Source: Streptomyces sp. B21-105 (GTDB lineage Bacteria > Actinomycetota > Actinomycetes > Streptomycetales > Streptomycetaceae). From it: a DNA stretch of 64,000 nucleotides. The notes beneath the pieces are model-generated. The model was not told the origin of the DNA and did not search any database. It saw only the letters and a list, made by a program, of their open reading frames with translations. Below, piece after piece: positions 1-64,000 of this stretch (positions within the stretch are counted from its first letter, which is position 1; the number at the start of each line of letters is the position of its first letter). The DNA is taken from contig NZ_JARUMJ010000001.1 of assembly GCF_036898465.1 (NCBI RefSeq), forward strand, positions 8,060,001 to 8,124,000, read 5' to 3'. The position numbers were made by a program, and so were the translations under genes.

Positions 1-499
1 CGACCCCGATGCTGGCGAGGACGGCGACGGCGGCCGCCACGGCTATGCCCGTGCGCAGCCCGCGCCGCCGGCCGGGCGCGGGCGCGGCGGGATACCCCGG
101 GTGGCCCGCATGGCCGGATTCTCCTGGATACCCGGGATACCCGGGGCCGCCCGGGTACGCGGGCCCTCCGGGGTACGCCGGGCCGCCCGGGTACGCGGGC
201 CCCCCGGGATACGCCGGACCCCCCGGGTACGCCGGGCCCACGGGGTGCCCCCGCTGTCCCGCGCCCGCGGGGGGCACCGGTTGACCCGCGCCGCCGGGGC
301 GGTCCGCGGGCGCGCCGTCGGGATGTGCCGCGGGCGTGCCGTCGGCCGCGGTCTGCGCCGGCGGACCCCAAGCGGCGGCCGAGCCCGCGGCGCGGGTCTG
401 GTCCGTCCATGCCTTGCCGTCCCACCAGCGCTCGGTGGCGGGACCGTCATTCGTCTGCCCCGGGTCGGGATACCACCCGGGAGGAGTCACCTGCGTCAT
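1..499 (-). CDS. DUF2510 domain membrane protein, 3' end outside window
   Basis: Partial gene read leftward from an ATG at 499, about 166 residues before the window edge. The N-terminus carries the DUF2510 signature: PPGWYPDPG at residues 6-14, then RWWDGKAWT at about 24-32. A long Pro/Gly/Tyr-rich linker follows, containing repeated GPAYPG units (about 100-140). After a basic GRRRGLRTG stretch comes a hydrophobic run (IAVAAAVAVLASIGV) that should be a transmembrane helix. This layout is common in actinobacterial membrane proteins whose extracellular C-terminus varies, so the function is unknown. It is divergent from the LAL-type gene at 798. Confidence 0.8.
   Translation of the reverse strand, partial: MTQVTPPGWYPDPGQTNDGPATERWWDGKAWTDQTRAAGSAAAWGPPAQTAADGTPAAHPDGAPADRPGGAGQPVPPAGAGQRGHPVGPAYPGGPAYPGGPAYPGGPAYPGGPAYPGGPGYPGYPGESGHAGHPGYPAAPAPGRRRGLRTGIAVAAAVAVLASIGV
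143..238. repeat. tandem repeat coding GPAYPG units
   Basis: About five copies of an imperfect 18-bp unit (cccgggtacgcgggccct-like on the + strand). On the minus strand they encode GPAYPG repeats in the proline-rich linker of the DUF2510 protein. Copies differ by third-position changes only, so the peptide is conserved while the DNA drifts. Confidence 0.75.
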
Positions 500-601
500 A
501 CCCCCACCGTAAGAGGCGTCGGTGAGATCCGGATGAGAGGGAGCGCACTCCGTCGGAACCGGACCCCGGCGCCCGGCCGGCCGAGCGCCCTCGGCGTGGC
601 G

Positions 602-620
602 CGAATTCGACGTCAATTCG
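602..620. promoter_or_regulatory. inverted repeat in divergent promoter region
   Basis: CGAATT, 7-base spacer, AATTCG: a perfect 6-bp inverted repeat that is AT-rich in otherwise GC-rich DNA. It lies in the 298-bp gap between the divergent DUF2510 and LAL genes. It could be an operator for either; no regulator can be assigned. Confidence 0.35.
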
Positions 621-797
621 GTGCGTGTCACTCCCTGTTGACGTCACGGGAGCACCTCCGCAGGCCCGCCGGGCCCTTCAGCGCCGCGACCCGTCACCCG
701 TCGAGGCGGGACCTGCGCGGACCACCCTCCGCGCGCGCCCTCGGAGAGTTACGCTCGACGTCGGTACGTCGTTCGGGCGACTTGGGGAGGTAGCGGG

Positions 798-3512
798 ATG
801 ACGGAGGTCAGGCCGGCGGCGGCCGCCTCGGCTTCCCTGTGGGAGCGCGACGCGGAGGTCGCCGCCATCGCACAGGCGGTGGAGACGCTCTGCGCCGACC
901 GGTCCTCCACGGGTCACCTGCTGGTGCTCAGCGGCGAGGCCGGATTCGGCAAGACCGCCCTGCTGGCCGAGACACGTCGCATCGCCGAGGCCCGCGGCTG
1001 CGCGGTCTGGTCGGCCCGCGGCGGCGAGACACTGAGGTCCGTCCCCTTCAACATGGTGCGGCAACTGCTGCAGCCCGCGCTGATGTCCCTTCACCCGGAG
1101 GAGGCCCGCGAGTACCTCGGCGACTGGTTCGACATCGCCGGTCCCGCCCTCGGCATCGTCGAACCCGGCGAGGGCCACGCCGACCCGCAGGGCGTGTGCG
1201 ACGGTCTCGTGGCCGCCGTCACCCGGCTCGCCCGGGGGGACTACCCGCTCGTCCTGCTCGTCGACGACGCGCACTGGGCCGACCAGGAGTCACTGCGCTG
1301 GCTGGCCGCCTTCGTGGAACGCCTCGACGAACTGCCGGTCCTCGTCGTCGTGGCCCGCAGGCCCGGCGAGGTGAGGGGCGACGCCGCCCGGCACCTCGAC
1401 GCCGTCGGCGAGGCCGCGGGCCGCGCCGTCGCCAGCCTCAGCGCCCTGACCCCGGCCGCGGTCGCCGGCCTGACCCGGGCCACCCTCGGCGAACACGCCG
1501 AGGGCTCCTTCTGCCGCGAAGTGTGGGCGGTCACCGACGGCAACCCGTACGAGACCGTCGAACTCCTCGCCAAGGTGCGCGACCGCGAGTTGACGCCGAG
1601 CGAGTCCTCGGCCACCGAGCTGCGCGCCCTGAACCGGGCGGCCCGCGGCGGCGGACTCGTCGACCGACTGGAGAAACTCGGCGTCGACGCCACCAAGTTC
1701 GCGATGGCGGCCGCGATCCTCGGCGCCGACATCTCCGTCGCCCAGGCGGCCCGGCTCGCCGGCCTCGGCCGTGACGACGCGGCGCGCTGCGCCGAGCTGC
1801 TGCGCAACGCCCGTATCCTCACCGAGCCCGACCCCGCCGCCGCCCCGGCCGAGGACGGCGACCTGGAGTTCGTCCACCCGCTGATCGCCTCCGCCGTCTA
1901 CGAGTCCATCCCCGGCGGCCTGCGCACCGCGATGCACGGCATCGCCGCCCAGGTCGTCGCCGACGCCGGGAAGGGCCTCGCGGCCGCCTCCCGCCATCTG
2001 CTCAAGGTGCACGCGGAGGGCGACGAGGAACTCGTCGAGCAACTGCGCGAGGCCGCCCGGGAACACCTCGCCGTCGGCGCCCCCGACGCGGCCCGCCGCT
2101 GCCTGGAACGGGCCCTGCGGGAACCGCCCGTGCCCGACGTCCACGCGCGCGTGCTGTACGAACTGGGCTGCGCCACCCTCCTCACCGCACCGGCCAGGAC
2201 CATCGAGCACCTGCGCAAAGCCCTGTGTCTGCCCGGCCTCGACGGCGACGAGCGGGTCGACGCCGTCTACCGCCTCTCCCAGGCGCTGCTGCACAACGAC
2301 CAGCTGGAGGAGGCCGTCCGCACGGTCGAGGCGGAGGCCGCCCGGCACGCACCCGGCCCCGCGCGGCTGCGGCTGCAGGCCGTCCAGTTCATGTGGGAGG
2401 GCGTGCACGCCGGTGACCCGACCTCCGCCCGCCGCTCCGAGAAGCTCGCCTCCCTCGCGGCGACCTGCACCGGCCGTGACAACTCCGAACGCGCCCTGCT
2501 CATCCTGCGCGGGTTCGACCTGATGACCCACGGCGAGAACGCCGAGGAGGTCGTCGAGTTCTGCGACCGCGCCCTCGTCAACGGCCGCCTCGCCCCCGGG
2601 CTCGGCTGGACCGACCAGGAGTGGGGCATCGAGCTGCTGATGATGCTGGCCAGCTCATACGCCTACACCGACCGGCTCGACCGCGCCGACGCTCTCTTCA
2701 ACGAGGCTTTGCGCGCCTATGTGTCGGCCGGCTGGAGCGGCGGCCACCTCGCCCTGGCCCACGCCTACCTCGGCCTCGGGCTGCGCCGCAGGGGGCGTCT
2801 GAAGGAGGCGGAGGAATCCCTCAGGGAGTCCCTGCGCCTGGCCGAACGCGTCGGCCGCGGGCTGCCCCTGTACTGGTCGGCGATCTGCAACCTGGTCGAC
2901 ACCCTGCTGGCGCGCGGCCACGCCGACCGGGCCTGGGAAGTGGCCGAACAGTACGGCTTCGCCCCGCCCTACCCGTCGACGATCGTGCTGCCCGACCCCC
3001 GGTCGGTGCGCGGCCGGCTGCTGCTGGCCGTGGGCCGGGTCCAGGAGGGCGTCAACGAGCTGGAGGAGGCCGAAAAGGCGGCGGCGGCCCGCGGCCACCT
3101 CAACCCGGTGATGGGACCCTGGGCCGTCGACCTGGCCCGGGCCCTCGCCGTCGAGGATCCGGCACGGGCGAGCCGGCTCGCCGCCGAGGCCCGCCGTCAG
3201 GCCGAGCGCTTCGGCACCGACACCGCCATCGGCGAGGCCCTGCGCTGCGCCGCAGCCCTGGAGACGGGGCAGCGTGCCGTACGGCTCGCCCAGCAGGCCG
3301 TCACCTACCTGGAACTGTCGCCCTGCCAGTACGAACACGCGGCCGCGCGGGTCGAGTACGGCATTCTCTCCCGCTCGGTCGCCGAACTCGGCCGGGGCCT
3401 GACGCTGGCCCGCTCCTGCGGCGCGGACGGCCTGGTGGAGCAGGCGAAGCAAGCCCTGCGGGGCCTCGGCGCCGCACAGGTCGGCCTGGTCCCGGGCCAG
3501 ACCAGGAGGTAG
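798..3512 (+). CDS. LAL-type AAA/STAND ATPase lacking the LuxR DNA-binding domain
   Basis: A 904-residue protein with the ATPase half of the large LuxR (LAL) regulators. Walker A is GEAGFGKT at residues 46-53 and Walker B is LVLLVDD at about 151-157, followed by HWAD as is usual in this family. The remaining ~500 residues look like TPR-type helical repeats rich in Ala, Leu and Glu. LAL proteins normally end in a ~60-residue LuxR helix-turn-helix. Here the protein stops right after the repeats (GLVPGQTRR) and I see no HTH motif in the following DNA, which is low-complexity repeat. It may therefore act as a signalling ATPase through a partner. ATG start with GGGAGG about 8 bases upstream. Confidence 0.85.
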   Translation: MTEVRPAAAASASLWERDAEVAAIAQAVETLCADRSSTGHLLVLSGEAGFGKTALLAETRRIAEARGCAVWSARGGETLRSVPFNMVRQLLQPALMSLHPEEAREYLGDWFDIAGPALGIVEPGEGHADPQGVCDGLVAAVTRLARGDYPLVLLVDDAHWADQESLRWLAAFVERLDELPVLVVVARRPGEVRGDAARHLDAVGEAAGRAVASLSALTPAAVAGLTRATLGEHAEGSFCREVWAVTDGNPYETVELLAKVRDRELTPSESSATELRALNRAARGGGLVDRLEKLGVDATKFAMAAAILGADISVAQAARLAGLGRDDAARCAELLRNARILTEPDPAAAPAEDGDLEFVHPLIASAVYESIPGGLRTAMHGIAAQVVADAGKGLAAASRHLLKVHAEGDEELVEQLREAAREHLAVGAPDAARRCLERALREPPVPDVHARVLYELGCATLLTAPARTIEHLRKALCLPGLDGDERVDAVYRLSQALLHNDQLEEAVRTVEAEAARHAPGPARLRLQAVQFMWEGVHAGDPTSARRSEKLASLAATCTGRDNSERALLILRGFDLMTHGENAEEVVEFCDRALVNGRLAPGLGWTDQEWGIELLMMLASSYAYTDRLDRADALFNEALRAYVSAGWSGGHLALAHAYLGLGLRRRGRLKEAEESLRESLRLAERVGRGLPLYWSAICNLVDTLLARGHADRAWEVAEQYGFAPPYPSTIVLPDPRSVRGRLLLAVGRVQEGVNELEEAEKAAAARGHLNPVMGPWAVDLARALAVEDPARASRLAAEARRQAERFGTDTAIGEALRCAAALETGQRAVRLAQQAVTYLELSPCQYEHAAARVEYGILSRSVAELGRGLTLARSCGADGLVEQAKQALRGLGAAQVGLVPGQTRR

Positions 3513-3540
3513 GGGCGGCGGGACCGGAGGCGGCGGCCGG

Positions 3541-3660
3541 TGCGGTGCGGTGCGGTGCGTGAGTTCGGACCGTTGCGGTGTGGTGCGGTGGGGTCCGGTG
3601 GGTTCGGACCGTCTCAGTGCAGTGAGTGCAGTGAGTGCAGTGAGTTCGGTTCGGTGCGGT
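3541..3660. repeat. short tandem repeats in the intergenic gap
   Basis: Between the LAL gene and pcaL the DNA is low complexity: gtgcg/gtgcggt units near 3541-3560 and 3580-3610, then a 9-10 bp direct repeat (agtgagtgc) at about 3617-3650. No gene or hairpin is apparent. Confidence 0.6.
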
Positions 3661-3685
3661 TCGGGGGCATGCCCGCCGCACCGTC

Positions 3686-4813
3686 TCAACCGGTCGCGTC
3701 GTCCTCCTCCGCCAGTACCCGCTGCGCTGTGGCGAAGGCCGAGTTCGCGGCCGGTACGCCGCAGTAGACGGCCGTCTGGAGCAGCACGGCGCCGATCTCC
3801 TCGGGGCTGAGCCCGTTGCGGCGGGCCGCCCTGACGTGCATCGCCAGTTCGTCGTAGTGGCCGTGCGCCACCAGCGCGGTCAGGGTGATCAGGCTGCGCT
3901 CGCGGCGGCTGAGCGTCGGGTCGGTCCAGATCTCCCCCCACGCGTAGCGGGAGATGAAGTCCTGGTAACGGGCGGTAAGCGCGTTCTGCCGTGACTGGGC
4001 CCGGTCCACGTGGGCGTCCCCGAGCACCTCGCGCCGCACCTCCATGCCCCGCTTCGCCGGGCCGTCGAGGTGCGCCCGCAACACGGTCAGCACGGCCTCG
4101 GGGCACTGCGCGGGAGCGAGATGCGAAGCCCCCGCCAGTTCGACCAGCGTGGCGTCCGGCACCGCGTCGGCGATCTCCCGCAGATGCGCCGGCGGCGTCG
4201 CCGGGTCCCGGCGTCCGGCGATCAGCAGGGTCCGGACGGCGATCTCCGGCAGCCGTCCGCGCAGATCGAACGCGGCCAGCGCGTCACAGCACGCGGCGTA
4301 CGCCGCCGGGTCCGCGGCGCGGTGGTCCGCGATCAGCTCCGGCACGGTGAACCCGGGCGTGAACCACCGGGCGTCCGCCGTCTCGACGAGCCCCGCCAGC
4401 CCCTCCGCGCGCACCAGCGCGGCCCGCTCCTCCCACGGTTTCGACCCGTTGAAGTGGGCGGACGAACAGATCATCGCCAGCGACGACACCCGCTGGGGGT
4501 GGTGCAGCGCCAGATGCAGGCCCACCGCCCCGCCCAAGGACACGCCCGCGTACGCGAACCGCTCCAGGCCGAGGGAGTCGGCGAGCGTCAGCACCAGGTC
4601 GGCGAGGTCTCCCACGGTGGCTCCGGGACCGATCAGGCCGGCGTCCGACCCTCCGTGCCCGGGCAGGTCCCAGCGGACCACCCGGTGGGTGGCGGACAGC
4701 TCGGGCGCGATCCTGCCCCACACGGCGTTCGAGGTGCCCAGGGAGGGGCCGAGCAGCAGCGGGGGACCGGAGGCCGGACCCTCGGCAAGGTGGTGGAGAA
4801 GCCTGTCGGTCAA
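3686..4813 (-). CDS. pcaL: PcaL: fused 3-oxoadipate enol-lactonase / 4-carboxymuconolactone decarboxylase
   Basis: Bifunctional enzyme for two consecutive steps of the protocatechuate branch of the beta-ketoadipate pathway: decarboxylation of 4-carboxymuconolactone and hydrolysis of the enol-lactone to beta-ketoadipate. The N-terminal alpha/beta hydrolase (PcaD) part has the nucleophile elbow GVSLGG with Ser92 and a late HLAP histidine. The C-terminal ~110 residues are a PcaC/AhpD-type domain (RERSLITLTALVAHGHYDEL). The 375-residue length fits actinobacterial PcaL fusions. The start is TTG at 4813, whose TTGA overlaps the pcaB stop codon, implying translational coupling. A longer open frame upstream is the shadow of pcaB. 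It is the last gene of the pca operon. Confidence 0.9.
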   Translation of the reverse strand: MTDRLLHHLAEGPASGPPLLLGPSLGTSNAVWGRIAPELSATHRVVRWDLPGHGGSDAGLIGPGATVGDLADLVLTLADSLGLERFAYAGVSLGGAVGLHLALHHPQRVSSLAMICSSAHFNGSKPWEERAALVRAEGLAGLVETADARWFTPGFTVPELIADHRAADPAAYAACCDALAAFDLRGRLPEIAVRTLLIAGRRDPATPPAHLREIADAVPDATLVELAGASHLAPAQCPEAVLTVLRAHLDGPAKRGMEVRREVLGDAHVDRAQSRQNALTARYQDFISRYAWGEIWTDPTLSRRERSLITLTALVAHGHYDELAMHVRAARRNGLSPEEIGAVLLQTAVYCGVPAANSAFATAQRVLAEEDDATG

Positions 4814-6213
4814 CGTCGCTCCAGCGCACGGTCGGTGAGGGCTCCGGCGGAGCCGGTGTAGCGGGCGGGGTCGGTGAGCTCGGTGAGGTCGGTCCCGGTC
4901 AAGTCCGGTTCGCCGGACAGGAGTCGGTCCAATGGCACGCCCTCGGCGTAGGCGCGCCGGGCGAGTTGCGTCAGCAGCTCCTTGGCGCGGGCACGGCCGA
5001 GCAGCGCCGACAGCTCGGCGGACAGCCGCTCGGAGACGATCAGCCCATGGGAGAGCCCGAGGTTCGAGCGCATCGCGTCCGCGTCCACCCGTAGCCCTTC
5101 GGTGAGTTCCGCCGCGTCCCGGGCGGCTCCGCCGACCAGCCGCAACAGGTCCCTGAGCGGCTCCCACTCGGCGTGCCAGGCCCCGGCGGGCCGCTCGTCC
5201 TGCGCGGCCAGCGACCCGTACAGCACGGCCGCGAGCTGCGGGGCGCGCCGGGCGGCCGCCGCGATCAGCGTCGAGCGCACCGGGTTCGCCTTGTGCGGCA
5301 TGGCGGAGGATCCGCCCCCGCTGCCCTCCGCCAGCTCGCCGATCTCGGTACGGGCGAGCGTGAGGACGTCCTCCGCGATCTTGCCGAGGGCGCCCGCGGT
5401 GAACGCCAGGCAGCCGGCGAGGTCGGCGACGGGCGTGCGCAGGGTGTGCCACGGCAACAGGGGTGCCGCCAGGCCGAGTTCACGGGCGAAGACGGCGGGC
5501 AGCGCGGTCGCGTCCTCGGCGCCGTACGCCGTGAAGGCGGCCAGGGTCCCGGCGGCGCCGCCGAGTTGGGCGGGCAGTGAGTCCCGTACGGCCGTCACCC
5601 GGTCCCGGCCGTCCAGCACCAGCGAACGCCAGCCGGCCGCCTTCAGCCCGAACGTGGTCGGTACGGCGTGCTGGGTCAGTGTGCGCCCCGGCATCGCCGT
5701 GTCCCGGTGCGCCGCGGCGAGCGCGGCCAGTGCGCTCTGGGTGCGGTCGAGGTCTGCCAGGACGAGGTTGAGCGTGCGCACGGCGACCAGCATCGCCGCC
5801 GTGTCCATGATGTCCTGGCTGGTCGCACCCCGGTGGACGTACGGGCCGTACCGCTCGCCGACCGCCGCCGTCAGATCGGCGACCAGCGGGATCACCGGGT
5901 TTCCGCCGCCGCGGGCGCGCGCGGCGAGGGAGCGCGCGTCGAAGACGCGGGTCTGGACACCGTTCTGTACGCCGTGCTGTACGTCGCCCTGGACGCCGTC
6001 CTGGACGCCGTCCTGCGCGGCCGAGGTGACCGCCGCCCCGGCCCCCTCCGGGGCCAGGCCCAGCGACTCCTGGGAGCGGGTGAGCGCGGCCTCCGCGTCG
6101 AGCAGCGCCCGCAGCCAGGCCTGGTCGGAGGTGGCGGAGGCGGCGGGGGAGCCGGTCCACCCGGGGGCGAGCAGACCGGTCCCGTACGGGTCGTCGGATG
6201 GCGAGGATGTCAA
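4810..6213 (-). CDS. pcaB: 3-carboxy-cis,cis-muconate cycloisomerase
   Basis: Fumarase/aspartase-superfamily enzyme (467 residues) that lactonises 3-carboxy-cis,cis-muconate to 4-carboxymuconolactone. The superfamily signature is present as GSSAMPHKANPV, preceded by a Gly-rich loop. It starts with TTG at 6213, overlapping the pcaG stop as TTGA, so pcaG, pcaB and pcaL are translationally coupled. Oddity: residues 67-88 are a repeat of (Q)DGV/HGV/NGV units encoded by 12-bp tandem repeats. I do not expect these in PcaB, and they sit in an N-terminal region before the conserved GGGNPVIPLV block. The rest of the fold looks intact. Confidence 0.9.
   Translation of the reverse strand: MTSSPSDDPYGTGLLAPGWTGSPAASATSDQAWLRALLDAEAALTRSQESLGLAPEGAGAAVTSAAQDGVQDGVQGDVQHGVQNGVQTRVFDARSLAARARGGGNPVIPLVADLTAAVGERYGPYVHRGATSQDIMDTAAMLVAVRTLNLVLADLDRTQSALAALAAAHRDTAMPGRTLTQHAVPTTFGLKAAGWRSLVLDGRDRVTAVRDSLPAQLGGAAGTLAAFTAYGAEDATALPAVFARELGLAAPLLPWHTLRTPVADLAGCLAFTAGALGKIAEDVLTLARTEIGELAEGSGGGSSAMPHKANPVRSTLIAAAARRAPQLAAVLYGSLAAQDERPAGAWHAEWEPLRDLLRLVGGAARDAAELTEGLRVDADAMRSNLGLSHGLIVSERLSAELSALLGRARAKELLTQLARRAYAEGVPLDRLLSGEPDLTGTDLTELTDPARYTGSAGALTDRALERR
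5954..6024. repeat. 12-bp tandem repeats inside pcaB
   Basis: Roughly five imperfect 12-bp units (variants of ctggacgccgtc and ctgtacgccgtg). They are in frame on the minus strand and encode the DGVQ-like repeat of PcaB. Length in multiples of three keeps the frame. Confidence 0.75.
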
Positions 6214-6815
6214 TGGAACTCCAGGAAGACCGTCTCGCCTTCGCCCTGAAGGCGGATGTCGAAACGGTAGGCGCCGAGCGGGCCGTCCGTGGCGATGAGT
6301 GTGCCGCGCCGCGCCGGGTCGACCCGGCGCAGCAGCGGGTCGGCGGCCAGCGCGGCCTCGTCGCCCGGCAGGTAGATCCGGGTGTAGAGGTGGAGGAGCA
6401 GACCGCGCGCGAACACGCAGACGCTGAGGTACGGGGCGCTCCGCCCGCGCGCGCCGGGCCGCAGCGTACGCGCCGACCAGTGGCCGTTCGCGTCCGTCTG
6501 GATCCGTCCCCAACCGGTGAACTCCACGCCGTTGCGGCCGAGGAATCCACCGCTCGACGGGTCGCGCCGCATCGAGCCGTCGACCTGCGGGACGTTGCCC
6601 TCGGGGTCCGCACCCCACAGCTCCAGAAACGCATCCGGCAACGGGTTGCCCTCACCGTCGTACACATAGCCCTGGAGCGCGATGGTGTCCGGGTGGCCTG
6701 CCGGGGCGATGTCGCCGCCGCCGGGGAACGGCAGTGCATGGCCGTAGAAGGGGCCGACGGTGTGCGACGGCGTGGGCAGCACGCTCTCCGGACGGCTTGT
6801 GTCGATCTTCGTCAT
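6210..6815 (-). CDS. pcaG: protocatechuate 3,4-dioxygenase alpha subunit
   Basis: Alpha subunit (201 residues) of the ring-cleaving intradiol dioxygenase that converts protocatechuate to 3-carboxy-cis,cis-muconate. It begins with SHTVGPFYGHALPF-like sequence typical of PcaG and has the dioxygenase beta-sandwich motif LQGYVYDGEGNPLPDAFLELW. As in other alpha subunits, the paired iron-binding His-x-His of PcaH is absent; the subunit shapes the active site. ATG at 6815 is 6 bases from the pcaH stop, and its own stop overlaps the pcaB start. Confidence 0.93.
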   Translation of the reverse strand: MTKIDTSRPESVLPTPSHTVGPFYGHALPFPGGGDIAPAGHPDTIALQGYVYDGEGNPLPDAFLELWGADPEGNVPQVDGSMRRDPSSGGFLGRNGVEFTGWGRIQTDANGHWSARTLRPGARGRSAPYLSVCVFARGLLLHLYTRIYLPGDEAALAADPLLRRVDPARRGTLIATDGPLGAYRFDIRLQGEGETVFLEFH

Positions 6816-6821
6816 GGCAGC

Positions 6822-7595
6822 TCAGCGTCCTTCTTCGATCCAGGTGGCGTGCGGCCCGTCGAGCACGATGTCCCAGTGGTAGCCCATGGAGAACTCGGGT
6901 ACCGAGAGGCTGTGGTCGTAGGTCGCGACCAGTCGCTGCCGGGCCGCGTCGTCCGTGACCGACTGGATGATCGGGTCGTACGGGAACAGCGGGTCGCTCG
7001 GGAAGTACATCTGCGTCACGAGCCGCTGGGTGAACGCCGTGCCGAACAGCGAGAAGTGGATGTGGGCGGGCCGCCACGCGTTGATGTGCTGACGCCACGG
7101 GTAGGGGCCCGGCTGGATCGTGGTGAAGCGGTAGAAACCGTTGCCGTCCGTCAGTGTGCGGCCGACGCCCGTGAAGTTCGGGTCCAGCGGCGCGTCGTGC
7201 TGCTCACGCTGATGGGCGTACCGCCCCGCCGAGTTGGCCTGCCAGATCTCCACCAGCTGACCGCGGACCGGATGCCCGTCACGGTCCAGCAACCGGCCGG
7301 AAACCGTGATCCGTTCGCCGACCGGCTCGCCGGTGTGCTGCCGGGTGAGGTCGTTGTCGATCTCCGTGATGTCCCGCTCGCCGAACGCGGGGGAGAACAG
7401 CTCCACCAGCTCGGGGTCCTGCGTCACGTCGATGGTGACCGGCGGCTGCCGCGGATGGCGCAGGACGGACGAACGGTACGGCGCATAGTCGCGCCGCGGC
7501 TGGTGCTCCACGGGCGCGCCGGAGGCGAGCCGCTTCTCGTAGGCGGCGTGCTCGGCCGCGATCTCCAGGTCGATGTCGGCTTGCGTGAGAGTCAT
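6822..7595 (-). CDS. pcaH: protocatechuate 3,4-dioxygenase beta subunit
   Basis: Catalytic subunit (257 residues) of protocatechuate 3,4-dioxygenase, which uses non-haem Fe(III). The four expected ligands are visible with the spacing of the Pseudomonas enzyme: Tyr126 (in GRYAH), Tyr165 (in GPYPW), His178 and His180 (in RPAHIHF). The ATG at 7595 gives the usual N-terminus (MTLTQADIDLEIAAEH) and has GGGAAA upstream. An in-frame extension upstream resembles the end of a thiolase rather than PcaH. This is the first gene of the operon here, whereas pcaIJF precedes it in S. coelicolor as I recall. Confidence 0.94.
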   Translation of the reverse strand: MTLTQADIDLEIAAEHAAYEKRLASGAPVEHQPRRDYAPYRSSVLRHPRQPPVTIDVTQDPELVELFSPAFGERDITEIDNDLTRQHTGEPVGERITVSGRLLDRDGHPVRGQLVEIWQANSAGRYAHQREQHDAPLDPNFTGVGRTLTDGNGFYRFTTIQPGPYPWRQHINAWRPAHIHFSLFGTAFTQRLVTQMYFPSDPLFPYDPIIQSVTDDAARQRLVATYDHSLSVPEFSMGYHWDIVLDGPHATWIEEGR

Positions 7596-7690
7596 GACGT
7601 TTCCCGTGTTTCCTGACGTTCGAGGACGGGGGCGAAGCCCTGGCCCACTGCCGATGCGGAGGGTGGCGACCTCCACGCCGCAGCCTCGGC
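7596..7690 (-). pseudogene. possible remnant of the 3' end of pcaF (thiolase)
   Basis: Directly upstream of pcaH the minus strand reads GVEVATLRIGSG in one frame. After a one-base shift it reads GQGFAPVLERQ in another, ending in a stop that overlaps the pcaH ATG (TCATGA). Joined, this resembles the conserved C-terminus of thiolases (ATLCIGxGQG...VLER). PcaF is a thiolase and pcaF is expected immediately before pcaH. I infer a deletion that removed pcaI, pcaJ and most of pcaF and left this scar, which now serves as the 5' leader of pcaH. The match is short, so this is tentative. Confidence 0.5.
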
Positions 7691-7708
7691 GGGCGAGATC
7701 CGGTCAAT

Positions 7709-7726
7709 TAATCAGGGCACTGATTA
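7709..7726. promoter_or_regulatory. PcaV operator (palindrome) in pca-pcaV intergenic region
   Basis: TAATCAGggcaCTGATTA is a perfect inverted repeat with 7-bp arms and a 4-base spacer, 113 bp upstream of pcaH and 178 bp upstream of the divergent pcaV. Size and symmetry match MarR-family operators, and it is the most AT-rich spot in the gap. A second, weaker site (TTCA...TGAA) lies at 7842-7858, closer to pcaV. Family knowledge: PcaV represses the pca genes and is released by protocatechuate. Confidence 0.75.
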
Positions 7727-7904
7727 TTGTTTCGAGGTTTCCACACGCTGCCACCGGGTGGCGTTCCCCGTCAAGACCCCAGGCAGATAGGGTGAGCGAG
7801 GTCGATGGCGCACGGGATCCGGTCGGCGGACGAGGGTATCGTTCAGTGCACCGATGAATTTCTCGGGATGAAGGCAGACGCCGAACCCACGCAGAGGAGC
7901 GCAC

Positions 7905-8369
7905 ATGGCCGCGGTGGACCTCACCAGCCACCCCGGGCATCTCGCCCGACGGCTGCAACAGGCGCACTACCTGTTGTGGAACACGATGGTCTCCGAGGAG
8001 ATCACCTCCCCGCAGTTCGCGGTGCTCAACGCGCTCGTCGCCGAGCCGGGCCTCGACCAGCGCACGGTGGGGGAGCGGGTCGGGCTCGACCGCTCCACCG
8101 TCGCCGAGGTGATCAGCAGGCTGATGCGCCGGGACCTCCTCGACAAGGTCCGCGACCCGCAGGACGGCCGCCGCTTCCTGCTGGGCCTCACCGAGGAAGG
8201 GGCACGCACCCACCGCAAGCTCACCGTGCGCACGGCCCGGATGAACCAGGTCTTCCTCTCGCCGCTCTCGGCCGCGGAACAGACGGTGTTCCTCGAACTC
8301 CTCCAGCGCGTGTCGGACGCCGCCGAGGGGCTGCGCAACCCGGGGGAGCCCCAGCCCGCCCCGTCCTGA
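7905..8369 (+). CDS. pcaV: MarR-family repressor of protocatechuate catabolism
   Basis: 154-residue MarR-type winged-helix protein, divergent from the pca operon. The central wHTH reads LDQRTVGERVGLDRSTVAEVISRL, then a wing with RDPQDGRR. The N-terminus retains Arg15 and His21, the positions I recall as ligand-contacting in S. coelicolor PcaV, and the sequence closely resembles that protein. It should bind the palindrome at 7709-7726, repress both pca and itself, and dissociate on binding protocatechuate. The ATG is preceded by GAGGAG about 7 bases upstream. Confidence 0.92.
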   Translation: MAAVDLTSHPGHLARRLQQAHYLLWNTMVSEEITSPQFAVLNALVAEPGLDQRTVGERVGLDRSTVAEVISRLMRRDLLDKVRDPQDGRRFLLGLTEEGARTHRKLTVRTARMNQVFLSPLSAAEQTVFLELLQRVSDAAEGLRNPGEPQPAPS

Positions 8370-8407
8370 TCGGCCGGGATTTCCGTTTAGGCCGGGTTCT
8401 CCGTCCT

Positions 8408-8447
8408 GGCCGGCGGGTCGTTCCACCCTGCACCGGCCCCGCCGGCC
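8408..8447. terminator. bidirectional hairpin between pcaV and DUF3048 gene
   Basis: GGCCGGCGGG pairs perfectly with CCCGCCGGCC across a 20-base loop, midway between two convergent genes. There is no U-tract, as is usual in Streptomyces. Confidence 0.5.
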
Positions 8448-8449
8448 GG

Positions 8450-9511
8450 TCACGGCGCTTGCGAGGCCGAGGCCGAGGACGACGAGGAGGATGTGGTCGA
8501 GGACGACGAGGTCGAGAGCGAGGACGCGTTCGCGAAGACCACCCATACCTGGCCGCGGGCGAAGCCGACCGGAGTGCCGTCCGCGGTGGTGAAGTCGGTG
8601 CCCTCCGTCGCCGTGTCACGCTTCCAGTTCACGTCGTAGGCACGTCCGTCCCGCAGCACCTGCGCTTTCCCCGACCCCACCGTCTCGGTGTACGGCGTGT
8701 TGTTGCCCAGGAAGTCATGGAAACGCGACGCGCGCACCTGCACGTACTGCACGACCACCGTGGCCGGCGCGAGGGGCTCCTGCCCGTCGCTCGTCCCGGT
8801 CGCCGCGCCGTCGGTCGAGACCAGCCAGCCCGCCCTGCTCGCGGACCAGGTGAACGTGAAGCGGGCCGCCGGGTAGCGCACGGTGCGAGAGGCCGTCGCC
8901 GTGCCGCCGTCCGAAGGGGCCGGCCCGTACCGGAACCCCGTGGTCAGCGCGGCGGCGCCCGGAGCGGAGGGCAGCAGGCCGCTCGGGCGCAGAAACAGGT
9001 TGTGCGGCGCCGCCCGGTCCGCGCCGCGGAAGTAGGCGCCGGACGCGTCGGAGGGCGTGACGGCGTCCAGCGGCGCCCTGTCGATCAGCGGCAGCAGCCT
9101 GCCCTGCGCCCCGGAGAACGCCAGCACCGGCTGGTGGAACTGGCGCAACAGCTCCAGATCGGACTCGCGGGCGCTGCGCACCGGACCGACCGCTTTCGGC
9201 AGACGCGTCGCGTATACGGCCATCAGCCGGCTCAGCCCGCCCTCGACCTGCTCCACGTACACGACGTCCGCGGCGTCGAGTCCGGTCTGCGGTCGTGCGG
9301 CCGGCGCGTTGTCGATCTTCACGGCGAGCACCGGGGCACCGACCGCGCTCGGACGGTCACCGCCGGGGCTCGCCTTCTGCGACGCGCTGCGGCCGTCGTC
9401 CCCCGAGGGTTCCCGGGACGTCGTGCAGCCCGCCGTGAGCGAGACCGCCAACACGGCGGCCAGCGCCGAGGCCAGCAGCGCCGCGGCGGCCGGGGAGCGT
9501 CCTGCCTTCAC
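8450..9511 (-). CDS. DUF3048 (YerB-like) lipoprotein
   Basis: Secreted lipoprotein of about 353 residues with the DUF3048 domain (VLAVKIDNAPAARPQTGL; VVYVEQVEGGLSRLMAVY; GPVRSARESD). The GTG at 9511 gives an ideal lipoprotein signal peptide: VKAGRSP, a hydrophobic core (AAAALLASALAAVLAVS) and lipobox LTAGC. It has GGAG 8 bases upstream. An in-frame ATG at 9772 would add about 87 residues made entirely of tandem repeats and bury the signal peptide; I consider that less likely. The C-terminus is a Ser/Thr-rich tail. Function unknown; the family is membrane-anchored and extracellular in Gram-positives. Confidence 0.8.
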   Translation of the reverse strand: MKAGRSPAAAALLASALAAVLAVSLTAGCTTSREPSGDDGRSASQKASPGGDRPSAVGAPVLAVKIDNAPAARPQTGLDAADVVYVEQVEGGLSRLMAVYATRLPKAVGPVRSARESDLELLRQFHQPVLAFSGAQGRLLPLIDRAPLDAVTPSDASGAYFRGADRAAPHNLFLRPSGLLPSAPGAAALTTGFRYGPAPSDGGTATASRTVRYPAARFTFTWSASRAGWLVSTDGAATGTSDGQEPLAPATVVVQYVQVRASRFHDFLGNNTPYTETVGSGKAQVLRDGRAYDVNWKRDTATEGTDFTTADGTPVGFARGQVWVVFANASSLSTSSSSTTSSSSSSASASQAP

Positions 9512-9550
9512 GGCGGTCGCTCCGGGCACGGCGGCCGCCCCGGGCACGGC

Positions 9551-9676
9551 GTCCGCCCCGGGCTCCGCCTTCACCGCGTCCGCCCCGGGCTCCGCCTTCA
9601 CCGCGTCCGCCCCGGGCTCCGCCTTCACCGCGTCCGCCCCGGGCTCCGCCTTCACCGCGTCCGCCCCGCGCACCGC
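9551..9676. repeat. 27-bp tandem repeat, four copies plus a partial
   Basis: Unit starts gtccgccccgggctccgc and ends cttcaccgc. Four identical copies at 9551-9577, 9578-9604, 9605-9631 and 9632-9658 are followed by a degenerate partial copy. Identity between copies suggests recent expansion, so copy number probably varies between strains. Confidence 0.95.
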
Positions 9677-9692
9677 GTTCACCGTGCGCGCC

Positions 9693-9746
9693 GGACGTCT
9701 GCAGCGTTTCGGACGTCTGCAGCGTTTCTGATGTCTGGAGCGTGCC
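9693..9746. repeat. 18-bp tandem repeat, three copies
   Basis: ggacgtctgcagcgtttc occurs twice in perfect tandem (9693-9710, 9711-9728), then once diverged (9729-9746). Confidence 0.9.
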
Positions 9747-9950
9747 GGACGACTCGGATCTCTCGCACTCATCGTGTGCACCCCGTTCGGTGTCTCGATT
9801 GTGCGCTCGCCGGGCGACGGCGGCCATCCGTGACCGCGAGCGGGCCTCGCCGCGGTTCGGGGGCCGCGGCACGGGTACCCGGGCGGCAGCCAGGACCCGG
9901 GACCCCCGGACCCGCCGGGACGGACCGGCCGGCGGAGGGAGTGCGGCACG

Positions 9951-11141
9951 ATGAAGGCTGTGACCTGGCAGGGCAAGCGGGACGTGCGGGTGGACACCGT
10001 CCCCGACCCGACCATCCAGGAACCGACGGACGCCGTCATCCGCATCACGTCCAGCGGGCTGTGCGGCTCCGACCTGCACCTGTACGAGGTGCTCACCCCG
10101 TTCATGACCCCGGGCGACATCCTGGGCCACGAGCCCATGGGGATCGTCGAGGAGGTCGGCGCGGCCGTGCCCGACCTGAAGGTCGGCGACCGGGTCGTGG
10201 TGCCCTTCCAGATCGCCTGCGGCAACTGCTGGATGTGTCTGAACTCCCTGCCCACCCAGTGCGAGACCACCCAGGTCACCGGCGAGGGCATGGGCGCCGC
10301 CCTGTTCGGCTACACCCGCCTGTACGGCGCGGTGCCGGGCGCCCAGGCCGAGTACCTGCGTGTGCCCCAGGCCCAGTTCGGCCCCATCAAGGTGCCCGAG
10401 GGCCCGCCCGACGACCGCTTCGTCTACCTCTCCGACGTCCTGCCCACCGCCTGGCAGGCGGTCGAGTACGCGGACGTGCCGGAGGGCGGCAGCGTCGCCG
10501 TGCTCGGGCTCGGGCCCATCGGCGACATGGCCTGCCGGGTGGCCCAGGTGCGTGGCGCGGGCCGGGTCTTCGGCGTCGACCTGGTCGGCGACCGGCTGCG
10601 CCGGGCCCGCGCGCGGGGCGTGGAGACGTTCGACCTGCGCAGCTTCGACAGCGAGAAGGAACTCGTCGCCGCCATCCGTGACGAGACCGACGGCCGAGGC
10701 CCGGACGCGGTGATCGACGCCGTCGGCACCGAGGCGCACGGCAGCGCGGCCGCCCGGATGGTCCAGAACGCCTCCGCCCTCCTGCCGCGGAAACTGAGCG
10801 GCCCGCTTGCGGAACGTTTCAGCGTCGACCGGCTCGCCGCACTGCACACTGCCATCGAACTGGTGCGCCGCGGCGGCACGCTGTCCCTGGTCGGCGTCTA
10901 CGGCGGCATGGCGGATCCGCTGCCCATGCTCACCATGTTCGACAAGCAGTTGCAGATCCGCATGGGCCAGGCGAACGTGCGCCGCTGGACCGACCGAATC
11001 CTGCCCCATCTCACCGACGACGACCCGCTCGGCGTCGACGACTTCGCCACCCACCGGTTGCCGCTGGCGGACGCCCCGCATGCGTACGAGATGTTCCAGC
11101 GCAAGCAGGACGGCGCGGTGAAGGTCCTGATGACGCCGTAG
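9951..11141 (+). CDS. zinc-dependent alcohol dehydrogenase (MDR family)
   Basis: 396-residue medium-chain dehydrogenase. Catalytic zinc motifs are GLCGSDLH (Cys, Asp) and GHEPMG; the structural zinc lobe is the four-Cys cluster CGNCWMCLNSLPTQC. The cofactor motif VLGLGPIGDMACRVAQ marks the NAD(P) fold. The sequence resembles the glutathione-independent formaldehyde dehydrogenase/threonine dehydrogenase-like branch, but the substrate cannot be read from sequence. ATG with GGAGGGAG upstream. It stands alone, convergent with ligC. Confidence 0.88.
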   Translation: MKAVTWQGKRDVRVDTVPDPTIQEPTDAVIRITSSGLCGSDLHLYEVLTPFMTPGDILGHEPMGIVEEVGAAVPDLKVGDRVVVPFQIACGNCWMCLNSLPTQCETTQVTGEGMGAALFGYTRLYGAVPGAQAEYLRVPQAQFGPIKVPEGPPDDRFVYLSDVLPTAWQAVEYADVPEGGSVAVLGLGPIGDMACRVAQVRGAGRVFGVDLVGDRLRRARARGVETFDLRSFDSEKELVAAIRDETDGRGPDAVIDAVGTEAHGSAAARMVQNASALLPRKLSGPLAERFSVDRLAALHTAIELVRRGGTLSLVGVYGGMADPLPMLTMFDKQLQIRMGQANVRRWTDRILPHLTDDDPLGVDDFATHRLPLADAPHAYEMFQRKQDGAVKVLMTP

Positions 11142-11189
11142 ACGGTAGGCCGGCGGCCGGGCGCGCGGGCGGCGCGGCCGGCTGGTGGG

Positions 11190-12266
11190 TCAGGTGCGCG
11201 GCGGCGTCCCGAGAATTTTCGCAAGGTCGTAGCGCACCGGTTCCTCCAGTTGCGCGTACGTGCAGCTCTCCGGGGTGCGGTCCGCGCGCCAGCGGCGGAA
11301 GCGCGCCGTGTGCCGGAACCGGGCCCCGTTCTCCATGTGGTCGTACGCCACCTCGACCACTCGCTCGGGTCGCAGCGGCACCCAGGACAGGTCCTTCTTG
11401 CCCGACCAGCGGCTCGGCGCCCCGGGCAGCCGGGCGCTCTCGTGGGCCGTCTCGTCCGACCAGGCCGCCCACGGATGCCCCGCCGCCTCCGGCATCCGCA
11501 GCGGCTCCAGCTCCTCGACCAGTTCCGCCCGGCGCTTCATGGTGAAGGCCGCACAGACCCCCACGTGCTGGAGGACGCCCGCGTCGTCGTACAGGCCCAG
11601 CAGCAGCGAGCCCACCACGGGCCCGCTCTTGTGGAAGCGGTATCCGGCGACCACGACGTCCGCGGTGCGCTCGTGCTTGACCTTGAACATCACGCGCTCG
11701 TTCTGCACATAGCGCAGTTGCGGCGGCTTGGCGATCACCCCGTCGAGTCCCGCGCCCTCGTACTCCTCGAACCACCGCCGGGCCACCTCGACGTCGGTCG
11801 TCGCCGGCGCCACGTGCACCGGCGCCGTCACTTCGGCCAGCGCCCCGGTCAGCAGTTCCCGCCGGTCGACCTGCGGCACGTCGAGGACCGCCTCGTCGGC
11901 CAGCGCCAGCAGGTCGAAGGCGACGAAGGACGCCGGCGTCCGCTCGGCGAGCGTGCGCACCCGGGAGTCCGCCGGGTGGATGCGCTCCGTCAGCGCGTCG
12001 AAGTCGAGGTGTCCCTCCCGGACGATCACGATCTCGCCGTCCAGCACGCACCGCTCGGGAACGCGTTCCCGCAACGCTTCCACCAGCTCGGGGAAATACC
12101 TGGTCAGGGGTTTCCCGGTGCGGCTGCCCAGTTCGATCTCGTCCCCGTCCCGGAAGACGATCGCGCGGAAACCGTCCCACTTCGCCTCGTACTGCATGCC
12201 CGGCGGGATCGCCGCCACCGACTTGGCGAGCATCGGCTTCACGGGAGGCATCACGGGCAGATCCAT
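11190..12266 (-). CDS. ligC: ATP-dependent DNA ligase, LigC type
   Basis: 358-residue ligase that seals nicks through a covalent AMP-lysine. Motif I is AKWDGFRA with Lys29 as adenylation site. Motif III is SFVAFDLLAL, motif IV is LDGVIAKPP and motif V is MFKVKHER; an OB domain follows. It has no polymerase or nuclease domain, matching stand-alone actinobacterial LigC. It is divergent from a LigD-type polymerase gene 193 bp away, so both likely act in end joining or base-excision gap repair. No ku gene is present nearby. Confidence 0.9.
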   Translation of the reverse strand: MDLPVMPPVKPMLAKSVAAIPPGMQYEAKWDGFRAIVFRDGDEIELGSRTGKPLTRYFPELVEALRERVPERCVLDGEIVIVREGHLDFDALTERIHPADSRVRTLAERTPASFVAFDLLALADEAVLDVPQVDRRELLTGALAEVTAPVHVAPATTDVEVARRWFEEYEGAGLDGVIAKPPQLRYVQNERVMFKVKHERTADVVVAGYRFHKSGPVVGSLLLGLYDDAGVLQHVGVCAAFTMKRRAELVEELEPLRMPEAAGHPWAAWSDETAHESARLPGAPSRWSGKKDLSWVPLRPERVVEVAYDHMENGARFRHTARFRRWRADRTPESCTYAQLEEPVRYDLAKILGTPPRT

Positions 12267-12334
12267 GGTGCGATTCTGCGCGCCGATCGACCCGGCCGCC
12301 CGGCGGACGGGCCCGCCGCCGGCACACTCGGGCC

Positions 12335-12432
12335 ACCCGGGGTGCGCGTATGCGAGTCACCCGGGGTGCGCACACGCGAGCCGGCGGGGGTGCGCGTACG
12401 CGAGTCACCCGGGGTGTGCGCGCATGCGAGGC
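12335..12432. repeat. 24-26 bp direct repeats between ligC and the polymerase gene
   Basis: Four imperfect copies of acccggggtgcgcgtatgcgagtc-type units occupy the only promoter region available to both divergent repair genes. Each ends in GCGAG. Confidence 0.85.
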
Positions 12433-12459
12433 GCCAGGGGTGTGTCTACCGTGGCTCGC

Positions 12460-13512
12460 ATGGGCGATGCGGTGGAACTGGAAGCAGCCGGCCGGACGGT
12501 ACGCCTGTCCAGCCCGGACAAGGTGTTCTTCCCGGAACGCGGCTTCACCAAGCTCGACCTCGCCCGCTACTACCAGGCGGTCGCCCCGGGCATCCTGCGT
12601 GCCCTGCGTGACCGCCCCACCACCCTGGAGCGCTACCCCGACGGAGTGACCGGGGAGTCCTTCTTCCAGAAGCGGGCGCCCAAGAACATGCCCGACTGGA
12701 TCCCGACCGCGCACATCACCTTCCCCAGCGGACGCAGCGCCGACGAGATGTGCCCGACGGAGGAGGCGGCCGTCCTGTGGGCCGCCCAGTACGGCACCCT
12801 CACCTTCCACCCGTGGCCGGTGCGCCGCACCGACGTGGACAGCCCCGACGAACTGCGCATCGACCTCGACCCGCAGCCCGGCACCGACTACGACGACGCC
12901 GTCCGCGCCGCCCACGAACTGCGGGCCGTGCTGGACGAGTTCGGGGGTCTGCGCGGCTGGCCCAAGACCTCCGGCGGGCGCGGTCTGCACGTCTTCGTGC
13001 CGATCGAGCCGCGCTGGACCTTCACCCAGGTCCGGCGCGCCGCCATCGCCGTGGGCCGGGAGATGGAGCGGCGGATGCCGGACCAGGTGACGATCCGCTG
13101 GTGGAAGGAGGAACGCGGCGAACGCATCTTCGTCGACTACAACCAGACCGCCCGCGACCGCACCATCGCCTCCGCCTACTCCGTGCGCCCGCGCCCGCAC
13201 GCTCCCGTCTCGGCGCCGCTGCGCTGGGAGGAGGTGGGCGAGGCGCACCCCCGCGACTTCGACATCGCGAGCATGCCCGCCCGCTACGCCGAACTCGGCG
13301 ACGTCCACGCCGACATGGACGACCACGCCTTCTCCCTCGACGCCCTCCTCGACCTGGCCCGGCGCGACGAGCACGACCACGGTCTCGGCGACCTGCCGTA
13401 TCCGCCGGAGTACCCGAAGATGCCGGGCGAACCGAAGCGGGTGCAGCCCAGCAGGGCGAAGAAGGGAGTGCCCGAAGCGGGAGGGCCCCCGTCGGACACG
13501 ACCGCCCCCTGA
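12460..13512 (+). CDS. LigD-type primase-polymerase (PolDom), stand-alone
   Basis: 350-residue archaeo-eukaryotic primase-like polymerase equal to the polymerase domain of LigD. Family features: SSPDKVFFPERGFTKLDLARYY at the N-terminus, the catalytic acidic pair in RIDLDPQPG, and SGGRGLHVFVPI with the nucleotide-binding His. It adds ribo- or deoxynucleotides at broken ends in bacterial non-homologous end joining and gap filling. Start ATG 12460 (GTG 12451 is an alternative). No ligase or nuclease domain is fused to it, so ligC next door may be the partner. Confidence 0.9.
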   Translation: MGDAVELEAAGRTVRLSSPDKVFFPERGFTKLDLARYYQAVAPGILRALRDRPTTLERYPDGVTGESFFQKRAPKNMPDWIPTAHITFPSGRSADEMCPTEEAAVLWAAQYGTLTFHPWPVRRTDVDSPDELRIDLDPQPGTDYDDAVRAAHELRAVLDEFGGLRGWPKTSGGRGLHVFVPIEPRWTFTQVRRAAIAVGREMERRMPDQVTIRWWKEERGERIFVDYNQTARDRTIASAYSVRPRPHAPVSAPLRWEEVGEAHPRDFDIASMPARYAELGDVHADMDDHAFSLDALLDLARRDEHDHGLGDLPYPPEYPKMPGEPKRVQPSRAKKGVPEAGGPPSDTTAP

Positions 13513-13643
13513 CCGGGACGCCTCCGTGCAGAGGCCACCTCCGGCGTGCTGCGGTACCGCCGGGCGACGCGGCGCGGTACCACCGGTGCGCCGAGCGCGG
13601 CGAGAGCGGCGGAGATCGACGAGCGAGGCGAGAGCGTCCCGGA

Positions 13644-13655
13644 GAGAGCGCTCTC
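13644..13655. promoter_or_regulatory. LacI-type operator palindrome
   Basis: GAGAGCGCTCTC is a perfect 12-bp palindrome with the central CG step typical of LacI/GalR operators, 68 bp upstream of the LacI-family start codon. It most likely mediates autoregulation. Confidence 0.6.
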
Positions 13656-13722
13656 ATGCGCCCCCGGCCGGTTCGTGGTCCGGGGCTATCCTGATCCGCA
13701 GCCGGCCAGGAGGAGCCCCGAA

Positions 13723-14769
13723 GTGACCGAGACAGCGTCCCGTCCCACGCTGGAGGCCGTGGCCGAGCGGGCCGGGGTCTCCCGGGCGACCGTGTCGAGA
13801 GTCGTCAACGGCGGGGACGGCGTCCGCGAACCGCTCGTCGAACGGGTGCGGCAGGCCGTGGAGGAGCTCGGCTACGTGCCCAACCAGGCCGCGCGCAGCC
13901 TCGTGACGAAACGACACGACGCCGTGGCCGTCGTCATCGCCGAGCCGGAGACCAGGGTCTTCGCCGACCCCTTCTTCGCGCTCCAGCTCCGAGGCATCAG
14001 CAAGGAGCTGACCGCCCACGACAACCAGCTCGTGCTGCTGCTCACCGAGGGCCGCGACGACCACGCGCGCGTGGCCCGCTACCTCGCCGGCGGCCATGTC
14101 GACGGGGCTCTCGTCTTCTCCCTGCACCTCGACGACCCGCTGCCGGGCCTGATCCAGGGCGCGGGGGTCCCCACCGTGTTCGGCGGGCGGCCCGGCTGGA
14201 GCGACGGCACCCGTGACGTCGTCTACGTGGACAGCGACAACCGCGGCGGCGCCCGCGACGCCGTACGCCTGCTGGCCGGTCTCGGCCGCACCCGCATCGC
14301 GCACATCACCGGCCCGCTCGACCAGACCTCCGCGGCGGACCGGCTCGACGGATACCGGGAGGTCATGGGCGACGCCGACCCCGGTCTGGTCGTCGAGAGC
14401 GACTTCACCCCCGGCGGCGGCGAACGCGCCATGCGCGCACTCCTCGAACGCCGCCCCGACGTCGACGCCGTGTTCGCCGCCAACGACCTCACCGCCGCGG
14501 GCGCCCTGCGCGTGCTGCGGGAGCGGGGCAGGCGCGTGCCCGAGGACGTGGCCGTGGTCGGCTTCGACGACATGCTGACCGTCGCCGAGCAGACCGACCC
14601 GCCGCTGACGACCGTCCGCCAGGACATCGAGGAGATGGGCCGGATCATGGCCCGCCTCCTGCTGCGCCGCCTGGAGAGGCGCACCGCCGACGCGGTTCCG
14701 GGCGGTGCGGACGGCCCCGATGCCCCGGTGGTGCTGCCGACCACCCTGGTGCGCCGCGCGTCGGCGTAG
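13723..14769 (+). CDS. LacI-family transcriptional regulator
   Basis: 348-residue repressor. The N-terminal HTH and hinge are PTLEAVAERAGVSRATVSRVVNG and YVPNQAARSLVTKR, followed by a periplasmic-binding-protein-like domain (DAVFAANDLTAAGALRVL; VAVVGFDDM). The GTG at 13723 has AGGAG 9 bases upstream and places the HTH at the very N-terminus; a longer frame would read through the operator. Effector is probably a sugar, but no transporter or glycosidase lies next to it, so its targets are elsewhere apart from probable autoregulation. Confidence 0.88.
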   Translation: MTETASRPTLEAVAERAGVSRATVSRVVNGGDGVREPLVERVRQAVEELGYVPNQAARSLVTKRHDAVAVVIAEPETRVFADPFFALQLRGISKELTAHDNQLVLLLTEGRDDHARVARYLAGGHVDGALVFSLHLDDPLPGLIQGAGVPTVFGGRPGWSDGTRDVVYVDSDNRGGARDAVRLLAGLGRTRIAHITGPLDQTSAADRLDGYREVMGDADPGLVVESDFTPGGGERAMRALLERRPDVDAVFAANDLTAAGALRVLRERGRRVPEDVAVVGFDDMLTVAEQTDPPLTTVRQDIEEMGRIMARLLLRRLERRTADAVPGGADGPDAPVVLPTTLVRRASA

Positions 14770-14858
14770 GTCAGCACGCGGCGGCGACGGCCCGACACCC
14801 GCGCGCCGGGCGGGGCCGAGCCGGGCAGGGCACCGGGAGGCTGAGGCCGGGCCGCCGG

Positions 14859-15650
14859 TCACCTCTCCTGCGGGACGCTCCTGATCACCGCGAAGCGTGC
14901 CCCGTACGGGTCGGCGAGTTTGGCGATGCGGCCGACGGCCTCCACGTCGGTGGCGGGCATCCGCACGCTGCCGCCCCGGCCCGTGGCCTCCGCGACGACC
15001 GCGTCCACGTCGGTGACCTCGAAGTACGGCAGCCAGTACGGATCCGACCCGGCCTCGGAGGGATCGTCGGCCAGCGGGACGATCCCGCCGAACATCGCCT
15101 CCTCCCCGCCGTCGGCCGGGTTGACGCAGGTGTACGTGCCGCCGGGGAAGGGCGCGGCCGAGGTCTCCAGGCCCAGCGCGGAGTGGTAGAAGGCCGCCGC
15201 CGCGGCGATGTCCGGGGTGTACAGCTCGACCCAGCACAGCGAGCCGGGTTCGTCCGCCACGTCCACACCCTTGGTCAGGGCCGGCTCCCAGAGGCCGAAC
15301 GTGACGCCCGCCTGGTCGGCGAGGACCGCCATCGTGCCCTGGCCCAGTACGTCCATCGGAGGGAGGAGCACTCTGCCGTGAGCCTGCTCGGCGGTCTTGG
15401 CGGTGGCCGACGCGTCGGTCGTCCGGAAGTAGACCGTCCAGGACGGCGGCCCCTGTTCGGGGGTGGTCTGCATGCCGCCCGCCACGGTTCTGCCGTCCAG
15501 CTGGAAGAAGCCGTAGCCGCCGGCGTCGGGTCCCGCCGACCGGAACCGCCAACCGAAGAGCGCCTCGTAGAAGGAGGTCGCGCCGTCGATGTCGGGCGTG
15601 CCGACGTCGACCCAGTTCGGCGCGCCGTCGACGAAACGGGTGGTGAGCAT
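14859..15650 (-). CDS. two-domain VOC (glyoxalase-like) protein
   Basis: 263-residue protein made of two vicinal-oxygen-chelate modules. Each begins with a WV(D/E)xxTPD motif (NWVDVGTPDIDGATSFYEALFGW and CWVELYTPDIAAAAAFYHSALG). Related Streptomyces proteins are annotated as glyoxalase/bleomycin-resistance-type or hydroxylase; substrate unknown. Two adjacent ATGs (15653, 15650); AGGAGG is 6 bases before the second, which I chose. Convergent with the LacI gene. Confidence 0.85.
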   Translation of the reverse strand: MLTTRFVDGAPNWVDVGTPDIDGATSFYEALFGWRFRSAGPDAGGYGFFQLDGRTVAGGMQTTPEQGPPSWTVYFRTTDASATAKTAEQAHGRVLLPPMDVLGQGTMAVLADQAGVTFGLWEPALTKGVDVADEPGSLCWVELYTPDIAAAAAFYHSALGLETSAAPFPGGTYTCVNPADGGEEAMFGGIVPLADDPSEAGSDPYWLPYFEVTDVDAVVAEATGRGGSVRMPATDVEAVGRIAKLADPYGARFAVIRSVPQER

Positions 15651-15760
15651 CATCGCCCTCCTCGAAGGAGTCCCGTCCTGTGCACTGCCGAGTCTGGCAC
15701 CGCCCACTGACAATCGCTGCCCGAGCACCGACCGCCCCGGCAGGCGCAGGACCGGCGAGG

Positions 15761-15800
15761 CGACGTCAGGCGACGTCAGGCGACGTCAGGGGACGTCAGG
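15761..15800. repeat. 10-bp tandem repeat upstream of whiB-like gene
   Basis: cgacgtcagg three times, then ggacgtcagg, in perfect register about 90 bp before the WhiB-like start codon. Each unit contains the palindrome GACGTC. Confidence 0.9.
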
Positions 15801-15889
15801 GGGACGGCAGGGCGGTCACGGGGCTCGTCGCGCCGCGCGTATACCCGGCGTTGATCGAACGTTTTGCGCCGCCGGGCACTGTTCTGGCC

Positions 15890-16135
15890 ATGTACACCGA
15901 CACGATTCCCACGCCCGACCTCTCCTGGCAGCGGGAGGCGCTGTGCGCGCAGACGGGGGCGGACTTCTTCTTCCCCGAACCCGGCAGTTCGGTGCGCGAG
16001 GCCAAGCGCATCTGCGGCATGTGCGAGATGCGTCCCGCCTGCCTGGAGTACGCCCTGGCCCACGACGAGCGCTTCGGCGTCTGGGGCGGCCTCTCCGAGA
16101 AGGAGCGACTGCAGATCAGGCGCACGGCCGACTGA
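15890..16135 (+). CDS. WhiB-family iron-sulfur regulator
   Basis: 81-residue WhiB-like protein. The four cysteines that bind the [4Fe-4S] cluster are Cys19, Cys42, Cys45 and Cys51 (C-x22-C-x2-C-x5-C), followed by the family turn motif GVWGGLSEKER at 63-73. Wbl proteins act as redox- or NO-sensitive partners of the principal sigma factor in actinobacteria. The ATG at 15890 is the first codon giving a normal Wbl N-terminus; longer frames add unrelated sequence. Alone between two unrelated genes. Confidence 0.9.
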   Translation: MYTDTIPTPDLSWQREALCAQTGADFFFPEPGSSVREAKRICGMCEMRPACLEYALAHDERFGVWGGLSEKERLQIRRTAD

Positions 16136-16462
16136 CCCGTGCCGGGGCTACGGCCGACTGACCGTGCCGAGGCGACGGAGCGCCCTGGGGCCGTCCCCGT
16201 CCCCGTCGCCGTCGCCGTCCCCGAATTCGAACGACCGCGTCGCGGGGGTGCGGTTAAGATCCGGGGGCGTGTTCGGGCGTGGCGCAAAGGCAGGCACACC
16301 GCCCTGCACAGGCGATCACGCCGGTTCGCATCCGGCCGCCCGAACGCGTGCGCGGTCCCCTTGGAGCAGAGCCGACTCGACACCCCTCAGGGCGGTGACG
16401 TCGGCCCCATCCGGTCGGGGCCACGGTACGGAGCACAGGGGCGGGGCCGGGGGCAGAGGCGG
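16136..16462. other. non-coding gap, no gene seen
   Basis: 327 bp between the WhiB-like gene and the SDR gene. It begins with a short direct repeat (acggccgactgaccgtgccg-like) and a gtcccc/gtcgcc low-complexity run near 16190-16215. An open frame crosses it in frame with the SDR gene but shows no recognisable protein sequence. Confidence 0.5.
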
Positions 16463-17827
16463 ATGCGCGAGAAGGACACGGGGGCGGCAAAGACCTCGCA
16501 GGTCAGCGAGACGGAGCTGGCCGCCTTCCACGAGGTCGTGGGCAAGTTGCGGGCCCTGCCCGTCGACGATCCCGTACGGCTGCACGCCGAGCGGGTGGCC
16601 ACGTCGTTCGCGCGCGACGGATGGCGGCGCAGGCGTCGCACCCGGGGCGCCGAGGCGACGGCCGCCGACGCGGCGACGACGGCCGCCACCGCCACCGGCG
16701 CACTGGACCGGCGCGAGGACGCGCCCCTCGTGAACGGCGGCGGAGGCGGCGTCTACCACCGGTCGCGGCCCTGCTACGTCTGTAAGTCGCGCTACCGGCA
16801 GGCCGACGGGTTCTACCACCGCCTCTGTCCCGTCTGCGCCGCCGACAACGCCGCCCGCCGCGCTCTGAGCACCGATCTGACGGGGCGCCGGGTGCTGCTG
16901 ACCGGCGGCAGGGTCAAGATCGGTTTCCAGTTGGCGCTGATGATGCTGCGGGACGGCGCGGAGGTCGTCGTCACCTCCCGGTTCCCGCACGACGCCGTCC
17001 GCCGTTTCCGGGCCGAGCCGGGCAGCGAGCGGTGGCTGCACCGGCTCACGGTCCTCGCCGTCGACCTGCGCGACCCCCGCCAGGTGCTGGGTCTGTGCGA
17101 CGAACTGCGCGAGGAGGGCAAGCCGTTCGACATCCTCGTCAACAACGCGGCGCAGACCGTGCGGCGCCCGCCCGAGTCGTACGCCCTGCTGGCCGCCGGG
17201 GAGCGGGACGCGCTGCCCGACGGCGCCCGACGGGCGCCCGGTTTCACACCGATGGGGATGCTGGAAGGGCTCGGCGGCACGGTGCCGGCGCTCCCGGCCG
17301 TGCTGCGCGAGGCCGACGAGGCCGGACTGCTCCCCGACCCCTCCCCGGAGAACTCCTGGTCGGCCCGGCTCGGCGCGCTCGACCCGGCCGAGGTCCTGGA
17401 GACCCAGCTGGTCAACGCGCTCGCCCCCGCACTGCTGTGCGACCGGCTGCTGCCGCTGCTGCTGGCGTCCCCGCATCCACGCCGGTACGTGATCAACGTG
17501 ACCGCGGTCGAGGGCCGGTTCGCGGTGCGCAACAAGATGCCCGGGCATCCGCACACCAACATGGCCAAGGCCGCCCTGAACATGCTCACCCGCACCAGCG
17601 CAGCCGCGCTCGCCGAACAGGGCGTGCACATGTGCGCCGTCGACACCGGCTGGATCACGGACGAGAACCCGGCGCCGAAGAAGGCCCGGATGGCGAGCGC
17701 GGGATTCCGTACCCCGCTGGACGTCGTGGACGGCGCCGCACGCGTGTACGACCCGATCGTGCGCGGCGAGGCAGGGGACCCGGTATCGGGCGTGTTCCTC
17801 AAGGACTACCAGGAGGCGGACTGGTGA
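16463..17827 (+). CDS. SDR-type oxidoreductase with N-terminal zinc ribbon
   Basis: 454-residue protein. Residues 1-95 are Ala-rich and probably flexible. A four-cysteine zinc-ribbon-like motif follows (CYVC at 104-107 and CPVC at 122-125). A Rossmann SDR domain starts near 140. The glycine motif is TGGRVKIG rather than TGxxxGIG, and NNAAQ is present (DILVNNAAQT). At the expected YxxxK active site the sequence is TNMAK: Lys is kept but Tyr is missing. So it is either a divergent SDR or a non-catalytic nucleotide-binding protein. Start ATG 16463 is a choice; the frame is open further upstream. Confidence 0.75.
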   Translation: MREKDTGAAKTSQVSETELAAFHEVVGKLRALPVDDPVRLHAERVATSFARDGWRRRRRTRGAEATAADAATTAATATGALDRREDAPLVNGGGGGVYHRSRPCYVCKSRYRQADGFYHRLCPVCAADNAARRALSTDLTGRRVLLTGGRVKIGFQLALMMLRDGAEVVVTSRFPHDAVRRFRAEPGSERWLHRLTVLAVDLRDPRQVLGLCDELREEGKPFDILVNNAAQTVRRPPESYALLAAGERDALPDGARRAPGFTPMGMLEGLGGTVPALPAVLREADEAGLLPDPSPENSWSARLGALDPAEVLETQLVNALAPALLCDRLLPLLLASPHPRRYVINVTAVEGRFAVRNKMPGHPHTNMAKAALNMLTRTSAAALAEQGVHMCAVDTGWITDENPAPKKARMASAGFRTPLDVVDGAARVYDPIVRGEAGDPVSGVFLKDYQEADW

Positions 17828-17866
17828 GCGGGGTCCGCAAGGACCACCGGGACTGACCGGTGAGCG

Positions 17867-17916
17867 GACGAACGGCCCGCACCCGTGAAGTCCTTCCCGG
17901 GTGCGGGCCGTTCGTC
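17867..17916. terminator. long bidirectional terminator hairpin
   Basis: A perfect 19-bp inverted repeat (17867-17885 with 17898-17916) flanks a 12-base loop, between the convergent SDR and desaturase genes. Confidence 0.85.
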
Positions 17917-17921
17917 GTTCG

Positions 17922-18896
17922 TCAGCCCGCGGCGCGGGCCGCCATGCGGGCCTTGCGCGCGGCCAGCTTCTCGTCGAACTTCAGGGCCTCGGCGTCCAGG
18001 CCGCCCATGTACAGGCCGAGCTCCTCCTGCGCCTGCCGCCCCTCGGGGCCGAGGCCGTCGATCTCCATGACCTTCAGGAAGCGCAGCACGGGCTGGATGA
18101 CGTCGTCGTGGTGGATGCGCAGGTTGTAGATCTCGCCGATCGCCATCTGCGCGGCCGCCCGCTCGAAGCCGGGCATGCCGTGGCCGGGCATGCGGAAGTT
18201 CACGATGACGTCGCGCACGGCCTGCATGGTGAGGTCGGGGGCGAGCTCGAAGGCGGCCTTCAGCAGGTTGCGGTAGAAGACCATGTGCAGGTTCTCGTCG
18301 GTCGCGATGCGCGCCAGCATGCGGTCGCAGACCGGGTCGCCGGACTGGTGGCCGGTGTTGCGGTGCGAGACACGGGTCGCCAGCTCCTGGAAGGACACGT
18401 ACGCGACCGAGTGCAGCATCGAGTGCCGGTTGTCCGACTCGAAGCCCTCGCCCATGTGGGCCATCCGGAACTGTTCCAGCTTGTCCGGGTCCACCGCGCG
18501 TGAGGCGAGGAGGTAGTCGCGCATCACGATGCCGTGCCGGCCTTCCTCGGCGGTCCAGCGGTGCACCCAGGTGCCCCAGGCGCCGTCCCGGCCGAAGAGC
18601 GAGGCGATCTCGTGGTGGTAGCTGGGCAGGTTGTCCTCGGTGAGGAGATTCACGACCAGCGCGATCCGGCCGATCTCGGTGACCTTGGACTGCTCCTTGC
18701 CCCAGGCCTCGCCGTCCTCGAAGAAGCCGGGGAAGTTGCGGGCGTCGCTCCACGGCACGTACTCGTGGGGCATCCAGTCCTTGGTGACCTTCAGGTGCCG
18801 GTTGAGTTCCGCCTCGACCACTTCCTCCAGCGCGAACAGCAGCTTGGCGTCGGTCCAGACGGCCGGATTGCCGAGGTGAGGGGAGGTGATCGTCAC
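17922..18896 (-). CDS. ferritin-like acyl-[acyl-carrier-protein] desaturase
   Basis: 324-residue soluble di-iron desaturase, which introduces a double bond into acyl-ACP using O2 and ferredoxin. The two iron-binding helical motifs are EEGRHG (in WTAEEGRHG) and DENLHM (in IATDENLHMVF), matching the ExxH pairs of plant-type and actinobacterial DesA proteins. GTG start at 18896. A pair of 13-bp direct repeats sits about 70-90 bp upstream and probably regulates it. The gene adjusts membrane unsaturation. Confidence 0.9.
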   Translation of the reverse strand: MTITSPHLGNPAVWTDAKLLFALEEVVEAELNRHLKVTKDWMPHEYVPWSDARNFPGFFEDGEAWGKEQSKVTEIGRIALVVNLLTEDNLPSYHHEIASLFGRDGAWGTWVHRWTAEEGRHGIVMRDYLLASRAVDPDKLEQFRMAHMGEGFESDNRHSMLHSVAYVSFQELATRVSHRNTGHQSGDPVCDRMLARIATDENLHMVFYRNLLKAAFELAPDLTMQAVRDVIVNFRMPGHGMPGFERAAAQMAIGEIYNLRIHHDDVIQPVLRFLKVMEIDGLGPEGRQAQEELGLYMGGLDAEALKFDEKLAARKARMAARAAG

Positions 18897-18962
18897 GAGA
18901 GACTCCAGGGGACGTGAAGCGGAGCGGAACCGTCCGGCGAGCGGGGCCGGAACTTACGGGAT

Positions 18963-18990
18963 CGTAGGCTACGAACCCGTAGGTTACGAA
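18963..18990. promoter_or_regulatory. tandem operator-like repeats upstream of desaturase
   Basis: CGTAGGCTACGAA (18963-18975) is repeated as CGTAGGTTACGAA (18978-18990) with a 15-bp period. The first copy is itself a perfect palindrome (CGTAG-g-CTACG). The arrangement suggests cooperative binding of a dimeric repressor, for example a TetR-type lipid regulator. Confidence 0.55.
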
Positions 18991-19114
18991 GCCTCAGACT
19001 AAGCGGGGCGTAAACATCGCTGATCAGCCGGGTTCCCCGGGCCATTCGGGGCATGCCGAAGACCCTCCGGGGAATCGCAGGTCCCGAGGCTGAAAGGGTG
19101 AATGGTTCACCCGG

Positions 19115-19891
19115 TCAGGCGTACAGCTCCCGCAGTCGCACCGAGAGGCAGGTCACACATCCCTCGAGCTTCTCGAACTCGCCGATGTCGACGAGGACGG
19201 GCTCGTGCCCGAGGTCGGCGAGCAGGTCCGCCGTCTTCGGGGCGCTCGCCGCCATGAGCAGGTGGGGACCGCCGAGGAGCACCACGTGCGCGCCGGCCTC
19301 CTCGGGCACGGACAGGAAGCGCGGGAACAGCGACGGCCGGTCCACCTGCGGGATGTGGCCGATCACCGTGCCGTCGGGCAGGGCGGTGACCGCCGACTTC
19401 AGGTGCAGCACCTTGCTCACCGGCACCGCCACCACCGTCGCCCCGAGCGGTTCGAAAGCGGCCCGCAGCTGCTGGACGCCGGCCGCGTTGGTCCGCCCGC
19501 CCCGGCCGACGTAGATCGTGTTCCCGACCTTGAGCACGTCGCCGCCGTCCAGCGTGCCGGGCTCCCAGATCCAGTTCACCGAGCAGCCGAGGCGGGCCAC
19601 GGCCTCCTCGACGCCGACGGTCTCGCCACGCCGGGACTCGGCGCCGGAGCGCGCGATCAGGGCGACGTTGCGGTACATCACCACCGTGTCCTCGACGAAG
19701 ACGGAGTCCGGGCAGTCGTCGGCCGGATCGACCTCGACGGTCTCCCAGCCGTGCGTCCGCAGGGCGTCGGCGTACGCCTCCCACTGCTCCAGGGCGAGCT
19801 CCACGTCGACCTTCTCCCGCTCGAGGTGCGTCACCAGGCCTTCGGCGAGGAGCGGGCTGGGGCGGCGGATGAGGGCCTTCTTGCTGGGCAC
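19115..19891 (-). CDS. ddaH: dimethylarginine dimethylaminohydrolase
   Basis: 258-residue amidinotransferase-fold hydrolase that cleaves N-methylated arginine to citrulline and methylamine. Key residues: His163 (KVLHLKSAV), the acidic GTLDGGDVL loop, and a C-terminal TCLS motif with Cys248 as nucleophile. The N-terminus also contains the substrate-binding PDSVFVED motif. GTG start at 19891, 26 bp downstream of a strong hairpin. Monocistronic as far as I can see. Confidence 0.9.
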   Translation of the reverse strand: MPSKKALIRRPSPLLAEGLVTHLEREKVDVELALEQWEAYADALRTHGWETVEVDPADDCPDSVFVEDTVVMYRNVALIARSGAESRRGETVGVEEAVARLGCSVNWIWEPGTLDGGDVLKVGNTIYVGRGGRTNAAGVQQLRAAFEPLGATVVAVPVSKVLHLKSAVTALPDGTVIGHIPQVDRPSLFPRFLSVPEEAGAHVVLLGGPHLLMAASAPKTADLLADLGHEPVLVDIGEFEKLEGCVTCLSVRLRELYA

Positions 19892-19916
19892 GTCCAGGTC
19901 TCCGAATCGGGTGGCC

Positions 19917-19944
19917 GACCGGCGCCTCGGGCGCGGCGCCGGTC
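19917..19944. promoter_or_regulatory. hairpin in 5' leader of ddaH
   Basis: GACCGGCGCC pairs perfectly with GGCGCCGGTC across an 8-base loop, immediately upstream of the ddaH start region. It could be an attenuator or an operator; there is no upstream gene on that strand for it to terminate. Confidence 0.4.
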
Positions 19945-20029
19945 AGCCATCATGCAGCGCGGGACCACCAGGACAAAACCCCTCAGTAACACTGTGGCCC
20001 TCCCGAGACCCGCGCGGTCGAGGCGGGAC

Positions 20030-20187
20030 CCGATGCGAAGGACTGGCGAAGGGCCCGGCCCGCAGGACCTGACGGCGACCCGCACGCGCCAGGGCCCGAC
20101 GCGCAGGACCCGACGCACGGCCCGATGCGGAGGACCCGACGCGAAGGGCCCGATGCAGGTAGCCAACGCGAAGCCCCCGACGCAGTG
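20030..20187. repeat. degenerate short repeats in intergenic region
   Basis: About 10 imperfect copies of gacccgacgcgaagg/gcccgatgcggagg-type units of 14-18 bp fill the space between ddaH and the ABC-F gene. No coding signal. Confidence 0.65.
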
Positions 20188-20189
20188 CC

Positions 20190-21812
20190 CTACTCCGCGT
20201 CCGCCACCTCCTCCGCCGTCGTCTCCCTCAGCGTGCCGTCCATCAGCAGCCAGCGCGTGATGCCGATCGACTCCAGGAACGGCAGGTCGTGGCCGGCCAC
20301 GATGACCGCCCCCTCGTACGACTCGAGCGCCGTCGTCAGCTGACGCACGCTCGCCATGTCGAGGTTGTTGGTCGGCTCGTCGAGCAGCAGCAGCTGCGGC
20401 GCCGGCTCGGCCAGCATCAGGGCCGCAAGGGCCGCCCGGAAGCGCTCCCCGCCCGACAGGGTCGCCGCCTTCTGGTCGGCGCGGGCGCCCCGGAACAGGA
20501 AGCGGGCGAGCCGGGCCCGGATCCGGTTGTTGGTCGCTCCGGGCGCGAAGCGGGCCACGTTCTCGGCGACGGTGAGGTCGCCGTCGAGGACGTCGAGGCG
20601 CTGCGGCAGGAAACGCAGCGGCACGTGCGCGTGCACCTCGCCCGCCTCCGGCGCCAGCTCCCCGGCGATCGTGCGCAGCAGCGTCGTCTTCCCGGACCCG
20701 TTGCGCCCCACCAGCGCCACCCGCTCGGGACCGCGCAGATCGAAACCGCCCTCCACGCGCGCGCCGTAAGCGAGCCGAAGGTCCATGAGGGTGAGGACCT
20801 CGCGCCCCGGCGGTACGGCCGTGTACGGCAGGTCGACGCGGATCTCGTCGTCGTCGCGTACGGCCTCCACGGCGTCGTCGAGCCGGTCCCTGGCCTCGGC
20901 GAGCTTCTCCTCGTGCATGATCCGGTGCTTGCCCGCCGACTCCTGCGCCGCGCGTTTGCGCGCCCCCATGACGATCTTCGGCTCGCGCTTGCTGTCCCAC
21001 ATCTTCTGCCCGTACCGCTTCCGGCGGGCGAGCTTGACCTGGGCGTCCGCCAGTTCGCGCTTCTGCTTGCGCAGGTCGGCCTCGGCGACGCGCACCATGC
21101 GCTCGGCGGCCTCCTGCTCGGTGGCCAGGGCCTCCTCGTAGGCGGTGAAGTTGCCGCCGTACCAGGTGATCTCGCCGGCGCGCAGGTCGGCGATCTGGTC
21201 GACGAGGTCCAGCAGCTCCCGGTCGTGGCTGACGACGACCAGCACGCCGGGCCAGGACGCGACGGCCGCGTACAGCCGTCGCCGGGCGTACAGGTCGAGG
21301 TTGTTGGTCGGCTCGTCCAGCAGCAGGACGTCCGGCCGGCGCAGCAGCAGGGCGGCCAGCCGCAGCAGGACCGACTCGCCGCCGGAGACCTCGCCGGTCG
21401 TGCGGTCGAGGTCGACGTGGCCGAGCCCGAGCTCGCCGAGGGTGGCCAGGGCGCGCTCCTCGACGTCCCAGTCGTCGCCGACGGTCTCGAAGTGCTCCTC
21501 GGCCGCGTCGCCCGCCTCGATGGCGTGCAGGGCGGCCCGCCGGTCGGCGATGCCGAGCGCCTGGTCGATGCGCAGGGCCGTGTCCAGGGTGACGTTCTGC
21601 GGGAGGTAGCCGACCTCGCCCGCGACGCGCACGGCGCCGTCGGCGGGTGTCAGTTCCCCGGCGATCAGCTTCAGCAGGGTGGACTTGCCGGAGCCGTTGA
21701 CGCCGACGAGCCCGGTGCGGCCGCTGCCGAACGCGACGTCGAGGCCGTCGAAGACGGGGGTGCCGTCGGGCCAGGAGAAGGCGAGGGAGGTACAGGCGAT
21801 GGACTGATGCAA
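20190..21812 (-). CDS. ABC-F family ATPase
   Basis: 540-residue cytosolic protein with two ABC cassettes and no membrane domain. Cassette 1: Walker A GVNGSGKST, signature VSGGE, Walker B LLLDEPTNNLD. Cassette 2: GRNGSGKTT, LSGGER, LLLLDEPTNNLDM. A charged linker between them (KQKRELADAQVKLARRKRYG) fits the inter-domain arm that reaches the ribosomal peptidyl-transferase centre. ABC-F proteins act as translation factors or ribosome-protection resistance factors. TTG start at 21812 with GAGG 6 bases upstream; GTG 21851 is an alternative. Confidence 0.88.
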   Translation of the reverse strand: MHQSIACTSLAFSWPDGTPVFDGLDVAFGSGRTGLVGVNGSGKSTLLKLIAGELTPADGAVRVAGEVGYLPQNVTLDTALRIDQALGIADRRAALHAIEAGDAAEEHFETVGDDWDVEERALATLGELGLGHVDLDRTTGEVSGGESVLLRLAALLLRRPDVLLLDEPTNNLDLYARRRLYAAVASWPGVLVVVSHDRELLDLVDQIADLRAGEITWYGGNFTAYEEALATEQEAAERMVRVAEADLRKQKRELADAQVKLARRKRYGQKMWDSKREPKIVMGARKRAAQESAGKHRIMHEEKLAEARDRLDDAVEAVRDDDEIRVDLPYTAVPPGREVLTLMDLRLAYGARVEGGFDLRGPERVALVGRNGSGKTTLLRTIAGELAPEAGEVHAHVPLRFLPQRLDVLDGDLTVAENVARFAPGATNNRIRARLARFLFRGARADQKAATLSGGERFRAALAALMLAEPAPQLLLLDEPTNNLDMASVRQLTTALESYEGAVIVAGHDLPFLESIGITRWLLMDGTLRETTAEEVADAE

Positions 21813-21845
21813 AGTGGGCCTCGTGGGTGCGTGTGCGGTCAGGGA

Positions 21846-21857
21846 CGACACGTGTCG
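21846..21857. promoter_or_regulatory. palindrome upstream of ABC-F gene
   Basis: CGACACGTGTCG, a perfect 12-bp palindrome 34 bp before the TTG start. It could be a repressor site; the overlapping leader is about 250 bp and could also hold attenuation structures. Confidence 0.35.
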
Positions 21858-22108
21858 AGACACCGGAGGGCGGCGACCACCGCGGTGAGCGGGGGCGCGG
21901 AGAGAGCACGGAAAGCCCTGCTCCGCCGGGACGGCTCGAGGCCGAGGTCGCACACGGCGCACACACCGACAAGGGGTGTGGCGCGGGTGTCTCGGGACCT
22001 CAGACGAGCAACGTCCTACTCCGATCGGCGGCAACAGAAGCGCTTCACACCGTAGGAGGGCAGGGGAGGGCCGTCAAAGGGATTTACGCGGGCCAGCAGG
22101 CGCCCGGG

Positions 22109-22525
22109 TCAGCAGGCGTCCCGCATAAGCTCCGCCAGGTCGTGGTCCAGGTCGAGCTGACGGTGCTCCGTCCCGGTCGGCACGAGCTCGCTCGCCGCCC
22201 GCAGGAAACGGCGGATGTCGGCCGAGTGGACGTGCACGACGGCGGTCCCCTCGGGCGCGTGGAACTCCAGCACGGTGCGGTCGTACCCGTAGGGGCGCAC
22301 CCGGACGTCGCCATGGCCCTCGGCGTCGTGCAGGCCCGCGGCGAGCAGCTCGCGCGAGAACGTCCAGCAGACCTCGACGCCCTCCAGGGTGGCCGGAGCC
22401 GGGAACGTCATCCGGACGGCGAACGGGTCCAGGCGGTCGTAGTGCAAGGTGGCGGGGATGTTGGGCATCCGGGGCGCGGCGGCGACCAGACGGGCCTCTA
22501 CGAGCTGTTCGATGACGGTGGACAA
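22109..22525 (-). CDS. ssgD: SsgA-like sporulation/cell-wall protein, SsgD
   Basis: 138-residue SsgA-like protein (SALP), a family confined to morphologically complex actinomycetes that controls septum and cell-wall synthesis during sporulation. Family signatures: PIPATLHYDRLDPFAVRMTF-like opening (PNIPATLHYDRLDPFAVRM), VCWTFSRELL and the GDVRVRPYG block. Assignment to SsgD rests on synteny with SCO6722 as I remember it and is less certain than the family. TTG start at 22525 with GGGAG 7 bases upstream; longer frames lack the conserved N-terminus. Confidence 0.85.
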   Translation of the reverse strand: MSTVIEQLVEARLVAAAPRMPNIPATLHYDRLDPFAVRMTFPAPATLEGVEVCWTFSRELLAAGLHDAEGHGDVRVRPYGYDRTVLEFHAPEGTAVVHVHSADIRRFLRAASELVPTGTEHRQLDLDHDLAELMRDAC

Positions 22526-22749
22526 CGCCTTGCTCCCTTGTGACGGCGGGACGAAACTCCGGGCGGGTGGGACCGGACACTGGAAGAGACGCCGGAACCG
22601 GCCGATCCGTGCACACCACTTCCGAGTGACCTCGGTCACCGCGTTTCATGCACGGGAGTGACTCAGCTCTCCTGCCGTGCCCCGTAAGGCGGTTGGGGCG
22701 GACGACGCCTTCTGGACGCCGGCGGGAGCCTGGACTAGCTTCGCCCGCC

Positions 22750-23880
22750 ATGAGGCGCTTGGGGAAGACGCGACGCACGTTACGGACAAAACACAACCGC
22801 AACCGCCACCGCACCCGCAATCGCGGCCGCGTGGTGGCGGCGGCCTGCGGGGCGGTGCTCGCCGCGCTCACCGCGCTGCCGGCGCACGCCCATCCGGCAC
22901 GGCCGGCGGCGCCGCACTGGGAGCTCAAGGACACCGGCGTCACCGCGCGCCTGCGCGGTCTCGCGGCGGTCGACCGGGACACCGCCTGGGTGGCCGGCAC
23001 GCAGGGCGTCGTCCTGCGCACCGCCGACGGCGGCGAGACCTGGCGGGACGTCTCCCCGCCGGGCGCGGCGGGCCTGCAGTTCCGTGATGTGGAGGCGTTC
23101 GACGCGCGCCGCGCCGTGGTGCTCGCCATCGGCGAGGGCGACGCCTCACGCGTGTACCGCACCGAGGACGGCGGGACGACCTGGACCGAGTCCTTCCGCA
23201 ACACCGACCCCCGCGCGTTCTACGACTGCATGACCTTCTTCGACCGCCGCCACGGACTCGCCGTGAGCGATCCCGTCGACGGAAGGTTCCGCATCCTGTC
23301 GACCGGCGACGGCGGCCGCACCTGGAAGGTGCTGCCCGACGCGGGGATGCCGCCCGCCCAGGAGGGCGAGGCGGGGTTCGCCGCGAGCGGCCAGTGCCTG
23401 GTCGCGGCCGGGTCCCGGGACGTCTGGCTGGCGACCGGCGGGGCCGCACGCGCGCGGGTGCTGCATTCCTCCGACCGCGGGATGACCTGGCGGGCCGCCG
23501 ACGTCCCCGTCCCCGCCGCGGATCCCGCGCGCGGCGTCTTCGCCCTCGCCTTCCGCGACCGCGCGCACGGCCTCGCCGTGGGCGGCGACTACCGCCCCGA
23601 CCAGCCCTCCCCGCAGGCCGCCGCCACGACCACGGACGGCGGCCGCACCTGGCGGCCCGCGGCAGGCCCGCCGCCCGCCTACCGCTCCGGCGTCGCCTGG
23701 CTGCCGCACAGCCGCACCGCCGCCCTCGCGGTCGGCCCCGCCGGCGCCGACCTGACCACCGACGCGGGCCGCACCTGGCGCACCCTCGACACCGGCTCGT
23801 ACGACACCGTGGACTGCACGCCCGACTTCGGCTGCTGGGCCGCGGGCGAACAGGGGCGCGTGGCACGCCTGGAGAGCTGA
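22750..23880 (+). CDS. secreted Asp-box (BNR/YCF48-like) beta-propeller protein
   Basis: 376-residue exported protein. The N-terminus is very basic (RTKHNRNRHRTRNRGR), followed by a hydrophobic core and an AHA signal-peptidase site. Six Asp-box motifs recur at blade-like spacing: TADGGETW, TEDGGTTW, TGDGGRTW, SSDRGMTW, TTDGGRTW and TTDAGRTW. This predicts a beta-propeller related to the YCF48/photosystem assembly and sialidase-like folds. Homologues are often annotated as oxidoreductases without evidence. Divergent from ssgD. Confidence 0.8.
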   Translation: MRRLGKTRRTLRTKHNRNRHRTRNRGRVVAAACGAVLAALTALPAHAHPARPAAPHWELKDTGVTARLRGLAAVDRDTAWVAGTQGVVLRTADGGETWRDVSPPGAAGLQFRDVEAFDARRAVVLAIGEGDASRVYRTEDGGTTWTESFRNTDPRAFYDCMTFFDRRHGLAVSDPVDGRFRILSTGDGGRTWKVLPDAGMPPAQEGEAGFAASGQCLVAAGSRDVWLATGGAARARVLHSSDRGMTWRAADVPVPAADPARGVFALAFRDRAHGLAVGGDYRPDQPSPQAAATTTDGGRTWRPAAGPPPAYRSGVAWLPHSRTAALAVGPAGADLTTDAGRTWRTLDTGSYDTVDCTPDFGCWAAGEQGRVARLES

Positions 23881-23884
23881 GCCC

Positions 23885-23968
23885 CTCTCCGGGTACACGG
23901 AAGTTCCTCTCCGGGTACGCGAAAGTCTTTTCCGCGTACGTGGAAGCCCTTTTCCGGGTACCCGGTGG
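23885..23968. repeat. 22-bp tandem repeat, nearly four copies
   Basis: Units ctctccgggtacacggaagt.. at 23885, 23907, 23929 and 23951, each 22 bp and each carrying a ccgggtac-like core. Lies in the 115-bp gap before the next gene. Confidence 0.85.
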
Positions 23969-23995
23969 AGACGAACGCGGAAGGAGTGAGCGTCC

Positions 23996-24319
23996 ATGCC
24001 ACGCGGTTCCAGCCCCAAGCGGGAGCGCCAGTACGAGCACATCAAGGAGAGCGCGCAGGACCGGGGAGAGAGCGCCGGCCGCGCGAAGGAGATCGCCGCG
24101 CGGACGGTCAACAAGGAGCGCGCCCGGTCCGGCGAGTCGAAGACCGCGAGCCGCACCTCCACCCAGGACATGTCGTCCGGCAAGCGGGGCGGTCAGCGGT
24201 CCGGCAAGGGTTCTCAGGGACCCACCTACGACCAGCTGTACGAGGAGGCCAGGCGGCGGGGCGTCAAGGGCCGTTCGGACATGAACAAGAGCCAGTTGCA
24301 GCGCGCACTCGGCGACTGA
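23996..24319 (+). CDS. small basic protein with Rho-N/SAP-like C-terminus
   Basis: 107 residues, highly charged and rich in Arg, Lys, Ser and Gly. The C-terminal third (TYDQLYEEARRRGVKGRSD.. SQLQRAL) resembles the Rho N-terminal/SAP-like helical motif seen in small proteins annotated as plasmid stabilisation proteins. This suggests nucleic-acid binding. The N-terminal half looks disordered. ATG start with GGAGTGAG upstream. Confidence 0.75.
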   Translation: MPRGSSPKRERQYEHIKESAQDRGESAGRAKEIAARTVNKERARSGESKTASRTSTQDMSSGKRGGQRSGKGSQGPTYDQLYEEARRRGVKGRSDMNKSQLQRALGD

Positions 24320-24388
24320 CGCCGGCGCCGGCCGCGAAGGAAACATGATCGCGGGCCCGCCCGCGGGAGCAGTACGCTCGTCCTCACC

Positions 24389-25081
24389 ATGACGACCGTC
24401 AGCATCCCCGCGGGCTGGCCCGCGACCGAGGAAGAGGCCCGCGCCGTCCAGGACGAGCTGCGGGCGCGGGTGCTGCTCGAGCCGGGGCCGCCCGTGGGCG
24501 CCGGACACGTGACAGGGGTCGACGTCGCCTACGACGACGCGCGCGACGTCGTCGCGGCGGCCGCCGTCGTGCTGGACGCGGCGAGCCTGGAGGTCGTCGC
24601 CGAGGCCACCGCCGTCGGCCGGATCTCCTTCCCCTACGTGCCCGGACTGCTCGCGTTCCGCGAGATCCCCACCGTGCTCGCCGCCCTGGAGGCCCTGCCG
24701 CACGGGCCGGGCCTGGTGGTGTGCGACGGCTACGGCCTGGCCCACCCGCGCCGCTTCGGCCTCGCCAGCCACCTCGGGGTGCTCACCGGCCTGCCCACCA
24801 TCGGCGTCGCCAAGAACCCGTTCGCCGTCGCCTACGCCGATCCGGACGCCCCGCGCGGATCGGCGTCCCCGCTGCTGTCGGGCGACGAGGAGGTGGGGCG
24901 CGCGCTGCGCACCCGGGCGGGCGTGAAGCCGGTGTTCGTCTCCGTCGGCCACCGCGTCACCCTGGACGACGCCTGCGCCCACACCCTCGCCCTCACCCCC
25001 AGGTTCCGGCTCCCGGAGACCACCCGCCGCGCCGACTCGCTGTGCCGGCGAGCCCTTCAGGAGGCCACCGTCCGCAGCTGA
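24389..25081 (+). CDS. nfi: endonuclease V (deoxyinosine 3' endonuclease)
   Basis: 230-residue repair nuclease that nicks DNA one base 3' of deoxyinosine. Diagnostic motifs: GVDVAYDD with the catalytic Asp, the wedge motif FPYVPGLLAFRE, DGYGLAHPRRFG, and GVAKNPF. Length matches the family. Start ATG at 24389. Monocistronic; the following DNA holds short imperfect repeats. Confidence 0.93.
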   Translation: MTTVSIPAGWPATEEEARAVQDELRARVLLEPGPPVGAGHVTGVDVAYDDARDVVAAAAVVLDAASLEVVAEATAVGRISFPYVPGLLAFREIPTVLAALEALPHGPGLVVCDGYGLAHPRRFGLASHLGVLTGLPTIGVAKNPFAVAYADPDAPRGSASPLLSGDEEVGRALRTRAGVKPVFVSVGHRVTLDDACAHTLALTPRFRLPETTRRADSLCRRALQEATVRS

Positions 25082-25085
25082 CCAC

Positions 25086-25160
25086 GTCGTCCGAGTACGC
25101 CGTCCGAGCGTTGCCTGGGTACGCGGTCTGAGTACACCCTCTGAGTACCCGTACGGATGT
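25086..25160. repeat. short imperfect repeats after nfi
   Basis: Units of 11-14 bp of the form gtccgagtacgc / gtctgagtacac / ctctgagtaccc recur four to five times in the gap between nfi and the small membrane protein. Confidence 0.6.
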
Positions 25161-25192
25161 ACGCCCGGCGTCGCGTCGGCAAGCTGGGCAGC

Positions 25193-25342
25193 ATGACCAC
25201 CACGCATCGTGCTCCGAAGCCCCTCGCCGCCCCGGGACGCCCGGTCGAGCGCGCCGTCAACGTCGCGCTGATCCTCGCCGTCCTGGCCGGCCTCGGCTGG
25301 ATCGTCGGGATGATCTACACGCTCGTGCAGTGGCCGTTCTGA
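25193..25342 (+). CDS. small single-pass membrane protein
   Basis: 49 residues: a short basic N-terminus (TTTHRAPKPLAAPGRPVER), then one strong transmembrane helix (VALILAVLAGLGWIVGMIYTLV) and a WPF end. No family recognised. ATG 25193 gives this compact protein; an in-frame ATG at 25157 would add 12 residues. Coding bias (GC at third positions) supports it being real. Confidence 0.6.
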   Translation: MTTTHRAPKPLAAPGRPVERAVNVALILAVLAGLGWIVGMIYTLVQWPF

Positions 25343-25378
25343 GGGCGGCAGTCGACCGCCAGGACGCGGGCGCACCGG

Positions 25379-26551
25379 TCAGCGGCGCGCCGCGACGCGG
25401 AAGCGGACGCCCGCGCGGGTCAGCCGCCCGGTCAGCGCGTCGCCCATCGCCACCGCCGTGGTGAGCTGCCCCGCCGCCGGCGGGAGGTCGTCGCAGGCCA
25501 GCGCCATCGCCGCCTCGGCGAACATCTTCGCCGTCTCGTCGTAGCCGGGGTCGCCGCCCGCGACCTCGGTGTACACCCGCCGTCCGCCGCCCTCGCCGAC
25601 GAACCGGACGGAGAACCAGCTCCGCGCCCGCTTCTGCGCGCTCGGCCCCTCACCGGGCCCCAGCCGGTCCGACAGCCAGCGCCGGGCGGGCGGCATCTGG
25701 GCCGCCGCGGCGAGCGTCCCGACCGCGGCGACGCCGCCCACGGCGACGGGCAGCCGCCGGACGGCCGCGTAGTGCCGGTAGCGGAAGTCCGGGCCGTAGC
25801 GCTGCAGCGCCCGGGCCGACCGGAGCACGATCTGCGGGTCGATGGTCGGCAGCGGCAGCGCCCAGGCGCCGACCTCTCCCGCGAACCGGGGCGCGCCCAC
25901 CGGTGCGACGGCCCGGCGGCCCATGAGCCGCGGCTCGTGCCGTCCCCGTTCCCGTGCGGCGGCCAGCATCTGGCGGCCACGGGCGAACTGGCCGAGCGCG
26001 GAGGCGAAGGTGCCGCCCGAGAAGGAGGCGTCGGCCGTCACGAAGCCGTCCACGGTCAGCGGCACGCCTTCGGGGAGCTGCCGGACGGTGAAGTACACGC
26101 CGAGGTCGTGCGGGACGGAGTCGAAGCCGCACGCGTGGATCAGCCGTGCCCCCGTCTCCCGCGCGCGTGCGTCGTGCCGGACGTACATCAGGTCGACGAA
26201 CTCCGGCTCGCCGGTGAGGTCGAGGTAGTCGGCGCCGGTGTCCGCGCAGGCGGCCACCAGGTCCTCGCCGTAGCGCACATAGGGGCCCACCGTCGTGGCC
26301 ACCACGCGCGCGTGCTCCGCGAGCGCGCGCAGGGACGCCGGGTCCGCGACGTCGGCGCGCAGCACCCCGACGTCCACGCCGAGCCGTTCGCGCAGCCGCT
26401 CCAGCTTGCGCTCGTCACGCCCGGCGATCGCCCAGCGCAGCCCGGCGGGCGCATGGGCGGCGAGGTACTCCGCGGTGAGCGTTCCCACGAAGCCCGTCGC
26501 CCCGAAGAGCACGATGTCGTACGGACGGTCGGTCATTTTCAGCCTGCTCAT
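25379..26551 (-). CDS. saccharopine dehydrogenase-like / trans-acting enoyl reductase family
   Basis: 390-residue oxidoreductase with an N-terminal NAD(P) Rossmann motif (IVLFGATGFVGTLTAEYL). HACGFDSVPHDLGVY, characteristic of the saccharopine-dehydrogenase-like/trans-acting enoyl reductase group, follows at about residue 135. Members act on lipid or polyketide intermediates or have no known substrate, so I give no reaction. ATG 26551 has AAGGG upstream; ATG 26536 is possible. Divergent from the MmcQ-like gene. Confidence 0.8.
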   Translation of the reverse strand: MSRLKMTDRPYDIVLFGATGFVGTLTAEYLAAHAPAGLRWAIAGRDERKLERLRERLGVDVGVLRADVADPASLRALAEHARVVATTVGPYVRYGEDLVAACADTGADYLDLTGEPEFVDLMYVRHDARARETGARLIHACGFDSVPHDLGVYFTVRQLPEGVPLTVDGFVTADASFSGGTFASALGQFARGRQMLAAARERGRHEPRLMGRRAVAPVGAPRFAGEVGAWALPLPTIDPQIVLRSARALQRYGPDFRYRHYAAVRRLPVAVGGVAAVGTLAAAAQMPPARRWLSDRLGPGEGPSAQKRARSWFSVRFVGEGGGRRVYTEVAGGDPGYDETAKMFAEAAMALACDDLPPAAGQLTTAVAMGDALTGRLTRAGVRFRVAARR

Positions 26552-26642
26552 GACATCCCTTCGCGGTGCAGCCCGTGCCGCTGTCGGTGGCTGAGGCTAG
26601 CGTGAGGGGTGCGGAGGCCGACGACGAGCCCGGAGGCAGCAG

Positions 26643-27023
26643 GTGACCGTGGACCGCGACGCCCTGAGGAAGTGGGAGAAAGTGCGCGCGTTCGCACTCG
26701 GACTGCCGGGTGCGGCGGAGGAGTTCCCGTGGGGCGGGAGCGTGGCCAAGGTGAACAAGAAGGTGTTCGTCTTCCTCGGCGTCGACGACGGCAGTCACCC
26801 GCTCGGCGTCACCGTCAAGCTCACGGACGAGACCGCGCACGGCCACGCGCTGGCCGCCCCCGGCGCCGAGCCCGCCGGATACGGCCTCGGCAGGTCGGGC
26901 TGGGTGCGCCTCCCGCTGGGGGAGAAGGGCGCGCCCGAGGCCGAGCTGCTCTGCGACTGGGTGGAGGAGAGCTACCGCACGATCGCTCCCCGGCGGCTCA
27001 TAGCGGAGCTGGAAAGGCGCTGA
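26643..27023 (+). CDS. MmcQ/YjbR family protein
   Basis: 126-residue protein of the MmcQ/YjbR DNA-binding-like family (double-wing fold). Characteristic features are the LPGAAEEFPWG start motif, the GWVRLPL block and the ELLCDWVEESYR helix near the end. Function of the family is not established. GTG start with GGAGG 8 bases upstream. Confidence 0.82.
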   Translation: MTVDRDALRKWEKVRAFALGLPGAAEEFPWGGSVAKVNKKVFVFLGVDDGSHPLGVTVKLTDETAHGHALAAPGAEPAGYGLGRSGWVRLPLGEKGAPEAELLCDWVEESYRTIAPRRLIAELERR

Positions 27024-27087
27024 GCCGTCGGTCGACGCGCCGCGAACCGGCCGCGACCTGACCTAAGCGCTTGCTCGTCCGGCTCTT

Positions 27088-27103
27088 GTGTCCGCGGGGA
27101 CAC
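27088..27103. promoter_or_regulatory. inverted repeat upstream of the acyl-CoA operon
   Basis: GTGTCCgcggGGACAC, perfect 6-bp arms, 52 bp before the racemase start. A second motif, TCACTGGTGTTACA at 27114-27127, shares a C(C/T)GGTG core with the site upstream of the operon-linked MerR gene (32556-32572). Confidence 0.4.
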
Positions 27104-27154
27104 GTTCATAGCATCACTGGTGTTACATCAGTTCTGTCACAGCAAGGGGGCCGG

Positions 27155-28339
27155 ATGACGACGGGACGGACGACCGGGCACGGCCCGCTGGCCGGCGTGC
27201 GCGTGCTGGAGCTCGCCGGGATCGGCCCCGGCCCCTTCGCGGGCATGCTGCTGGCCGACCTCGGCGCCGACGTGGTCCGGGTGGACCGGCCCGGCGGCCC
27301 CTCTCTCGGCATCGACCCGGAGTACGACGTCACCAACCGCAACAAGCGCTCGGTGGTCGTGGACCTCAAGGCGCCGGACGGGCCCGCGCGCGTGCTCGAC
27401 CTCGCCGCCCGCGCCGACGTGCTGATCGAGGGCAACCGGCCGGGTGTCGCCGAGCGGCTCGGCGTCGGCCCCGCAGAGTGCCACGCCCGCAACCCCCGTC
27501 TGGTCTACGGCCGGATGACCGGCTGGGGCCAGGAGGGCCCGCTCGCCCAGCGCGCCGGCCACGACATCGCCTACATCGCAGTCACCGGAGCCCTGGGCCT
27601 GATCGGCCGCCCGGGCGCGCCCCCGCCGGCCCCCGCCAACCTGCTCGGCGACTACGCGGGCGGCTCCCTCTACCTCGTCGTCGGCGTCCTCGCGGCGCTG
27701 CACCACGCGCGCGTGAGCGGCGTCGGCCAGGTCGTCGACGCGGCCATCGTGGACGGCGCCGCCCACCTCTCCTCGATGATCCACGGCATGCTCGCGGCCG
27801 GCGGCTGGCAGGACCGGCGCGGCGCCAACCTGCTCGACGGCGGCTGCCCGTACTACGGCGTCTACGAGACCGCCGACGGCGGGTACATGACCGTTGGCGC
27901 GCTGGAACCGCAGTTCTACGACGCCTTCGTGGACCTCCTCGGCCTTGCGGAGTTCCGTGACGCCCGCACGGACCCGACGCGCTGGCCAGAGCTGCGCGAG
28001 GCCGTCGCCGCCCGCTTCCGCACCCGCACCCGCGACGCGTGGACGGCGGTCTTCGCGGGCTCCGACGCGTGCGTGGCGCCGGTGTTGTCGCTGCGCGAGG
28101 CCCCGCACCACCCGCACCTGGCGGCCCGCGGCACCTTCACCGACCACGGCGGCATCACCCAGCCCGCCCCCGCGCCCCGGTTCTCCGCGACCCCCACGGC
28201 CGTGCGCACCGGACCCGCCCTGCCCGGCGCCGACACCCACCAGGTGGCCCGTGACTGGGACCTGCCCGACGGGGACATACCCGAGCTCGCGCCCGACCTC
28301 GAACAGCCCCTCCCGAACACCGCGGCCCGGGGCGACTGA
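27155..28339 (+). CDS. CaiB/BaiF CoA-transferase family, alpha-methylacyl-CoA racemase-like
   Basis: 394-residue family III CoA-transferase fold. The opening LAGVRVLELAGIGPGPFAGMLLADLGADVVRVDRPGG is that of alpha-methylacyl-CoA racemases. GHDIAY and NLLGDYAGGS supply the His/Asp pair used for alpha-proton exchange. It likely epimerises 2-methylacyl-CoA so that branched fatty acids can enter beta-oxidation, which fits the thiolase and FadB genes directly downstream. Start ATG 27155 after AAGGGGG; a longer frame is not conserved-looking. Confidence 0.85.
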   Translation: MTTGRTTGHGPLAGVRVLELAGIGPGPFAGMLLADLGADVVRVDRPGGPSLGIDPEYDVTNRNKRSVVVDLKAPDGPARVLDLAARADVLIEGNRPGVAERLGVGPAECHARNPRLVYGRMTGWGQEGPLAQRAGHDIAYIAVTGALGLIGRPGAPPPAPANLLGDYAGGSLYLVVGVLAALHHARVSGVGQVVDAAIVDGAAHLSSMIHGMLAAGGWQDRRGANLLDGGCPYYGVYETADGGYMTVGALEPQFYDAFVDLLGLAEFRDARTDPTRWPELREAVAARFRTRTRDAWTAVFAGSDACVAPVLSLREAPHHPHLAARGTFTDHGGITQPAPAPRFSATPTAVRTGPALPGADTHQVARDWDLPDGDIPELAPDLEQPLPNTAARGD

Positions 28340-28378
28340 CCCCGCCCGGCCCGGCCCACCCTCCCGAAAGGCCCACCA

Positions 28379-29593
28379 GTGAGCACCGAAGCGTACGTGT
28401 ACGACGCGATCCGCACCCCGCGCGGGCGCGGCAAGGCGAACGGCTCCCTGCACGGAACAAAGCCCATCGACCTCGTCGTCGGCCTCATCCACGAACTCCG
28501 CGACCGCTTCCCCGGCCTGGACCCGGCCGGGATCGACGACATCGTGCTCGGCGTGGTCAGCCCCGTGGGCGACCAGGGCTCCGACATCGCGCGCACCGCC
28601 GCGATCGCCGCCGGCCTGCCCGACACCGTGGCGGGCGTGCAGGAGAACCGCTTCTGCGCCTCGGGCCTGGAAGCCGTCAACCTGGCCGCCATGAAGGTCC
28701 GCTCGGGCTGGGAGGACCTCGTCCTCGCGGGCGGCGTGGAGTCGATGTCCCGGGTGCCGATGGCCTCGGACGGCGGTGCCTGGTTCAACGACCCGATGAC
28801 CAACCTGGGCGTCAACTTCGTGCCGCAGGGCATCGGCGCCGACCTCATCGCCACCATCGAGGGCTTCTCCCGGCGCGACGTCGACGAGTACGCCGCCCTG
28901 TCGCAGGAGAGGGCGGCGACGGCCTGGAAGGAGGGCCGCTTCGACCGCTCCGTGGTGCCGGTGAAGGACCGCAGCGGACTGGTCGTCCTCGACCACGACG
29001 AGCACCCCCGCCCCGGCACGACCGCGGACTCCCTCGCCAAGCTGAAGCCGTCCTTCGCCGACATCGGCGAACTGGGCGGTTTCGACGCCGTGGCGCTGCA
29101 GAAGTACCACTGGGTGGAGAAGATCGACCACGTCCACCACGCGGGCAACTCCTCCGGCATCGTCGACGGCGCATCCCTGGTCGCCATCGGCACCAGGGAG
29201 GCAGGCGAGCGCCACGGGCTCACCCCGCGCGCGCGGATCGTCTCCGCGGCCGTCTCCGGCTCCGAGCCGACGATCATGCTCACCGGCCCCGCGCCCGCCA
29301 CCCGCAAGGCCCTCGCGAAGGCCGGGCTGACCATCGACGACATCGACCTCGTCGAGATCAACGAGGCGTTCGCCGCGGTCGTCCTGCGCTTCGTCAGGGA
29401 CATGGGCCTGTCTCTGGACAAGGTCAACGTCAACGGCGGCGCGATCGCGCTCGGTCACCCGCTCGGCGCCACCGGCGCGATGATCCTCGGCTCGCTCGTC
29501 GACGAACTGGAGCGCCAGGACAAGCGCTACGGCCTCGCCACCCTCTGCGTCGGCGGCGGCATGGGCATCGCCACCGTCGTCGAGCGCGTCTGA
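28379..29593 (+). CDS. fadA: acetyl-CoA C-acyltransferase (thiolase)
   Basis: 404-residue thiolase that cleaves 3-ketoacyl-CoA with CoA. Active-site residues: nucleophilic Cys in [16 protein letters not shown], His in GHPLGATGA, and the NEAFAA motif; a C-terminal Cys lies in LCVGGGMG. The GTG start at 28379 follows AAAGG. Middle gene of the racemase-thiolase-fadB operon. Confidence 0.92.
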
Positions 29594-29634
29594 CCACCCC
29601 AGCGGAACCCACAGACTTCTACGGAGACCCCGTC

Positions 29635-31812
29635 ATGACACAGAGCACCACCATCCGCTGGGAACAGGACCGAACCGGCCTCGTCACCCTTGTCCTCGAC
29701 GACCCCGACCAGTCCGCGAACACCATGAACGCGGCCTTCCGCGCATCCCTGGCCGCCGTCGCCGACCGCCTGGAGGCCGAGAAGGACTCCGTCCGGGGCG
29801 TCATCCTCACCTCCGCCAAGAAGACCTTCTTCGCCGGCGGCGACCTGCGCGACCTGATCCGCGTCACCCCGGACACGGCCCAGGAACTGCTCGACGGCGG
29901 ACTGGAGATCAAGCGCAACCTCCGCCGCATCGAGACCCTCGGCAAGCCCGTCGTCGCCGCCCTCAACGGCGCGGCCCTCGGCGGCGGCTACGAACTGGCC
30001 CTCGCCTGCCACCACCGCATCGCGCTCGACGCGCCCGGCTCGAAGATCGGCTGCCCCGAGGTCACCCTCGGTCTGCTCCCCGGCGGCGGCGGTGTGGTGC
30101 GCACGGTCCGGCTGCTGGGCATCACCGACGCCCTCCTGAAGGTCCTCCTCAAGGGCACCCAGTACAGCCCGCGGCGCGCCCTGGAGAACGGCCTGGTCGA
30201 CGACGTCGCCACCACGCACGACGAACTGCTCGCCAAGGCCCGCGCCTTCGTCGACGCGAACCCCGAGTCGCAGCAGCCCTGGGACCGGCCGGGCTACCGC
30301 ATCCCGGGCGGCACCCCGTCGAACCCCCGGTTCGCCGCCAACCTGCCCGCGTTCCCGGCCAGCCTGCGCAAGGAGACCAACGGCGCCCCCTACCCCGCGC
30401 CGCGCAACATCCTCGCCGCGGCCGTCGAGGGCGCCCAGGTCGACTTCGAGACCGCACAGGTGATCGAGGCCCGTTACTTCGTCGAGCTGGCCGCCGGACA
30501 GACGTCGAAGAACATGATCCAGGCGTTCTTCTTCGACCTCCAGGCCGTCAACTCGGGCCTCAGCCGCCCCAAGGGCGTCGCACCCCGCCCGGTCCGCAAG
30601 GCCGCCGTCCTGGGCGCCGGGATGATGGGCGCCGGCATCGCCTACGCGTGCGCCCGCGCGGGTATCGACGTCGTCCTGAAGGACGTCTCCCTGGAGGCCG
30701 CGCTGAAGGGCAAGGCCTACTCCGAGAAGCTGTGTGCCAAGGCCGTCTCCCGCGGCCGCACGACCCAGGACAAGGCGGACGCGCTCCTCGCCCGCATCAC
30801 GCCCACCGCGGACCCCGCCGACCTGGCCGGCTGCGACGCCGTCATCGAGGCCGTCTTCGAGGACACCGCCCTCAAGCACAAGGTGTTCCAGGAGATCGAG
30901 CAGGTCGTCGCGCCCGACGCCCTGCTGTGCTCCAACACCTCCACGCTGCCCATCACCGCCCTCGCCGAAGGAGTCGAGCGGCAGGCCGACTTCATCGGGC
31001 TGCACTTCTTCTCGCCCGTCGACAAGATGCCGCTGGTCGAGATCATCAAGGGCGAGCGCACCGGCCACGAGGCGCTCGCACGCGCCTTCGACCTGGTGCG
31101 GCAGATCAACAAGACGCCGATCGTCGTCAACGACTCGCGCGGCTTCTTCACCTCCCGGGTGATCGGCCACTTCATCAACGAGGGCGTCGCCATGGTCGGC
31201 GAGGGCATCGAGCCCGCTTCCGTGGAGCAGGCCGCAGCGCAGGCCGGCTACCCCGCCAAGGTGCTCTCCCTCATGGACGAGCTGACGCTCACCCTTCCGC
31301 GCAAGATCCGGGGCGAGTCCAGGCGGGCCGTGGAGGAGGCCGGCGGCACCTGGACCGGGCACCCCGCCGAGGCCGTCGTCGACCGCATGGTCGACGAGTT
31401 CGGCCGCACCGGCCGCAGTGGCGGCGCCGGCTTCTACGAGTACGGGGAGGACGGCAAGCGGGCAGGTCTGTGGCCGGGACTGCGTGAGCACTTCACCCGC
31501 GCGGGCGCCGAGATCCCCTTCGAGGACATGCAGGAGCGCATGCTGTTCTCCGAGGCCCTCGACACCGTCAGGCTCGTCGAGGAGGGCGTCCTGACCTCCG
31601 TGGCCGACGCCAACATCGGCTCCCTCTTCGGCATCGGCTTCCCCGGCTGGACCGGCGGCGTCCTCCAGTACATCAACGGCTACGACGGCGGACTCCCCGG
31701 CTTCGTGTCCCGCGCGCGTGAGCTCGCCGCACGCTACGGCGACCGCTTCACCCCGCCCGCCCTGCTGGTGGAGAAGGCGCGACGGGAGGAGACCTTCACG
31801 GACGCGCGCTGA
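29635..31812 (+). CDS. fadB: FadB-type multifunctional enoyl-CoA hydratase / 3-hydroxyacyl-CoA dehydrogenase
   Basis: 725-residue beta-oxidation enzyme. Residues 1-200 are an enoyl-CoA hydratase/isomerase module (oxyanion hole FFAGGDLRDL and ALGGGYELAL). From about 320 is an NAD-binding 3-hydroxyacyl-CoA dehydrogenase (AVLGAGMMGAGIAYACA), with the catalytic motif GLHFFSPVDKMPLVEI, then the C-terminal helical domain. With the thiolase it carries out the last three steps of a beta-oxidation cycle. A GC-rich hairpin sits just after its stop. Confidence 0.93.
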   Translation: MTQSTTIRWEQDRTGLVTLVLDDPDQSANTMNAAFRASLAAVADRLEAEKDSVRGVILTSAKKTFFAGGDLRDLIRVTPDTAQELLDGGLEIKRNLRRIETLGKPVVAALNGAALGGGYELALACHHRIALDAPGSKIGCPEVTLGLLPGGGGVVRTVRLLGITDALLKVLLKGTQYSPRRALENGLVDDVATTHDELLAKARAFVDANPESQQPWDRPGYRIPGGTPSNPRFAANLPAFPASLRKETNGAPYPAPRNILAAAVEGAQVDFETAQVIEARYFVELAAGQTSKNMIQAFFFDLQAVNSGLSRPKGVAPRPVRKAAVLGAGMMGAGIAYACARAGIDVVLKDVSLEAALKGKAYSEKLCAKAVSRGRTTQDKADALLARITPTADPADLAGCDAVIEAVFEDTALKHKVFQEIEQVVAPDALLCSNTSTLPITALAEGVERQADFIGLHFFSPVDKMPLVEIIKGERTGHEALARAFDLVRQINKTPIVVNDSRGFFTSRVIGHFINEGVAMVGEGIEPASVEQAAAQAGYPAKVLSLMDELTLTLPRKIRGESRRAVEEAGGTWTGHPAEAVVDRMVDEFGRTGRSGGAGFYEYGEDGKRAGLWPGLREHFTRAGAEIPFEDMQERMLFSEALDTVRLVEEGVLTSVADANIGSLFGIGFPGWTGGVLQYINGYDGGLPGFVSRARELAARYGDRFTPPALLVEKARREETFTDAR

Positions 31813-31824
31813 ACGCCCGGACCG

Positions 31825-32538
31825 TCACGGGGAGCCGTCCGCCGGCGGCTCCCCGAGCCACTCCCGCAGTTCCTCCGTGAGCGAGCGCTGGAAGGCCGTC
31901 AGCAGCGCCTGGACGACCAGCGGCTGCATGTGCGCCGACAGCGACCGCACCGCCCGCGCGTCGCGCTCCGGCACTTCCTCGCGCAGCAGCCGCGACAGCT
32001 CGTGGGCCGCCGCGCGCGCATGGTGGAGCAGGACGGCGCGCGCCGCGCGGATGGACTCCGGCGACAACGGCACGTCCAGCAGCCGGACCCCCAGCCGCAG
32101 CAGGCCGGGGTCGACCCCGTAGCCGTCGTCGTCGCGGCGTACGACGTTCATCGCGACGAGCCGGTCCAGATCCTCCTCGCCGAGCGTGCGCCCCGCCCGC
32201 CGCTGCAGTTCCTCCCGGGTCACCGTCTCCTCCGCGTCCGGCGCCCAGGAGGCCACCACGGCCCGGTGCACGGCGAGGTCGTGGGCGTCCAGACCGGGCG
32301 GCAGCCGCTCCAGGTAGCGCTCGATCGCCGCCAGCGTCAGCCCCTGCCCGCGCAGTTCCTCGATCAGCGCCAGACGCGCGAGATGCGCGGCCCCGTAACG
32401 CCCCACCCGGCGCGGTCCGATGACCGGCGGCGGCAGCAGCCCCTTCGTGCCGTAGAAGCGCACCGTGCGCACCGTGACCCCGGCGCGCGCGGCCAGCTCG
32501 TCGACCGTGAGGGCCGGCTCCTCGGTCTCGCTCGTCAT
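31825..32538 (-). CDS. MerR-family transcriptional regulator
   Basis: 237-residue MerR-type regulator. The N-terminal winged helix reads LTVDELAARAGVTVRTVRFYGTKGLLPPP, followed by RVGRYGAAHLARL and the GLTLAAIERYL helix. The effector domain has no Cys metal cluster and is long (~160 residues), like regulators of fatty-acid genes in Streptomyces. It is convergent with the fadB operon (12-bp gap) and probably controls it, which is an inference from position. ATG 32538. Confidence 0.85.
   Translation of the reverse strand: MTSETEEPALTVDELAARAGVTVRTVRFYGTKGLLPPPVIGPRRVGRYGAAHLARLALIEELRGQGLTLAAIERYLERLPPGLDAHDLAVHRAVVASWAPDAEETVTREELQRRAGRTLGEEDLDRLVAMNVVRRDDDGYGVDPGLLRLGVRLLDVPLSPESIRAARAVLLHHARAAAHELSRLLREEVPERDARAVRSLSAHMQPLVVQALLTAFQRSLTEELREWLGEPPADGSP
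31829..31854. terminator. hairpin after fadB
   Basis: GGGGAGCCG and CGGCTCCCC form a 9-bp stem with an 8-base loop, 17 bp after the fadB stop codon and inside the 3' end of the convergent merR gene. Confidence 0.5.
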
Positions 32539-32555
32539 GTGCAGCAGTATCGCTG

Positions 32556-32572
32556 TCACACCGGTGCTGTGA
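32556..32572. promoter_or_regulatory. putative MerR operator
   Basis: TCACAccggtgcTGTGA, 5-bp arms with a 7-base spacer, 17 bp before the merR start. It contains the CCGGTG core also seen (as CTGGTG) in front of the acyl-CoA operon. Confidence 0.4.
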
Positions 32573-32608
32573 AACCCGCGACGGCGGCACGACCGACGGA
32601 CCGACGGA

Positions 32609-32640
32609 CCTGCGTACCGGTTCACCTGCGTACCGGTTCA
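32609..32640. repeat. 16-bp direct repeat, two copies
   Basis: cctgcgtaccggttca occurs twice in perfect tandem between merR and the PfkB kinase gene. Confidence 0.9.
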
Positions 32641-32685
32641 CCTGTGGGCGGCCTCGATGTCAGTGGCGTCGCCTACCGTGGCGTC

Positions 32686-33609
32686 ATGTCGGAGATCACT
32701 CATGTCCGGGGCGACGCCATCGACGTGCTGGTTCTCGGCGGGGCCGGCGTGGACACGATCGTGTACGTGCCGCAGCTGCCGCTCCCGTACGCCGACAGCT
32801 ACCTGATCGACAGCGGGATCCGCGCCCGCGCCGGCCAGACCGGCGACTTCGTCGCCCTCGGCCTCGCCGCCCTCGGCCTGCGCACCCACCATCTCGACTT
32901 CCTCGGCGACGATCCCGAGGGCGACCTGGTCCGCGCCCTCCACGCCGAGCACGGCATCGCCCTCACCGCGGTCCCGCAGCCCGCCGGCACCAAGCGCGCG
33001 GTCAACCTGGTGAGCCCGGACGGCCGGCGGCTGTCGCTGTACGACACCAGCCGCGGGCGACCCGGCGACCGCTTCCCCGAGGACACCTTGCGCGACCTCG
33101 CTGCGGCGAGCCGCCACGCGCACGTGTCCATCACGCAACCCTGCGCCGAGGCGCTGCCCGTACTGCGCGAAGCGGGCGTCGGCATCTCCACAGACCTGCA
33201 CAACTGGGACGGCGAGAACCCCTACCAGGCGGCCTTCGCCCACGAGGCGGACATCGTGTTCGTCTCCGCGACAGCCCTGACCGACCCTCGGGCGACCATG
33301 CGCCGCATCGCCGAGCGCGGCCGCGCCGAAGCGGTCGTCGCCACCGCCGGAGCCGAGGGAGCGTATCTGCTGGCGGGCGGCGAGCTGACCCACGTCCCCG
33401 CCGTCGCCCCGCCCGGACCGGTGGTCGACTCCAACGGCGCGGGCGACGCCTTCGCCGCCGCGTTCCTGTTCGGCCGACTCCACGGCGAACCGCCCCGCCG
33501 GTGCGCCGAGTTCGGGGCACTGGCGGGGGCGTACGCGTGCACGGTGCCGGCCACCGAGAGCGCCGCGATGTCCCGCGCCGAGCTGCTGACACGGGCGAGC
33601 GCCCGCTGA
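32686..33609 (+). CDS. PfkB-family carbohydrate kinase
   Basis: 307-residue ribokinase-fold kinase. PfkB signature 2 with the catalytic Asp is DSNGAGDAFAAAF near residue 250, and an N-terminal GGAGVDTIVYV strand pairs with GQTGDFVALGLAALG. It phosphorylates a sugar or nucleoside; the substrate cannot be inferred as neighbours are unrelated. ATG at 32686. The frame is open far upstream across merR but only as its shadow. Confidence 0.85.
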   Translation: MSEITHVRGDAIDVLVLGGAGVDTIVYVPQLPLPYADSYLIDSGIRARAGQTGDFVALGLAALGLRTHHLDFLGDDPEGDLVRALHAEHGIALTAVPQPAGTKRAVNLVSPDGRRLSLYDTSRGRPGDRFPEDTLRDLAAASRHAHVSITQPCAEALPVLREAGVGISTDLHNWDGENPYQAAFAHEADIVFVSATALTDPRATMRRIAERGRAEAVVATAGAEGAYLLAGGELTHVPAVAPPGPVVDSNGAGDAFAAAFLFGRLHGEPPRRCAEFGALAGAYACTVPATESAAMSRAELLTRASAR

Positions 33610-33905
33610 CCCGGCCGGCAGCAGCCATGGCCGCCCCCGCTCTCCGCGCAGTGTCTGTACGACGCGTTACCCACAACCGCCGCATGCCGGACAGGAGTTC
33701 ACGGGCCCCGACATCGCGGCCTTTCCGACCACGACGACCTCACCGTCCACCCGAGTGTCCACGCCCGGACGCTGACCGACCACGCCTCGGATCGGCGACC
33801 GGACGGGACGACGACGCCCGCGGCGTCGACGTTCGGGCACCCGCCGGACGGGGACCCGGGCGCCCCGGGCGCCGCACGCGCACGGAAGCTAGGATCTGCT
33901 GTCTG

Positions 33906-35546
33906 ATGACTGCCACTCTCGTCGCCAAGAACCTCGCCGCCGGGCACGGCGACCGCTCCCTCTTCTCCGGGCTCGACCTCGTGGTCGCCCCCGGGGACGT
34001 GATCGGGCTGGTCGGCGCCAACGGCGCGGGCAAGTCCACCCTGCTGAAGCTGCTCGCCGGGCTCACCGCGCCCGAGCAGGGCGAGCTCAGGCTGTCCCCG
34101 CCGACCGCGACCGTCGGCCATCTGCCCCAGGAACCGGAGCGCCGCCCCGGTGAGAGCGTCCGTGACTTCCTCGCCCGCCGCACCGGCGTCGCCGAGGCGC
34201 AGCGCACGATGGACGAGGCGACCCAGGCCCTGGTCGACGGGGCGCCGGGCGCGGACGACGCCTACGCGACCAGCCTGGAGCGCTGGCTCGACCTCGGCGG
34301 CGCCGACCTCGAGGAGCGCGCCGAGGAGGTCGCCGACTCGCTGGGGCTCGGCGTGGACCTCGGCCGGCCGATGACCTCCCTGTCCGGCGGCCAGGCCGCC
34401 CGCGCGGGCCTCGCCTCCCTCCTCCTGTCCCGCTACGACGTCTTCCTGCTCGACGAGCCGACCAACGACCTCGACCTGGACGGGCTGGAGCGCCTCGAAC
34501 GGTTCGTGACCGGGCTGCGCGCCGGCACGGTCGTCGTCAGCCACGACCGCGAGTTCCTCACCCGCACGGTCACCAAGGTCCTCGAACTGGACCTGGCGCA
34601 GCAGCAGATCAACCTCTACGGCGGCGGCTACGACGCCTACCTGGAGGAACGGGACGTGGCCCGCCGGCACGCCCGCGAGGACTTCGACGAGTACGCCGAC
34701 AAGAAGGCCGCCCTCCAGGACCGGGCGCAGACCCAGCGCTCCTGGATGGACAAGGGCGTCAAGAACGCGCGCCGCAAGGCGGCCAACGACAACGACAAGA
34801 TCGGCCGCAAGTTCCGCAGCGAGGCCAGCGAGAAGCAGGCCGCGAAGGCGCGGCAGACCCAGCGCATGATCGAGCGCCTGGAGGTCGTCGAGGAGCCGCG
34901 CAAGGAGTGGGAGCTGCGCATGGAGATCGCGGCCGCCCCGCGCTCCGGCGCGGTCGTCGCCTCGCTGCGCGACGCGGAGGTGCGCCGCGGCGGCTTCACG
35001 TTCGGTCCGGTGACGCTGCAGATCGACTGGGCCGACCGGGTCGCGGTGACCGGCGCGAACGGCGCGGGCAAGTCCACCCTCCTCGGGGCGCTGCTCGGCC
35101 GGGTCCCGCTGGACGCCGGACACGCGGCCCTGGGTTCGGGCGTCCTGGTCGGCGAGGTCGACCAGGCGCGGGCGCTGTTCCACGGCGCGGAGGCGCTGCT
35201 GGACGCGTTCCGTGCCGCCGTCCCCGACACCGAACCCGTCGAGGTGCGCACCCTGCTGGCCAAGTTCGGCCTGAAGTCCGACCACGTCATGCGGTCGGCG
35301 GCCACCCTGTCGCCCGGCGAGCGCACCCGTGCCGCTCTCGCGCTGCTCCAGGGAAGGGGCGTCAACCTCCTCGTCCTCGACGAGCCGACCAACCACCTCG
35401 ACCTGCCGGCCATCGAACAGCTGGAGTCGGCCCTCGACGCCTACGAGGGCACCCTCCTGCTGGTCACCCACGACCGGCGCATGCTGGACGCGGTCCACGT
35501 CACCCGCCGCCTGGAGGTCGCGGACGGCAAGGTGACGGAGCGGTAA
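33906..35546 (+). CDS. ABC-F family ATPase (second copy in window)
   Basis: 546-residue protein with two ABC cassettes: GANGAGKST / LSGGQAAR / VFLLDEPTNDLD, then GANGAGKST / LSPGERTR / LLVLDEPTNHLD. The linker is very basic (KGVKNARRKAANDNDKIGRK), typical of ABC-F proteins of the resistance or translation-factor type. It is only distantly similar to the copy at 20190. ATG 33906 follows an unremarkable 296-bp gap. It ends 4 bp from the convergent DinB-type gene. Confidence 0.88.
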   Translation: MTATLVAKNLAAGHGDRSLFSGLDLVVAPGDVIGLVGANGAGKSTLLKLLAGLTAPEQGELRLSPPTATVGHLPQEPERRPGESVRDFLARRTGVAEAQRTMDEATQALVDGAPGADDAYATSLERWLDLGGADLEERAEEVADSLGLGVDLGRPMTSLSGGQAARAGLASLLLSRYDVFLLDEPTNDLDLDGLERLERFVTGLRAGTVVVSHDREFLTRTVTKVLELDLAQQQINLYGGGYDAYLEERDVARRHAREDFDEYADKKAALQDRAQTQRSWMDKGVKNARRKAANDNDKIGRKFRSEASEKQAAKARQTQRMIERLEVVEEPRKEWELRMEIAAAPRSGAVVASLRDAEVRRGGFTFGPVTLQIDWADRVAVTGANGAGKSTLLGALLGRVPLDAGHAALGSGVLVGEVDQARALFHGAEALLDAFRAAVPDTEPVEVRTLLAKFGLKSDHVMRSAATLSPGERTRAALALLQGRGVNLLVLDEPTNHLDLPAIEQLESALDAYEGTLLLVTHDRRMLDAVHVTRRLEVADGKVTER

Positions 35547-35550
35547 GCCG

Positions 35551-36138
35551 CTACGCGGGCCCGTCGGCGTCCCGTGCCGCCCGCTCGACGCGCTCACGGT
35601 GCGCCGCCCACCACGCCGGATCCCCGTCCGCGGTGTTCGCGCCGCTCCTGCGCTGGCCCGTCGCCCCGTCGATCAGCTCCCGGACGATGTCGGCGTGGCC
35701 GGCGTGCCGCTGTGTCTCGGCGATCATGTGGGCGAGGCTGTGATGGAGGGTGAGCTCGGTGCCCGCGTCGCCGGGGATCCGGCCGACCGCGTCGAGCGGC
35801 AGGGCCGCGATCGTGGCGTCCGCGTGCGCGCAGGCCCGCCGGTACAGCCCGGTGATCTCCGTCCGCGTCTCGTCGGCCCGCGCCCGCAGATCCGCGTTGG
35901 GCTCGGCGTCCACCGTGATCCACAGCGGGGTGCCGGCGAAGGGCCGCCCGAAGGCCGCCCCGAAGTAGAACGCCTCGGCGCCCGCGAGATGCTTCACCAG
36001 CCCCAGCAGGTTCGTGCCGGTGGGCGTCACGGGGCGCCGTATGTCGTACTCCGACAGGCCCTCCAGCTTCCACATCAGTACGTCGCGGGCGTCCTGGAGG
36101 TAGGTCTGGAGGTCGGCCTTGGGATCGCGTCCGGTCAT
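35551..36138 (-). CDS. DinB-like (DUF664) protein, probable mycothiol-dependent enzyme fold
   Basis: 195-residue four-helix DinB/DUF664 protein. Metal-binding histidines are at the expected places: LVKHLAGAE near residue 50, and the ETQRHAGHADIVREL pair near 140-155. Actinobacterial members are suspected mycothiol-dependent detoxification enzymes. ATG 36138. It lies downstream of tex but separated by a strong hairpin, so it has its own promoter. Confidence 0.82.
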   Translation of the reverse strand: MTGRDPKADLQTYLQDARDVLMWKLEGLSEYDIRRPVTPTGTNLLGLVKHLAGAEAFYFGAAFGRPFAGTPLWITVDAEPNADLRARADETRTEITGLYRRACAHADATIAALPLDAVGRIPGDAGTELTLHHSLAHMIAETQRHAGHADIVRELIDGATGQRRSGANTADGDPAWWAAHRERVERAARDADGPA

Positions 36139-36231
36139 GGGTCAAGTCTGCTGATCGGATGATCCCGATCAACGCGTTTTCCGCGGAGACCGAGCCACAC
36201 GCCACCCCCGCCGCCACTCTCCGAGCCCACA

Positions 36232-36277
36232 GCGCCGTGCCGGGCAGGCGCCGTGCCGGGCAGGCGCCGTGCCGGGC
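36232..36277. repeat. 16-bp tandem repeat, about three copies
   Basis: gcgccgtgccgggcag at 36232-36247 and 36248-36263, then a partial third copy to 36277. Confidence 0.9.
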
Positions 36278-36306
36278 CCGCGGCTTGGAGCGTGCCGCGG
36301 GCCCGG
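36272..36306. terminator. terminator after tex
   Basis: A perfect 12-bp stem (36272-36283 with 36295-36306) and an 11-base loop, 13 bp beyond the tex stop codon. Confidence 0.75.
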
Positions 36307-36318
36307 TGCACTCGTCGG

Positions 36319-38721
36319 TCAGCCCCTGCCCCTCTTCGGGTCCGCCAGGCCCGCTCGGCGCAGGGCGTCGGCCATGGCGCTGTTGGCCGGCGGCGGAGCC
36401 TGGCGTGAACCTCCGCCTCCGCCACCGCCGCGCTGACCGCCCTGCTGCCGCTGCTGCGGCGGTCGCCCGCCGCCGCGCTGCGGACGGCCCCCGCCGGAGG
36501 GCTCTCCCTGGCCGCCCCGCGGGGCGGCCTCGTCGTCGAGCCGCAGTGTCAGCGAGATCCGCTTGCGCGGGATGTCGACGTCGAGCACCTTCACCTTGAC
36601 GATGTCGCCGGGCTTGACGACGTCCCGGGGGTCCTTGACGAACGTCTTCGACAGCGCGGAGACATGTGCCAGCCCGTCCTGGTGGACGCCGATGTCGATG
36701 AACGCCCCGAAGGCCGCCACGTTCGTCACCACGCCCTCCAGGACCATCCCCGAGGTCAGGTCGGAGATCTTCTCCACGCCGTCCTTGAAGGTCGCCGTCT
36801 TGAAGGCGGGCCGCGGGTCACGCCCGGGCTTCTCCAGCTCCCTGAGGATGTCGGTGACGGTCGGCAGCCCGAACGTCTCGTCCACGAAGTCCGCCGGCCG
36901 CAGCGAGCGCAGGACGCCCGTGTTGCCGATCAGGGCGGCCACCTCCTGGCCGGAGGTCTTCACCATGCGCCGCACCACCGGGTACGCCTCGGGGTGCACG
37001 CTGGAGGAGTCGAGCGGGTCGGAGCCGCCGCGGATCCGCAGGAAGCCGGCGCACTGCTCGTAGGCCTTCGGGCCGAGCCGGGCCACCTTCTTCAGCTCGG
37101 AGCGGGAGGTGAAGGGCCCGTTGGCGTCCCGGTGCGCCACGATGTTCTCGGCGAGACCGGAGGAAATGCCGGACACCCGCGACAGAAGCGGCGTCGAGGC
37201 CGTGTTGACGTCCACGCCGACGCCGTTCACACAGTCCTCCACCACCGCGTCCAGCGAACGCGACAGCTTCACCTCGGACAGGTCGTGCTGGTACTGGCCG
37301 ACGCCGATCGACTTGGGGTCGATCTTCACCAGCTCGGCGAGCGGGTCCTGGAGCCGGCGGGCGATCGACACGGCGCCGCGCAGCGACACGTCCATGTCGG
37401 GCAGTTCCTGGGAGGCGAAGGCGGAGGCCGAGTACACGGACGCGCCCGCCTCGGACACCATCACCTTGGTGAGCCGCAGCTCCGGGTGCTTCGCGATGAG
37501 TTCACCGGCCAGCTTGTCGGTCTCGCGGGACGCGGTGCCGTTGCCGATCGCGACCAGGTCGACCGCGTGCTCCCTCGCCAGCCGCGCGAGCTTCGCGATC
37601 GCCTCGTCCCACTTGTTCGCCGGGACGTGCGGATAGATCACGTCCGTGGCGACGACCTTGCCGGTCGCGTCGACGACGGCGACCTTCACGCCCGTGCGGA
37701 AGCCGGGGTCCAGGCCCAGCGTCGCGCGCGTGCCGGCCGGGGCGGCGAGCAGCAGGTCGCGCAGGTTGGCGGCGAACACGTTCACGGCCTCGTCCTCGGC
37801 GGCCGTGCGCAGCCGCAGCCGCAGGTCGATGCCGAGGTGGACCAGGATGCGGGTGCGCCACGCCCAGCGGACCGTGTCGCTCAGCCACTTGTCGCCGGGG
37901 CGACCGCGCTCGGCGATCCCGAACCGCGACGCGATGAGAGGCTCGTACGAGGAGGGGCCGGGCTGCTCGGAGGGCTCCTCCGGCTCCAGGACGAGGTCGA
38001 GGACGTCCTCCTTCTCGCCGCGCAGCATCGCCAGGATCCGGTGCGAGGGCAGCGCGGTGAACGGCTCGGCGAAGTCGAAGTAGTCGGCGAACTTCGCGCC
38101 CGCCTCCTCCTTGCCCTCGCGCACCTTGGCGGCGAGCCGCCCGCGCGCCCACATGCGTTCGCGCAGCTCGCCGATCAGGTCGGCGTCCTCCGAGAACCGC
38201 TCGGTGAGGATGGCCCGCGCGCCGTCCAGCGCGGCCTGCGGGTCGGCGACGCCCTTGTCGGCGTCCACGAACGCGGCGGCCGCCGCGAGCGGGTCCACCG
38301 AGGCGTCCCCGAGCAGGCCCTCGGCGAGCGGCTCGAGGCCCGCCTCGCGCGCGATCTGCGCCTTGGTGCGCCGCTTGGGCTTGAACGGGAGGTAGATGTC
38401 CTCGAGGCGCGCCTTGGTCTGCGCGCCGCGGATCTGCGCCTCGAGGACGTCGGTGAGCTTGCCCTGCTCGCGGACCGACTCCAGGACCGCCGACCGCCGC
38501 TCCTCCAGCTCCCGCAGGTAGCGCAGCCGCTCCTCGAGCGTGCGCAGCTGCGCGTCGTCGAGCATCTCGGTCGCTTCCTTGCGGTAGCGGGCGATGAAGG
38601 GCACCGTCGAGCCGCCGTCGAGCAGCTCCACGGCGGCCTTGACCTGCCGCTCCCGTACGCCGAGTTCCTCGGCGATCCTGCCTTCGATGGATCCTGCTTC
38701 GATGGACCCGGGTGTCGTCAC
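36319..38721 (-). CDS. tex: Tex family S1 RNA-binding protein
   Basis: 800-residue Tex/YhgF protein, a nucleic-acid-binding factor linked to transcription and stress tolerance. The N-terminal helical domain is followed by a YqgF/RNase H-like domain ([17 protein letters not shown]), helix-hairpin-helix motifs ([38 protein letters not shown]) and a C-terminal S1 domain ([20 protein letters not shown]). Actinobacterial extra: a ~70-residue Gly/Arg/Gln-rich tail of the RGG type. GTG 38721 chosen because the normal N-terminus starts about there; ATG 38760 is possible. Confidence 0.93.
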
Positions 38722-38803
38722 GATCCCGTACCGCCTTCTCCACTGAGGTTTGCGCGGCAATTGTGGCAGGCGGCGCCGACAATCGGCGATCAGGGCACGG
38801 TCA

Positions 38804-38935
38804 TCAGGCCCTGCGGCCGTGGGCCGAGCCCGACGCGCCGCCGAAGAGGCGGGCGAGCGCCCGGAAGGGCAGCGTCACCACGGTGGCGACGGCGCCACCG
38901 ATCTGCCGCAGTACGTCTGCGATAGCACGGAACAC
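38804..38935 (-). CDS. LPFR motif small protein
   Basis: 43-residue protein starting at a GTG (38935) with AAAGGGG 6 bases upstream. It reads [20 protein letters not shown], then [15 protein letters not shown] and a basic end. The [15 protein letters not shown] core is that of the Streptomyces small-protein family known by its LPFR motif; function unknown. The first half is an amphipathic or membrane-surface helix. It lies upstream of tex on the same strand, with 82 bp between. Confidence 0.85.
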
Positions 38936-39106
38936 GAGATTCCCCTTTCCTCGCCCGGTCGGTCACGGCCGGGTCCTGTCAGGACGGCTGCCTCGGCCGG
39001 GTACCTCGGGGCGGGCCGTCCATGCCGGTGATCAGCCCGGGGCATGGCAGGAAAGGTGGGAAATACGTCATTGCCGCCGTGCCGGGCCGGGCGAAGGACC
39101 GTCCGC

Positions 39107-39234
39107 ATGGCGCAGGCCGTTCAGCTGGGCGTGGAGTACGACCCGCAGCCCCCTACGACGCGGGCGCCCCGGACGAGGCGCCCGCGCACCTGGTGGACGC
39201 GCCGAGGGCCCGCAGCCGCTTCATCCTGAGGTAG
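39107..39234 (+). pseudogene. remnant of a DJ-1/PfpI-family gene (C-terminal end, frameshifted)
   Basis: The + strand reads MAQAVQLGVEYDPQPP and, after a one-base shift, YDAGAPDEAPAHLV and on to a stop at 39234. Joined, this is the typical C-terminus of actinobacterial DJ-1/PfpI proteins (EYDPQPPFDAG..). The shift falls in a C run at 39149-39153, one C too short. No sequence for the ~170 N-terminal residues precedes it, so this is a truncated relic and not just a sequencing error. It overlaps the 3' end of the convergent enoyl-CoA hydratase gene by 14 bp. Confidence 0.65.
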
Positions 39235-39970
39235 TCCAGGTGAAGCGCGGCTCCCGGCGCTGCAGGAACGCGGCGACGCCTTCCGCGGTGTCGCCGTTGC
39301 CGCGCGCCTGCGCGCTCCAGTGGGCGTCCCGGTCGGTGCGGCCGTTCGCGAACTCCTTGGCGGCGGCCTGGGTCAGCTGCGAGCGCGACGCCAGCAGGCG
39401 GGTGAACTCGTCGACCCGCTCGTCGAGCCCGTCCGCAGGGAGCACCTCGTCGACCAGCCCCGTGCGCAGCGCCCGCTCCGTGTCGATCAACTCGCCGGAG
39501 AACAGAAGGTACTTGGCGGTGGCGGGACCCACCAGGGACACCAGTCGCCGGGTGGCGGAGGACGGGTAGACGATCCCGAGCCGGGCCGGGGTCACCCCGA
39601 ACAGCGCGCCCTCCTCGGCGAACCGCAGGTCGCAGGCGGCGGCGAGCTGGGCGCCGCCGCCGACGCAGTGCCCCCGCACGGCCGCCAGCGTCGGCTTCGG
39701 GAACGCCGCCAGGGCCTCCTCGGCCCGCACCGCCAGCGCCTGCGCCTCGTCCGGCGAGTCCTGGAGGGTGGAGATGTCGGCGCCCGCGCAGAAGGTGCCG
39801 CCCGCCCCCGTCAGGACGAGCACCCGTACGGCGGGATCGGCGGCCAGGGCGTCCAGCAGCGGGGGCAGCCCCGCCCACATCGCGGCCGTCATCGCATTGC
39901 GTTTCGCAGGGTGGTGCAGGACGACGGTGGCGACCGTCTCCGTGACGCCGTGCAGCAGTTCGGGCTCCAT
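39221..39970 (-). CDS. enoyl-CoA hydratase/isomerase family protein
   Basis: 249-residue crotonase-fold enzyme. Oxyanion-hole segments are GTFCAGADISTL and GHCVGGGAQLAAACDLR. The usual hydratase glutamates are not obvious: the region reads FGVTPARLGIVYPSSATRRL. The reaction could therefore be hydration, isomerisation or another CoA-ester chemistry. ATG 39970 chosen; an in-frame ATG 18 bases upstream lacks a ribosome-binding site. Confidence 0.85.
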   Translation of the reverse strand: MEPELLHGVTETVATVVLHHPAKRNAMTAAMWAGLPPLLDALAADPAVRVLVLTGAGGTFCAGADISTLQDSPDEAQALAVRAEEALAAFPKPTLAAVRGHCVGGGAQLAAACDLRFAEEGALFGVTPARLGIVYPSSATRRLVSLVGPATAKYLLFSGELIDTERALRTGLVDEVLPADGLDERVDEFTRLLASRSQLTQAAAKEFANGRTDRDAHWSAQARGNGDTAEGVAAFLQRREPRFTWTTSG

Positions 39971-40235
39971 GCCCCGGATGCTAACCATCCCGATGGTCCC
40001 ATGATCACCTCGGCAGCCGGGGACGGAAGCGGCGACGGTGGCAAAGGGAGTCAAAACGGCAAGAGCGCCGCCGCCGGACCACGTACGACCCGAAGAGGGC
40101 GCGAAGGCGGCGGGAACGCGAAAGAAACGGTCCTGCACTCGCCCCGGTCTTCCGGAGGCGGTCGATAACGCTCGATAACCGCTGACTTCTGTTCAGCCAT
40201 CCGGAGCGGACCGCCTCGTTGCCAACATTTCGGAC

Positions 40236-40799
40236 GTGGCGACAATCGAGCGCGAGGGCGGCGACCGGACGATGGACGATCACGGGCGCGGGCCCGACCC
40301 ACGCCCAGAGGGCGGCCCAGGCGCACTTCCCGAGCCCCCCGCGGAGTCCGCGGAGTCCGTGCCGCGCCCCCTGCCCTACGAGGGCGTCTGGCGGTTCACC
40401 GCCTCCGCCGTGGACGCCTCGGTCCCGCAGGCCCGGCACGCCGTCCGGGACCTGCTGTACCGCCAGGGCGTACCGCTCTCCGACGACCTGGTCCAGGGGC
40501 TCCTGCTGATCGTCTCCGAGCTGGTGACCAACGCCGTCCGGCACGCGGCCCTGCTGTCGCCGGTGCTCGCCGTGGAGGTCGCCGTCGGAGCCGAGTGGGT
40601 GCGGGTCGCCGTGGAGGACGCCCACCCCTACCGCCCGACCGCCCTGGAGGCCGATCACGGCCGCACCGGCGGCCGGGGACTGCTCCTGGTGCGGGAGATC
40701 GCCAGGGAGGCGGGCGGGGTGTGCGACGTCGAGCACACGGCGGGCGGCGGCAAGGTGATCTGGGCCGCCCTGCCGCTCAAGCCCGTGCGGACGCCCTGA
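40236..40799 (+). CDS. anti-sigma-factor-like ATP-binding protein (HATPase_c)
   Basis: 187-residue protein with a disordered, Pro/Glu-rich N-terminus and a GHKL ATPase domain. N box is VSELVTNAVRHA; the G1 region is VEDAHPYRP and the G2 loop is GRTGGRGLLLV. This is the RsbW/SpoIIAB-like small ATPase type, very abundant in Streptomyces. It may be a serine kinase/anti-sigma factor, but no sigma or anti-anti-sigma gene is adjacent. GTG 40236 or ATG 40272 could be the start. Confidence 0.85.
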   Translation: MATIEREGGDRTMDDHGRGPDPRPEGGPGALPEPPAESAESVPRPLPYEGVWRFTASAVDASVPQARHAVRDLLYRQGVPLSDDLVQGLLLIVSELVTNAVRHAALLSPVLAVEVAVGAEWVRVAVEDAHPYRPTALEADHGRTGGRGLLLVREIAREAGGVCDVEHTAGGGKVIWAALPLKPVRTP

Positions 40800-40802
40800 G
40801 CC

Positions 40803-41396
40803 TCACCAGCCGGCCGAGGGTCCCGTCAGCTCGCGGACCGCGGGCCGTGCCGAGTCCAGGACGGTCATGAACCAGGCGGAGAACGGCTCTTTCGCGTGGC
40901 GTTCCGCCAGTTCCGCGGGGGTCACGAAGGCAGTGTCGCCGACCTCGTCCGCCCGCGGTCGCAGCGGGGACTGCACCAGCCCGACGAAGAGGTGGTTGTA
41001 CTCCTGCTCCACCAAGCCCGATTCCGGGTCCGGATGGTTGTAGCGGACCGTGCCCGCCTCGGCGAGCAACGACGGGGAGACGCCCAGCTCCTCGTGGGTG
41101 CGCCGGGCGGCCGCCGCGAACGGCGCCTCGTTCGGGTAGGGGTGGCCGCAGCAGGTGTTGGACCACACCCCGGGGGAGTGGTACTTGCCGAGCGCGCGCT
41201 GCTGGAGCAGCAGCCGGCCCCGCTCGTCGAAGAGGAACACGGAGAACGCGCGGTGCAGCTGTCCGGGCGGCTGATGGGCGGCGAGCTTCTCCGCGGTGCC
41301 GATCGTGACGCCGTTCTCGTCGACCAGTTCCAGCAGGATCGCTTCAGCGATCCCGGCAGACGAGTCGTGTGTCGCGGTGGCAGGTGTGATCGGCAT
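40803..41396 (-). CDS. idi: isopentenyl-diphosphate delta-isomerase, type I
   Basis: 197-residue Nudix-fold isomerase interconverting IPP and DMAPP. Catalytic Cys in SNTCCGHPYP (about residue 83), the Glu-containing VEQEYNHLF motif and the HRAFSVFLFD substrate region are all present. ATG 41396 gives the N-terminus MPITPATATH with AGGA at good spacing; longer frames do not look conserved. It lies 10 kb from the hopanoid operon, which carries ispG and dxs, and would balance the precursor pool. Confidence 0.94.
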   Translation of the reverse strand: MPITPATATHDSSAGIAEAILLELVDENGVTIGTAEKLAAHQPPGQLHRAFSVFLFDERGRLLLQQRALGKYHSPGVWSNTCCGHPYPNEAPFAAAARRTHEELGVSPSLLAEAGTVRYNHPDPESGLVEQEYNHLFVGLVQSPLRPRADEVGDTAFVTPAELAERHAKEPFSAWFMTVLDSARPAVRELTGPSAGW

Positions 41397-41609
41397 ACCC
41401 ATCCTTAGCATCGGTTTTCGCGTCCCAGTCTGCCGCACTCGCCCGGCCCTCCCGGCTGTTCGCGGGAAAGCGCGCATGTCCGCGCGCGCGTCCCGTCGGC
41501 GCGGCGGGGGACCCCGAAGGCGATCTTGCCCGGCGGCGCGTCCACGGAACCGTACCGAACGGGTGTGCGCATCGAGTCGTGTGCCGCGAGTCGTGTGCCG
41601 CGGAAGCCC

Positions 41610-42545
41610 TCAGTGGCAGAGCCGCGCCTCGTGTTCGGCGTGCCCGCTCGGCTCCAGCTGGAAGGTGCAGTGCTCCACGTCGAAGTGGTCGCCCAGGCAG
41701 CCCTGGAGCTCGTGCAGCATCTTCTCGTGGCCGATCGCGTTGAGCGCCTCCGAACTCACCACCACGTGCGCCGACAGCACCGGCATGCCGGAGGTGATCG
41801 TCCAGGCGTGCAGGTCGTGGACGTCCTCCACCCCGTCCAGGTCGAGGATGTGGGACCGCACCTCGGCCATGTCGACGTCCTTGGGAGCCGACTCCAGCAG
41901 CACGTCGAGCGTCTCGCGCAGCAGCTTCACGGTCCGCGGCACGATCATCAGGCCGATGACCAGGGAGGCGATCGGGTCGGCGGTCTGCCAGCCGGTGGTC
42001 AGGATCACCGCCGCCGAGATCAGCACCGTCACCGACCCCAGCGTGTCGGCGGCCACCTCCAGGAACGCCCCGCGCACGTTCAGGCTCTCCGCCTGGCCGC
42101 GCATCAGCAGGGCCAGCGAGACCATGTTCGCCACCAGGCCGATCGCGCCGAACCAGAGCATCAGCCCGCCCTCGGTGGCGGCCGGCGTGAGGAACCGCTG
42201 GACCGCCTCGTACAGGACGTAGCCGCCCACCCCGAGCAGCAGCAGACAGTTGGCGAGGGCGGCCAGGATCTCGGCGCGGGCGAGCCCGAAGGTGCGGTTC
42301 GCGCTCGGCGGCCGGCCCGCGAAGTGGATGGCGAGCAGGGCCATGCCCAGCCCCAGAGCGTCCGTCGCCATGTGCGCCGCGTCCGCGACCAGCGCCAGGG
42401 AGTCCGCGAGCACCCCGCCGACGATCTGCACCACCATGACGCCGAGCGTGATCGCCAGAGCGCCGCGCAGCCTGCCGCGGTACGCCGCCGTGGCGGTGCC
42501 GGCGGGCGGTGCGTGCGTGTGGCCGTGGTCGTGCCCAGCCCCCAT
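41610..42545 (-). CDS. cation diffusion facilitator (zinc-type exporter)
   Basis: 311-residue CDF transporter with a His-rich cytosolic N-terminus (GHDHGHTH at 4-11) and six predicted helices. The metal site is HxxxD-type: DAAHMATDALG in helix 2 and EVAADTLGSV in helix 5. A C-terminal cytosolic metallochaperone-like domain follows, with VHDLHAWTI. It exports Zn2+ or similar ions in exchange for protons. ATG 42545 with GGAAGG 8 bases upstream. A G-tract operator-like motif sits upstream. Confidence 0.9.
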   Translation of the reverse strand: MGAGHDHGHTHAPPAGTATAAYRGRLRGALAITLGVMVVQIVGGVLADSLALVADAAHMATDALGLGMALLAIHFAGRPPSANRTFGLARAEILAALANCLLLLGVGGYVLYEAVQRFLTPAATEGGLMLWFGAIGLVANMVSLALLMRGQAESLNVRGAFLEVAADTLGSVTVLISAAVILTTGWQTADPIASLVIGLMIVPRTVKLLRETLDVLLESAPKDVDMAEVRSHILDLDGVEDVHDLHAWTITSGMPVLSAHVVVSSEALNAIGHEKMLHELQGCLGDHFDVEHCTFQLEPSGHAEHEARLCH

Positions 42546-42597
42546 GGATGCAGCCTTCCTGTGGTCCGTGCGCGTGCTGCCCGGGCTCACAGTGAAC

Positions 42598-42613
42598 TAC
42601 GGGTGGGGGGTAT
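42598..42613. promoter_or_regulatory. possible CsoR/RcnR-type metal operator
   Basis: TACGGGTGGGGGGTAT: a G-tract bounded by inverted TAC...GTA, 53 bp upstream of the CDF start. This pattern is typical of CsoR/RcnR-family sites, but no such regulator is in the window. Confidence 0.4.
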
Positions 42614-42646
42614 CCGGCAACGCGGCACTGAACACCGTTGTCATGT

Positions 42647-42681
42647 GCCCTGACCTGCGGAAACGAAGTGCAGGTCAGGGC
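42647..42681. terminator. terminator after galE
   Basis: GCCCTGACCTGC pairs perfectly with GCAGGTCAGGGC (12 bp) around an 11-base loop, 14 bp beyond the galE stop. Confidence 0.8.
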
Positions 42682-42694
42682 AGCTCCAGCCGGG

Positions 42695-43663
42695 TCAGGG
42701 GCGGTGCAGCCGCCAGCCCTGCCACGCCGACTCGACCATCTGCCGCACCCCTCGCCGGGCCGTCCACCCCAGTTCCCGGGCCGCCAGTCCCGCCGCGGCC
42801 ACCGCGCGCGGCGCGTCCCCGGGCCTGCGCCCCTCCACGACCGCCGGGCGGGTGTCGCCGGTGACCTCGCCGATGAGGGTGACCAGCTCGCGCACCGAGA
42901 CGCCCTCGCCCCGGCCGATGTTCACCGTCAGGTCGCCCGCCGCGTCCGGCGCGCTCAGCCGCCGGGCCGCCGCGAGATGGGCCTCGGCCAGGTCCGCCAC
43001 GTGGATGTAGTCCCGCACACAGGTGCCGTCCGGCGTCGGATAGTCGGCGCCGAAGATCCGCGGGGCCTCGTCGCGGGTCAGCCGGTCGAAGACCATCGGG
43101 ACGACGTTGAAGATCCCGGTGTCGGCCAGCTCGGGCGCCGCCGCCCCGGCCACGTTGAAGTAGCGCAGGCACGTCGTCGCGATGCCGTGCGCCTGCCCCG
43201 CCGCCCGCACCAGCCACTCCCCGGCGAGCTTGGTCTCGCCGTACGGGTTCACCGGCGCGCACGGGGTGTCCTCGGTGATGAGGTCCACATCGGGATTGCC
43301 GTAGACGGCGGCGGAGGAGGAGAACAGGAACCGCCGGATCCCGGCCTCGGCGACCGCCTCGAGCAGTGTGGCGAGACCGCCCACGTTGTCCCGGTAGTAG
43401 CGGGTGGGCTGCGCCACCGACTCGCCGACCTGCTTGTGCGCGGCCAGGTGCACCACACCGGTCACGGCGTGCTCCGCGAGGGTCTTGCGGAGCAGGTCGC
43501 CGTCGAGCGCAGAGCCCCTGACGAGCGGGACGTCCGCCCCGAGCCGGGCGGTGACGCCGGTCGAGAGGTCGTCCAGCACGACGACCTTTTCTCCGGCCCC
43601 CGTCACGGCCCGCGCCACATGGGCCCCAATGTATCCGGCTCCGCCGGTGATCAGCCACGTCAT
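42695..43663 (-). CDS. galE: UDP-glucose 4-epimerase
   Basis: 322-residue extended SDR that interconverts UDP-glucose and UDP-galactose. NAD motif GGAGYIG at residues 7-13, active-site SSSAAVYGNP and NPYGETK (YxxxK), and the CLRYFNVAGA and VRDYIHVADLA blocks are typical of GalE. Divergent from the CDP-alcohol/glycan operon across 330 bp, so it probably supplies galactosyl or related nucleotide sugar for that operon's glycosyltransferase (inference). ATG 43663. Confidence 0.9.
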   Translation of the reverse strand: MTWLITGGAGYIGAHVARAVTGAGEKVVVLDDLSTGVTARLGADVPLVRGSALDGDLLRKTLAEHAVTGVVHLAAHKQVGESVAQPTRYYRDNVGGLATLLEAVAEAGIRRFLFSSSAAVYGNPDVDLITEDTPCAPVNPYGETKLAGEWLVRAAGQAHGIATTCLRYFNVAGAAAPELADTGIFNVVPMVFDRLTRDEAPRIFGADYPTPDGTCVRDYIHVADLAEAHLAAARRLSAPDAAGDLTVNIGRGEGVSVRELVTLIGEVTGDTRPAVVEGRRPGDAPRAVAAAGLAARELGWTARRGVRQMVESAWQGWRLHRP

Positions 43664-43993
43664 GCCTGTGACCCTATGCCGAGCGTGCGGAAGGCCCGGG
43701 CCGTGGGCGCTGTCCCGGATGTCGGATCCGGGGGGCGCGGTTTGTCGGCCGGGCCGCCGATCACCCATGATGATCTCGGCGAAGGCCGGTTCCACCGGGG
43801 GCCGGTGGCGCCGGGGGACCGTGTCGGCCGTGCCGGAACGGGCGGTGAACGCGGCCTTCCCGGCATCCGATAGCCTCTGCCGACATGCCGCCCGCCTGGT
43901 GCGGCGCCGGTGAGGTCGCCGGTGCAGCCAAGGGGCGCCCCCCCATCGTTCATGACCGGTGTGAAGCGCGCCGGACCCAGGGAGTGAGTTCGG
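43664..43993. other. divergent promoter region, galE / glycan operon
   Basis: 330 bp with no convincing gene. It must hold both promoters. AGGGAG at 43979-43984 serves as the ribosome-binding site for the TTG-started gene. No strong palindrome seen. Confidence 0.5.
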
Positions 43994-45796
43994 TTGCCGA
44001 CCGCCATCCTCACCGGCTCGCCGGTCCCCGGATCGTCGATCGAGGGCGACCTGCGGTCCCTCGGCTTCGACGTCCTGACCGCCTCCGACGCCGGTGACGC
44101 CGAAGCGCTCCTCGCCGCCGTCCCCGGCGACCAGCGCGTCGCCGTCGTGGATGCCCGCTTCGTCGGCCACGAGCACGCGCTGCGCCTGGGCCTCACCGAC
44201 CCCCGCTTCCCGCTCGCCGCGATCCCGGGCGCGCTGACCGCGCAACCGGCCGGCCGGCAGGCACTGACCCGCGCGATGGCCCGCGAGAACTCCGCGAGCG
44301 GCGGCACCCTGCTGGCCGTCGACAGTCTCGCCGACCGCGTGGTCGCCGCCCTGGACGCCGACGGCGCCGGCGTGCACCGCCCCGAACTGGGCAGCCTCGT
44401 CGCGCAGGTGCCCGCCGACCCGCAGACCCGCAACGAGGCCCGGCAGGCTGTGGCCGCCCTGGACGACGAGGCGGTACGGCTGAAGTCGGCCGTCAAGGCC
44501 CGCGACGGCTTCTTCACCACCTACTTCATCAGCCCGTACTCCCGCTACATCGCCCGCTGGTGCGCCCGCCGCGGCCTCACCCCGAACCAGGTCACCACCG
44601 CCTCGCTGATCACCGCGCTGATCGCGGCGGGCTGCGCGGCCACCGGCACCCGCGGCGGGTTCGTCGCGGCCGGCGTCCTGCTGATCGCCTCCTTCGTCCT
44701 GGACTGCACCGACGGCCAGCTCGCGCGCTACTCCCTGCAGTACTCCACGCTGGGCGCCTGGCTCGACGCGACCTTCGACCGGGCCAAGGAGTACGCCTAC
44801 TACGCGGGCCTCGCCCTGGGAGCGGCCCGCGGCGGCGACGACGTGTGGGCGCTCGCGCTGGGCGCCATGGTCCTGCAGACCTGCCGGCACGTCGTGGACT
44901 TCTCCTTCAACGAGGCCAACCACGACGCCACCGCCAACACCAGCCCCACCGCCGCGCTCTCCGACAAGCTCGACAGCGTCGGCTGGACGGTCTGGGTGCG
45001 GCGGATGATAGTCCTGCCCATCGGCGAACGATGGGCCATGATCGCCGTCCTCACCGCGGCCACCACACCCCGCATCACCTTCTACGCGCTGCTCGTCGGC
45101 TGCGCCTTCGCCGCGACGTACACGACGGCGGGCCGCGTCCTGCGCTCGCTGACCCGCAAGGCCAGGCGGACCGACCGGGCGGCGCAGGCGCTGGCGGACC
45201 TCGCGGACAGCGGGCCGCTGACCGAGGCGCTGGTCCGCCTCCTTCCCGGCAGGCCCCGGCCGACCGCGCCCCTCAGCGCCGCCGTGGGCGCCGTCCTGGT
45301 CACCCTCGGGGCCTGGATGTGGGGCCCGAGCTGGTGGGTCGTCCTGATGGCCGGCGCGTACGTGCTGGCGTGCGCCGAGGCCGTCACCCATCCCCTCAAG
45401 GGCGCCCTCGACTGGCTGATCCCCCCGCTGTTCCGCGCCGCCGAGTACGGCACGGTCCTGATCCTCGCGGCCCGCGCCGACGTGGACGGAGCCCTTCCGG
45501 CGGCTTTCGGGCTGGTCGCCGCCGTCGCCTACCATCACTACGACACGGTGTACCGCATCCGCGGCGACGCCGGAGCGCCGCCGGCCTGGCTGGTGCGCAC
45601 CGTCGGGGGACAGGAGGGGCGGACGCTGCTCGTGGCCGTGCTGGCCGCGCTGCTCACCGCTTCGCAGTTCACGGTCGCGCTCACGGTCCTCGCCGTGGCC
45701 GTCGCCGTGCTGGTGCTCCTGGAGAGCATCCGCTTCTGGGTGGCCGCCCACAAGGGCGGCGCTCCCGCCGTACACGATGAAGGAGAACCCGCATGA
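43994..45796 (+). CDS. CDP-alcohol phosphatidyltransferase with DUF5941 C-terminus
   Basis: 600-residue membrane protein. Residues 1-150 form a soluble domain with no recognised family. From about 170 is a CDP-alcohol phosphatidyltransferase core with the full catalytic motif: DCTDGQLAR, then G-x3-D-x3-D in LGAWLDATFDRAKEY. Such enzymes transfer a phospho-alcohol from a CDP-alcohol to an acceptor hydroxyl. The C-terminal 250 residues are further transmembrane segments (DUF5941-like). TTG start at 43994. Its stop overlaps the next start as ATGA, so it leads a coupled operon for a surface glycan or glycolipid. Confidence 0.85.
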   Translation: MPTAILTGSPVPGSSIEGDLRSLGFDVLTASDAGDAEALLAAVPGDQRVAVVDARFVGHEHALRLGLTDPRFPLAAIPGALTAQPAGRQALTRAMARENSASGGTLLAVDSLADRVVAALDADGAGVHRPELGSLVAQVPADPQTRNEARQAVAALDDEAVRLKSAVKARDGFFTTYFISPYSRYIARWCARRGLTPNQVTTASLITALIAAGCAATGTRGGFVAAGVLLIASFVLDCTDGQLARYSLQYSTLGAWLDATFDRAKEYAYYAGLALGAARGGDDVWALALGAMVLQTCRHVVDFSFNEANHDATANTSPTAALSDKLDSVGWTVWVRRMIVLPIGERWAMIAVLTAATTPRITFYALLVGCAFAATYTTAGRVLRSLTRKARRTDRAAQALADLADSGPLTEALVRLLPGRPRPTAPLSAAVGAVLVTLGAWMWGPSWWVVLMAGAYVLACAEAVTHPLKGALDWLIPPLFRAAEYGTVLILAARADVDGALPAAFGLVAAVAYHHYDTVYRIRGDAGAPPAWLVRTVGGQEGRTLLVAVLAALLTASQFTVALTVLAVAVAVLVLLESIRFWVAAHKGGAPAVHDEGEPA

Positions 45797-46545
45797 TCGG
45801 CCTCGTGCTGGCGGCCGGCGCCGGACGGCGTCTGCGGCCCTACACGGACAGTCTGCCCAAGGCGTTGGTGCCGGTGGGGCCCGCGGGCAGGGAAGGCGAG
45901 CCCACGGTCCTGGACCTGACGCTCGGCAACTTCGCCGAGATCGGGCTGACCGAGGTCGCGGTCATCGTCGGCTACCGCAAGGAGGCCGTGTACGCGCGCA
46001 AGGCGGCGCTGGAGGCCAAGTACGGCCTCAAGCTCACCCTCATCGACAACGACAAGGCCGAGGAGTGGAACAACGCCTACTCCCTGTGGTGCGGTCGTGA
46101 CGCTCTCAAGGACGGCGTGATCCTCGCCAACGGCGACACCGTGCACCCGGTGTCCGTGGAGAAGACGCTGCTCGCCGCCCGCGGCGAGGGCAGGAAGATC
46201 ATCCTCGCGCTGGACACCGTGAAGTCCCTCGCGGACGAGGAGATGAAGGTCGTCGTCGACCCCGAGCGGGGCATGACGAAGATCACCAAGCTGATGGATC
46301 CGGCCGAGGCCACCGGCGAGTACATCGGCGTCACCCTCATCGAGGGCGACGCGGCTCCCGAACTGGCCGACGCCCTCAAGGCCGTGTGGGAGACCGACCC
46401 GCAGCAGTTCTACGAGCACGGCTACCAGGAGCTGGTGAACCGCGGCTTCCGTATCGACGTGGCGCCGATCGGCGACGTCGAGTGGGTGGAGATCGACAAC
46501 CACGACGATCTCGCCCGTGGACGGGAGATCGCGTGCCTGTACTGA
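45793..46545 (+). CDS. sugar/alcohol-phosphate cytidylyltransferase-like nucleotidyltransferase
   Basis: 250-residue NTP-transferase. The nucleotide-binding signature is [24 protein letters not shown] at residues 5-28, with Lys24 before the ALV segment. The metal-binding Asp is in ILANGDTVHPV, and an EIDNHDDLARG motif near the C-terminus is shared with phosphocholine and inositol-phosphate cytidylyltransferases. It probably makes a CDP-alcohol for the two transferases of the operon. The glycerol-1-phosphate dehydrogenase homologue downstream suggests CDP-glycerol as product (inference). AGGAG 7 bases before its ATG. Confidence 0.82.
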   Translation: MIGLVLAAGAGRRLRPYTDSLPKALVPVGPAGREGEPTVLDLTLGNFAEIGLTEVAVIVGYRKEAVYARKAALEAKYGLKLTLIDNDKAEEWNNAYSLWCGRDALKDGVILANGDTVHPVSVEKTLLAARGEGRKIILALDTVKSLADEEMKVVVDPERGMTKITKLMDPAEATGEYIGVTLIEGDAAPELADALKAVWETDPQQFYEHGYQELVNRGFRIDVAPIGDVEWVEIDNHDDLARGREIACLY

Positions 46546-47594
46546 CCCGGCTGATCCCCTCGCCGCTCGTCGTGGACATCCGCCCGGGCGCCCTCGACGA
46601 CCTCGCGTACGTCCTTGCCGACGAGCGGATCTCGCACTCCGGCAAGCTCGCGGTCGCCGTCAGTTGTGGCTCGGGCGCGCGGCTGCGTGAGCGGCTGGCC
46701 GCCTCGATGCCGGACGCCACCTGGTACGAGGTGGGCGGCGGCACGCTGGACGACGCGATCAGGCTGGCCGGCGACATCAAGGCCGGCCACTTCGACGCGG
46801 TTGTGGGCCTGGGCGGCGGCAAGATCATCGACTGTGCGAAGTTCGCCGCGGCGCGGGTGGGCCTGCCGCTGGTCGCGGTGCCGACGAACCTCGCGCACGA
46901 CGGGCTGTGCTCGCCGGTCGCCACCCTCGACAACGACGCGGGCCGCGGCTCCTACGGAGTGCCGAACCCGATCGCCGTGGTGATCGACCTGGACGTCATC
47001 CGCGAGGCCCCGGTGCGGTTCGTGCGCGCCGGCATCGGCGACGCGGTGTCCAACATCTCGGCCATCGCGGACTGGGAGCTCGCCAACCGGGTCAGGGGCG
47101 AGAAGATCGACGGTCTCGCGGCCGCGATCGCCCGCCAGGCCGGCGAGGCCGTGCTGCGACACCCGGGCGGCATCGGCGACACCGGCTTCCTCCAGGTGCT
47201 GGCCGAGGCGCTGGTGCTCAGCGGCATCGCGATGTCGGTGTCGGGCGACTCCCGCCCCTCCTCCGGCGCGTGCCACGAGATCAACCACGCCTTCGACCTG
47301 CTCTTCCCCAAGCGGGCCGCCGCCCACGGCGAACAGTGCGGACTCGGCGCGGCCTTCGCGATGTACCTGCGCGGAGCCCACGAGGAGTCGGCCTACATGG
47401 CCCAGGTGCTGCGCCGGCACGGACTGCCCGTCCTGCCCGAGGAGATCGGCTTCACGGTGGACGAATTCGTCCGCGCCGTGGAGTTCGCCCCCGAGACCCG
47501 GCCCGGCCGCTACACGATCCTCGAACACCTCGACCTCGAGCCCGACCAGATCAAGGACGTCTACACCGAATATGTCAAGGCCATCGGTAGCTGA
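46533..47594 (+). CDS. sn-glycerol-1-phosphate dehydrogenase homologue (EgsA/AraM family)
   Basis: 353-residue member of the iron/zinc alcohol-dehydrogenase superfamily, closest in motifs to G1P dehydrogenases, which reduce dihydroxyacetone phosphate to sn-glycerol-1-phosphate. NAD motif GLGGGKIIDCAK (92-103); substrate loop VPTNLAHDGLCSP. Metal ligands are Asp170 (GIGDAVSNISAIADW), His248 (SGACHEINHAFD) and His265 (AAAHGEQCGLG). These closely follow the archaeal and AraM pattern. G1P is rare in bacteria, so its presence in a glycan operon is notable. GTG start overlaps the previous gene by 13 bp. Confidence 0.85.
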   Translation: MPVLTRLIPSPLVVDIRPGALDDLAYVLADERISHSGKLAVAVSCGSGARLRERLAASMPDATWYEVGGGTLDDAIRLAGDIKAGHFDAVVGLGGGKIIDCAKFAAARVGLPLVAVPTNLAHDGLCSPVATLDNDAGRGSYGVPNPIAVVIDLDVIREAPVRFVRAGIGDAVSNISAIADWELANRVRGEKIDGLAAAIARQAGEAVLRHPGGIGDTGFLQVLAEALVLSGIAMSVSGDSRPSSGACHEINHAFDLLFPKRAAAHGEQCGLGAAFAMYLRGAHEESAYMAQVLRRHGLPVLPEEIGFTVDEFVRAVEFAPETRPGRYTILEHLDLEPDQIKDVYTEYVKAIGS

Positions 47595-48351
47595 ACTCAG
47601 ACCGGTCGTCCACCCCCCGGGGGTGAAGGACCGTCGCAGCGGTGAGCACTGGATGGGACGCCTCTACATGCGTGAGGTGTCCCTGCGGGTGGACCGCTGC
47701 CTGGTGAACACCAGGGTCACGCCCAACCAGCTCACGTATCTGATGACCGTCTTCGGGGTGCTCGCGGCCCCGGCCCTGCTGGTGCCGGGAATCACGGGCG
47801 CCGTGCTCGGCGTGGTCTGCGTCCAGATGTACCTGCTGCTGGACTGTGTGGACGGCGAGATCGCGCGCTGGAAGAAGCAGTACTCGCTGGCCGGGGTCTA
47901 CCTGGACCGGGTCGGCGCGTACCTGACCGACGCGGCGGTGCTCGTCGGCTTCGGTCTGCGCGCCGCCGACCTGTGGGGCGGCGGGCGGATCGACTGGCTG
48001 TGGGCCTTCCTCGGCACGCTGGCCGCGCTCGGCGCGATCCTGATCAAGGCGGAGACCGACCTCGTCGGCGTCGCCCGGCACCAGGGCGGGCTGCCTCCGG
48101 TCAAGGAGGCGGCGTCCGAGCCGCGCTCCTCCGGCATGGCGCTGGCCCGCCGGGCCGCCGCGGCGCTCAAATTCCACCGGCTGATCCTCGGCATCGAGGC
48201 GTCCCTGCTCATCCTGGTCCTGGCCGTGGTCGACCAGGTGCGCGGCGACCTGTTCTTCTCCCGTCTCGGCGTGGCCGTGCTGGCCGGCATCGCGCTCCTG
48301 CAGACGCTGCTGCACCTGGTGTCCATCCTCGCCTCGAGCAGGCTCAAGTGA
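47572..48351 (+). CDS. second CDP-alcohol phosphatidyltransferase family protein
   Basis: 259-residue membrane protein with about six hydrophobic segments. The CDP-alcohol motif reads DCVDGEIAR, then LAGVYLDRVGAY. The D-x2-D-G-x2-A-R part is complete and the third Asp is present, but the position of the fourth, catalytic Asp (G-x3-D-x3-D) is Ala. It may use a shifted residue (YLTD is 4 residues later) or be impaired. It overlaps the preceding gene by 23 bp and the next by 4 bp (GTGA). It probably builds a phosphodiester-linked product together with the DUF5941 enzyme. Confidence 0.82.
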   Translation: MSRPSVAELRPVVHPPGVKDRRSGEHWMGRLYMREVSLRVDRCLVNTRVTPNQLTYLMTVFGVLAAPALLVPGITGAVLGVVCVQMYLLLDCVDGEIARWKKQYSLAGVYLDRVGAYLTDAAVLVGFGLRAADLWGGGRIDWLWAFLGTLAALGAILIKAETDLVGVARHQGGLPPVKEAASEPRSSGMALARRAAAALKFHRLILGIEASLLILVLAVVDQVRGDLFFSRLGVAVLAGIALLQTLLHLVSILASSRLK

Positions 48352-49231
48352 GCGCGGCGGCGAAGGTCGGCGCGGTCGTCATCACCATGGGCAACCGCCC
48401 CGACGAGCTGCGCGCCCTGCTCGACTCGATCGCCGGGCAGGACGGCGACCGGGTGGAGGTGGTCGTGGTCGGCAACGGCGCGCCCGTCCCGGACGTCCCC
48501 GAGGGCGTGCGCACGATCGAGCTGCCCGAGAACCTCGGCATCCCCGGCGGCCGCAACGTGGGCATCGAGGCCTTCGGGCCCGGCGGCCGCGACGTCGACG
48601 TCCTGCTCTTCCTGGACGACGACGGACTGCTGGCCCACACGGACACGGCCGAGCTGTGCCGCCGGGCCTTCGACGCCGATCCGGAACTGGGCATCATCAG
48701 CTTCCGGATCGCCGACCCGGACACCGGCGTCACCCAGCGCCGCCACGTGCCCCGGCTGCGCGCCTCCGACCCGATGCGCTCGTCCCGGGTCACCACCTTC
48801 CTCGGCGGCGCGAACGCCGTCCGCACGAAGGTGCTCGCGCAGGTCGGCGGTCTCCCCGGCGAGTTCTTCTACGCCCATGAGGAGACCGACCTGGCGTGGC
48901 GGGCGCTCGACGCGGGCTGGATGATCGACTACCGGTCGGACATGGTGCTGCACCACCCGACGACCGCGCCCTCGCGGCACGCGGTGTACCACCGCATGGT
49001 GGCCCGCAACCGGGTGTGGCTGGCCCGCCGGAACCTTCCCGCCCCGCTGGTCCCGGTCTACCTCGGGTCTGGATGGCGCTCACGTTGGTCCGCCGCCCCT
49101 CGGGGCCGGCCCTGAAGGCGTGGTTCGGCGGTTTCCGGGAGGGCTGGAGCACTTCCTGCGGGCCGCGCAGGCCCATGAAGTGGCGTACGGTGTGGCGGCT
49201 GACCCGACTGGGCCGGCCTCCGGTGATCTGA
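48348..49231 (+). pseudogene. family 2 glycosyltransferase, frameshifted near 3' end
   Basis: GT-A fold glycosyltransferase starting at GTG 48348. Features: VGAVVITMGNRPDELRALLDSI, NLGIPGGRNVGIE, the LFLDDDG metal motif, and YAHEETDLAWR. In the given sequence the frame ends at 49115 (255 aa). At about 49065-49067 one G is missing from a G run. Restoring it continues VYLGVWMALTLVRRPSG and WFGGFREGW to a stop at 49231, the usual C-terminus of this family. Either a sequencing error or a recent mutation. Coupled to the previous gene (GTGA). Confidence 0.75.
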
Positions 49232-49327
49232 CAAGCTCGTCCCTGAGGGCCCCGGGACGTAACCCGGGCCCCCGGCTCATGCGGGTCCCCCAGGGGCTGC
49301 GCATTCCGAAGACGAAGGTTCCTACCT

Positions 49328-50257
49328 GTGAGTGAGACAACGCATGACGTCGGAGTCGCCGTGAGCGCGCTTCCGTCGCCCGACGAGGGCCTCACGGCGG
49401 CGCAGCTGGCAGCCAAGTACGGGCTGGCCGTGAGCGGCGCCCGGCCTCCGCTGCGGGAGTACGTCCGCCAGCTGTGGGGGCGCCGTCACTTCATCCTGGC
49501 GTTCTCCCGGGCGAAGCTGGCCGCGCAGTACAGCCAGGCCAAGCTGGGCCAGCTGTGGCAGGTGGCCACGCCCTTGCTGAACGCTGCCGTGTACTTCGTG
49601 ATCTTCGGCGTTCTCCTCAACACCAGCCGCGGAATGCCCAAGGACGTGTACATCCCGTTCCTGGTCACCGGTGTCTTCGTGTTCACCTTCACGCAGACCT
49701 CGGTGATGAGCGGCGTCCGGGCGATCTCCGGCAACCTCAGTCTGGTGCGCGCGCTGCACTTCCCGCGTGCCTCGCTGCCGATCTCCCTCGCGCTGCAGCA
49801 GCTCCAGCAACTGCTGTACTCGATGCTGGTGCTGTTCGCCGTGGTGATCGGCATGGGCAGCTACCCGGACCTGTCCTGGGCGCTGATCGTCCCCGTGCTC
49901 GCCCTGCAGTTCTGCTTCAACATCGGCCTGGCGCTGGTGTTCGCGCGGGCCGGCGCCAAGACCCCCGACCTGGCGCAGTTGATGCCGTTCGTGATGCGGA
50001 CGTGGATGTACGCCTCCGGCGTGATGTTCTCCATCCCCGTCTTCCTCGCGGACAAGCCGCAGTGGGTGGCGAACGTCCTGCAGTGGAACCCCGCCGCCAT
50101 CTACATGGACCTCATGCGCTTCGCGCTCATCGAAAAGTACGGCGCGGAGAACCTGCCCGACCATGTCTGGGCGGTCGCGGGCGGCTGGGCGGTCCTCATG
50201 GCCGTCGGCGGGTTCGTGTACTTCTGGAAGGCGGAGGAGAGGTACGGCCGTGGTTGA
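49328..50257 (+). CDS. ABC-2 type polysaccharide exporter permease (Wzm/TagG-like)
   Basis: 309-residue permease with about six transmembrane helices. It begins with a cytosolic segment, then RRHFILAFSRAKLAAQYSQAKLGQLWQVATPLLNAAVYFVIFG, the conserved entry of ABC-2 exporters for O-antigen and teichoic acid. The end is WAVLMAVGGFVYFWKAEERYGRG, also typical. GTG start. It pairs with the overlapping ATPase gene and exports the product of the upstream genes, probably a lipid-linked glycan. Confidence 0.88.
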   Translation: MSETTHDVGVAVSALPSPDEGLTAAQLAAKYGLAVSGARPPLREYVRQLWGRRHFILAFSRAKLAAQYSQAKLGQLWQVATPLLNAAVYFVIFGVLLNTSRGMPKDVYIPFLVTGVFVFTFTQTSVMSGVRAISGNLSLVRALHFPRASLPISLALQQLQQLLYSMLVLFAVVIGMGSYPDLSWALIVPVLALQFCFNIGLALVFARAGAKTPDLAQLMPFVMRTWMYASGVMFSIPVFLADKPQWVANVLQWNPAAIYMDLMRFALIEKYGAENLPDHVWAVAGGWAVLMAVGGFVYFWKAEERYGRG

Positions 50258-51041
50258 TCCGCTTCCGGGAGACCAGGCGGGACGCAGGGTCCCGACGGTC
50301 ATCGCCGACCAGGTCCACATCGTCTACCGCGTCAACGGCGCGAAGAGCGGGAAGGGCAGCGCCACCGCCGCCCTCAGCCGTATCGTCAAGCGCGGCGAGG
50401 AGCGCGGCGTGCGCAGGGTGCACGCGGTGCGCGGCGTCTCCTTCGTCGCCCACCGGGGCGAGGCGATCGGCCTGATCGGCTCCAACGGCTCGGGCAAGTC
50501 CACCCTGCTGCGCGCCATCGCCGGGCTGCTGCCGCCGGAGAGCGGCAAGGTCTACACCGACGGCCAGCCCTCGCTGCTGGGCGTCAACGCCGCGATGATG
50601 AACGACCTCACCGGCGAACGCAACGTCATCCTGGGCGGTCTGGCCATGGGCATGTCCCGTGAGGAGATCAGGGAGCGCTACCAGGGGATCGTCGACTTCT
50701 CGGGCATCAACGAGAAGGGCGACTTCATCAGCCTGCCGATGCGTACCTACTCCTCCGGCATGCAGGCCCGGCTGCGGTTCTCCATCGCCGCGGCCAAGAA
50801 CCACGACGTCCTGATGATCGACGAGGCCCTCGCCACCGGCGACGCCAAGTTCCGCAGGCGCTCCGAGGCGCGGGTGCGGGAGCTGCGCGAGCAGGCCGGC
50901 ACGGTGTTCCTGGTCAGCCACAGCAACCAGTCGATCAGGGACACCTGCGACCGGGTGCTCTGGCTGGAGCGTGGTGAACTGCGCCTGGACGGGCCGACCG
51001 AAGAGGTCCTGCGGGAGTACGAGAAGTTCTCGGGCAAGTAG
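50250..51041 (+). CDS. ABC polysaccharide exporter ATPase (Wzt/TagH-like)
   Basis: 263-residue ATPase. Walker A GSNGSGKST. The signature region YSSGMQARLRFSIAAA is the variant found in capsule, O-antigen and teichoic-acid exporters rather than LSGGQ. Walker B is DVLMIDEALATGD. There is no C-terminal carbohydrate-binding extension, so export is probably not size-gated as in long Wzt proteins. GTG 50250 overlaps the permease gene by 8 bp and has AGAGG 7 bases upstream. Last gene of the operon; a strong terminator follows. Confidence 0.9.
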   Translation: MVDPLPGDQAGRRVPTVIADQVHIVYRVNGAKSGKGSATAALSRIVKRGEERGVRRVHAVRGVSFVAHRGEAIGLIGSNGSGKSTLLRAIAGLLPPESGKVYTDGQPSLLGVNAAMMNDLTGERNVILGGLAMGMSREEIRERYQGIVDFSGINEKGDFISLPMRTYSSGMQARLRFSIAAAKNHDVLMIDEALATGDAKFRRRSEARVRELREQAGTVFLVSHSNQSIRDTCDRVLWLERGELRLDGPTEEVLREYEKFSGK

Positions 51042-51060
51042 GGCGTGCTGCGAAAGTCCT

Positions 51061-51102
51061 GACGCGGGGCCCCGCCGGAAGAGTCCGGCGGGGCCCCGCG
51101 TC
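51061..51102 (+). terminator. strong terminator of the glycan operon
   Basis: A perfect 19-bp stem (51061-51079 with 51084-51102) and 4-base loop AGAG, 19 bp after the ATPase stop. It separates the glycan operon from the hopanoid operon. Confidence 0.9.
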
Positions 51103-51196
51103 TGCAAAGGAAGCGTCAACTCCCGCGCCCGCAAGGAATCTTGACGCCGATCGGTGTGTTGTTGTGATGTGCAGGACACCCCTGCGCACCTCGCTG

Positions 51197-51208
51197 CGTT
51201 GTACAACG
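51197..51208. promoter_or_regulatory. palindrome upstream of hopanoid operon
   Basis: CGTTGTACAACG, a perfect 12-bp palindrome about 150 bp before the first ORF of the operon, AT-rich at its centre. Candidate operator. Confidence 0.4.
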
Positions 51209-51348
51209 TAAGCTGGACCGGTCCCGAAACGCGTCAAGTGGGGCGATAACGCTCAGCCCCAAGGCCGGGGCCCCGTGCCGACGTGCGGGCGGCGTGTCCG
51301 AAATAGTGTGCCTTGGGTCGGCAGTGTAGAACGGGAGATGTGACGGCA

Positions 51349-51414
51349 ATGGCTACGGAAACTCCCCAGCTCAGCGCAGGCCGCGCCGTTTCCGCAGCGG
51401 GCGGCCGGGGATGA
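51349..51414 (+). CDS. possible leader peptide overlapping hpnC
   Basis: A 21-codon frame from ATG 51349 (MATETPQLSAGRAVSAAGGRG). Its stop overlaps the hpnC ATG as ATGA, the same arrangement as other gene junctions in this operon. GGGAG lies 11 bases upstream, a poor spacing. No family known; it could be a coupling leader or chance. Confidence 0.35.
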   Translation: MATETPQLSAGRAVSAAGGRG

Positions 51415-52322
51415 CGGCGCCCGCCGCGCCACGCACCGGCGACCCGGTCGACGGCACGCTGGACAAGGCCGCGCAGGAGAACTTCCCCGTGGCCCCCTTC
51501 TTCCTGCCCCGGGCCTGGCGTGCCGACCTCATGGCCGTCTACGGCTTCGCCCGTCTCGTCGACGACATCGGCGACGGAGACCTCGCGCCGGGCGGCGTCG
51601 ACGCCCGGCTGCTCGGGGTGCCGGCCGCCGAGGCCGCGGACCGCACGGTCCTGCTGGACGCGTTCGAGGCCGATCTGCGGCGGGTCTTCGACGGGTCCGA
51701 CGGCCCGCCCCGACATCCCCTGCTGCGTCGCCTCCAGCCGACCGTGCGCCGTCAGGCGCTCGGTCCCGAGCCCTTCCTCGGCCTGATCGCAGCCAACCGG
51801 CAGGACCAGCTCGTCACCCGCTACGAGACCTACGACGACCTCGTCGCCTACTGCGAGCTGTCCGCCAACCCCGTGGGCCGCCTGGTCCTCGCCGTCACCG
51901 GCGCCTCGACCCCCGAGCGGATCCGCCTCTCCGACGCGATCTGCACCGCACTGCAGATCGTCGAGCACCTCCAGGACGTGGCCGAGGACCTCGGCCGCGA
52001 CCGTGTCTACCTTCCCGCCGCGGACATGAAGCGCTTTCACGTCCAGGAAGCGGACCTCGCCGCGGCGACCGCGGGCGCGTCCGTGCGCGCGCTGGTCGCC
52101 TACGAGGCGCAACGCGCCCGCGATCTCCTGAATGAAGGCGCCCCTTTGGTGGGTAGCGTCCACGGCAGGCTGAGACTGCTGCTCGCGGGGTTCGTGGCGG
52201 GAGGAAGGGCGGCGCTCGAGGCGATCGCCGCCGCCGAGTACGACGTACTTCCCGGCCCGCCCAAGCCCGGCAAGCTCCGGCTGCTGCGCGAGGTGGGCGT
52301 GACCCTGCGAGGAGAGGGGTGA
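51411..52322 (+). CDS. hpnC: squalene synthase HpnC (hydroxysqualene synthase)
   Basis: 303-residue head-to-head prenyl synthase-like protein. In the three-step HpnCDE route, HpnC converts presqualene diphosphate to hydroxysqualene. Features: ENFPVAPFFLPR near the start, the aspartate-rich ARLVDDIGD, and the second motif LQDVAEDLGRDRVYLP. ATG 51411; the end overlaps hpnD (GTGA). Confidence 0.93.
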   Translation: MTAPAAPRTGDPVDGTLDKAAQENFPVAPFFLPRAWRADLMAVYGFARLVDDIGDGDLAPGGVDARLLGVPAAEAADRTVLLDAFEADLRRVFDGSDGPPRHPLLRRLQPTVRRQALGPEPFLGLIAANRQDQLVTRYETYDDLVAYCELSANPVGRLVLAVTGASTPERIRLSDAICTALQIVEHLQDVAEDLGRDRVYLPAADMKRFHVQEADLAAATAGASVRALVAYEAQRARDLLNEGAPLVGSVHGRLRLLLAGFVAGGRAALEAIAAAEYDVLPGPPKPGKLRLLREVGVTLRGEG

Positions 52323-53269
52323 TCCGGGCCGTGGAGCCGTCTGTGCACGCGTCCGCTCCGGTGCTCGCCGCCTACAGCTACTGCGAGACCGTCACCGGAC
52401 ACCAGGCCCGCAACTTCGCGTACGGGATCCGGCTGCTGCCCACGCCCGAACGCCGGGCGATGTCGGCGCTCTACGCGTTCTCGCGCCGGGTCGACGACAT
52501 CGGCGACGGGGCGCTGGACGGCGACGTCAAGAGCGCCCGCCTCGAGGACACCCGGGCGCTGCTGAGCCGCGTCCGCGCGGGCGAGATCGAGGAGGACGAC
52601 ACCGACCCGGTCGCGGTCGCCCTCGCGCACACGGCCCGGGCCTTCCCGGTCCCGCTGGGCGGCCTGGACGAGCTGATCGACGGCGTGCTGATGGACGTAC
52701 GCGGCGAGACGTACGAGACCTGGGACGACCTGAAGGTGTACTGCCGCTGTGTGGCGGGGGCCATCGGGCGGCTCTCCCTCGGAGTGTTCGGGACCCAGCC
52801 GGGGGCGCGCGGAGCCGAGCGCGCGCCGGAGTACGCCGACACGCTCGGGCTCGCACTCCAGCTCACGAACATCCTCAGAGACGTCCGCGAGGACGCCGCG
52901 GGCGGCCGGACCTATCTGCCCGCCGACGACCTCGCCAAGTTCGGCTGCTCGGCCGGGTTCGACGGGCCGAAGCCGCCGGAGGGCTCCGACTTCGCGGGTC
53001 TCGTCCACTTCGAGGTGCGGCGGGCCCGCGCCCTGTTCGCCGAGGGCTACCGGCTGCTGCCCATGCTCGACCGGCGCAGCGGCGCCTGTGTCGCCGCGAT
53101 GGCCGGCATCTACCGCCGGCTCCTCGACCGCATCGAGCGCGACCCCGAGGCCGTGCTGCGCGGCCGCGTCTCGCTGCCCGGGCGGGAGAAGGCCTATGTC
53201 GCCGTGCGCGGACTGTCGGGCCTGGACGCCCGCCACGTGTCGCGACGGAGAGTCAGGAGGCACACCTGA
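52319..53269 (+). CDS. hpnD: presqualene diphosphate synthase HpnD
   Basis: 316-residue enzyme that condenses two farnesyl diphosphates to presqualene diphosphate. Both metal-binding motifs are present: SRRVDDIGDG and LRDVREDAAGGRTYLP, along with the YAFSR and QLTNILRD segments. GTG start 52319 overlaps the hpnC stop; GTG 52331 is an alternative. Its own stop overlaps the next start (TGATG). Confidence 0.93.
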   Translation: MIRAVEPSVHASAPVLAAYSYCETVTGHQARNFAYGIRLLPTPERRAMSALYAFSRRVDDIGDGALDGDVKSARLEDTRALLSRVRAGEIEEDDTDPVAVALAHTARAFPVPLGGLDELIDGVLMDVRGETYETWDDLKVYCRCVAGAIGRLSLGVFGTQPGARGAERAPEYADTLGLALQLTNILRDVREDAAGGRTYLPADDLAKFGCSAGFDGPKPPEGSDFAGLVHFEVRRARALFAEGYRLLPMLDRRSGACVAAMAGIYRRLLDRIERDPEAVLRGRVSLPGREKAYVAVRGLSGLDARHVSRRRVRRHT

Positions 53270-53421
53270 TGGACGTGCCGGGCGACGACGTGGACCACGG
53301 TGACGCCACCGGGGAAAAGCGGCGCGCAACCCTCCGGTGCGGCGCGGCGTCCCTGACAGCGACGACCTGCGGTGCAGCATTCAAACACCACGGCCGGCCT
53401 GCACGGGAGGGGGCACGATGA
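53269..53421 (+). CDS. DUF6380-type small protein
   Basis: 50-residue protein squeezed between hpnD and hpnE, overlapping both by start/stop codons (TGATG and ATGA). The C-terminal part GEKRRATLRCGAASLTATT and HHGRPAREGAR matches my memory of the Streptomyces DUF6380 family. It is basic, with two Cys. The last codons double as the Shine-Dalgarno sequence for hpnE (GGAGG in CGGGAGGGGGCACGATG). It may exist to couple translation; function unknown. Confidence 0.75.
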   Translation: MDVPGDDVDHGDATGEKRRATLRCGAASLTATTCGAAFKHHGRPAREGAR

Positions 53422-54923
53422 ACCACGAGCAGCTCGCGGACGCCGAGCAGGCGCCCGAACCTTCGGGGCGCACCGCCGTCGTCGTCGGGGGCGGGCTGGC
53501 CGGAGTCACCGCCGCGCTCGCGCTGGCCGACGCGGGCGTGCGCGTCACCCTGCTCGAGGGCCGTCCGCGCCTGGGCGGCCTCGCCTTCTCCTTCCGGCGC
53601 GGAGAGTTGACCGTCGACAACGGACAGCACGTCTACCTGCGCTGCTGCACCGCCTACCGGTGGTTCCTCGACCGCATCGACGGCAGCGCGCTGGCGCCGC
53701 TGCAGAACCGTCTCGACGTGCCCGTCGTCGACGCCGGCAAGCCCGAGGGGCGGCGGCTCGGCAGGCTGCGCCGCGACCCGCTGCCGGTGCCCCTGCACCT
53801 GGGGCGCAGCCTCGCCGCGTACCCGCACCTCTCGCTCGCCGAACGCGCCAAAGTGGGCCGCGCCGCACTCGCCCTCAAGGGCCTCGACCTCGCCGATCCG
53901 GCCCTGGACGCCCAGGACTTCGGCAGCTGGCTGACCGCCCACGGACAGTCGGCGCGCGCCGTCGAGGCCCTGTGGGACCTGGTCGGGGTCGCCACCCTCA
54001 ACGCGGTCGCGGGCGACTGCTCGCTGGGGCTCGCCGCGATGGTGTTCAAGACCGGCCTGCTGTCCGACCCGGGAGCGGCCGACATCGGCTGGGCGCACGT
54101 CCCGCTGGGCGAGCTGCACGACGGGCTGGCCCGCAAGGCGCTCGACGCCGCGGGCGTGCGCACCGAGGTCCGTACCCGCGTCACCTCCCTCGTTCCCGAC
54201 GGCGACGGGACGTGGAGCGTGCGGGTTCCCGGCGTGACGCTCCGCGCGGACGCCGTCGTGCTCGCCGTACCGCAGCGCGAGGCGTACGACCTGCTGCCCG
54301 ACGGAGCGCTCCCCGACGCGGGACGACTGCTGGAGATCGGCACCGCGCCGATCCTCAACGTGCATGTCGTCTATGACCGCAAGGTGCTCGACGCGCCCTT
54401 CTTCGCGGCCCTCGGCACCCCCGTGCAGTGGGTTTTCGACCGCACCCACGCCTCCGGGCTGCGCGAGGGCCAGTACCTCGCCCTGTCGCAGTCCGCCGCG
54501 CAGGACGAGATCGACGAGCCCGTCGCCGCGCTGCGCGAGCGCTACCTGCCAGAGCTGCGGCGGCTGCTGCCGGGCGCGCGCGGCGCCGAGGTGAAGGACT
54601 TCTTCGTGACCAGGGAGCGGACCGCCACGTTCGCCCCCACCCCGGGCGTCGGGCGGCTTCGCCCCGGCGCCCGCACCGAAGCCCCCGGCCTGTACCTGGC
54701 CGGAGCGTGGACCGCCACCGGGTGGCCCGCGACCATGGAGAGTGCGGTCCGCAGCGGTGTGAGCGCGGCGGACGCCGCGCTCGGCGCCCTGGGCCGGCCC
54801 CGACCCCGTCGCCTCTTCGCTTTCGAGGAAGCGGCCCACTGCATCGTCCCGGGGGGCGACCCCCGCACCCCCGGCCGAGAACCGGCGGGAACCGGCGTGC
54901 CCCTGCGAGGTGGCACCGGGTGA
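53418..54923 (+). CDS. hpnE: hydroxysqualene dehydroxylase HpnE (FAD-dependent)
   Basis: 501-residue FAD-dependent amine-oxidase/phytoene-desaturase-like enzyme that reduces hydroxysqualene to squalene. Dinucleotide fold VVVGGGLAGVTAALALADAG at residues 20-39; C-terminal FAD motif LYLAGAWTATGWPATMESAVRSG. The tail after ALGRPRPRRL is about 45 residues of low-complexity Gly/Pro/Arg sequence, perhaps read-through of a lost stop. ATG 53418 overlaps the DUF6380 stop. Confidence 0.92.
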   Translation: MNHEQLADAEQAPEPSGRTAVVVGGGLAGVTAALALADAGVRVTLLEGRPRLGGLAFSFRRGELTVDNGQHVYLRCCTAYRWFLDRIDGSALAPLQNRLDVPVVDAGKPEGRRLGRLRRDPLPVPLHLGRSLAAYPHLSLAERAKVGRAALALKGLDLADPALDAQDFGSWLTAHGQSARAVEALWDLVGVATLNAVAGDCSLGLAAMVFKTGLLSDPGAADIGWAHVPLGELHDGLARKALDAAGVRTEVRTRVTSLVPDGDGTWSVRVPGVTLRADAVVLAVPQREAYDLLPDGALPDAGRLLEIGTAPILNVHVVYDRKVLDAPFFAALGTPVQWVFDRTHASGLREGQYLALSQSAAQDEIDEPVAALRERYLPELRRLLPGARGAEVKDFFVTRERTATFAPTPGVGRLRPGARTEAPGLYLAGAWTATGWPATMESAVRSGVSAADAALGALGRPRPRRLFAFEEAAHCIVPGGDPRTPGREPAGTGVPLRGGTG

Positions 54924-54988
54924 CGTTCGATCAGCACGGCTCGGCACACCCCCGCACCCCCTCCGGTACCGCGACAAGAGGAGAATCT

Positions 54989-56061
54989 GTGCCCACTGTG
55001 CCCCCGGCCACGTCGGCCGCCCGGCGGACCGCGGTGGACGTGACCGCGCTCCTGGAGCGCGGCCGCACCCTGGCCACACCGGTGCTGCGGGCGGCCGTCG
55101 ACCGTCTGGCGCCGCCCATGGACACGGTCGCCGCCTACCATTTCGGCTGGATCGACGCGCAGGGCAACCCGACCGACGGCGACGGCGGCAAGGCCGTGCG
55201 CCCCGCACTCGCCGTGCTCTCCGCGGAGGTCGCCGGGCCGCTCCCGAGGTCGGCGTGCCCGGCGCGGTCGCCGTGGAGCTGGTCCACAACTTCTCGCTCC
55301 TGCACGACGACCTGATGGACGGCGACGAGCAGCGCCGGCACCGCGACACCGTCTGGAAGGTGCACGGTCCCGCCCAGGCCATCCTGGTCGGCGACGCCCT
55401 GTTCGCCCTCGCCAACGAGATCCTGCTGGAACTCGGCACGGCCGAGGCCGGCCGCGCCACGCGCCGGCTGACCACCGCCAGCCGCGCCCTCATCGACGGC
55501 CAGGCCCAGGACATCTCCTACGAACACCGCGACCGGGTCAGCGTCGAGGAGTGCCTGGAGATGGAGGGCAACAAGACCGGCGCCCTGCTGGCCTGCGCCA
55601 GCTCCATCGGCGCGGTCCTCGGTGGCGCCGACGAGCGCACCGCGGACACCCTGGAGAAGTACGGCCACCACCTCGGCCTCGCGTTCCAGGCCGTCGACGA
55701 CCTCCTCGGCATCTGGGGCGACCCGGAGGCCACCGGCAAGCAGACCTGGAGCGACCTGCGCCAGCGCAAGAAGTCGCTGCCCGTGGTGGCCGCCCTCGCC
55801 GCGGGCGGCTCCGCCTCCGAGCGGCTCGGCGAGATCCTCGCCGCGGACGCCAAGAGCAGCGACTTCGACAACTTCTCCGAGGAGGAGTTCGCGGCCCGGG
55901 CCGCCCTGATCGAGGAGGCGGGCGGCCGTGAGTGGACCGCCGGGGAGGCCCGCCGGCAGCACGCGGTCGCCATCGAGGCCCTGAACGCCGTGGACATGCC
56001 CGAGCCGGTGCGGGAGCGGTTCACGGCGCTCGCCGACTTCGTCGTCGTACGAAAGAGATGA
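54989..56061 (+). pseudogene. polyprenyl (farnesyl-type) diphosphate synthase, frameshifted
   Basis: Trans-prenyl diphosphate synthase expected to supply farnesyl diphosphate to HpnD. GTG 54989 has AGAGGAG upstream; GTG 54920, overlapping hpnE as GTGA, is in the same frame. The reading frame breaks at about 55235 where a G run reads GGG instead of GGGG, and the literal frame stops at 55315. With one G added the protein is 357 residues, with the first Asp-rich motif LLHDDLMDGDE and the second AVDDLLGIWGD intact. Everything else looks functional, so this is a recent mutation or a sequencing error. Confidence 0.8.
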
Positions 56062-56178
56062 TCACTATCGGTCGAATAGCCCTCGCGTAGTCGCCGGCCG
56101 GTGTGCGAGGAGAGAGCACCGGCCGACGGCGGACCCACAGCAGACGCAACGCCATGCACACTGCACGAAGGGGAAGCC

Positions 56179-58203
56179 ATGACAGCGACGACCGACGGAA
56201 GCACCGGGGCGGCCCTGCCGCCCCGCGCTGCCGCGGCCAGCGAAACCGCCCTCACCATCCCCGCGCCGGCCGGGGTACAAGAAGCCGCCGCACGCGCCAC
56301 GCAACGCGCCACCGACTTCCTGCTCGCCCGGCAGGACGCCGAGGGCTGGTGGAAGGGCGACCTCGAGACGAACGTCACCATGGACGCCGAGGATCTGCTG
56401 CTCCGCCAGTTCCTGGGCATCCGCGACGAGGCCACCACCCGCGCCACCGCCCTCTTCGTCCGCGGTGAGCAGCGCGAGGACGGCACCTGGGCCACCTTCT
56501 ACGGCGGCCCGCCCGACCTCTCCGCCACCGTCGAGGCGTACGTCGCCCTGCGGCTGGCCGGCGACGAACCCGACGCGCCCCATATGGCCCGGGCCTCCGC
56601 CTGGATCCGCGACCAGGGGGGCATCGCCGCCGCGCGGGTCTTCACCCGCATCTGGCTGGCCCTGTTCGGCTGGTGGAAGTGGGAGGCCCTGCCCGAACTG
56701 CCGCCCGAGCTCCTGTTCTTCCCCAGATGGTTTCCGCTGAGCATCTACAACTTCGGCTGCTGGGCCCGCCAGACGATCGTGCCGCTCACCGTCGTCTCCG
56801 CGAAGCGCCCGGTGCGGCCGGCGCCCTTCCCGCTCGACGAGCTGCACACCGACCCGGCGAACCCCGATCCGCCCCGGCCCCTCGCCCCCGTGCACAGTTG
56901 GGACGGCCTCTTCCAGCGGCTCGACAAGGTGGTGCGCGGCTACCGCAGGGTCGCGGTGCGCGGGTTGCGCAAGGCGGCCCTGAACTCCGCCGCCCGGTGG
57001 ATCGTCGAGCGCCAGGAGAACGACGGCTGCTGGGGCGGGATCCAGCCGCCCGCCGTGTACTCGGTCATCGCCCTGCACCTGCTCGGCTACGACCTCGGCC
57101 ACCCAGTGATGCGGGCCGGCCTGCGGTCGCTCGACCGTTACGCCCTGTGGCGCGAGGACGGCGCCCGGATGATCGAGGCCTGCCAGTCACCGGTGTGGGA
57201 CACCTGCCTGGCGACCATCGCGCTGGCCGACGCGGGAGTGCCCGCCGACCATCCGCAACTGGTGAAGGCCGCCGACTGGATGCTCGGCGAGCAGGTCGTG
57301 CGCCCCGGCGACTGGTCGGTGCGACGACCTCAACTTCCGCCGGGCGGCTGGGCGTTCGAGTTCCACAACGACAACTACCCGGACATCGACGACACCGCCG
57401 AGGTGGTGCTCGCGTTGCGCAGGGTCGCGCACCACGACCCGGAGCGGATGGAACGGGCCATCGCGCGCGGTGTGCGGTGGAACCTCGGGATGCAGTCGAA
57501 GAACGGCGCGTGGGGCGCCTTCGACGTCGACAACACCAGCCCGTTCCCCGACCGGCTGCCGTTCTGCGACTTCGGCGAGGTCATCGACCCGCCGTCCGCC
57601 GACGTCACCGCCCATGTGGTCGAGATGCTGGCCGTCGAGGGGCTCGCGCACGACCCGCGCACCCGGCGCGGCATCGCCTGGCTGCTGGCCGAACAGGAGC
57701 CGGAGGGTTCGTGGTTCGGGCGCTGGGGCGTCAACTACGTCTACGGCACCGGGTCGGTGGTGCCCGCGCTCACCGCAGCCGGGCTCTCCCCCCGGCATCC
57801 CGCCATCCGCAGGGCGGTGGCCTGGCTGGAGCGGGTGCAGAACGACGACGGCGGCTGGGGCGAGGACCTGCGCTCCTACCGGGACCCGGCCCGCTGGAGT
57901 GGCCGGGGCGCCTCGACGGCCTCGCAGACCGCCTGGGCCCTGATGGCGCTGCTGGCGGCGGACGAGCGGGACTCCAAGGCCGTCGAACGCGGTGTCGCGT
58001 GGCTCGCGCAGACACAGCGGGAGGACGGCTCCTGGGACGAGCCCTACTTCACCGGCACCGGCTTCCCCTGGGACTTCTCGATCAACTACCACCTCTACCG
58101 GCAGGTCTTCCCGCTGACCGCGCTGGGCCGGTACCTGCACGGGGAGCCGTTCGGCACGAAGCCCGCCCCGCACGCGGCCGTCCCCGAGGCCGAGGGGAGC
58201 TGA
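56179..58203 (+). CDS. shc: squalene-hopene cyclase
   Basis: 674-residue class II triterpene cyclase converting squalene to hopene and hopanol. The catalytic acid motif DIDDTA is at residues 402-407. Multiple QW-type repeats stabilise the barrel: QENDGCWGG, QEPEGSWFGRWG, QNDDGGWGE and QREDGSWDE. Monotopic membrane protein. ATG 56179 with AAGGGGAAG upstream; the longer GTG frame from 56101 is unlikely. TGATG links it to hpnG. Confidence 0.95.
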   Translation: MTATTDGSTGAALPPRAAAASETALTIPAPAGVQEAAARATQRATDFLLARQDAEGWWKGDLETNVTMDAEDLLLRQFLGIRDEATTRATALFVRGEQREDGTWATFYGGPPDLSATVEAYVALRLAGDEPDAPHMARASAWIRDQGGIAAARVFTRIWLALFGWWKWEALPELPPELLFFPRWFPLSIYNFGCWARQTIVPLTVVSAKRPVRPAPFPLDELHTDPANPDPPRPLAPVHSWDGLFQRLDKVVRGYRRVAVRGLRKAALNSAARWIVERQENDGCWGGIQPPAVYSVIALHLLGYDLGHPVMRAGLRSLDRYALWREDGARMIEACQSPVWDTCLATIALADAGVPADHPQLVKAADWMLGEQVVRPGDWSVRRPQLPPGGWAFEFHNDNYPDIDDTAEVVLALRRVAHHDPERMERAIARGVRWNLGMQSKNGAWGAFDVDNTSPFPDRLPFCDFGEVIDPPSADVTAHVVEMLAVEGLAHDPRTRRGIAWLLAEQEPEGSWFGRWGVNYVYGTGSVVPALTAAGLSPRHPAIRRAVAWLERVQNDDGGWGEDLRSYRDPARWSGRGASTASQTAWALMALLAADERDSKAVERGVAWLAQTQREDGSWDEPYFTGTGFPWDFSINYHLYRQVFPLTALGRYLHGEPFGTKPAPHAAVPEAEGS

Positions 58204-58844
58204 TGAGCGCACAGCCCGTCCCGGCCCCGCTGCTGATCGCCTGCGCGCTCGGCATCGAGCACCTCGCCCTGCGCCTGGGCGACCGCAGCGGGGCCGACGG
58301 GCCGGTCACCGTCCTACGGACGGGCATGGGCCCGAAGGCGGCCGAACGCTCCGTCACCCGGGTGCTGACCGGCCCGGTGCTCGGCGGGGCGGCCGTGCTG
58401 GCCACCGGCTTCTGCGCCGGTCTCGCCCCCGGCATGCACCCCGGCGACCTGGTCGTCGCCGAGGAGACCCGGGACCCGCGCGGCCGGGTGCCCTGCGTCG
58501 GCGTCGACCTGCTGGTCAAGGAGCTCGTGCGGATCCTGCCGGGGCGCACCGTGCACACCGGCCCGCTCACCGGCTCCGACCACGTGGTGCGCGGACCCGA
58601 GCGGGCCGACCTGCGTGCGACGGGCGCGATCGCGGTCGACATGGAGTCGGCGTCCACGCTCTGGAGCGCCGTGCGCGCCGAACCGCGCCCGGTTGCGGCC
58701 GTACGGGTGGTCGTGGACGCTCCTGAACATGAACTCGTCCGGATCGGCACGGTGCGCGGTGGAATATCGGCCTTCCGCGTCCTTCGCCGCGTCCTGCCTG
58801 CTTTTTTCGAATGGCACCGTAATGTTCTGCTCCCCCGGAGGTGA
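58203..58844 (+). CDS. hpnG: HpnG nucleoside phosphorylase-like protein
   Basis: 213-residue protein of the purine nucleoside phosphorylase/MTAN-like family. Visible motifs: VLRTGMGPKAAERSV, ATGFCAGLAPGMHPGDLVVA and AVDMESAS with the catalytic Asp/Glu region. HpnG removes adenine from adenosylhopane to give the phosphorylated ribosylhopane. ATG overlaps the shc stop by one base. Confidence 0.9.
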   Translation: MSAQPVPAPLLIACALGIEHLALRLGDRSGADGPVTVLRTGMGPKAAERSVTRVLTGPVLGGAAVLATGFCAGLAPGMHPGDLVVAEETRDPRGRVPCVGVDLLVKELVRILPGRTVHTGPLTGSDHVVRGPERADLRATGAIAVDMESASTLWSAVRAEPRPVAAVRVVVDAPEHELVRIGTVRGGISAFRVLRRVLPAFFEWHRNVLLPRR

Positions 58845-58849
58845 GCCAC

Positions 58850-59872
58850 ATGGCCATGCCGCTGCGCCAGTCCATCAAGGTCGCTACATACCTGGCTGAA
58901 CAGAAGCTCCGCAAGCGGGACAAGTTCCCGCTCATCGTCGAACTGGAACCCCTCTTCGCCTGCAACCTCAAGTGCGAGGGCTGCGGCAAGATCCAGCACC
59001 CGTCGGGAGTGCTCAAACAGCGCATGCCGGTCGCCCAGGCCGTCGGCGCGGTGCTGGAGTCCGGCGCGCCGATGGTGTCCATCGCGGGCGGCGAGCCCCT
59101 GATGCACCCTCAGATCGACGAGATCGTCCGCCAGTTGGTGGCGAAGAGGAAGTACGTGTTCCTCTGCACCAACGCCATGCTGCTGCGCAAGAAGATGGAG
59201 AAGTTCACGCCCTCGCGCTACTTCGCGTTCGCCGTGCACATCGACGGTCTGCGGGAGCGGCACGACGAGTCGGTGGCGAAGGAAGGCGTGTTCGACGAGG
59301 CCGTGGCGGCCATCAAGGAGGCCAAGCGGCGCGGCTTCCGGGTGACCACCAACTCGACCTTCTTCAACACCGACACCCCGCAGACCGTCGTCGAGGTGCT
59401 CAACTTCCTCAACGACGACCTCAAGGTCGACGAGATGATGATCTCGCCCGCCTACGCCTACGAGAAGGCGCCCGACCAGGAGCACTTCCTGGGGGTGGAG
59501 CAGACCCGCGAACTGTTCAAGAAGGCGTTCTCGGGCGGGAACCGGCGCCGCTGGCGGCTCAACCACTCGCCGCTGTTCCTCGACTTCCTCGAGGGCAAGG
59601 TCGACTTCCCGTGCACCGCGTGGGCCATCCCGAACTACTCGCTCTTCGGCTGGCAGCGGCCCTGCTACCTGATGAGCGACGGATACGTGCCGACGTACCG
59701 CGAGCTCATCGAGGAGACCGACTGGGACAAGTACGGCCGCGGCAAGGACCCGCGATGCGCCAACTGCATGGCGCACTGCGGCTACGAGCCGACCGCCGTA
59801 CTCGCCACCATGGGGTCGCTGAAGGAGTCCCTGCGCGCGATGCGCGAGACCGTCAACGGAAACCGGGAGTGA
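58850..59872 (+). CDS. hpnH: adenosyl-hopene transferase HpnH (radical SAM)
   Basis: 340-residue radical SAM enzyme that adds a 5'-deoxyadenosyl group to diploptene, the first step of side-chain building. The [4Fe-4S]/SAM motif is CNLKCEGC at about residues 38-45. SIAGGEPL follows, and a C-terminal Cys cluster ([12 protein letters not shown]) suggests the usual HpnH/SPASM-like end. ATG 58850 has GGAGG 8 bases upstream; GTG 58841 is less likely. Confidence 0.94.
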
Positions 59873-59876
59873 GACG

Positions 59877-61052
59877 ATGACCGCCGTCTCCCTGGGCGTC
59901 CCCGGGATGCCGGTCCGGCCGGTGGCGTCGCGACGCGAGTCGCGGCGGATCCAGGTCGGTTCCGTGGCGGTCGGGGGCGGGGCCCCGGTGCCGGTGCAGT
60001 CGATGACGACGACGCGTACGTCGGACATCGGGGCGACGTTGCAGCAGATCGCGGAGCTGACGGCGTCCGGCTGCCAGATCGTGCGGGTGGCGTGTCCGAC
60101 GCAGGACGACGCGGACGCGTTGTCGACGATCGCGCGCAAGTCGCAGATCCCGGTGATCGCGGACATCCACTTCCAGCCGAAGTACGTGTTCGCGGCGATC
60201 GAGGCGGGCTGTGCGGCGGTGCGGGTGAACCCGGGCAACATCAAGCAGTTCGACGACAAGGTGCGGGAGATCGCGAAGGCGGCCGACGAGCACGGCACGC
60301 CGATCCGCATCGGCGTCAACGCGGGTTCGCTGGACCGCCGGCTGCTGCAGAAGTACGGCAGGGCCACCCCCGAGGCGCTGGTGGAGTCGGCCCTGTGGGA
60401 GGCGTCCCTCTTCGAGGAGCACGACTTCCGCGACATCAAGATCTCGGTCAAGCACAACGACCCGGTCGTGATGATCGAGGCGTACCGGCAGCTCGCCGCG
60501 CAGTGCGACTACCCGCTCCACCTGGGCGTCACCGAGGCCGGCCCCGCCTTCCAGGGCACGATCAAGTCGGCGGTCGCCTTCGGCGCGCTGCTCTCCCAGG
60601 GCATCGGCGACACCATCCGGGTCTCGCTGTCGGCGCCGCCGGTGGAGGAGGTCAAGGTCGGCAACCAGATCCTGGAGTCCCTGGGCCTCAAGCAGCGCGG
60701 TCTGGAGATCGTCTCCTGCCCGTCCTGCGGCCGCGCCCAGGTCGACGTCTACAAGCTCGCCGAGGAGGTCACGGCTGGGCTTGAGGGCATGGAGGTCCCG
60801 CTGCGCGTGGCGGTCATGGGGTGTGTGGTCAACGGCCCCGGCGAGGCGCGGGAGGCGGATCTGGGGGTCGCCTCCGGCAACGGCAAAGGGCAGATCTTCG
60901 TGAAGGGCGAGGTCGTCAAGACCGTCCCCGAGTCGAAGATCGTCGAGACCCTCATCGAGGAGGCGATGAGGATCGCCGAGCAGCTGGAGCAGGAGGGGGC
61001 CGCCTCCGGGGCCCCCGTGGTCACGGGGAAACCGGCAGTGACGGTGAGTTGA
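59877..61052 (+). CDS. ispG: 4-hydroxy-3-methylbut-2-en-1-yl diphosphate synthase (GcpE)
   Basis: 391-residue [4Fe-4S] enzyme of the MEP pathway producing HMBPP. Motifs: VQSMTTT(R)[18 protein letters not shown], the C-terminal [11 protein letters not shown] and [16 protein letters not shown] with the cluster cysteines. Streptomyces commonly have two ispG genes, one of them in the hopanoid cluster. Oddity: from about 59980 to 60310 codons prefer third-position G (ACG, GCG, GTG, CCG), unlike the rest of the gene and the operon. Confidence 0.94.
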
Positions 61053-61082
61053 GGCAAGGCACCAACGGAGAGGGGGCCCGAC

Positions 61083-63005
61083 GTGACGATCCTGGAGACC
61101 ATCCGGCAACCACGCGACCTGAAGGCGCTGTCCGAGGCGGAACTCGGTGAACTGACCGACGAGATAAGAGAGTTCCTGATCCACGCGGTCGCCAGGACCG
61201 GTGGGCATCTGGGGCCCAACCTGGGCGTGGTGGAACTGACCGTCGCCCTGCACCGGGTGTTCGAGTCGCCGGACGACCGCATCCTGTGGGACACCGGCCA
61301 CCAGAGCTATGTGCACAAGCTGCTGACCGGACGTCAGGACTTCTCCAAGCTGCGCGGGAAGGGCGGCCTGTCCGGCTATCCCTCGCGCGAGGAGTCCGAG
61401 CACGACGTCATCGAGAACAGCCACGCCTCCACCGCGCTGGGCTGGGCCGACGGGCTCGCCAAGGCGCGCCAGGTGCAGGGCGAGAAGGGCCATGTGGTCG
61501 CGGTCATCGGCGACGGCGCGCTCACCGGCGGCATGGCCTGGGAGGCGCTGAACAACATCGCGGCCGCCAAGGACCGGCCGCTGATCATCGTCGTCAACGA
61601 CAACGAGCGCTCATACGCGCCCACCATCGGCGGCCTCGCCAACCACCTGGCGGCGCTGCGCACGACCGACGGCTACGAGAGGGTGCTGGCCTGGGGGAAG
61701 GACGTCCTGCTGCGCACCCCGCTGGTCGGGCACACCGTCTACGAGTCCCTGCACGGCGCGAAGAAGGGTTTCAAGGACGCCTTCGCCCCGCAGGGCATGT
61801 TCGAGGACCTCGGTCTGAAGTACGTCGGTCCGATCGACGGGCACGACGTCAAGGCCGTCGAGTCCGCGCTGCGGCGGGCCAAACGCTTCCACGGGCCGGT
61901 GCTGGTGCACTGCCTGACCGAGAAGGGCCGCGGCTACGAACCCGCCCTCGCCCACGAGGAGGACCACTTCCACGCCGTGGGCGCGATGGACCCGCTCACC
62001 TGCGCCCCGCTCGCGCCCGCCGGCGGGCCGTCCTGGACGTCCGTCTTCGGCGACGAGATCGTGGCGATCGGTGAGGAGCGCGACGACGTCGTGGCGATCA
62101 CCGCGGCGATGCTGCACCCGGTGGGGCTCGGCAGGTTCGCCGAACGCTTCCCGGACCGCGTCTGGGACGTCGGCATAGCGGAGCAGCACGCGACGGTGAG
62201 CGCGGCGGGACTGGCGACCGGCGGCCTGCACCCCGTCGTGGCCGTCTACGCCACCTTCCTCAACCGCGCCTTCGACCAGCTGCTGATGGACGTGGCGCTG
62301 CACCGCTGCGGGGTGACGTTCGTCCTGGACCGGGCCGGGGTCACCGGCGTCGACGGGGCGTCCCACAACGGGATGTGGGACATGTCCGTGCTCCAGGTGG
62401 TGCCCGGGCTCAGGATCGCCGCGCCGCGCGACGCCGACCAGCTCCGCGCCCAACTGCGGGAGGCTGTCGCGGTGGACGACGCGCCGACGGTGATCCGCTT
62501 CCCCAAGGAGTCGGTCGGACCGGAGATCCCGGCGATCGGCACGGTGGGCGGCATGGACGTCCTGCACCGCGGCGAGGAGCCCGAGGTGCTGCTGGTGGCC
62601 GTCGGCGTGATGACGCCGGTGTGTCTGCGCGCCGCCGAGCTGCTGCGGGCGCGGGGCGTCGCCTGCACGGTCGTCGACCCGCGATGGGTCAAACCCGTCG
62701 ATCCGGCGCTGCCCGGTCTCGCCGCCGAGCACCGGCTGGTGGCGGTCGTCGAGGACAACAGCCGGGCGGCGGGCGTCGGCTCGGCGGTGGCCCTGGCCCT
62801 CGGTGACGCCGAAGTCGACGTGCCCGTGCGGCGGTTCGGCATGCCGGAGCAGTTCCTCGCGCACGCCAAACGCGGCGAGGTGCTCGCCGACATCGGTCTC
62901 ACGCCCGTCGAGATCGCCGGCCGGATCAGCGTGAGCCTTGCCGTGCGGGGCGTCACGTCCGCCGACGGTCCGCTCGCCGACCCACTCGAGGAGAAGGCTG
63001 AATGA
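61083..63005 (+). CDS. dxs: 1-deoxy-D-xylulose-5-phosphate synthase
   Basis: 640-residue thiamine-diphosphate enzyme that starts the MEP pathway from pyruvate and glyceraldehyde-3-phosphate. TPP-binding motif [16 protein letters not shown] with the terminal VNDNERSY, catalytic His in [10 protein letters not shown], and the transketolase pyrimidine domain ([16 protein letters not shown]). GTG 61083. A housekeeping dxs is expected elsewhere, so this copy boosts flux for hopanoids. Its stop overlaps the next start (ATGA). Confidence 0.95.
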
Positions 63006-64000
63006 CCACGGAGTTCGACCTCGGCGCGCTGCTGGCCGAGCGCGGAGCCGAGCGCTACGAGCTGCACGGCAGGTATCTCAACCACCAGCTGCCGCGCATG
63101 CTGCACACCATCGGCTTCGACAAGGTGTACGAGCGCGGCGAGGGCGCCTACTTCTGGGACGCCGAGGGCAACGACTACCTGGACATGCTCGCCGGGTTCG
63201 GGGTGATGGGCCTCGGCCGGCACCACCGGGTCGTCCGCAAGGCGCTGCACGACGTCCTCGACGCCGGGCTCGCCGACCTCACCCGGTTCGACTGCCAGCC
63301 GCTGCCCGGACTGCTGGCCGAGAAGCTGCTCGCGCACAGCCCCCACCTGGACCGGGCGTTCTTCGGCAACAGCGGCACCGAGGCCGTGGAGACCGCCCTG
63401 AAGTTCGCCCGGTACGCCACCGGCCGGCCCAGGATCCTGTACTGCGACCACGCCTTCCACGGGCTCACGGCCGGCTCGCTGTCGGTGAACGGCGAGTCGG
63501 GCTTCCGGGACGGCTTCGCGCCCCTGCTGCCCGACACGCCCGTTCCGCTGGGCGACCTCGACGCGCTGGCACGGGAGGTGACGAAGGGCGACGTCGCCGC
63601 CCTGATCGTCGAGCCGATCCAGGGCAAGGGGGTGCACGAGGCGCCGCCCGGCTATCTCCGTGCGGCGCAGGAACTGCTGCACAAGCACAAGGCGCTGCTC
63701 ATCGCGGACGAGGTGCAGACGGGCCTCGGACGGACCGGCGACTTCTACGCCTACCAGCACGAGGAGGGTGTCGAGCCGGACCTGGTGTGCGTGGCCAAGG
63801 CGCTGTCCGGGGGCTATGTGCCGGTCGGGGCCACCCTCGGCAAGGACTGGATCTTCAAGAAGGTCTACTCCTCGATGGACCGGGTGCTGGTGCACTCGGC
63901 GAGCTTCGGCGCCAACGCGCAGGCCATGGCGGCCGGGCTCGCCGTGCTGTCCGTCATGGAGAACGAGCAGATCGTGGCGAACGCGCGGGCCACCGGCGAC
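63002..64000 (+). CDS. hpnO: HpnO-type class III aminotransferase, cut by window end
   Basis: First 333 residues of a PLP-dependent class III aminotransferase; the window ends inside it. Motifs: [19 protein letters not shown] (phosphate/PLP), [27 protein letters not shown], and the PLP lysine in [14 protein letters not shown]. In hopanoid clusters this is HpnO (BHT aminotransferase), which makes aminobacteriohopanetriol from the ribosylhopane-derived aldehyde. ATG overlaps the dxs stop. Confidence 0.88.

Follow-up and report, generated by a model that had tools for sequence, protein, structure and literature searches.

A nucleotidyltransferase (NT) and a glycerol-1-phosphate dehydrogenase-like protein (G1PDH), encoded together in an operon of Streptomyces sp. 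B21-105, are probably (at roughly 60%) a non-orthologous replacement for the GpsA–TagD route to CDP-glycerol, and would feed both the CDP-alcohol phosphotransferases (CDP-APs) of the operon and polymerases of the TagF type. A 2026 synteny paper has already associated this region with teichoic acid, but does not give the NT–G1PDH mechanism.

The operon occupies positions 42695–51041 of the 64,000-nt stretch that was analysed (the window; NZ_JARUMJ010000001.1, positions 8,060,001–8,124,000), to which all coordinates refer. It contains seven collinear genes on the + strand, with galE divergent:

42695–43663, − strand: galE, UDP-glucose 4-epimerase, 322 aa (TIGR01179, 313 bits against a cut-off of 262)
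43994–45796, + strand: CDP-AP1, 600 aa, with an N-terminal domain, a CDP-alcohol phosphotransferase domain (PF01066) and a C-terminal DUF5941 (PF19365)
45793–46545, + strand: NT, LicC/IPCT-like nucleotidyltransferase (PF00483/PF12804), a predicted CTP:glycerol-phosphate cytidylyltransferase
46533–47594, + strand: G1PDH/AraM-like metal-dependent dehydrogenase, 353 aa (NF002022 match; D170/H248/H265)
47572–48351, + strand: CDP-AP2, CDP-alcohol phosphotransferase without the fourth motif Asp (PF01066)
48348–49115, + strand: GT2 glycosyltransferase, shorter than the orthologues seen (PF00535)
49328–50257, + strand: ABC-2 permease, TagG/Wzm type (PF01061)
50250–51041, + strand: ABC ATPase, TagH/Wzt type (PDB matches TagH 7dd0 and TarH 6jbh)

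The original prediction had listed two CDP-APs, a cytidylyltransferase-like enzyme, a G1PDH homologue, a GT2, a Wzm/Wzt-type exporter and a divergent galE, and all are present. It had also spoken of six or seven overlapping genes. There are seven, and with the starts chosen five of the six junctions overlap (by 4, 13, 23, 4 and 8 bp), but GT2 and the permease are separated by the operon's sole gap. The start codon of CDP-AP2 is uncertain; 47572 was used, and 47623 was preferred in one gene-call check. A 402-aa G1PDH ORF from 46386 was discarded for its over-long start, as was a 1026-aa antisense ORF at 42695–45775. A promoter scan found none.

How might these proteins act together? We infer the catalytic steps, acceptor and chirality as follows. 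G1PDH would reduce DHAP, giving a glycerol phosphate that homology predicts to be the sn-1 enantiomer, and NT would combine this with CTP to give CDP-(1-)glycerol. The two membrane CDP-APs would then pass glycerol phosphate from CDP-glycerol to a lipid-borne glycan acceptor, which may be a lipoteichoic anchor or else the primer or linkage unit of wall teichoic acid. A sugar would be added by GT2, and export of the product would fall to the TagGH-like ABC pair. In Streptomyces and most of its relatives the same CDP-glycerol pool would feed TagF-type polymerases encoded elsewhere. The course originally predicted, from DHAP through G1P and a CDP-alcohol to transfer, glycosylation and export, stands as inference; its product, given as a surface glycan or glycolipid, can however be narrowed. 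The co-occurrence with TagF-type genes, the absence of TagD, the second NT–G1PDH copy near TagF-type genes and the TagGH-like paralogue of the exporter point to a teichoic acid.

Does the dehydrogenase yield sn-1 glycerol phosphate, normally an archaeal trademark? The protein has the Asp/His/His ligands (Asp170, His248 and His265, claimed to be complete and indeed aligned with the same residues of 4rgq) together with core blocks common to the EgsA/AraM family, and it groups with G1PDH and glycerol dehydrogenases. At 245.8 bits on NF002022 (long ORF; cut-off 413) it does not reach the curated equivalog. Its best PDB matches are 3ce9, 4rgq, 4rfl and 5fb3, and the solved structures closest to it include chains that bear the name glycerol-1-phosphate dehydrogenase, presumably of archaeal origin. 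On this homology an sn-1 product is predicted. The CDP-glycerol might instead serve teichoic acid in the ordinary sn-3 form, the dehydrogenase having switched stereospecificity, or NT taking GpsA's G3P while the dehydrogenase acts elsewhere. Such a course would suit both the score below the G1PDH cut-off and the ability of glycerol-phosphate cytidylyltransferases to accept both enantiomers, as given in the cited part of PMC8262930. We consider it quite unlikely: the names of the closest relatives speak against it, and NT and G1PDH are almost always found together, except in G121 and at the second locus of G406 and of G544. They were also copied together. An NT that worked on G3P would have no need of this company.

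NT has the fold and signature of a nucleotidyltransferase, and we take it to belong to COG1213. The top PDB match of its profile is 1jyk, a CTP:phosphocholine cytidylyltransferase, followed by 6pd1 and 4jd0, which presumably use CTP; the nearest solved relative is a CTP-using member. IPCT (2xme, 4mnd) is matched more distantly, and the operon contains no fused cytidylyltransferase–CDP-AP protein of the IPCT/DIPPS kind, the ORFs being separate and NF041135 scoring at most 53.6 bits against a cut-off of 580. Two points weigh against our reading. G1PDH, NT, TagH and the PF04464 proteins all fall below curated equivalog cut-offs, and LicC-like enzymes are diverse, CpgD giving no product from glycerol-1-phosphate in the cited part of PMC12275187.

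In CDP-AP1 the motif DxxDGxxAR...G...D...D is retained, with D237, D240, G241, R245, G254, D258 and D262 invariant among 19 aligned homologues and A244 kept in at least 90% of them; its best PDB matches are AF2299 (4o6m) and the IPCT/DIPPS protein 4mnd. CDP-AP2 is also nearest to AF2299 (E = 5e-13). Its fourth motif Asp is replaced by Ala in this genome, while the other 13 sequences of the alignment of 14 have His (11), Ala (one) or Asp (one), the Asp-bearing homologue being the most divergent of the set at 24% identity. From alignment start to stop GT2 measures 255 codons, against 289–297 in all 79 of the 79 named loci that hold it, and this copy therefore looks broken at its end. The ABC ATPase matches TagH 7dd0 at 8e-54 and scores 178 bits on the TagH equivalog (cut-off 320). 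A TagGH-like paralogue of the exporter pair adjoins the genome's other TagF cluster, one of three TagF genes (L260); its permease is 65–66% and its ATPase 75% identical to those of the operon.

Is the grouping peculiar to this genome? All seven genes are collinear in 75 of 80 named Streptomyces loci (five are incomplete) and the G1PDH gene occurs in 150 of 150 Streptomyces genomes; the grouping is therefore not chance, and co-conservation across the genus is confirmed. The galE gene was found in 62 of the 80 loci. A use special to Streptomyces, which the original prediction implied, does not hold, since other actinobacterial families also have the pair, in most cases together with CDP-APs. From the 52 non-Streptomyces genomes with a G1PDH match we picked 32 for variety; NT adjoins G1PDH in 31 of these 32 stretches, and CDP-APs accompany the pair in 26. 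Neither HpnC nor HpnD was matched in the 32 stretches. Hopanoid neighbours are seen only in Streptomyces, and the envelope role once thought to be shared with them is not supported.

If CDP-glycerol is made, where are its users? Proteins with the TagF-type domain PF04464 occur in 31 of the 32 non-Streptomyces class genomes with G1PDH, against 21 of 80 sampled from the 260 class genomes without a match (Fisher p = 1e-12). For strong matches (E < 1e-25) the figures are 29/32 and 15/80; counted by family they are 8/9 and 8/33 (p = 8e-4), and in genomes of at least 3 Mb 27/29 and 11/46 (p = 2e-9). Against our reading, 19 of the 32 genomes come from one family, G517 has the pair but no PF04464, and G121 has a TagF-type gene adjoining G1PDH but no NT; G753 and G746 have weak PF04464 matches only. 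It also counts against it that strong PF04464 matches, sought with a custom profile built from three domains, lie within only two of the 32 stretches. Weak partial matches (22–43 bits) lie within seven. In G478, G466, G121, G204 and G108 PF04464 is found on the same stretch or contig as operon genes, and in G503 TarS-linker glycosyltransferases adjoin G1PDH.

A stand-alone glycerophospho-glycolipid or phosphoglycan, made via the CDP-APs and linked to TagF only by belonging to the same type of envelope, would agree with G517, with the 26 stretches in which CDP-APs accompany the pair and with the two in which strong PF04464 does. It seems to us quite improbable: the 14 second-copy stretches fetched are all without a CDP-AP match, and the complementarity with TagD would be unexpected.

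TagD is the usual CDP-glycerol synthase. Clear TagD (at least 115 bits) is found in none of 37 genomes with G1PDH but in 11 of 26 PF04464 genomes without it (p = 1e-5). By family the counts are 0/12 and 6/12 (p = 0.014), and over the curated cut-off 0/37 and 5/26 (p = 0.009). NT, in turn, is absent from all 26 PF04464 genomes that have no G1PDH match. The genus g231 is itself divided: G753 has NT–G1PDH but lacks TagD, whereas TagD without NT is found in G474 and G630. TIGR01518 finds no TagD in this genome at E 0.001, nor does any of 150 Streptomyces exceed the cut-off. On the other hand, 61 of the 150 contain TagD-like proteins of 54–71 bits, and in 15 of the 26 genomes with PF04464 but no G1PDH clear TagD is missing as well, so that other supplies or substrates exist; both facts tell against replacement by the pair.

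A second NT–G1PDH copy in this genome, 99.55% identical, lies 4.2 kb from two TagF-type genes. Direct adjacency is ruled out by the intervening rplU-rpmA-obg; this separation weakens the link, as does the fact that the 14 second copies fetched (that of G382 was left out) represent few insertion events, not 14. In trees, 12 of the 14 rne-side G1PDH copies form two clades separate from the operon copies; that of this genome nests with its own operon copy and that of G680 has no clear placement. In G000 and G372 the NT of one locus is identical to that of the other, and we take the whole pattern as gene conversion. TagF2 matches in L246, L247 and L250 proved to be GT2 domains, not PF04464.

This genome has five PF04464 (TagB/TagF) domain matches. 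Four of the five proteins score best as the glycerol-phosphate transferase TarF, far above the ribitol polymerase TarL, with neither cut-off reached. These scores, and the grouping of the dehydrogenase with G1PDH and glycerol dehydrogenases, make it unlikely that a TarJ–TarI-like pair supplies another CDP-polyol (ribitol, arabitol, erythritol or similar) to the PF04464 enzymes and CDP-APs. Such a pair would nevertheless suit the layout, which in TarIJ is also reductase plus cytidylyltransferase; ribitol-phosphate polymerases are among the members of PF04464, and polyol phosphates of various kinds occur in the walls of actinomycetes. It is highly improbable that the G1P serves archaeal-type ether lipids, as that of AraM serves PcrB in Bacillus subtilis. 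All three archaeal lipid genes occur in some Streptomyces (cited part of PMC6431249), but neither the operon genes nor the second-locus genes scanned include a prenyl-glyceryl-phosphate synthase, and G1PDH has a cytidylyltransferase, CDP-APs and an exporter as its partners.

A supply of CDP-glycerol by NT–G1PDH would fill the missing step in TagD-less actinobacteria. It is conceivable, if somewhat doubtful, that Streptomyces and many other Actinobacteria make their poly(glycerol phosphate) wall teichoic acid, and perhaps their lipoteichoic acid, from CDP-1-glycerol, with an archaeal-type G1PDH and a LicC-like NT replacing TagD. Both polymers would then share their machinery and an sn-1 chirality opposite to that of wall teichoic acid in Bacillus, and membrane CDP-APs would prime or anchor the chains. 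The cited part of PMC3196553 describes sequenced Actinobacteria as lacking clear LtaS orthologues, and the two polymers of S. hygroscopicus, that of the wall and the lipoteichoic one, as very similar, with a shared pathway still to be proved; the proposed supply would fit that similarity. GlpQ would then allow a direct test of chirality in a bacterial wall polymer (cited part of PMC7086022).

Among known systems, the GpsA–TagD–TagB/F–TagGH pathway of B. subtilis resembles the present one in its CDP-glycerol donor (predicted here), in PF04464 transferases in the same genomes and probably in ABC export of the TagGH type. It differs in that here TagD is missing and an unrelated nucleotidyltransferase and an AraM-like dehydrogenase would make the donor, membrane CDP-APs stand instead of or besides TagB, and the predicted glycerol chirality is opposite. 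Pneumococcal and staphylococcal TarI–TarJ likewise pair a reductase with a cytidylyltransferase to supply a CDP-polyol, but from families other than those of NT and G1PDH. AraM–PcrB of B. subtilis shares the bacterial G1PDH homologue, here coupled to a cytidylyltransferase and CDP-APs rather than a prenyltransferase. The IPCT–DIPPS and glycerophosphoinositol systems of Archaeoglobus and Thermococcales contain the closest PDB relatives of the CDP-APs, AF2299 and the IPCT/DIPPS protein, with NT more distant; here, by contrast, the genes are separate, an ABC exporter is present, no inositol-1-phosphate synthase is found among the operon genes, and the predicted product is an envelope polymer, not a solute. 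CDP-1-glycerol itself is used in archaea (cited part of PMC8262930, citing Rodrigues et al.). In Streptomyces roseosporus a TetR gene, tagR, is divergent from tagGH (cited part of PMC10269677), a layout repeated here at the other TagF cluster (L260), whereas the operon's ABC pair sits with NT–G1PDH and CDP-APs, without this regulator. CpgD, as described in the cited part of PMC12275187, is, like the predicted NT, a COG1213-type CTP enzyme making a CDP-three-carbon donor, functionally akin to TagD but unrelated to it; unlike the predicted NT, it uses phosphoglycerate and serves a sphingolipid pathway.

Seven genes on the forward strand, facing away from galE, make up the operon.

43994-51041, + strand, operon of seven genes
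42695-43663, galE, divergent from the operon

In order from 5' to 3' they encode a CDP-alcohol phosphotransferase with a C-terminal DUF5941 domain (CDP-AP1), a LicC/IPCT-like nucleotidyltransferase (NT), a G1PDH/AraM-like dehydrogenase (G1PDH), a second CDP-alcohol phosphotransferase (CDP-AP2), a glycosyltransferase (GT2), an ABC permease and an ABC ATPase. On the 3' side of the operon lie hpnC, hpnD, hpnE, a polyprenyl transferase, squalene-hopene cyclase, hpnH, ispG and dxs. The polyprenyl transferase of this hopanoid cluster (54910-56061, +) is similar to a cargo protein of family 2 encapsulins, scoring 319.5 bits against a cut-off of 450; elsewhere in the window, the segment 18478-18545, +, matches the Rfam family ASdes of TB sRNAs (66.7 bits). 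The gene set of the original prediction stands, with galE divergent and hopanoid genes adjoining. Its interpretation, an undescribed surface glycan or glycolipid based on sn-glycerol-1-phosphate (G1P), holds in part and can be sharpened: we predict that the operon supplies CDP-glycerol for actinobacterial teichoic acids, in place of the usual CDP-glycerol synthase, TagD. Four observations connect it with teichoic acid: a second NT-G1PDH copy, co-occurrence with PF04464, complementarity with TagD, and the affinities of the exporter and of the PF04464 polymerases.

What do the individual proteins resemble? The nearest PDB chains of the dehydrogenase are 3ce9, named a glycerol dehydrogenase, and 4rgq, 4rfl and 5fb3, named glycerol-1-phosphate dehydrogenases and presumably archaeal in origin. 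All three metal ligands previously claimed for it are present; at 246 bits it misses the G1PDH equivalog cut-off of 413. The NT profile matches 1jyk, a CTP:phosphocholine cytidylyltransferase, best, followed by 6pd1 and 4jd0; both CDP-APs are nearest to AF2299 and then to the IPCT/DIPPS protein 4mnd, and the ATPase to TagH (7dd0) and TarH (6jbh). Aligned with its relatives, CDP-AP1 has the CDP-AP motif. CDP-AP2 (47572-48351) keeps D1-D3 and has Ala at the fourth Asp, which is also missing in 12 of 13 aligned relatives (His in 11 of the 13); it may use a different catalytic base, or may not be an ordinary transferase. In some distant relatives (loci L125, L226 and L127) DUF5941 is apparently a short ORF of its own after a shorter CDP-AP1, so the Streptomyces CDP-AP1 looks like a fusion. 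Among 296 genomes of the phylum DUF5941 occurs in 9 of 9 Streptomyces and four others, and we found no literature on it. The GT2 frame (48348-49115) has 255 codons, against 289-297 in 79 of 79 named Streptomyces loci holding GT2, among the best 80 of at least 564 matched stretches. The shortening looks like the result of a frameshift, or of an error in the assembly, close to the 3' end; the other loci have intact copies.

Co-conservation of the gene set, which the original prediction proposed as a check, is borne out: 75 of these 80 best-matching loci are complete and collinear, and all 150 Streptomyces genomes carry the G1PDH gene. At 1e-40, G1PDH is matched in 85 of 345 genomes of the class, 52 of them outside Streptomyces; the NT-G1PDH system is not a Streptomyces invention. 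Stretches fetched from 32 of the 52, several of which stop at contig ends, contain G1PDH (32), NT (31), any CDP-AP (26), CDP-AP1 (22), CDP-AP2 (24), GT2 (22) and both ABC subunits (15), and no HpnC or HpnD match. In genome G503, whose stretch lacks NT, that gene lies elsewhere on the same contig; the stretch itself includes TarS-linker glycosyltransferases. Genome G121 is a variant, with a G1PDH-like gene and no NT match anywhere in the genome. Its G1PDH-like gene (L133) is divergent from a TagF-type gene, with glycerophosphodiester phosphodiesterase and mannitol dehydrogenase nearby.

Does G1PDH occur together with PF04464, the TagB/TagF-type domain? PF04464 was found in 31 of the 32 non-Streptomyces G1PDH genomes versus 21 of 80 class genomes without G1PDH (p 1e-12), and strongly in 29 and 15, respectively; among the former it is weak in G746 and G753 and absent from G517. 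Since 19 of the 32 come from one family, the count by family is the fairer figure: 8/9 with G1PDH versus 8/33 without, five families occurring on both sides. For genomes of at least 3 Mb the figures are 27/29 and 11/46. Within the 32 stretches PF04464 is strong in two and weak and partial (22-43 bits) in seven, together 8/32. PF04464 and operon genes are found together on one stretch or contig in G478, G466, G121 and G108; in G204 PF04464 is accompanied by CDP-AP1 and the ABC pair, not by NT-G1PDH.

If the operon replaces TagD, how are the two distributed? Of 63 genomes tested, 37 have G1PDH, and clear TagD (115 bits or more; next score 68) was present in none of them; the other 26 have PF04464 and are without a G1PDH match at 1e-40, and 11 of these have clear TagD. 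The curated TagD cut-off is reached in five of the 11, and this stricter count gives p 0.009. NT at 1e-15 is absent from all 26. Within one genus (g231), G753 has the NT-G1PDH pair, no TagD and weak PF04464, while G474 and G630 carry TagD but lack NT. None of 150 Streptomyces has TagD over the cut-off, and the 9.2 Mb genome holding the window (G000) lacks any match. Two findings count against complementarity: 15 of the 26 genomes also lack clear TagD, and TagD-like proteins below threshold (54-71 bits) occur in 61 of the 150 Streptomyces (L163-L170). The latter perhaps represent another CDP-polyol pathway; at the one locus examined, L163, the gene adjoins a CDP-AP and a WcaI-like glycosyltransferase.

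G000 also contains a duplicate of the pair.

L124:9923-11717 (= G000:C1:3345421-3347216), second NT-G1PDH copy, nearly identical to the operon copy

There are 8 differences over 1795 bp, and the duplicated segment is exactly NT plus G1PDH, from the NT start codon to near the G1PDH stop. It is placed between rne and rplU-rpmA-obg, a site that could tie precursor supply to growth; past obg, 4.2 kb away, are two PF04464 genes (CDP-glycerol glycerophosphotransferase domain). Two copies occur in 12 of 150 Streptomyces, and the NT cluster is duplicated in 76 of the 929 genomes of PMC13118837. We examined second copies in 14 genomes, 11 of the 12 two-copy Streptomyces and three from the 345-genome class search. 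All 14 lie directly upstream of rplU and none has a CDP-AP match beside it; adjacent NT was not found in two. A PF04464-like match lies 2.5-5.6 kb away in ten, and none was seen in four. Since the 14 represent few insertion events, the proximity to TagF-type genes is a suggestive link to teichoic acid. In trees the operon and second copies are old paralogues, and gene conversion has apparently occurred between them in G000 and G372.

We take SCO6752-6757 to be the numbers of this operon; only SCO6753 turned up in the literature. The literature searched, with most subscription papers outside its scope, yielded no published proposal of an NT-G1PDH pathway, and nothing combining CDP-glycerol, glycerol-1-phosphate and teichoic acid in Streptomyces. 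Passages of PMC6431249 and PMC5059525 describe bacterial G1PDH homologues, Actinobacteria included. In the mechanism we propose, the dehydrogenase would convert DHAP and NAD(P)H to G1P, from which NT, with CTP, would make CDP-1-glycerol. The CDP-APs would transfer glycerol phosphate to a membrane acceptor, followed by glycosylation by GT2 and TagGH-like export, and TagF enzymes encoded outside the operon would use the same CDP-1-glycerol donor. The mechanism is chemically possible: passages of PMC8262930 describe a TagF-like polymerase, Cps7D, that uses CDP-1-glycerol for its polymer, and an activity of A. fulgidus with a preference for G1P. The chirality of the predicted supply would probably be archaeal.

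Which known system does G000 resemble? The operon permease has one other match in the genome, 66% identical, and the ATPase beside that match is 75% identical. This paralogous ABC pair has three PF04464 genes as neighbours, together with a TetR gene that is divergent. Four of the five PF04464 proteins of G000 were tested; they score best as TarF glycerol-phosphate transferase, well over TarL, none reaching the cut-off. The ABC pair with its divergent TetR gene has the same layout as tagR-tagGH of S. roseosporus, whose tagGH is reported, in a passage of PMC10269677, as a wall teichoic acid exporter.
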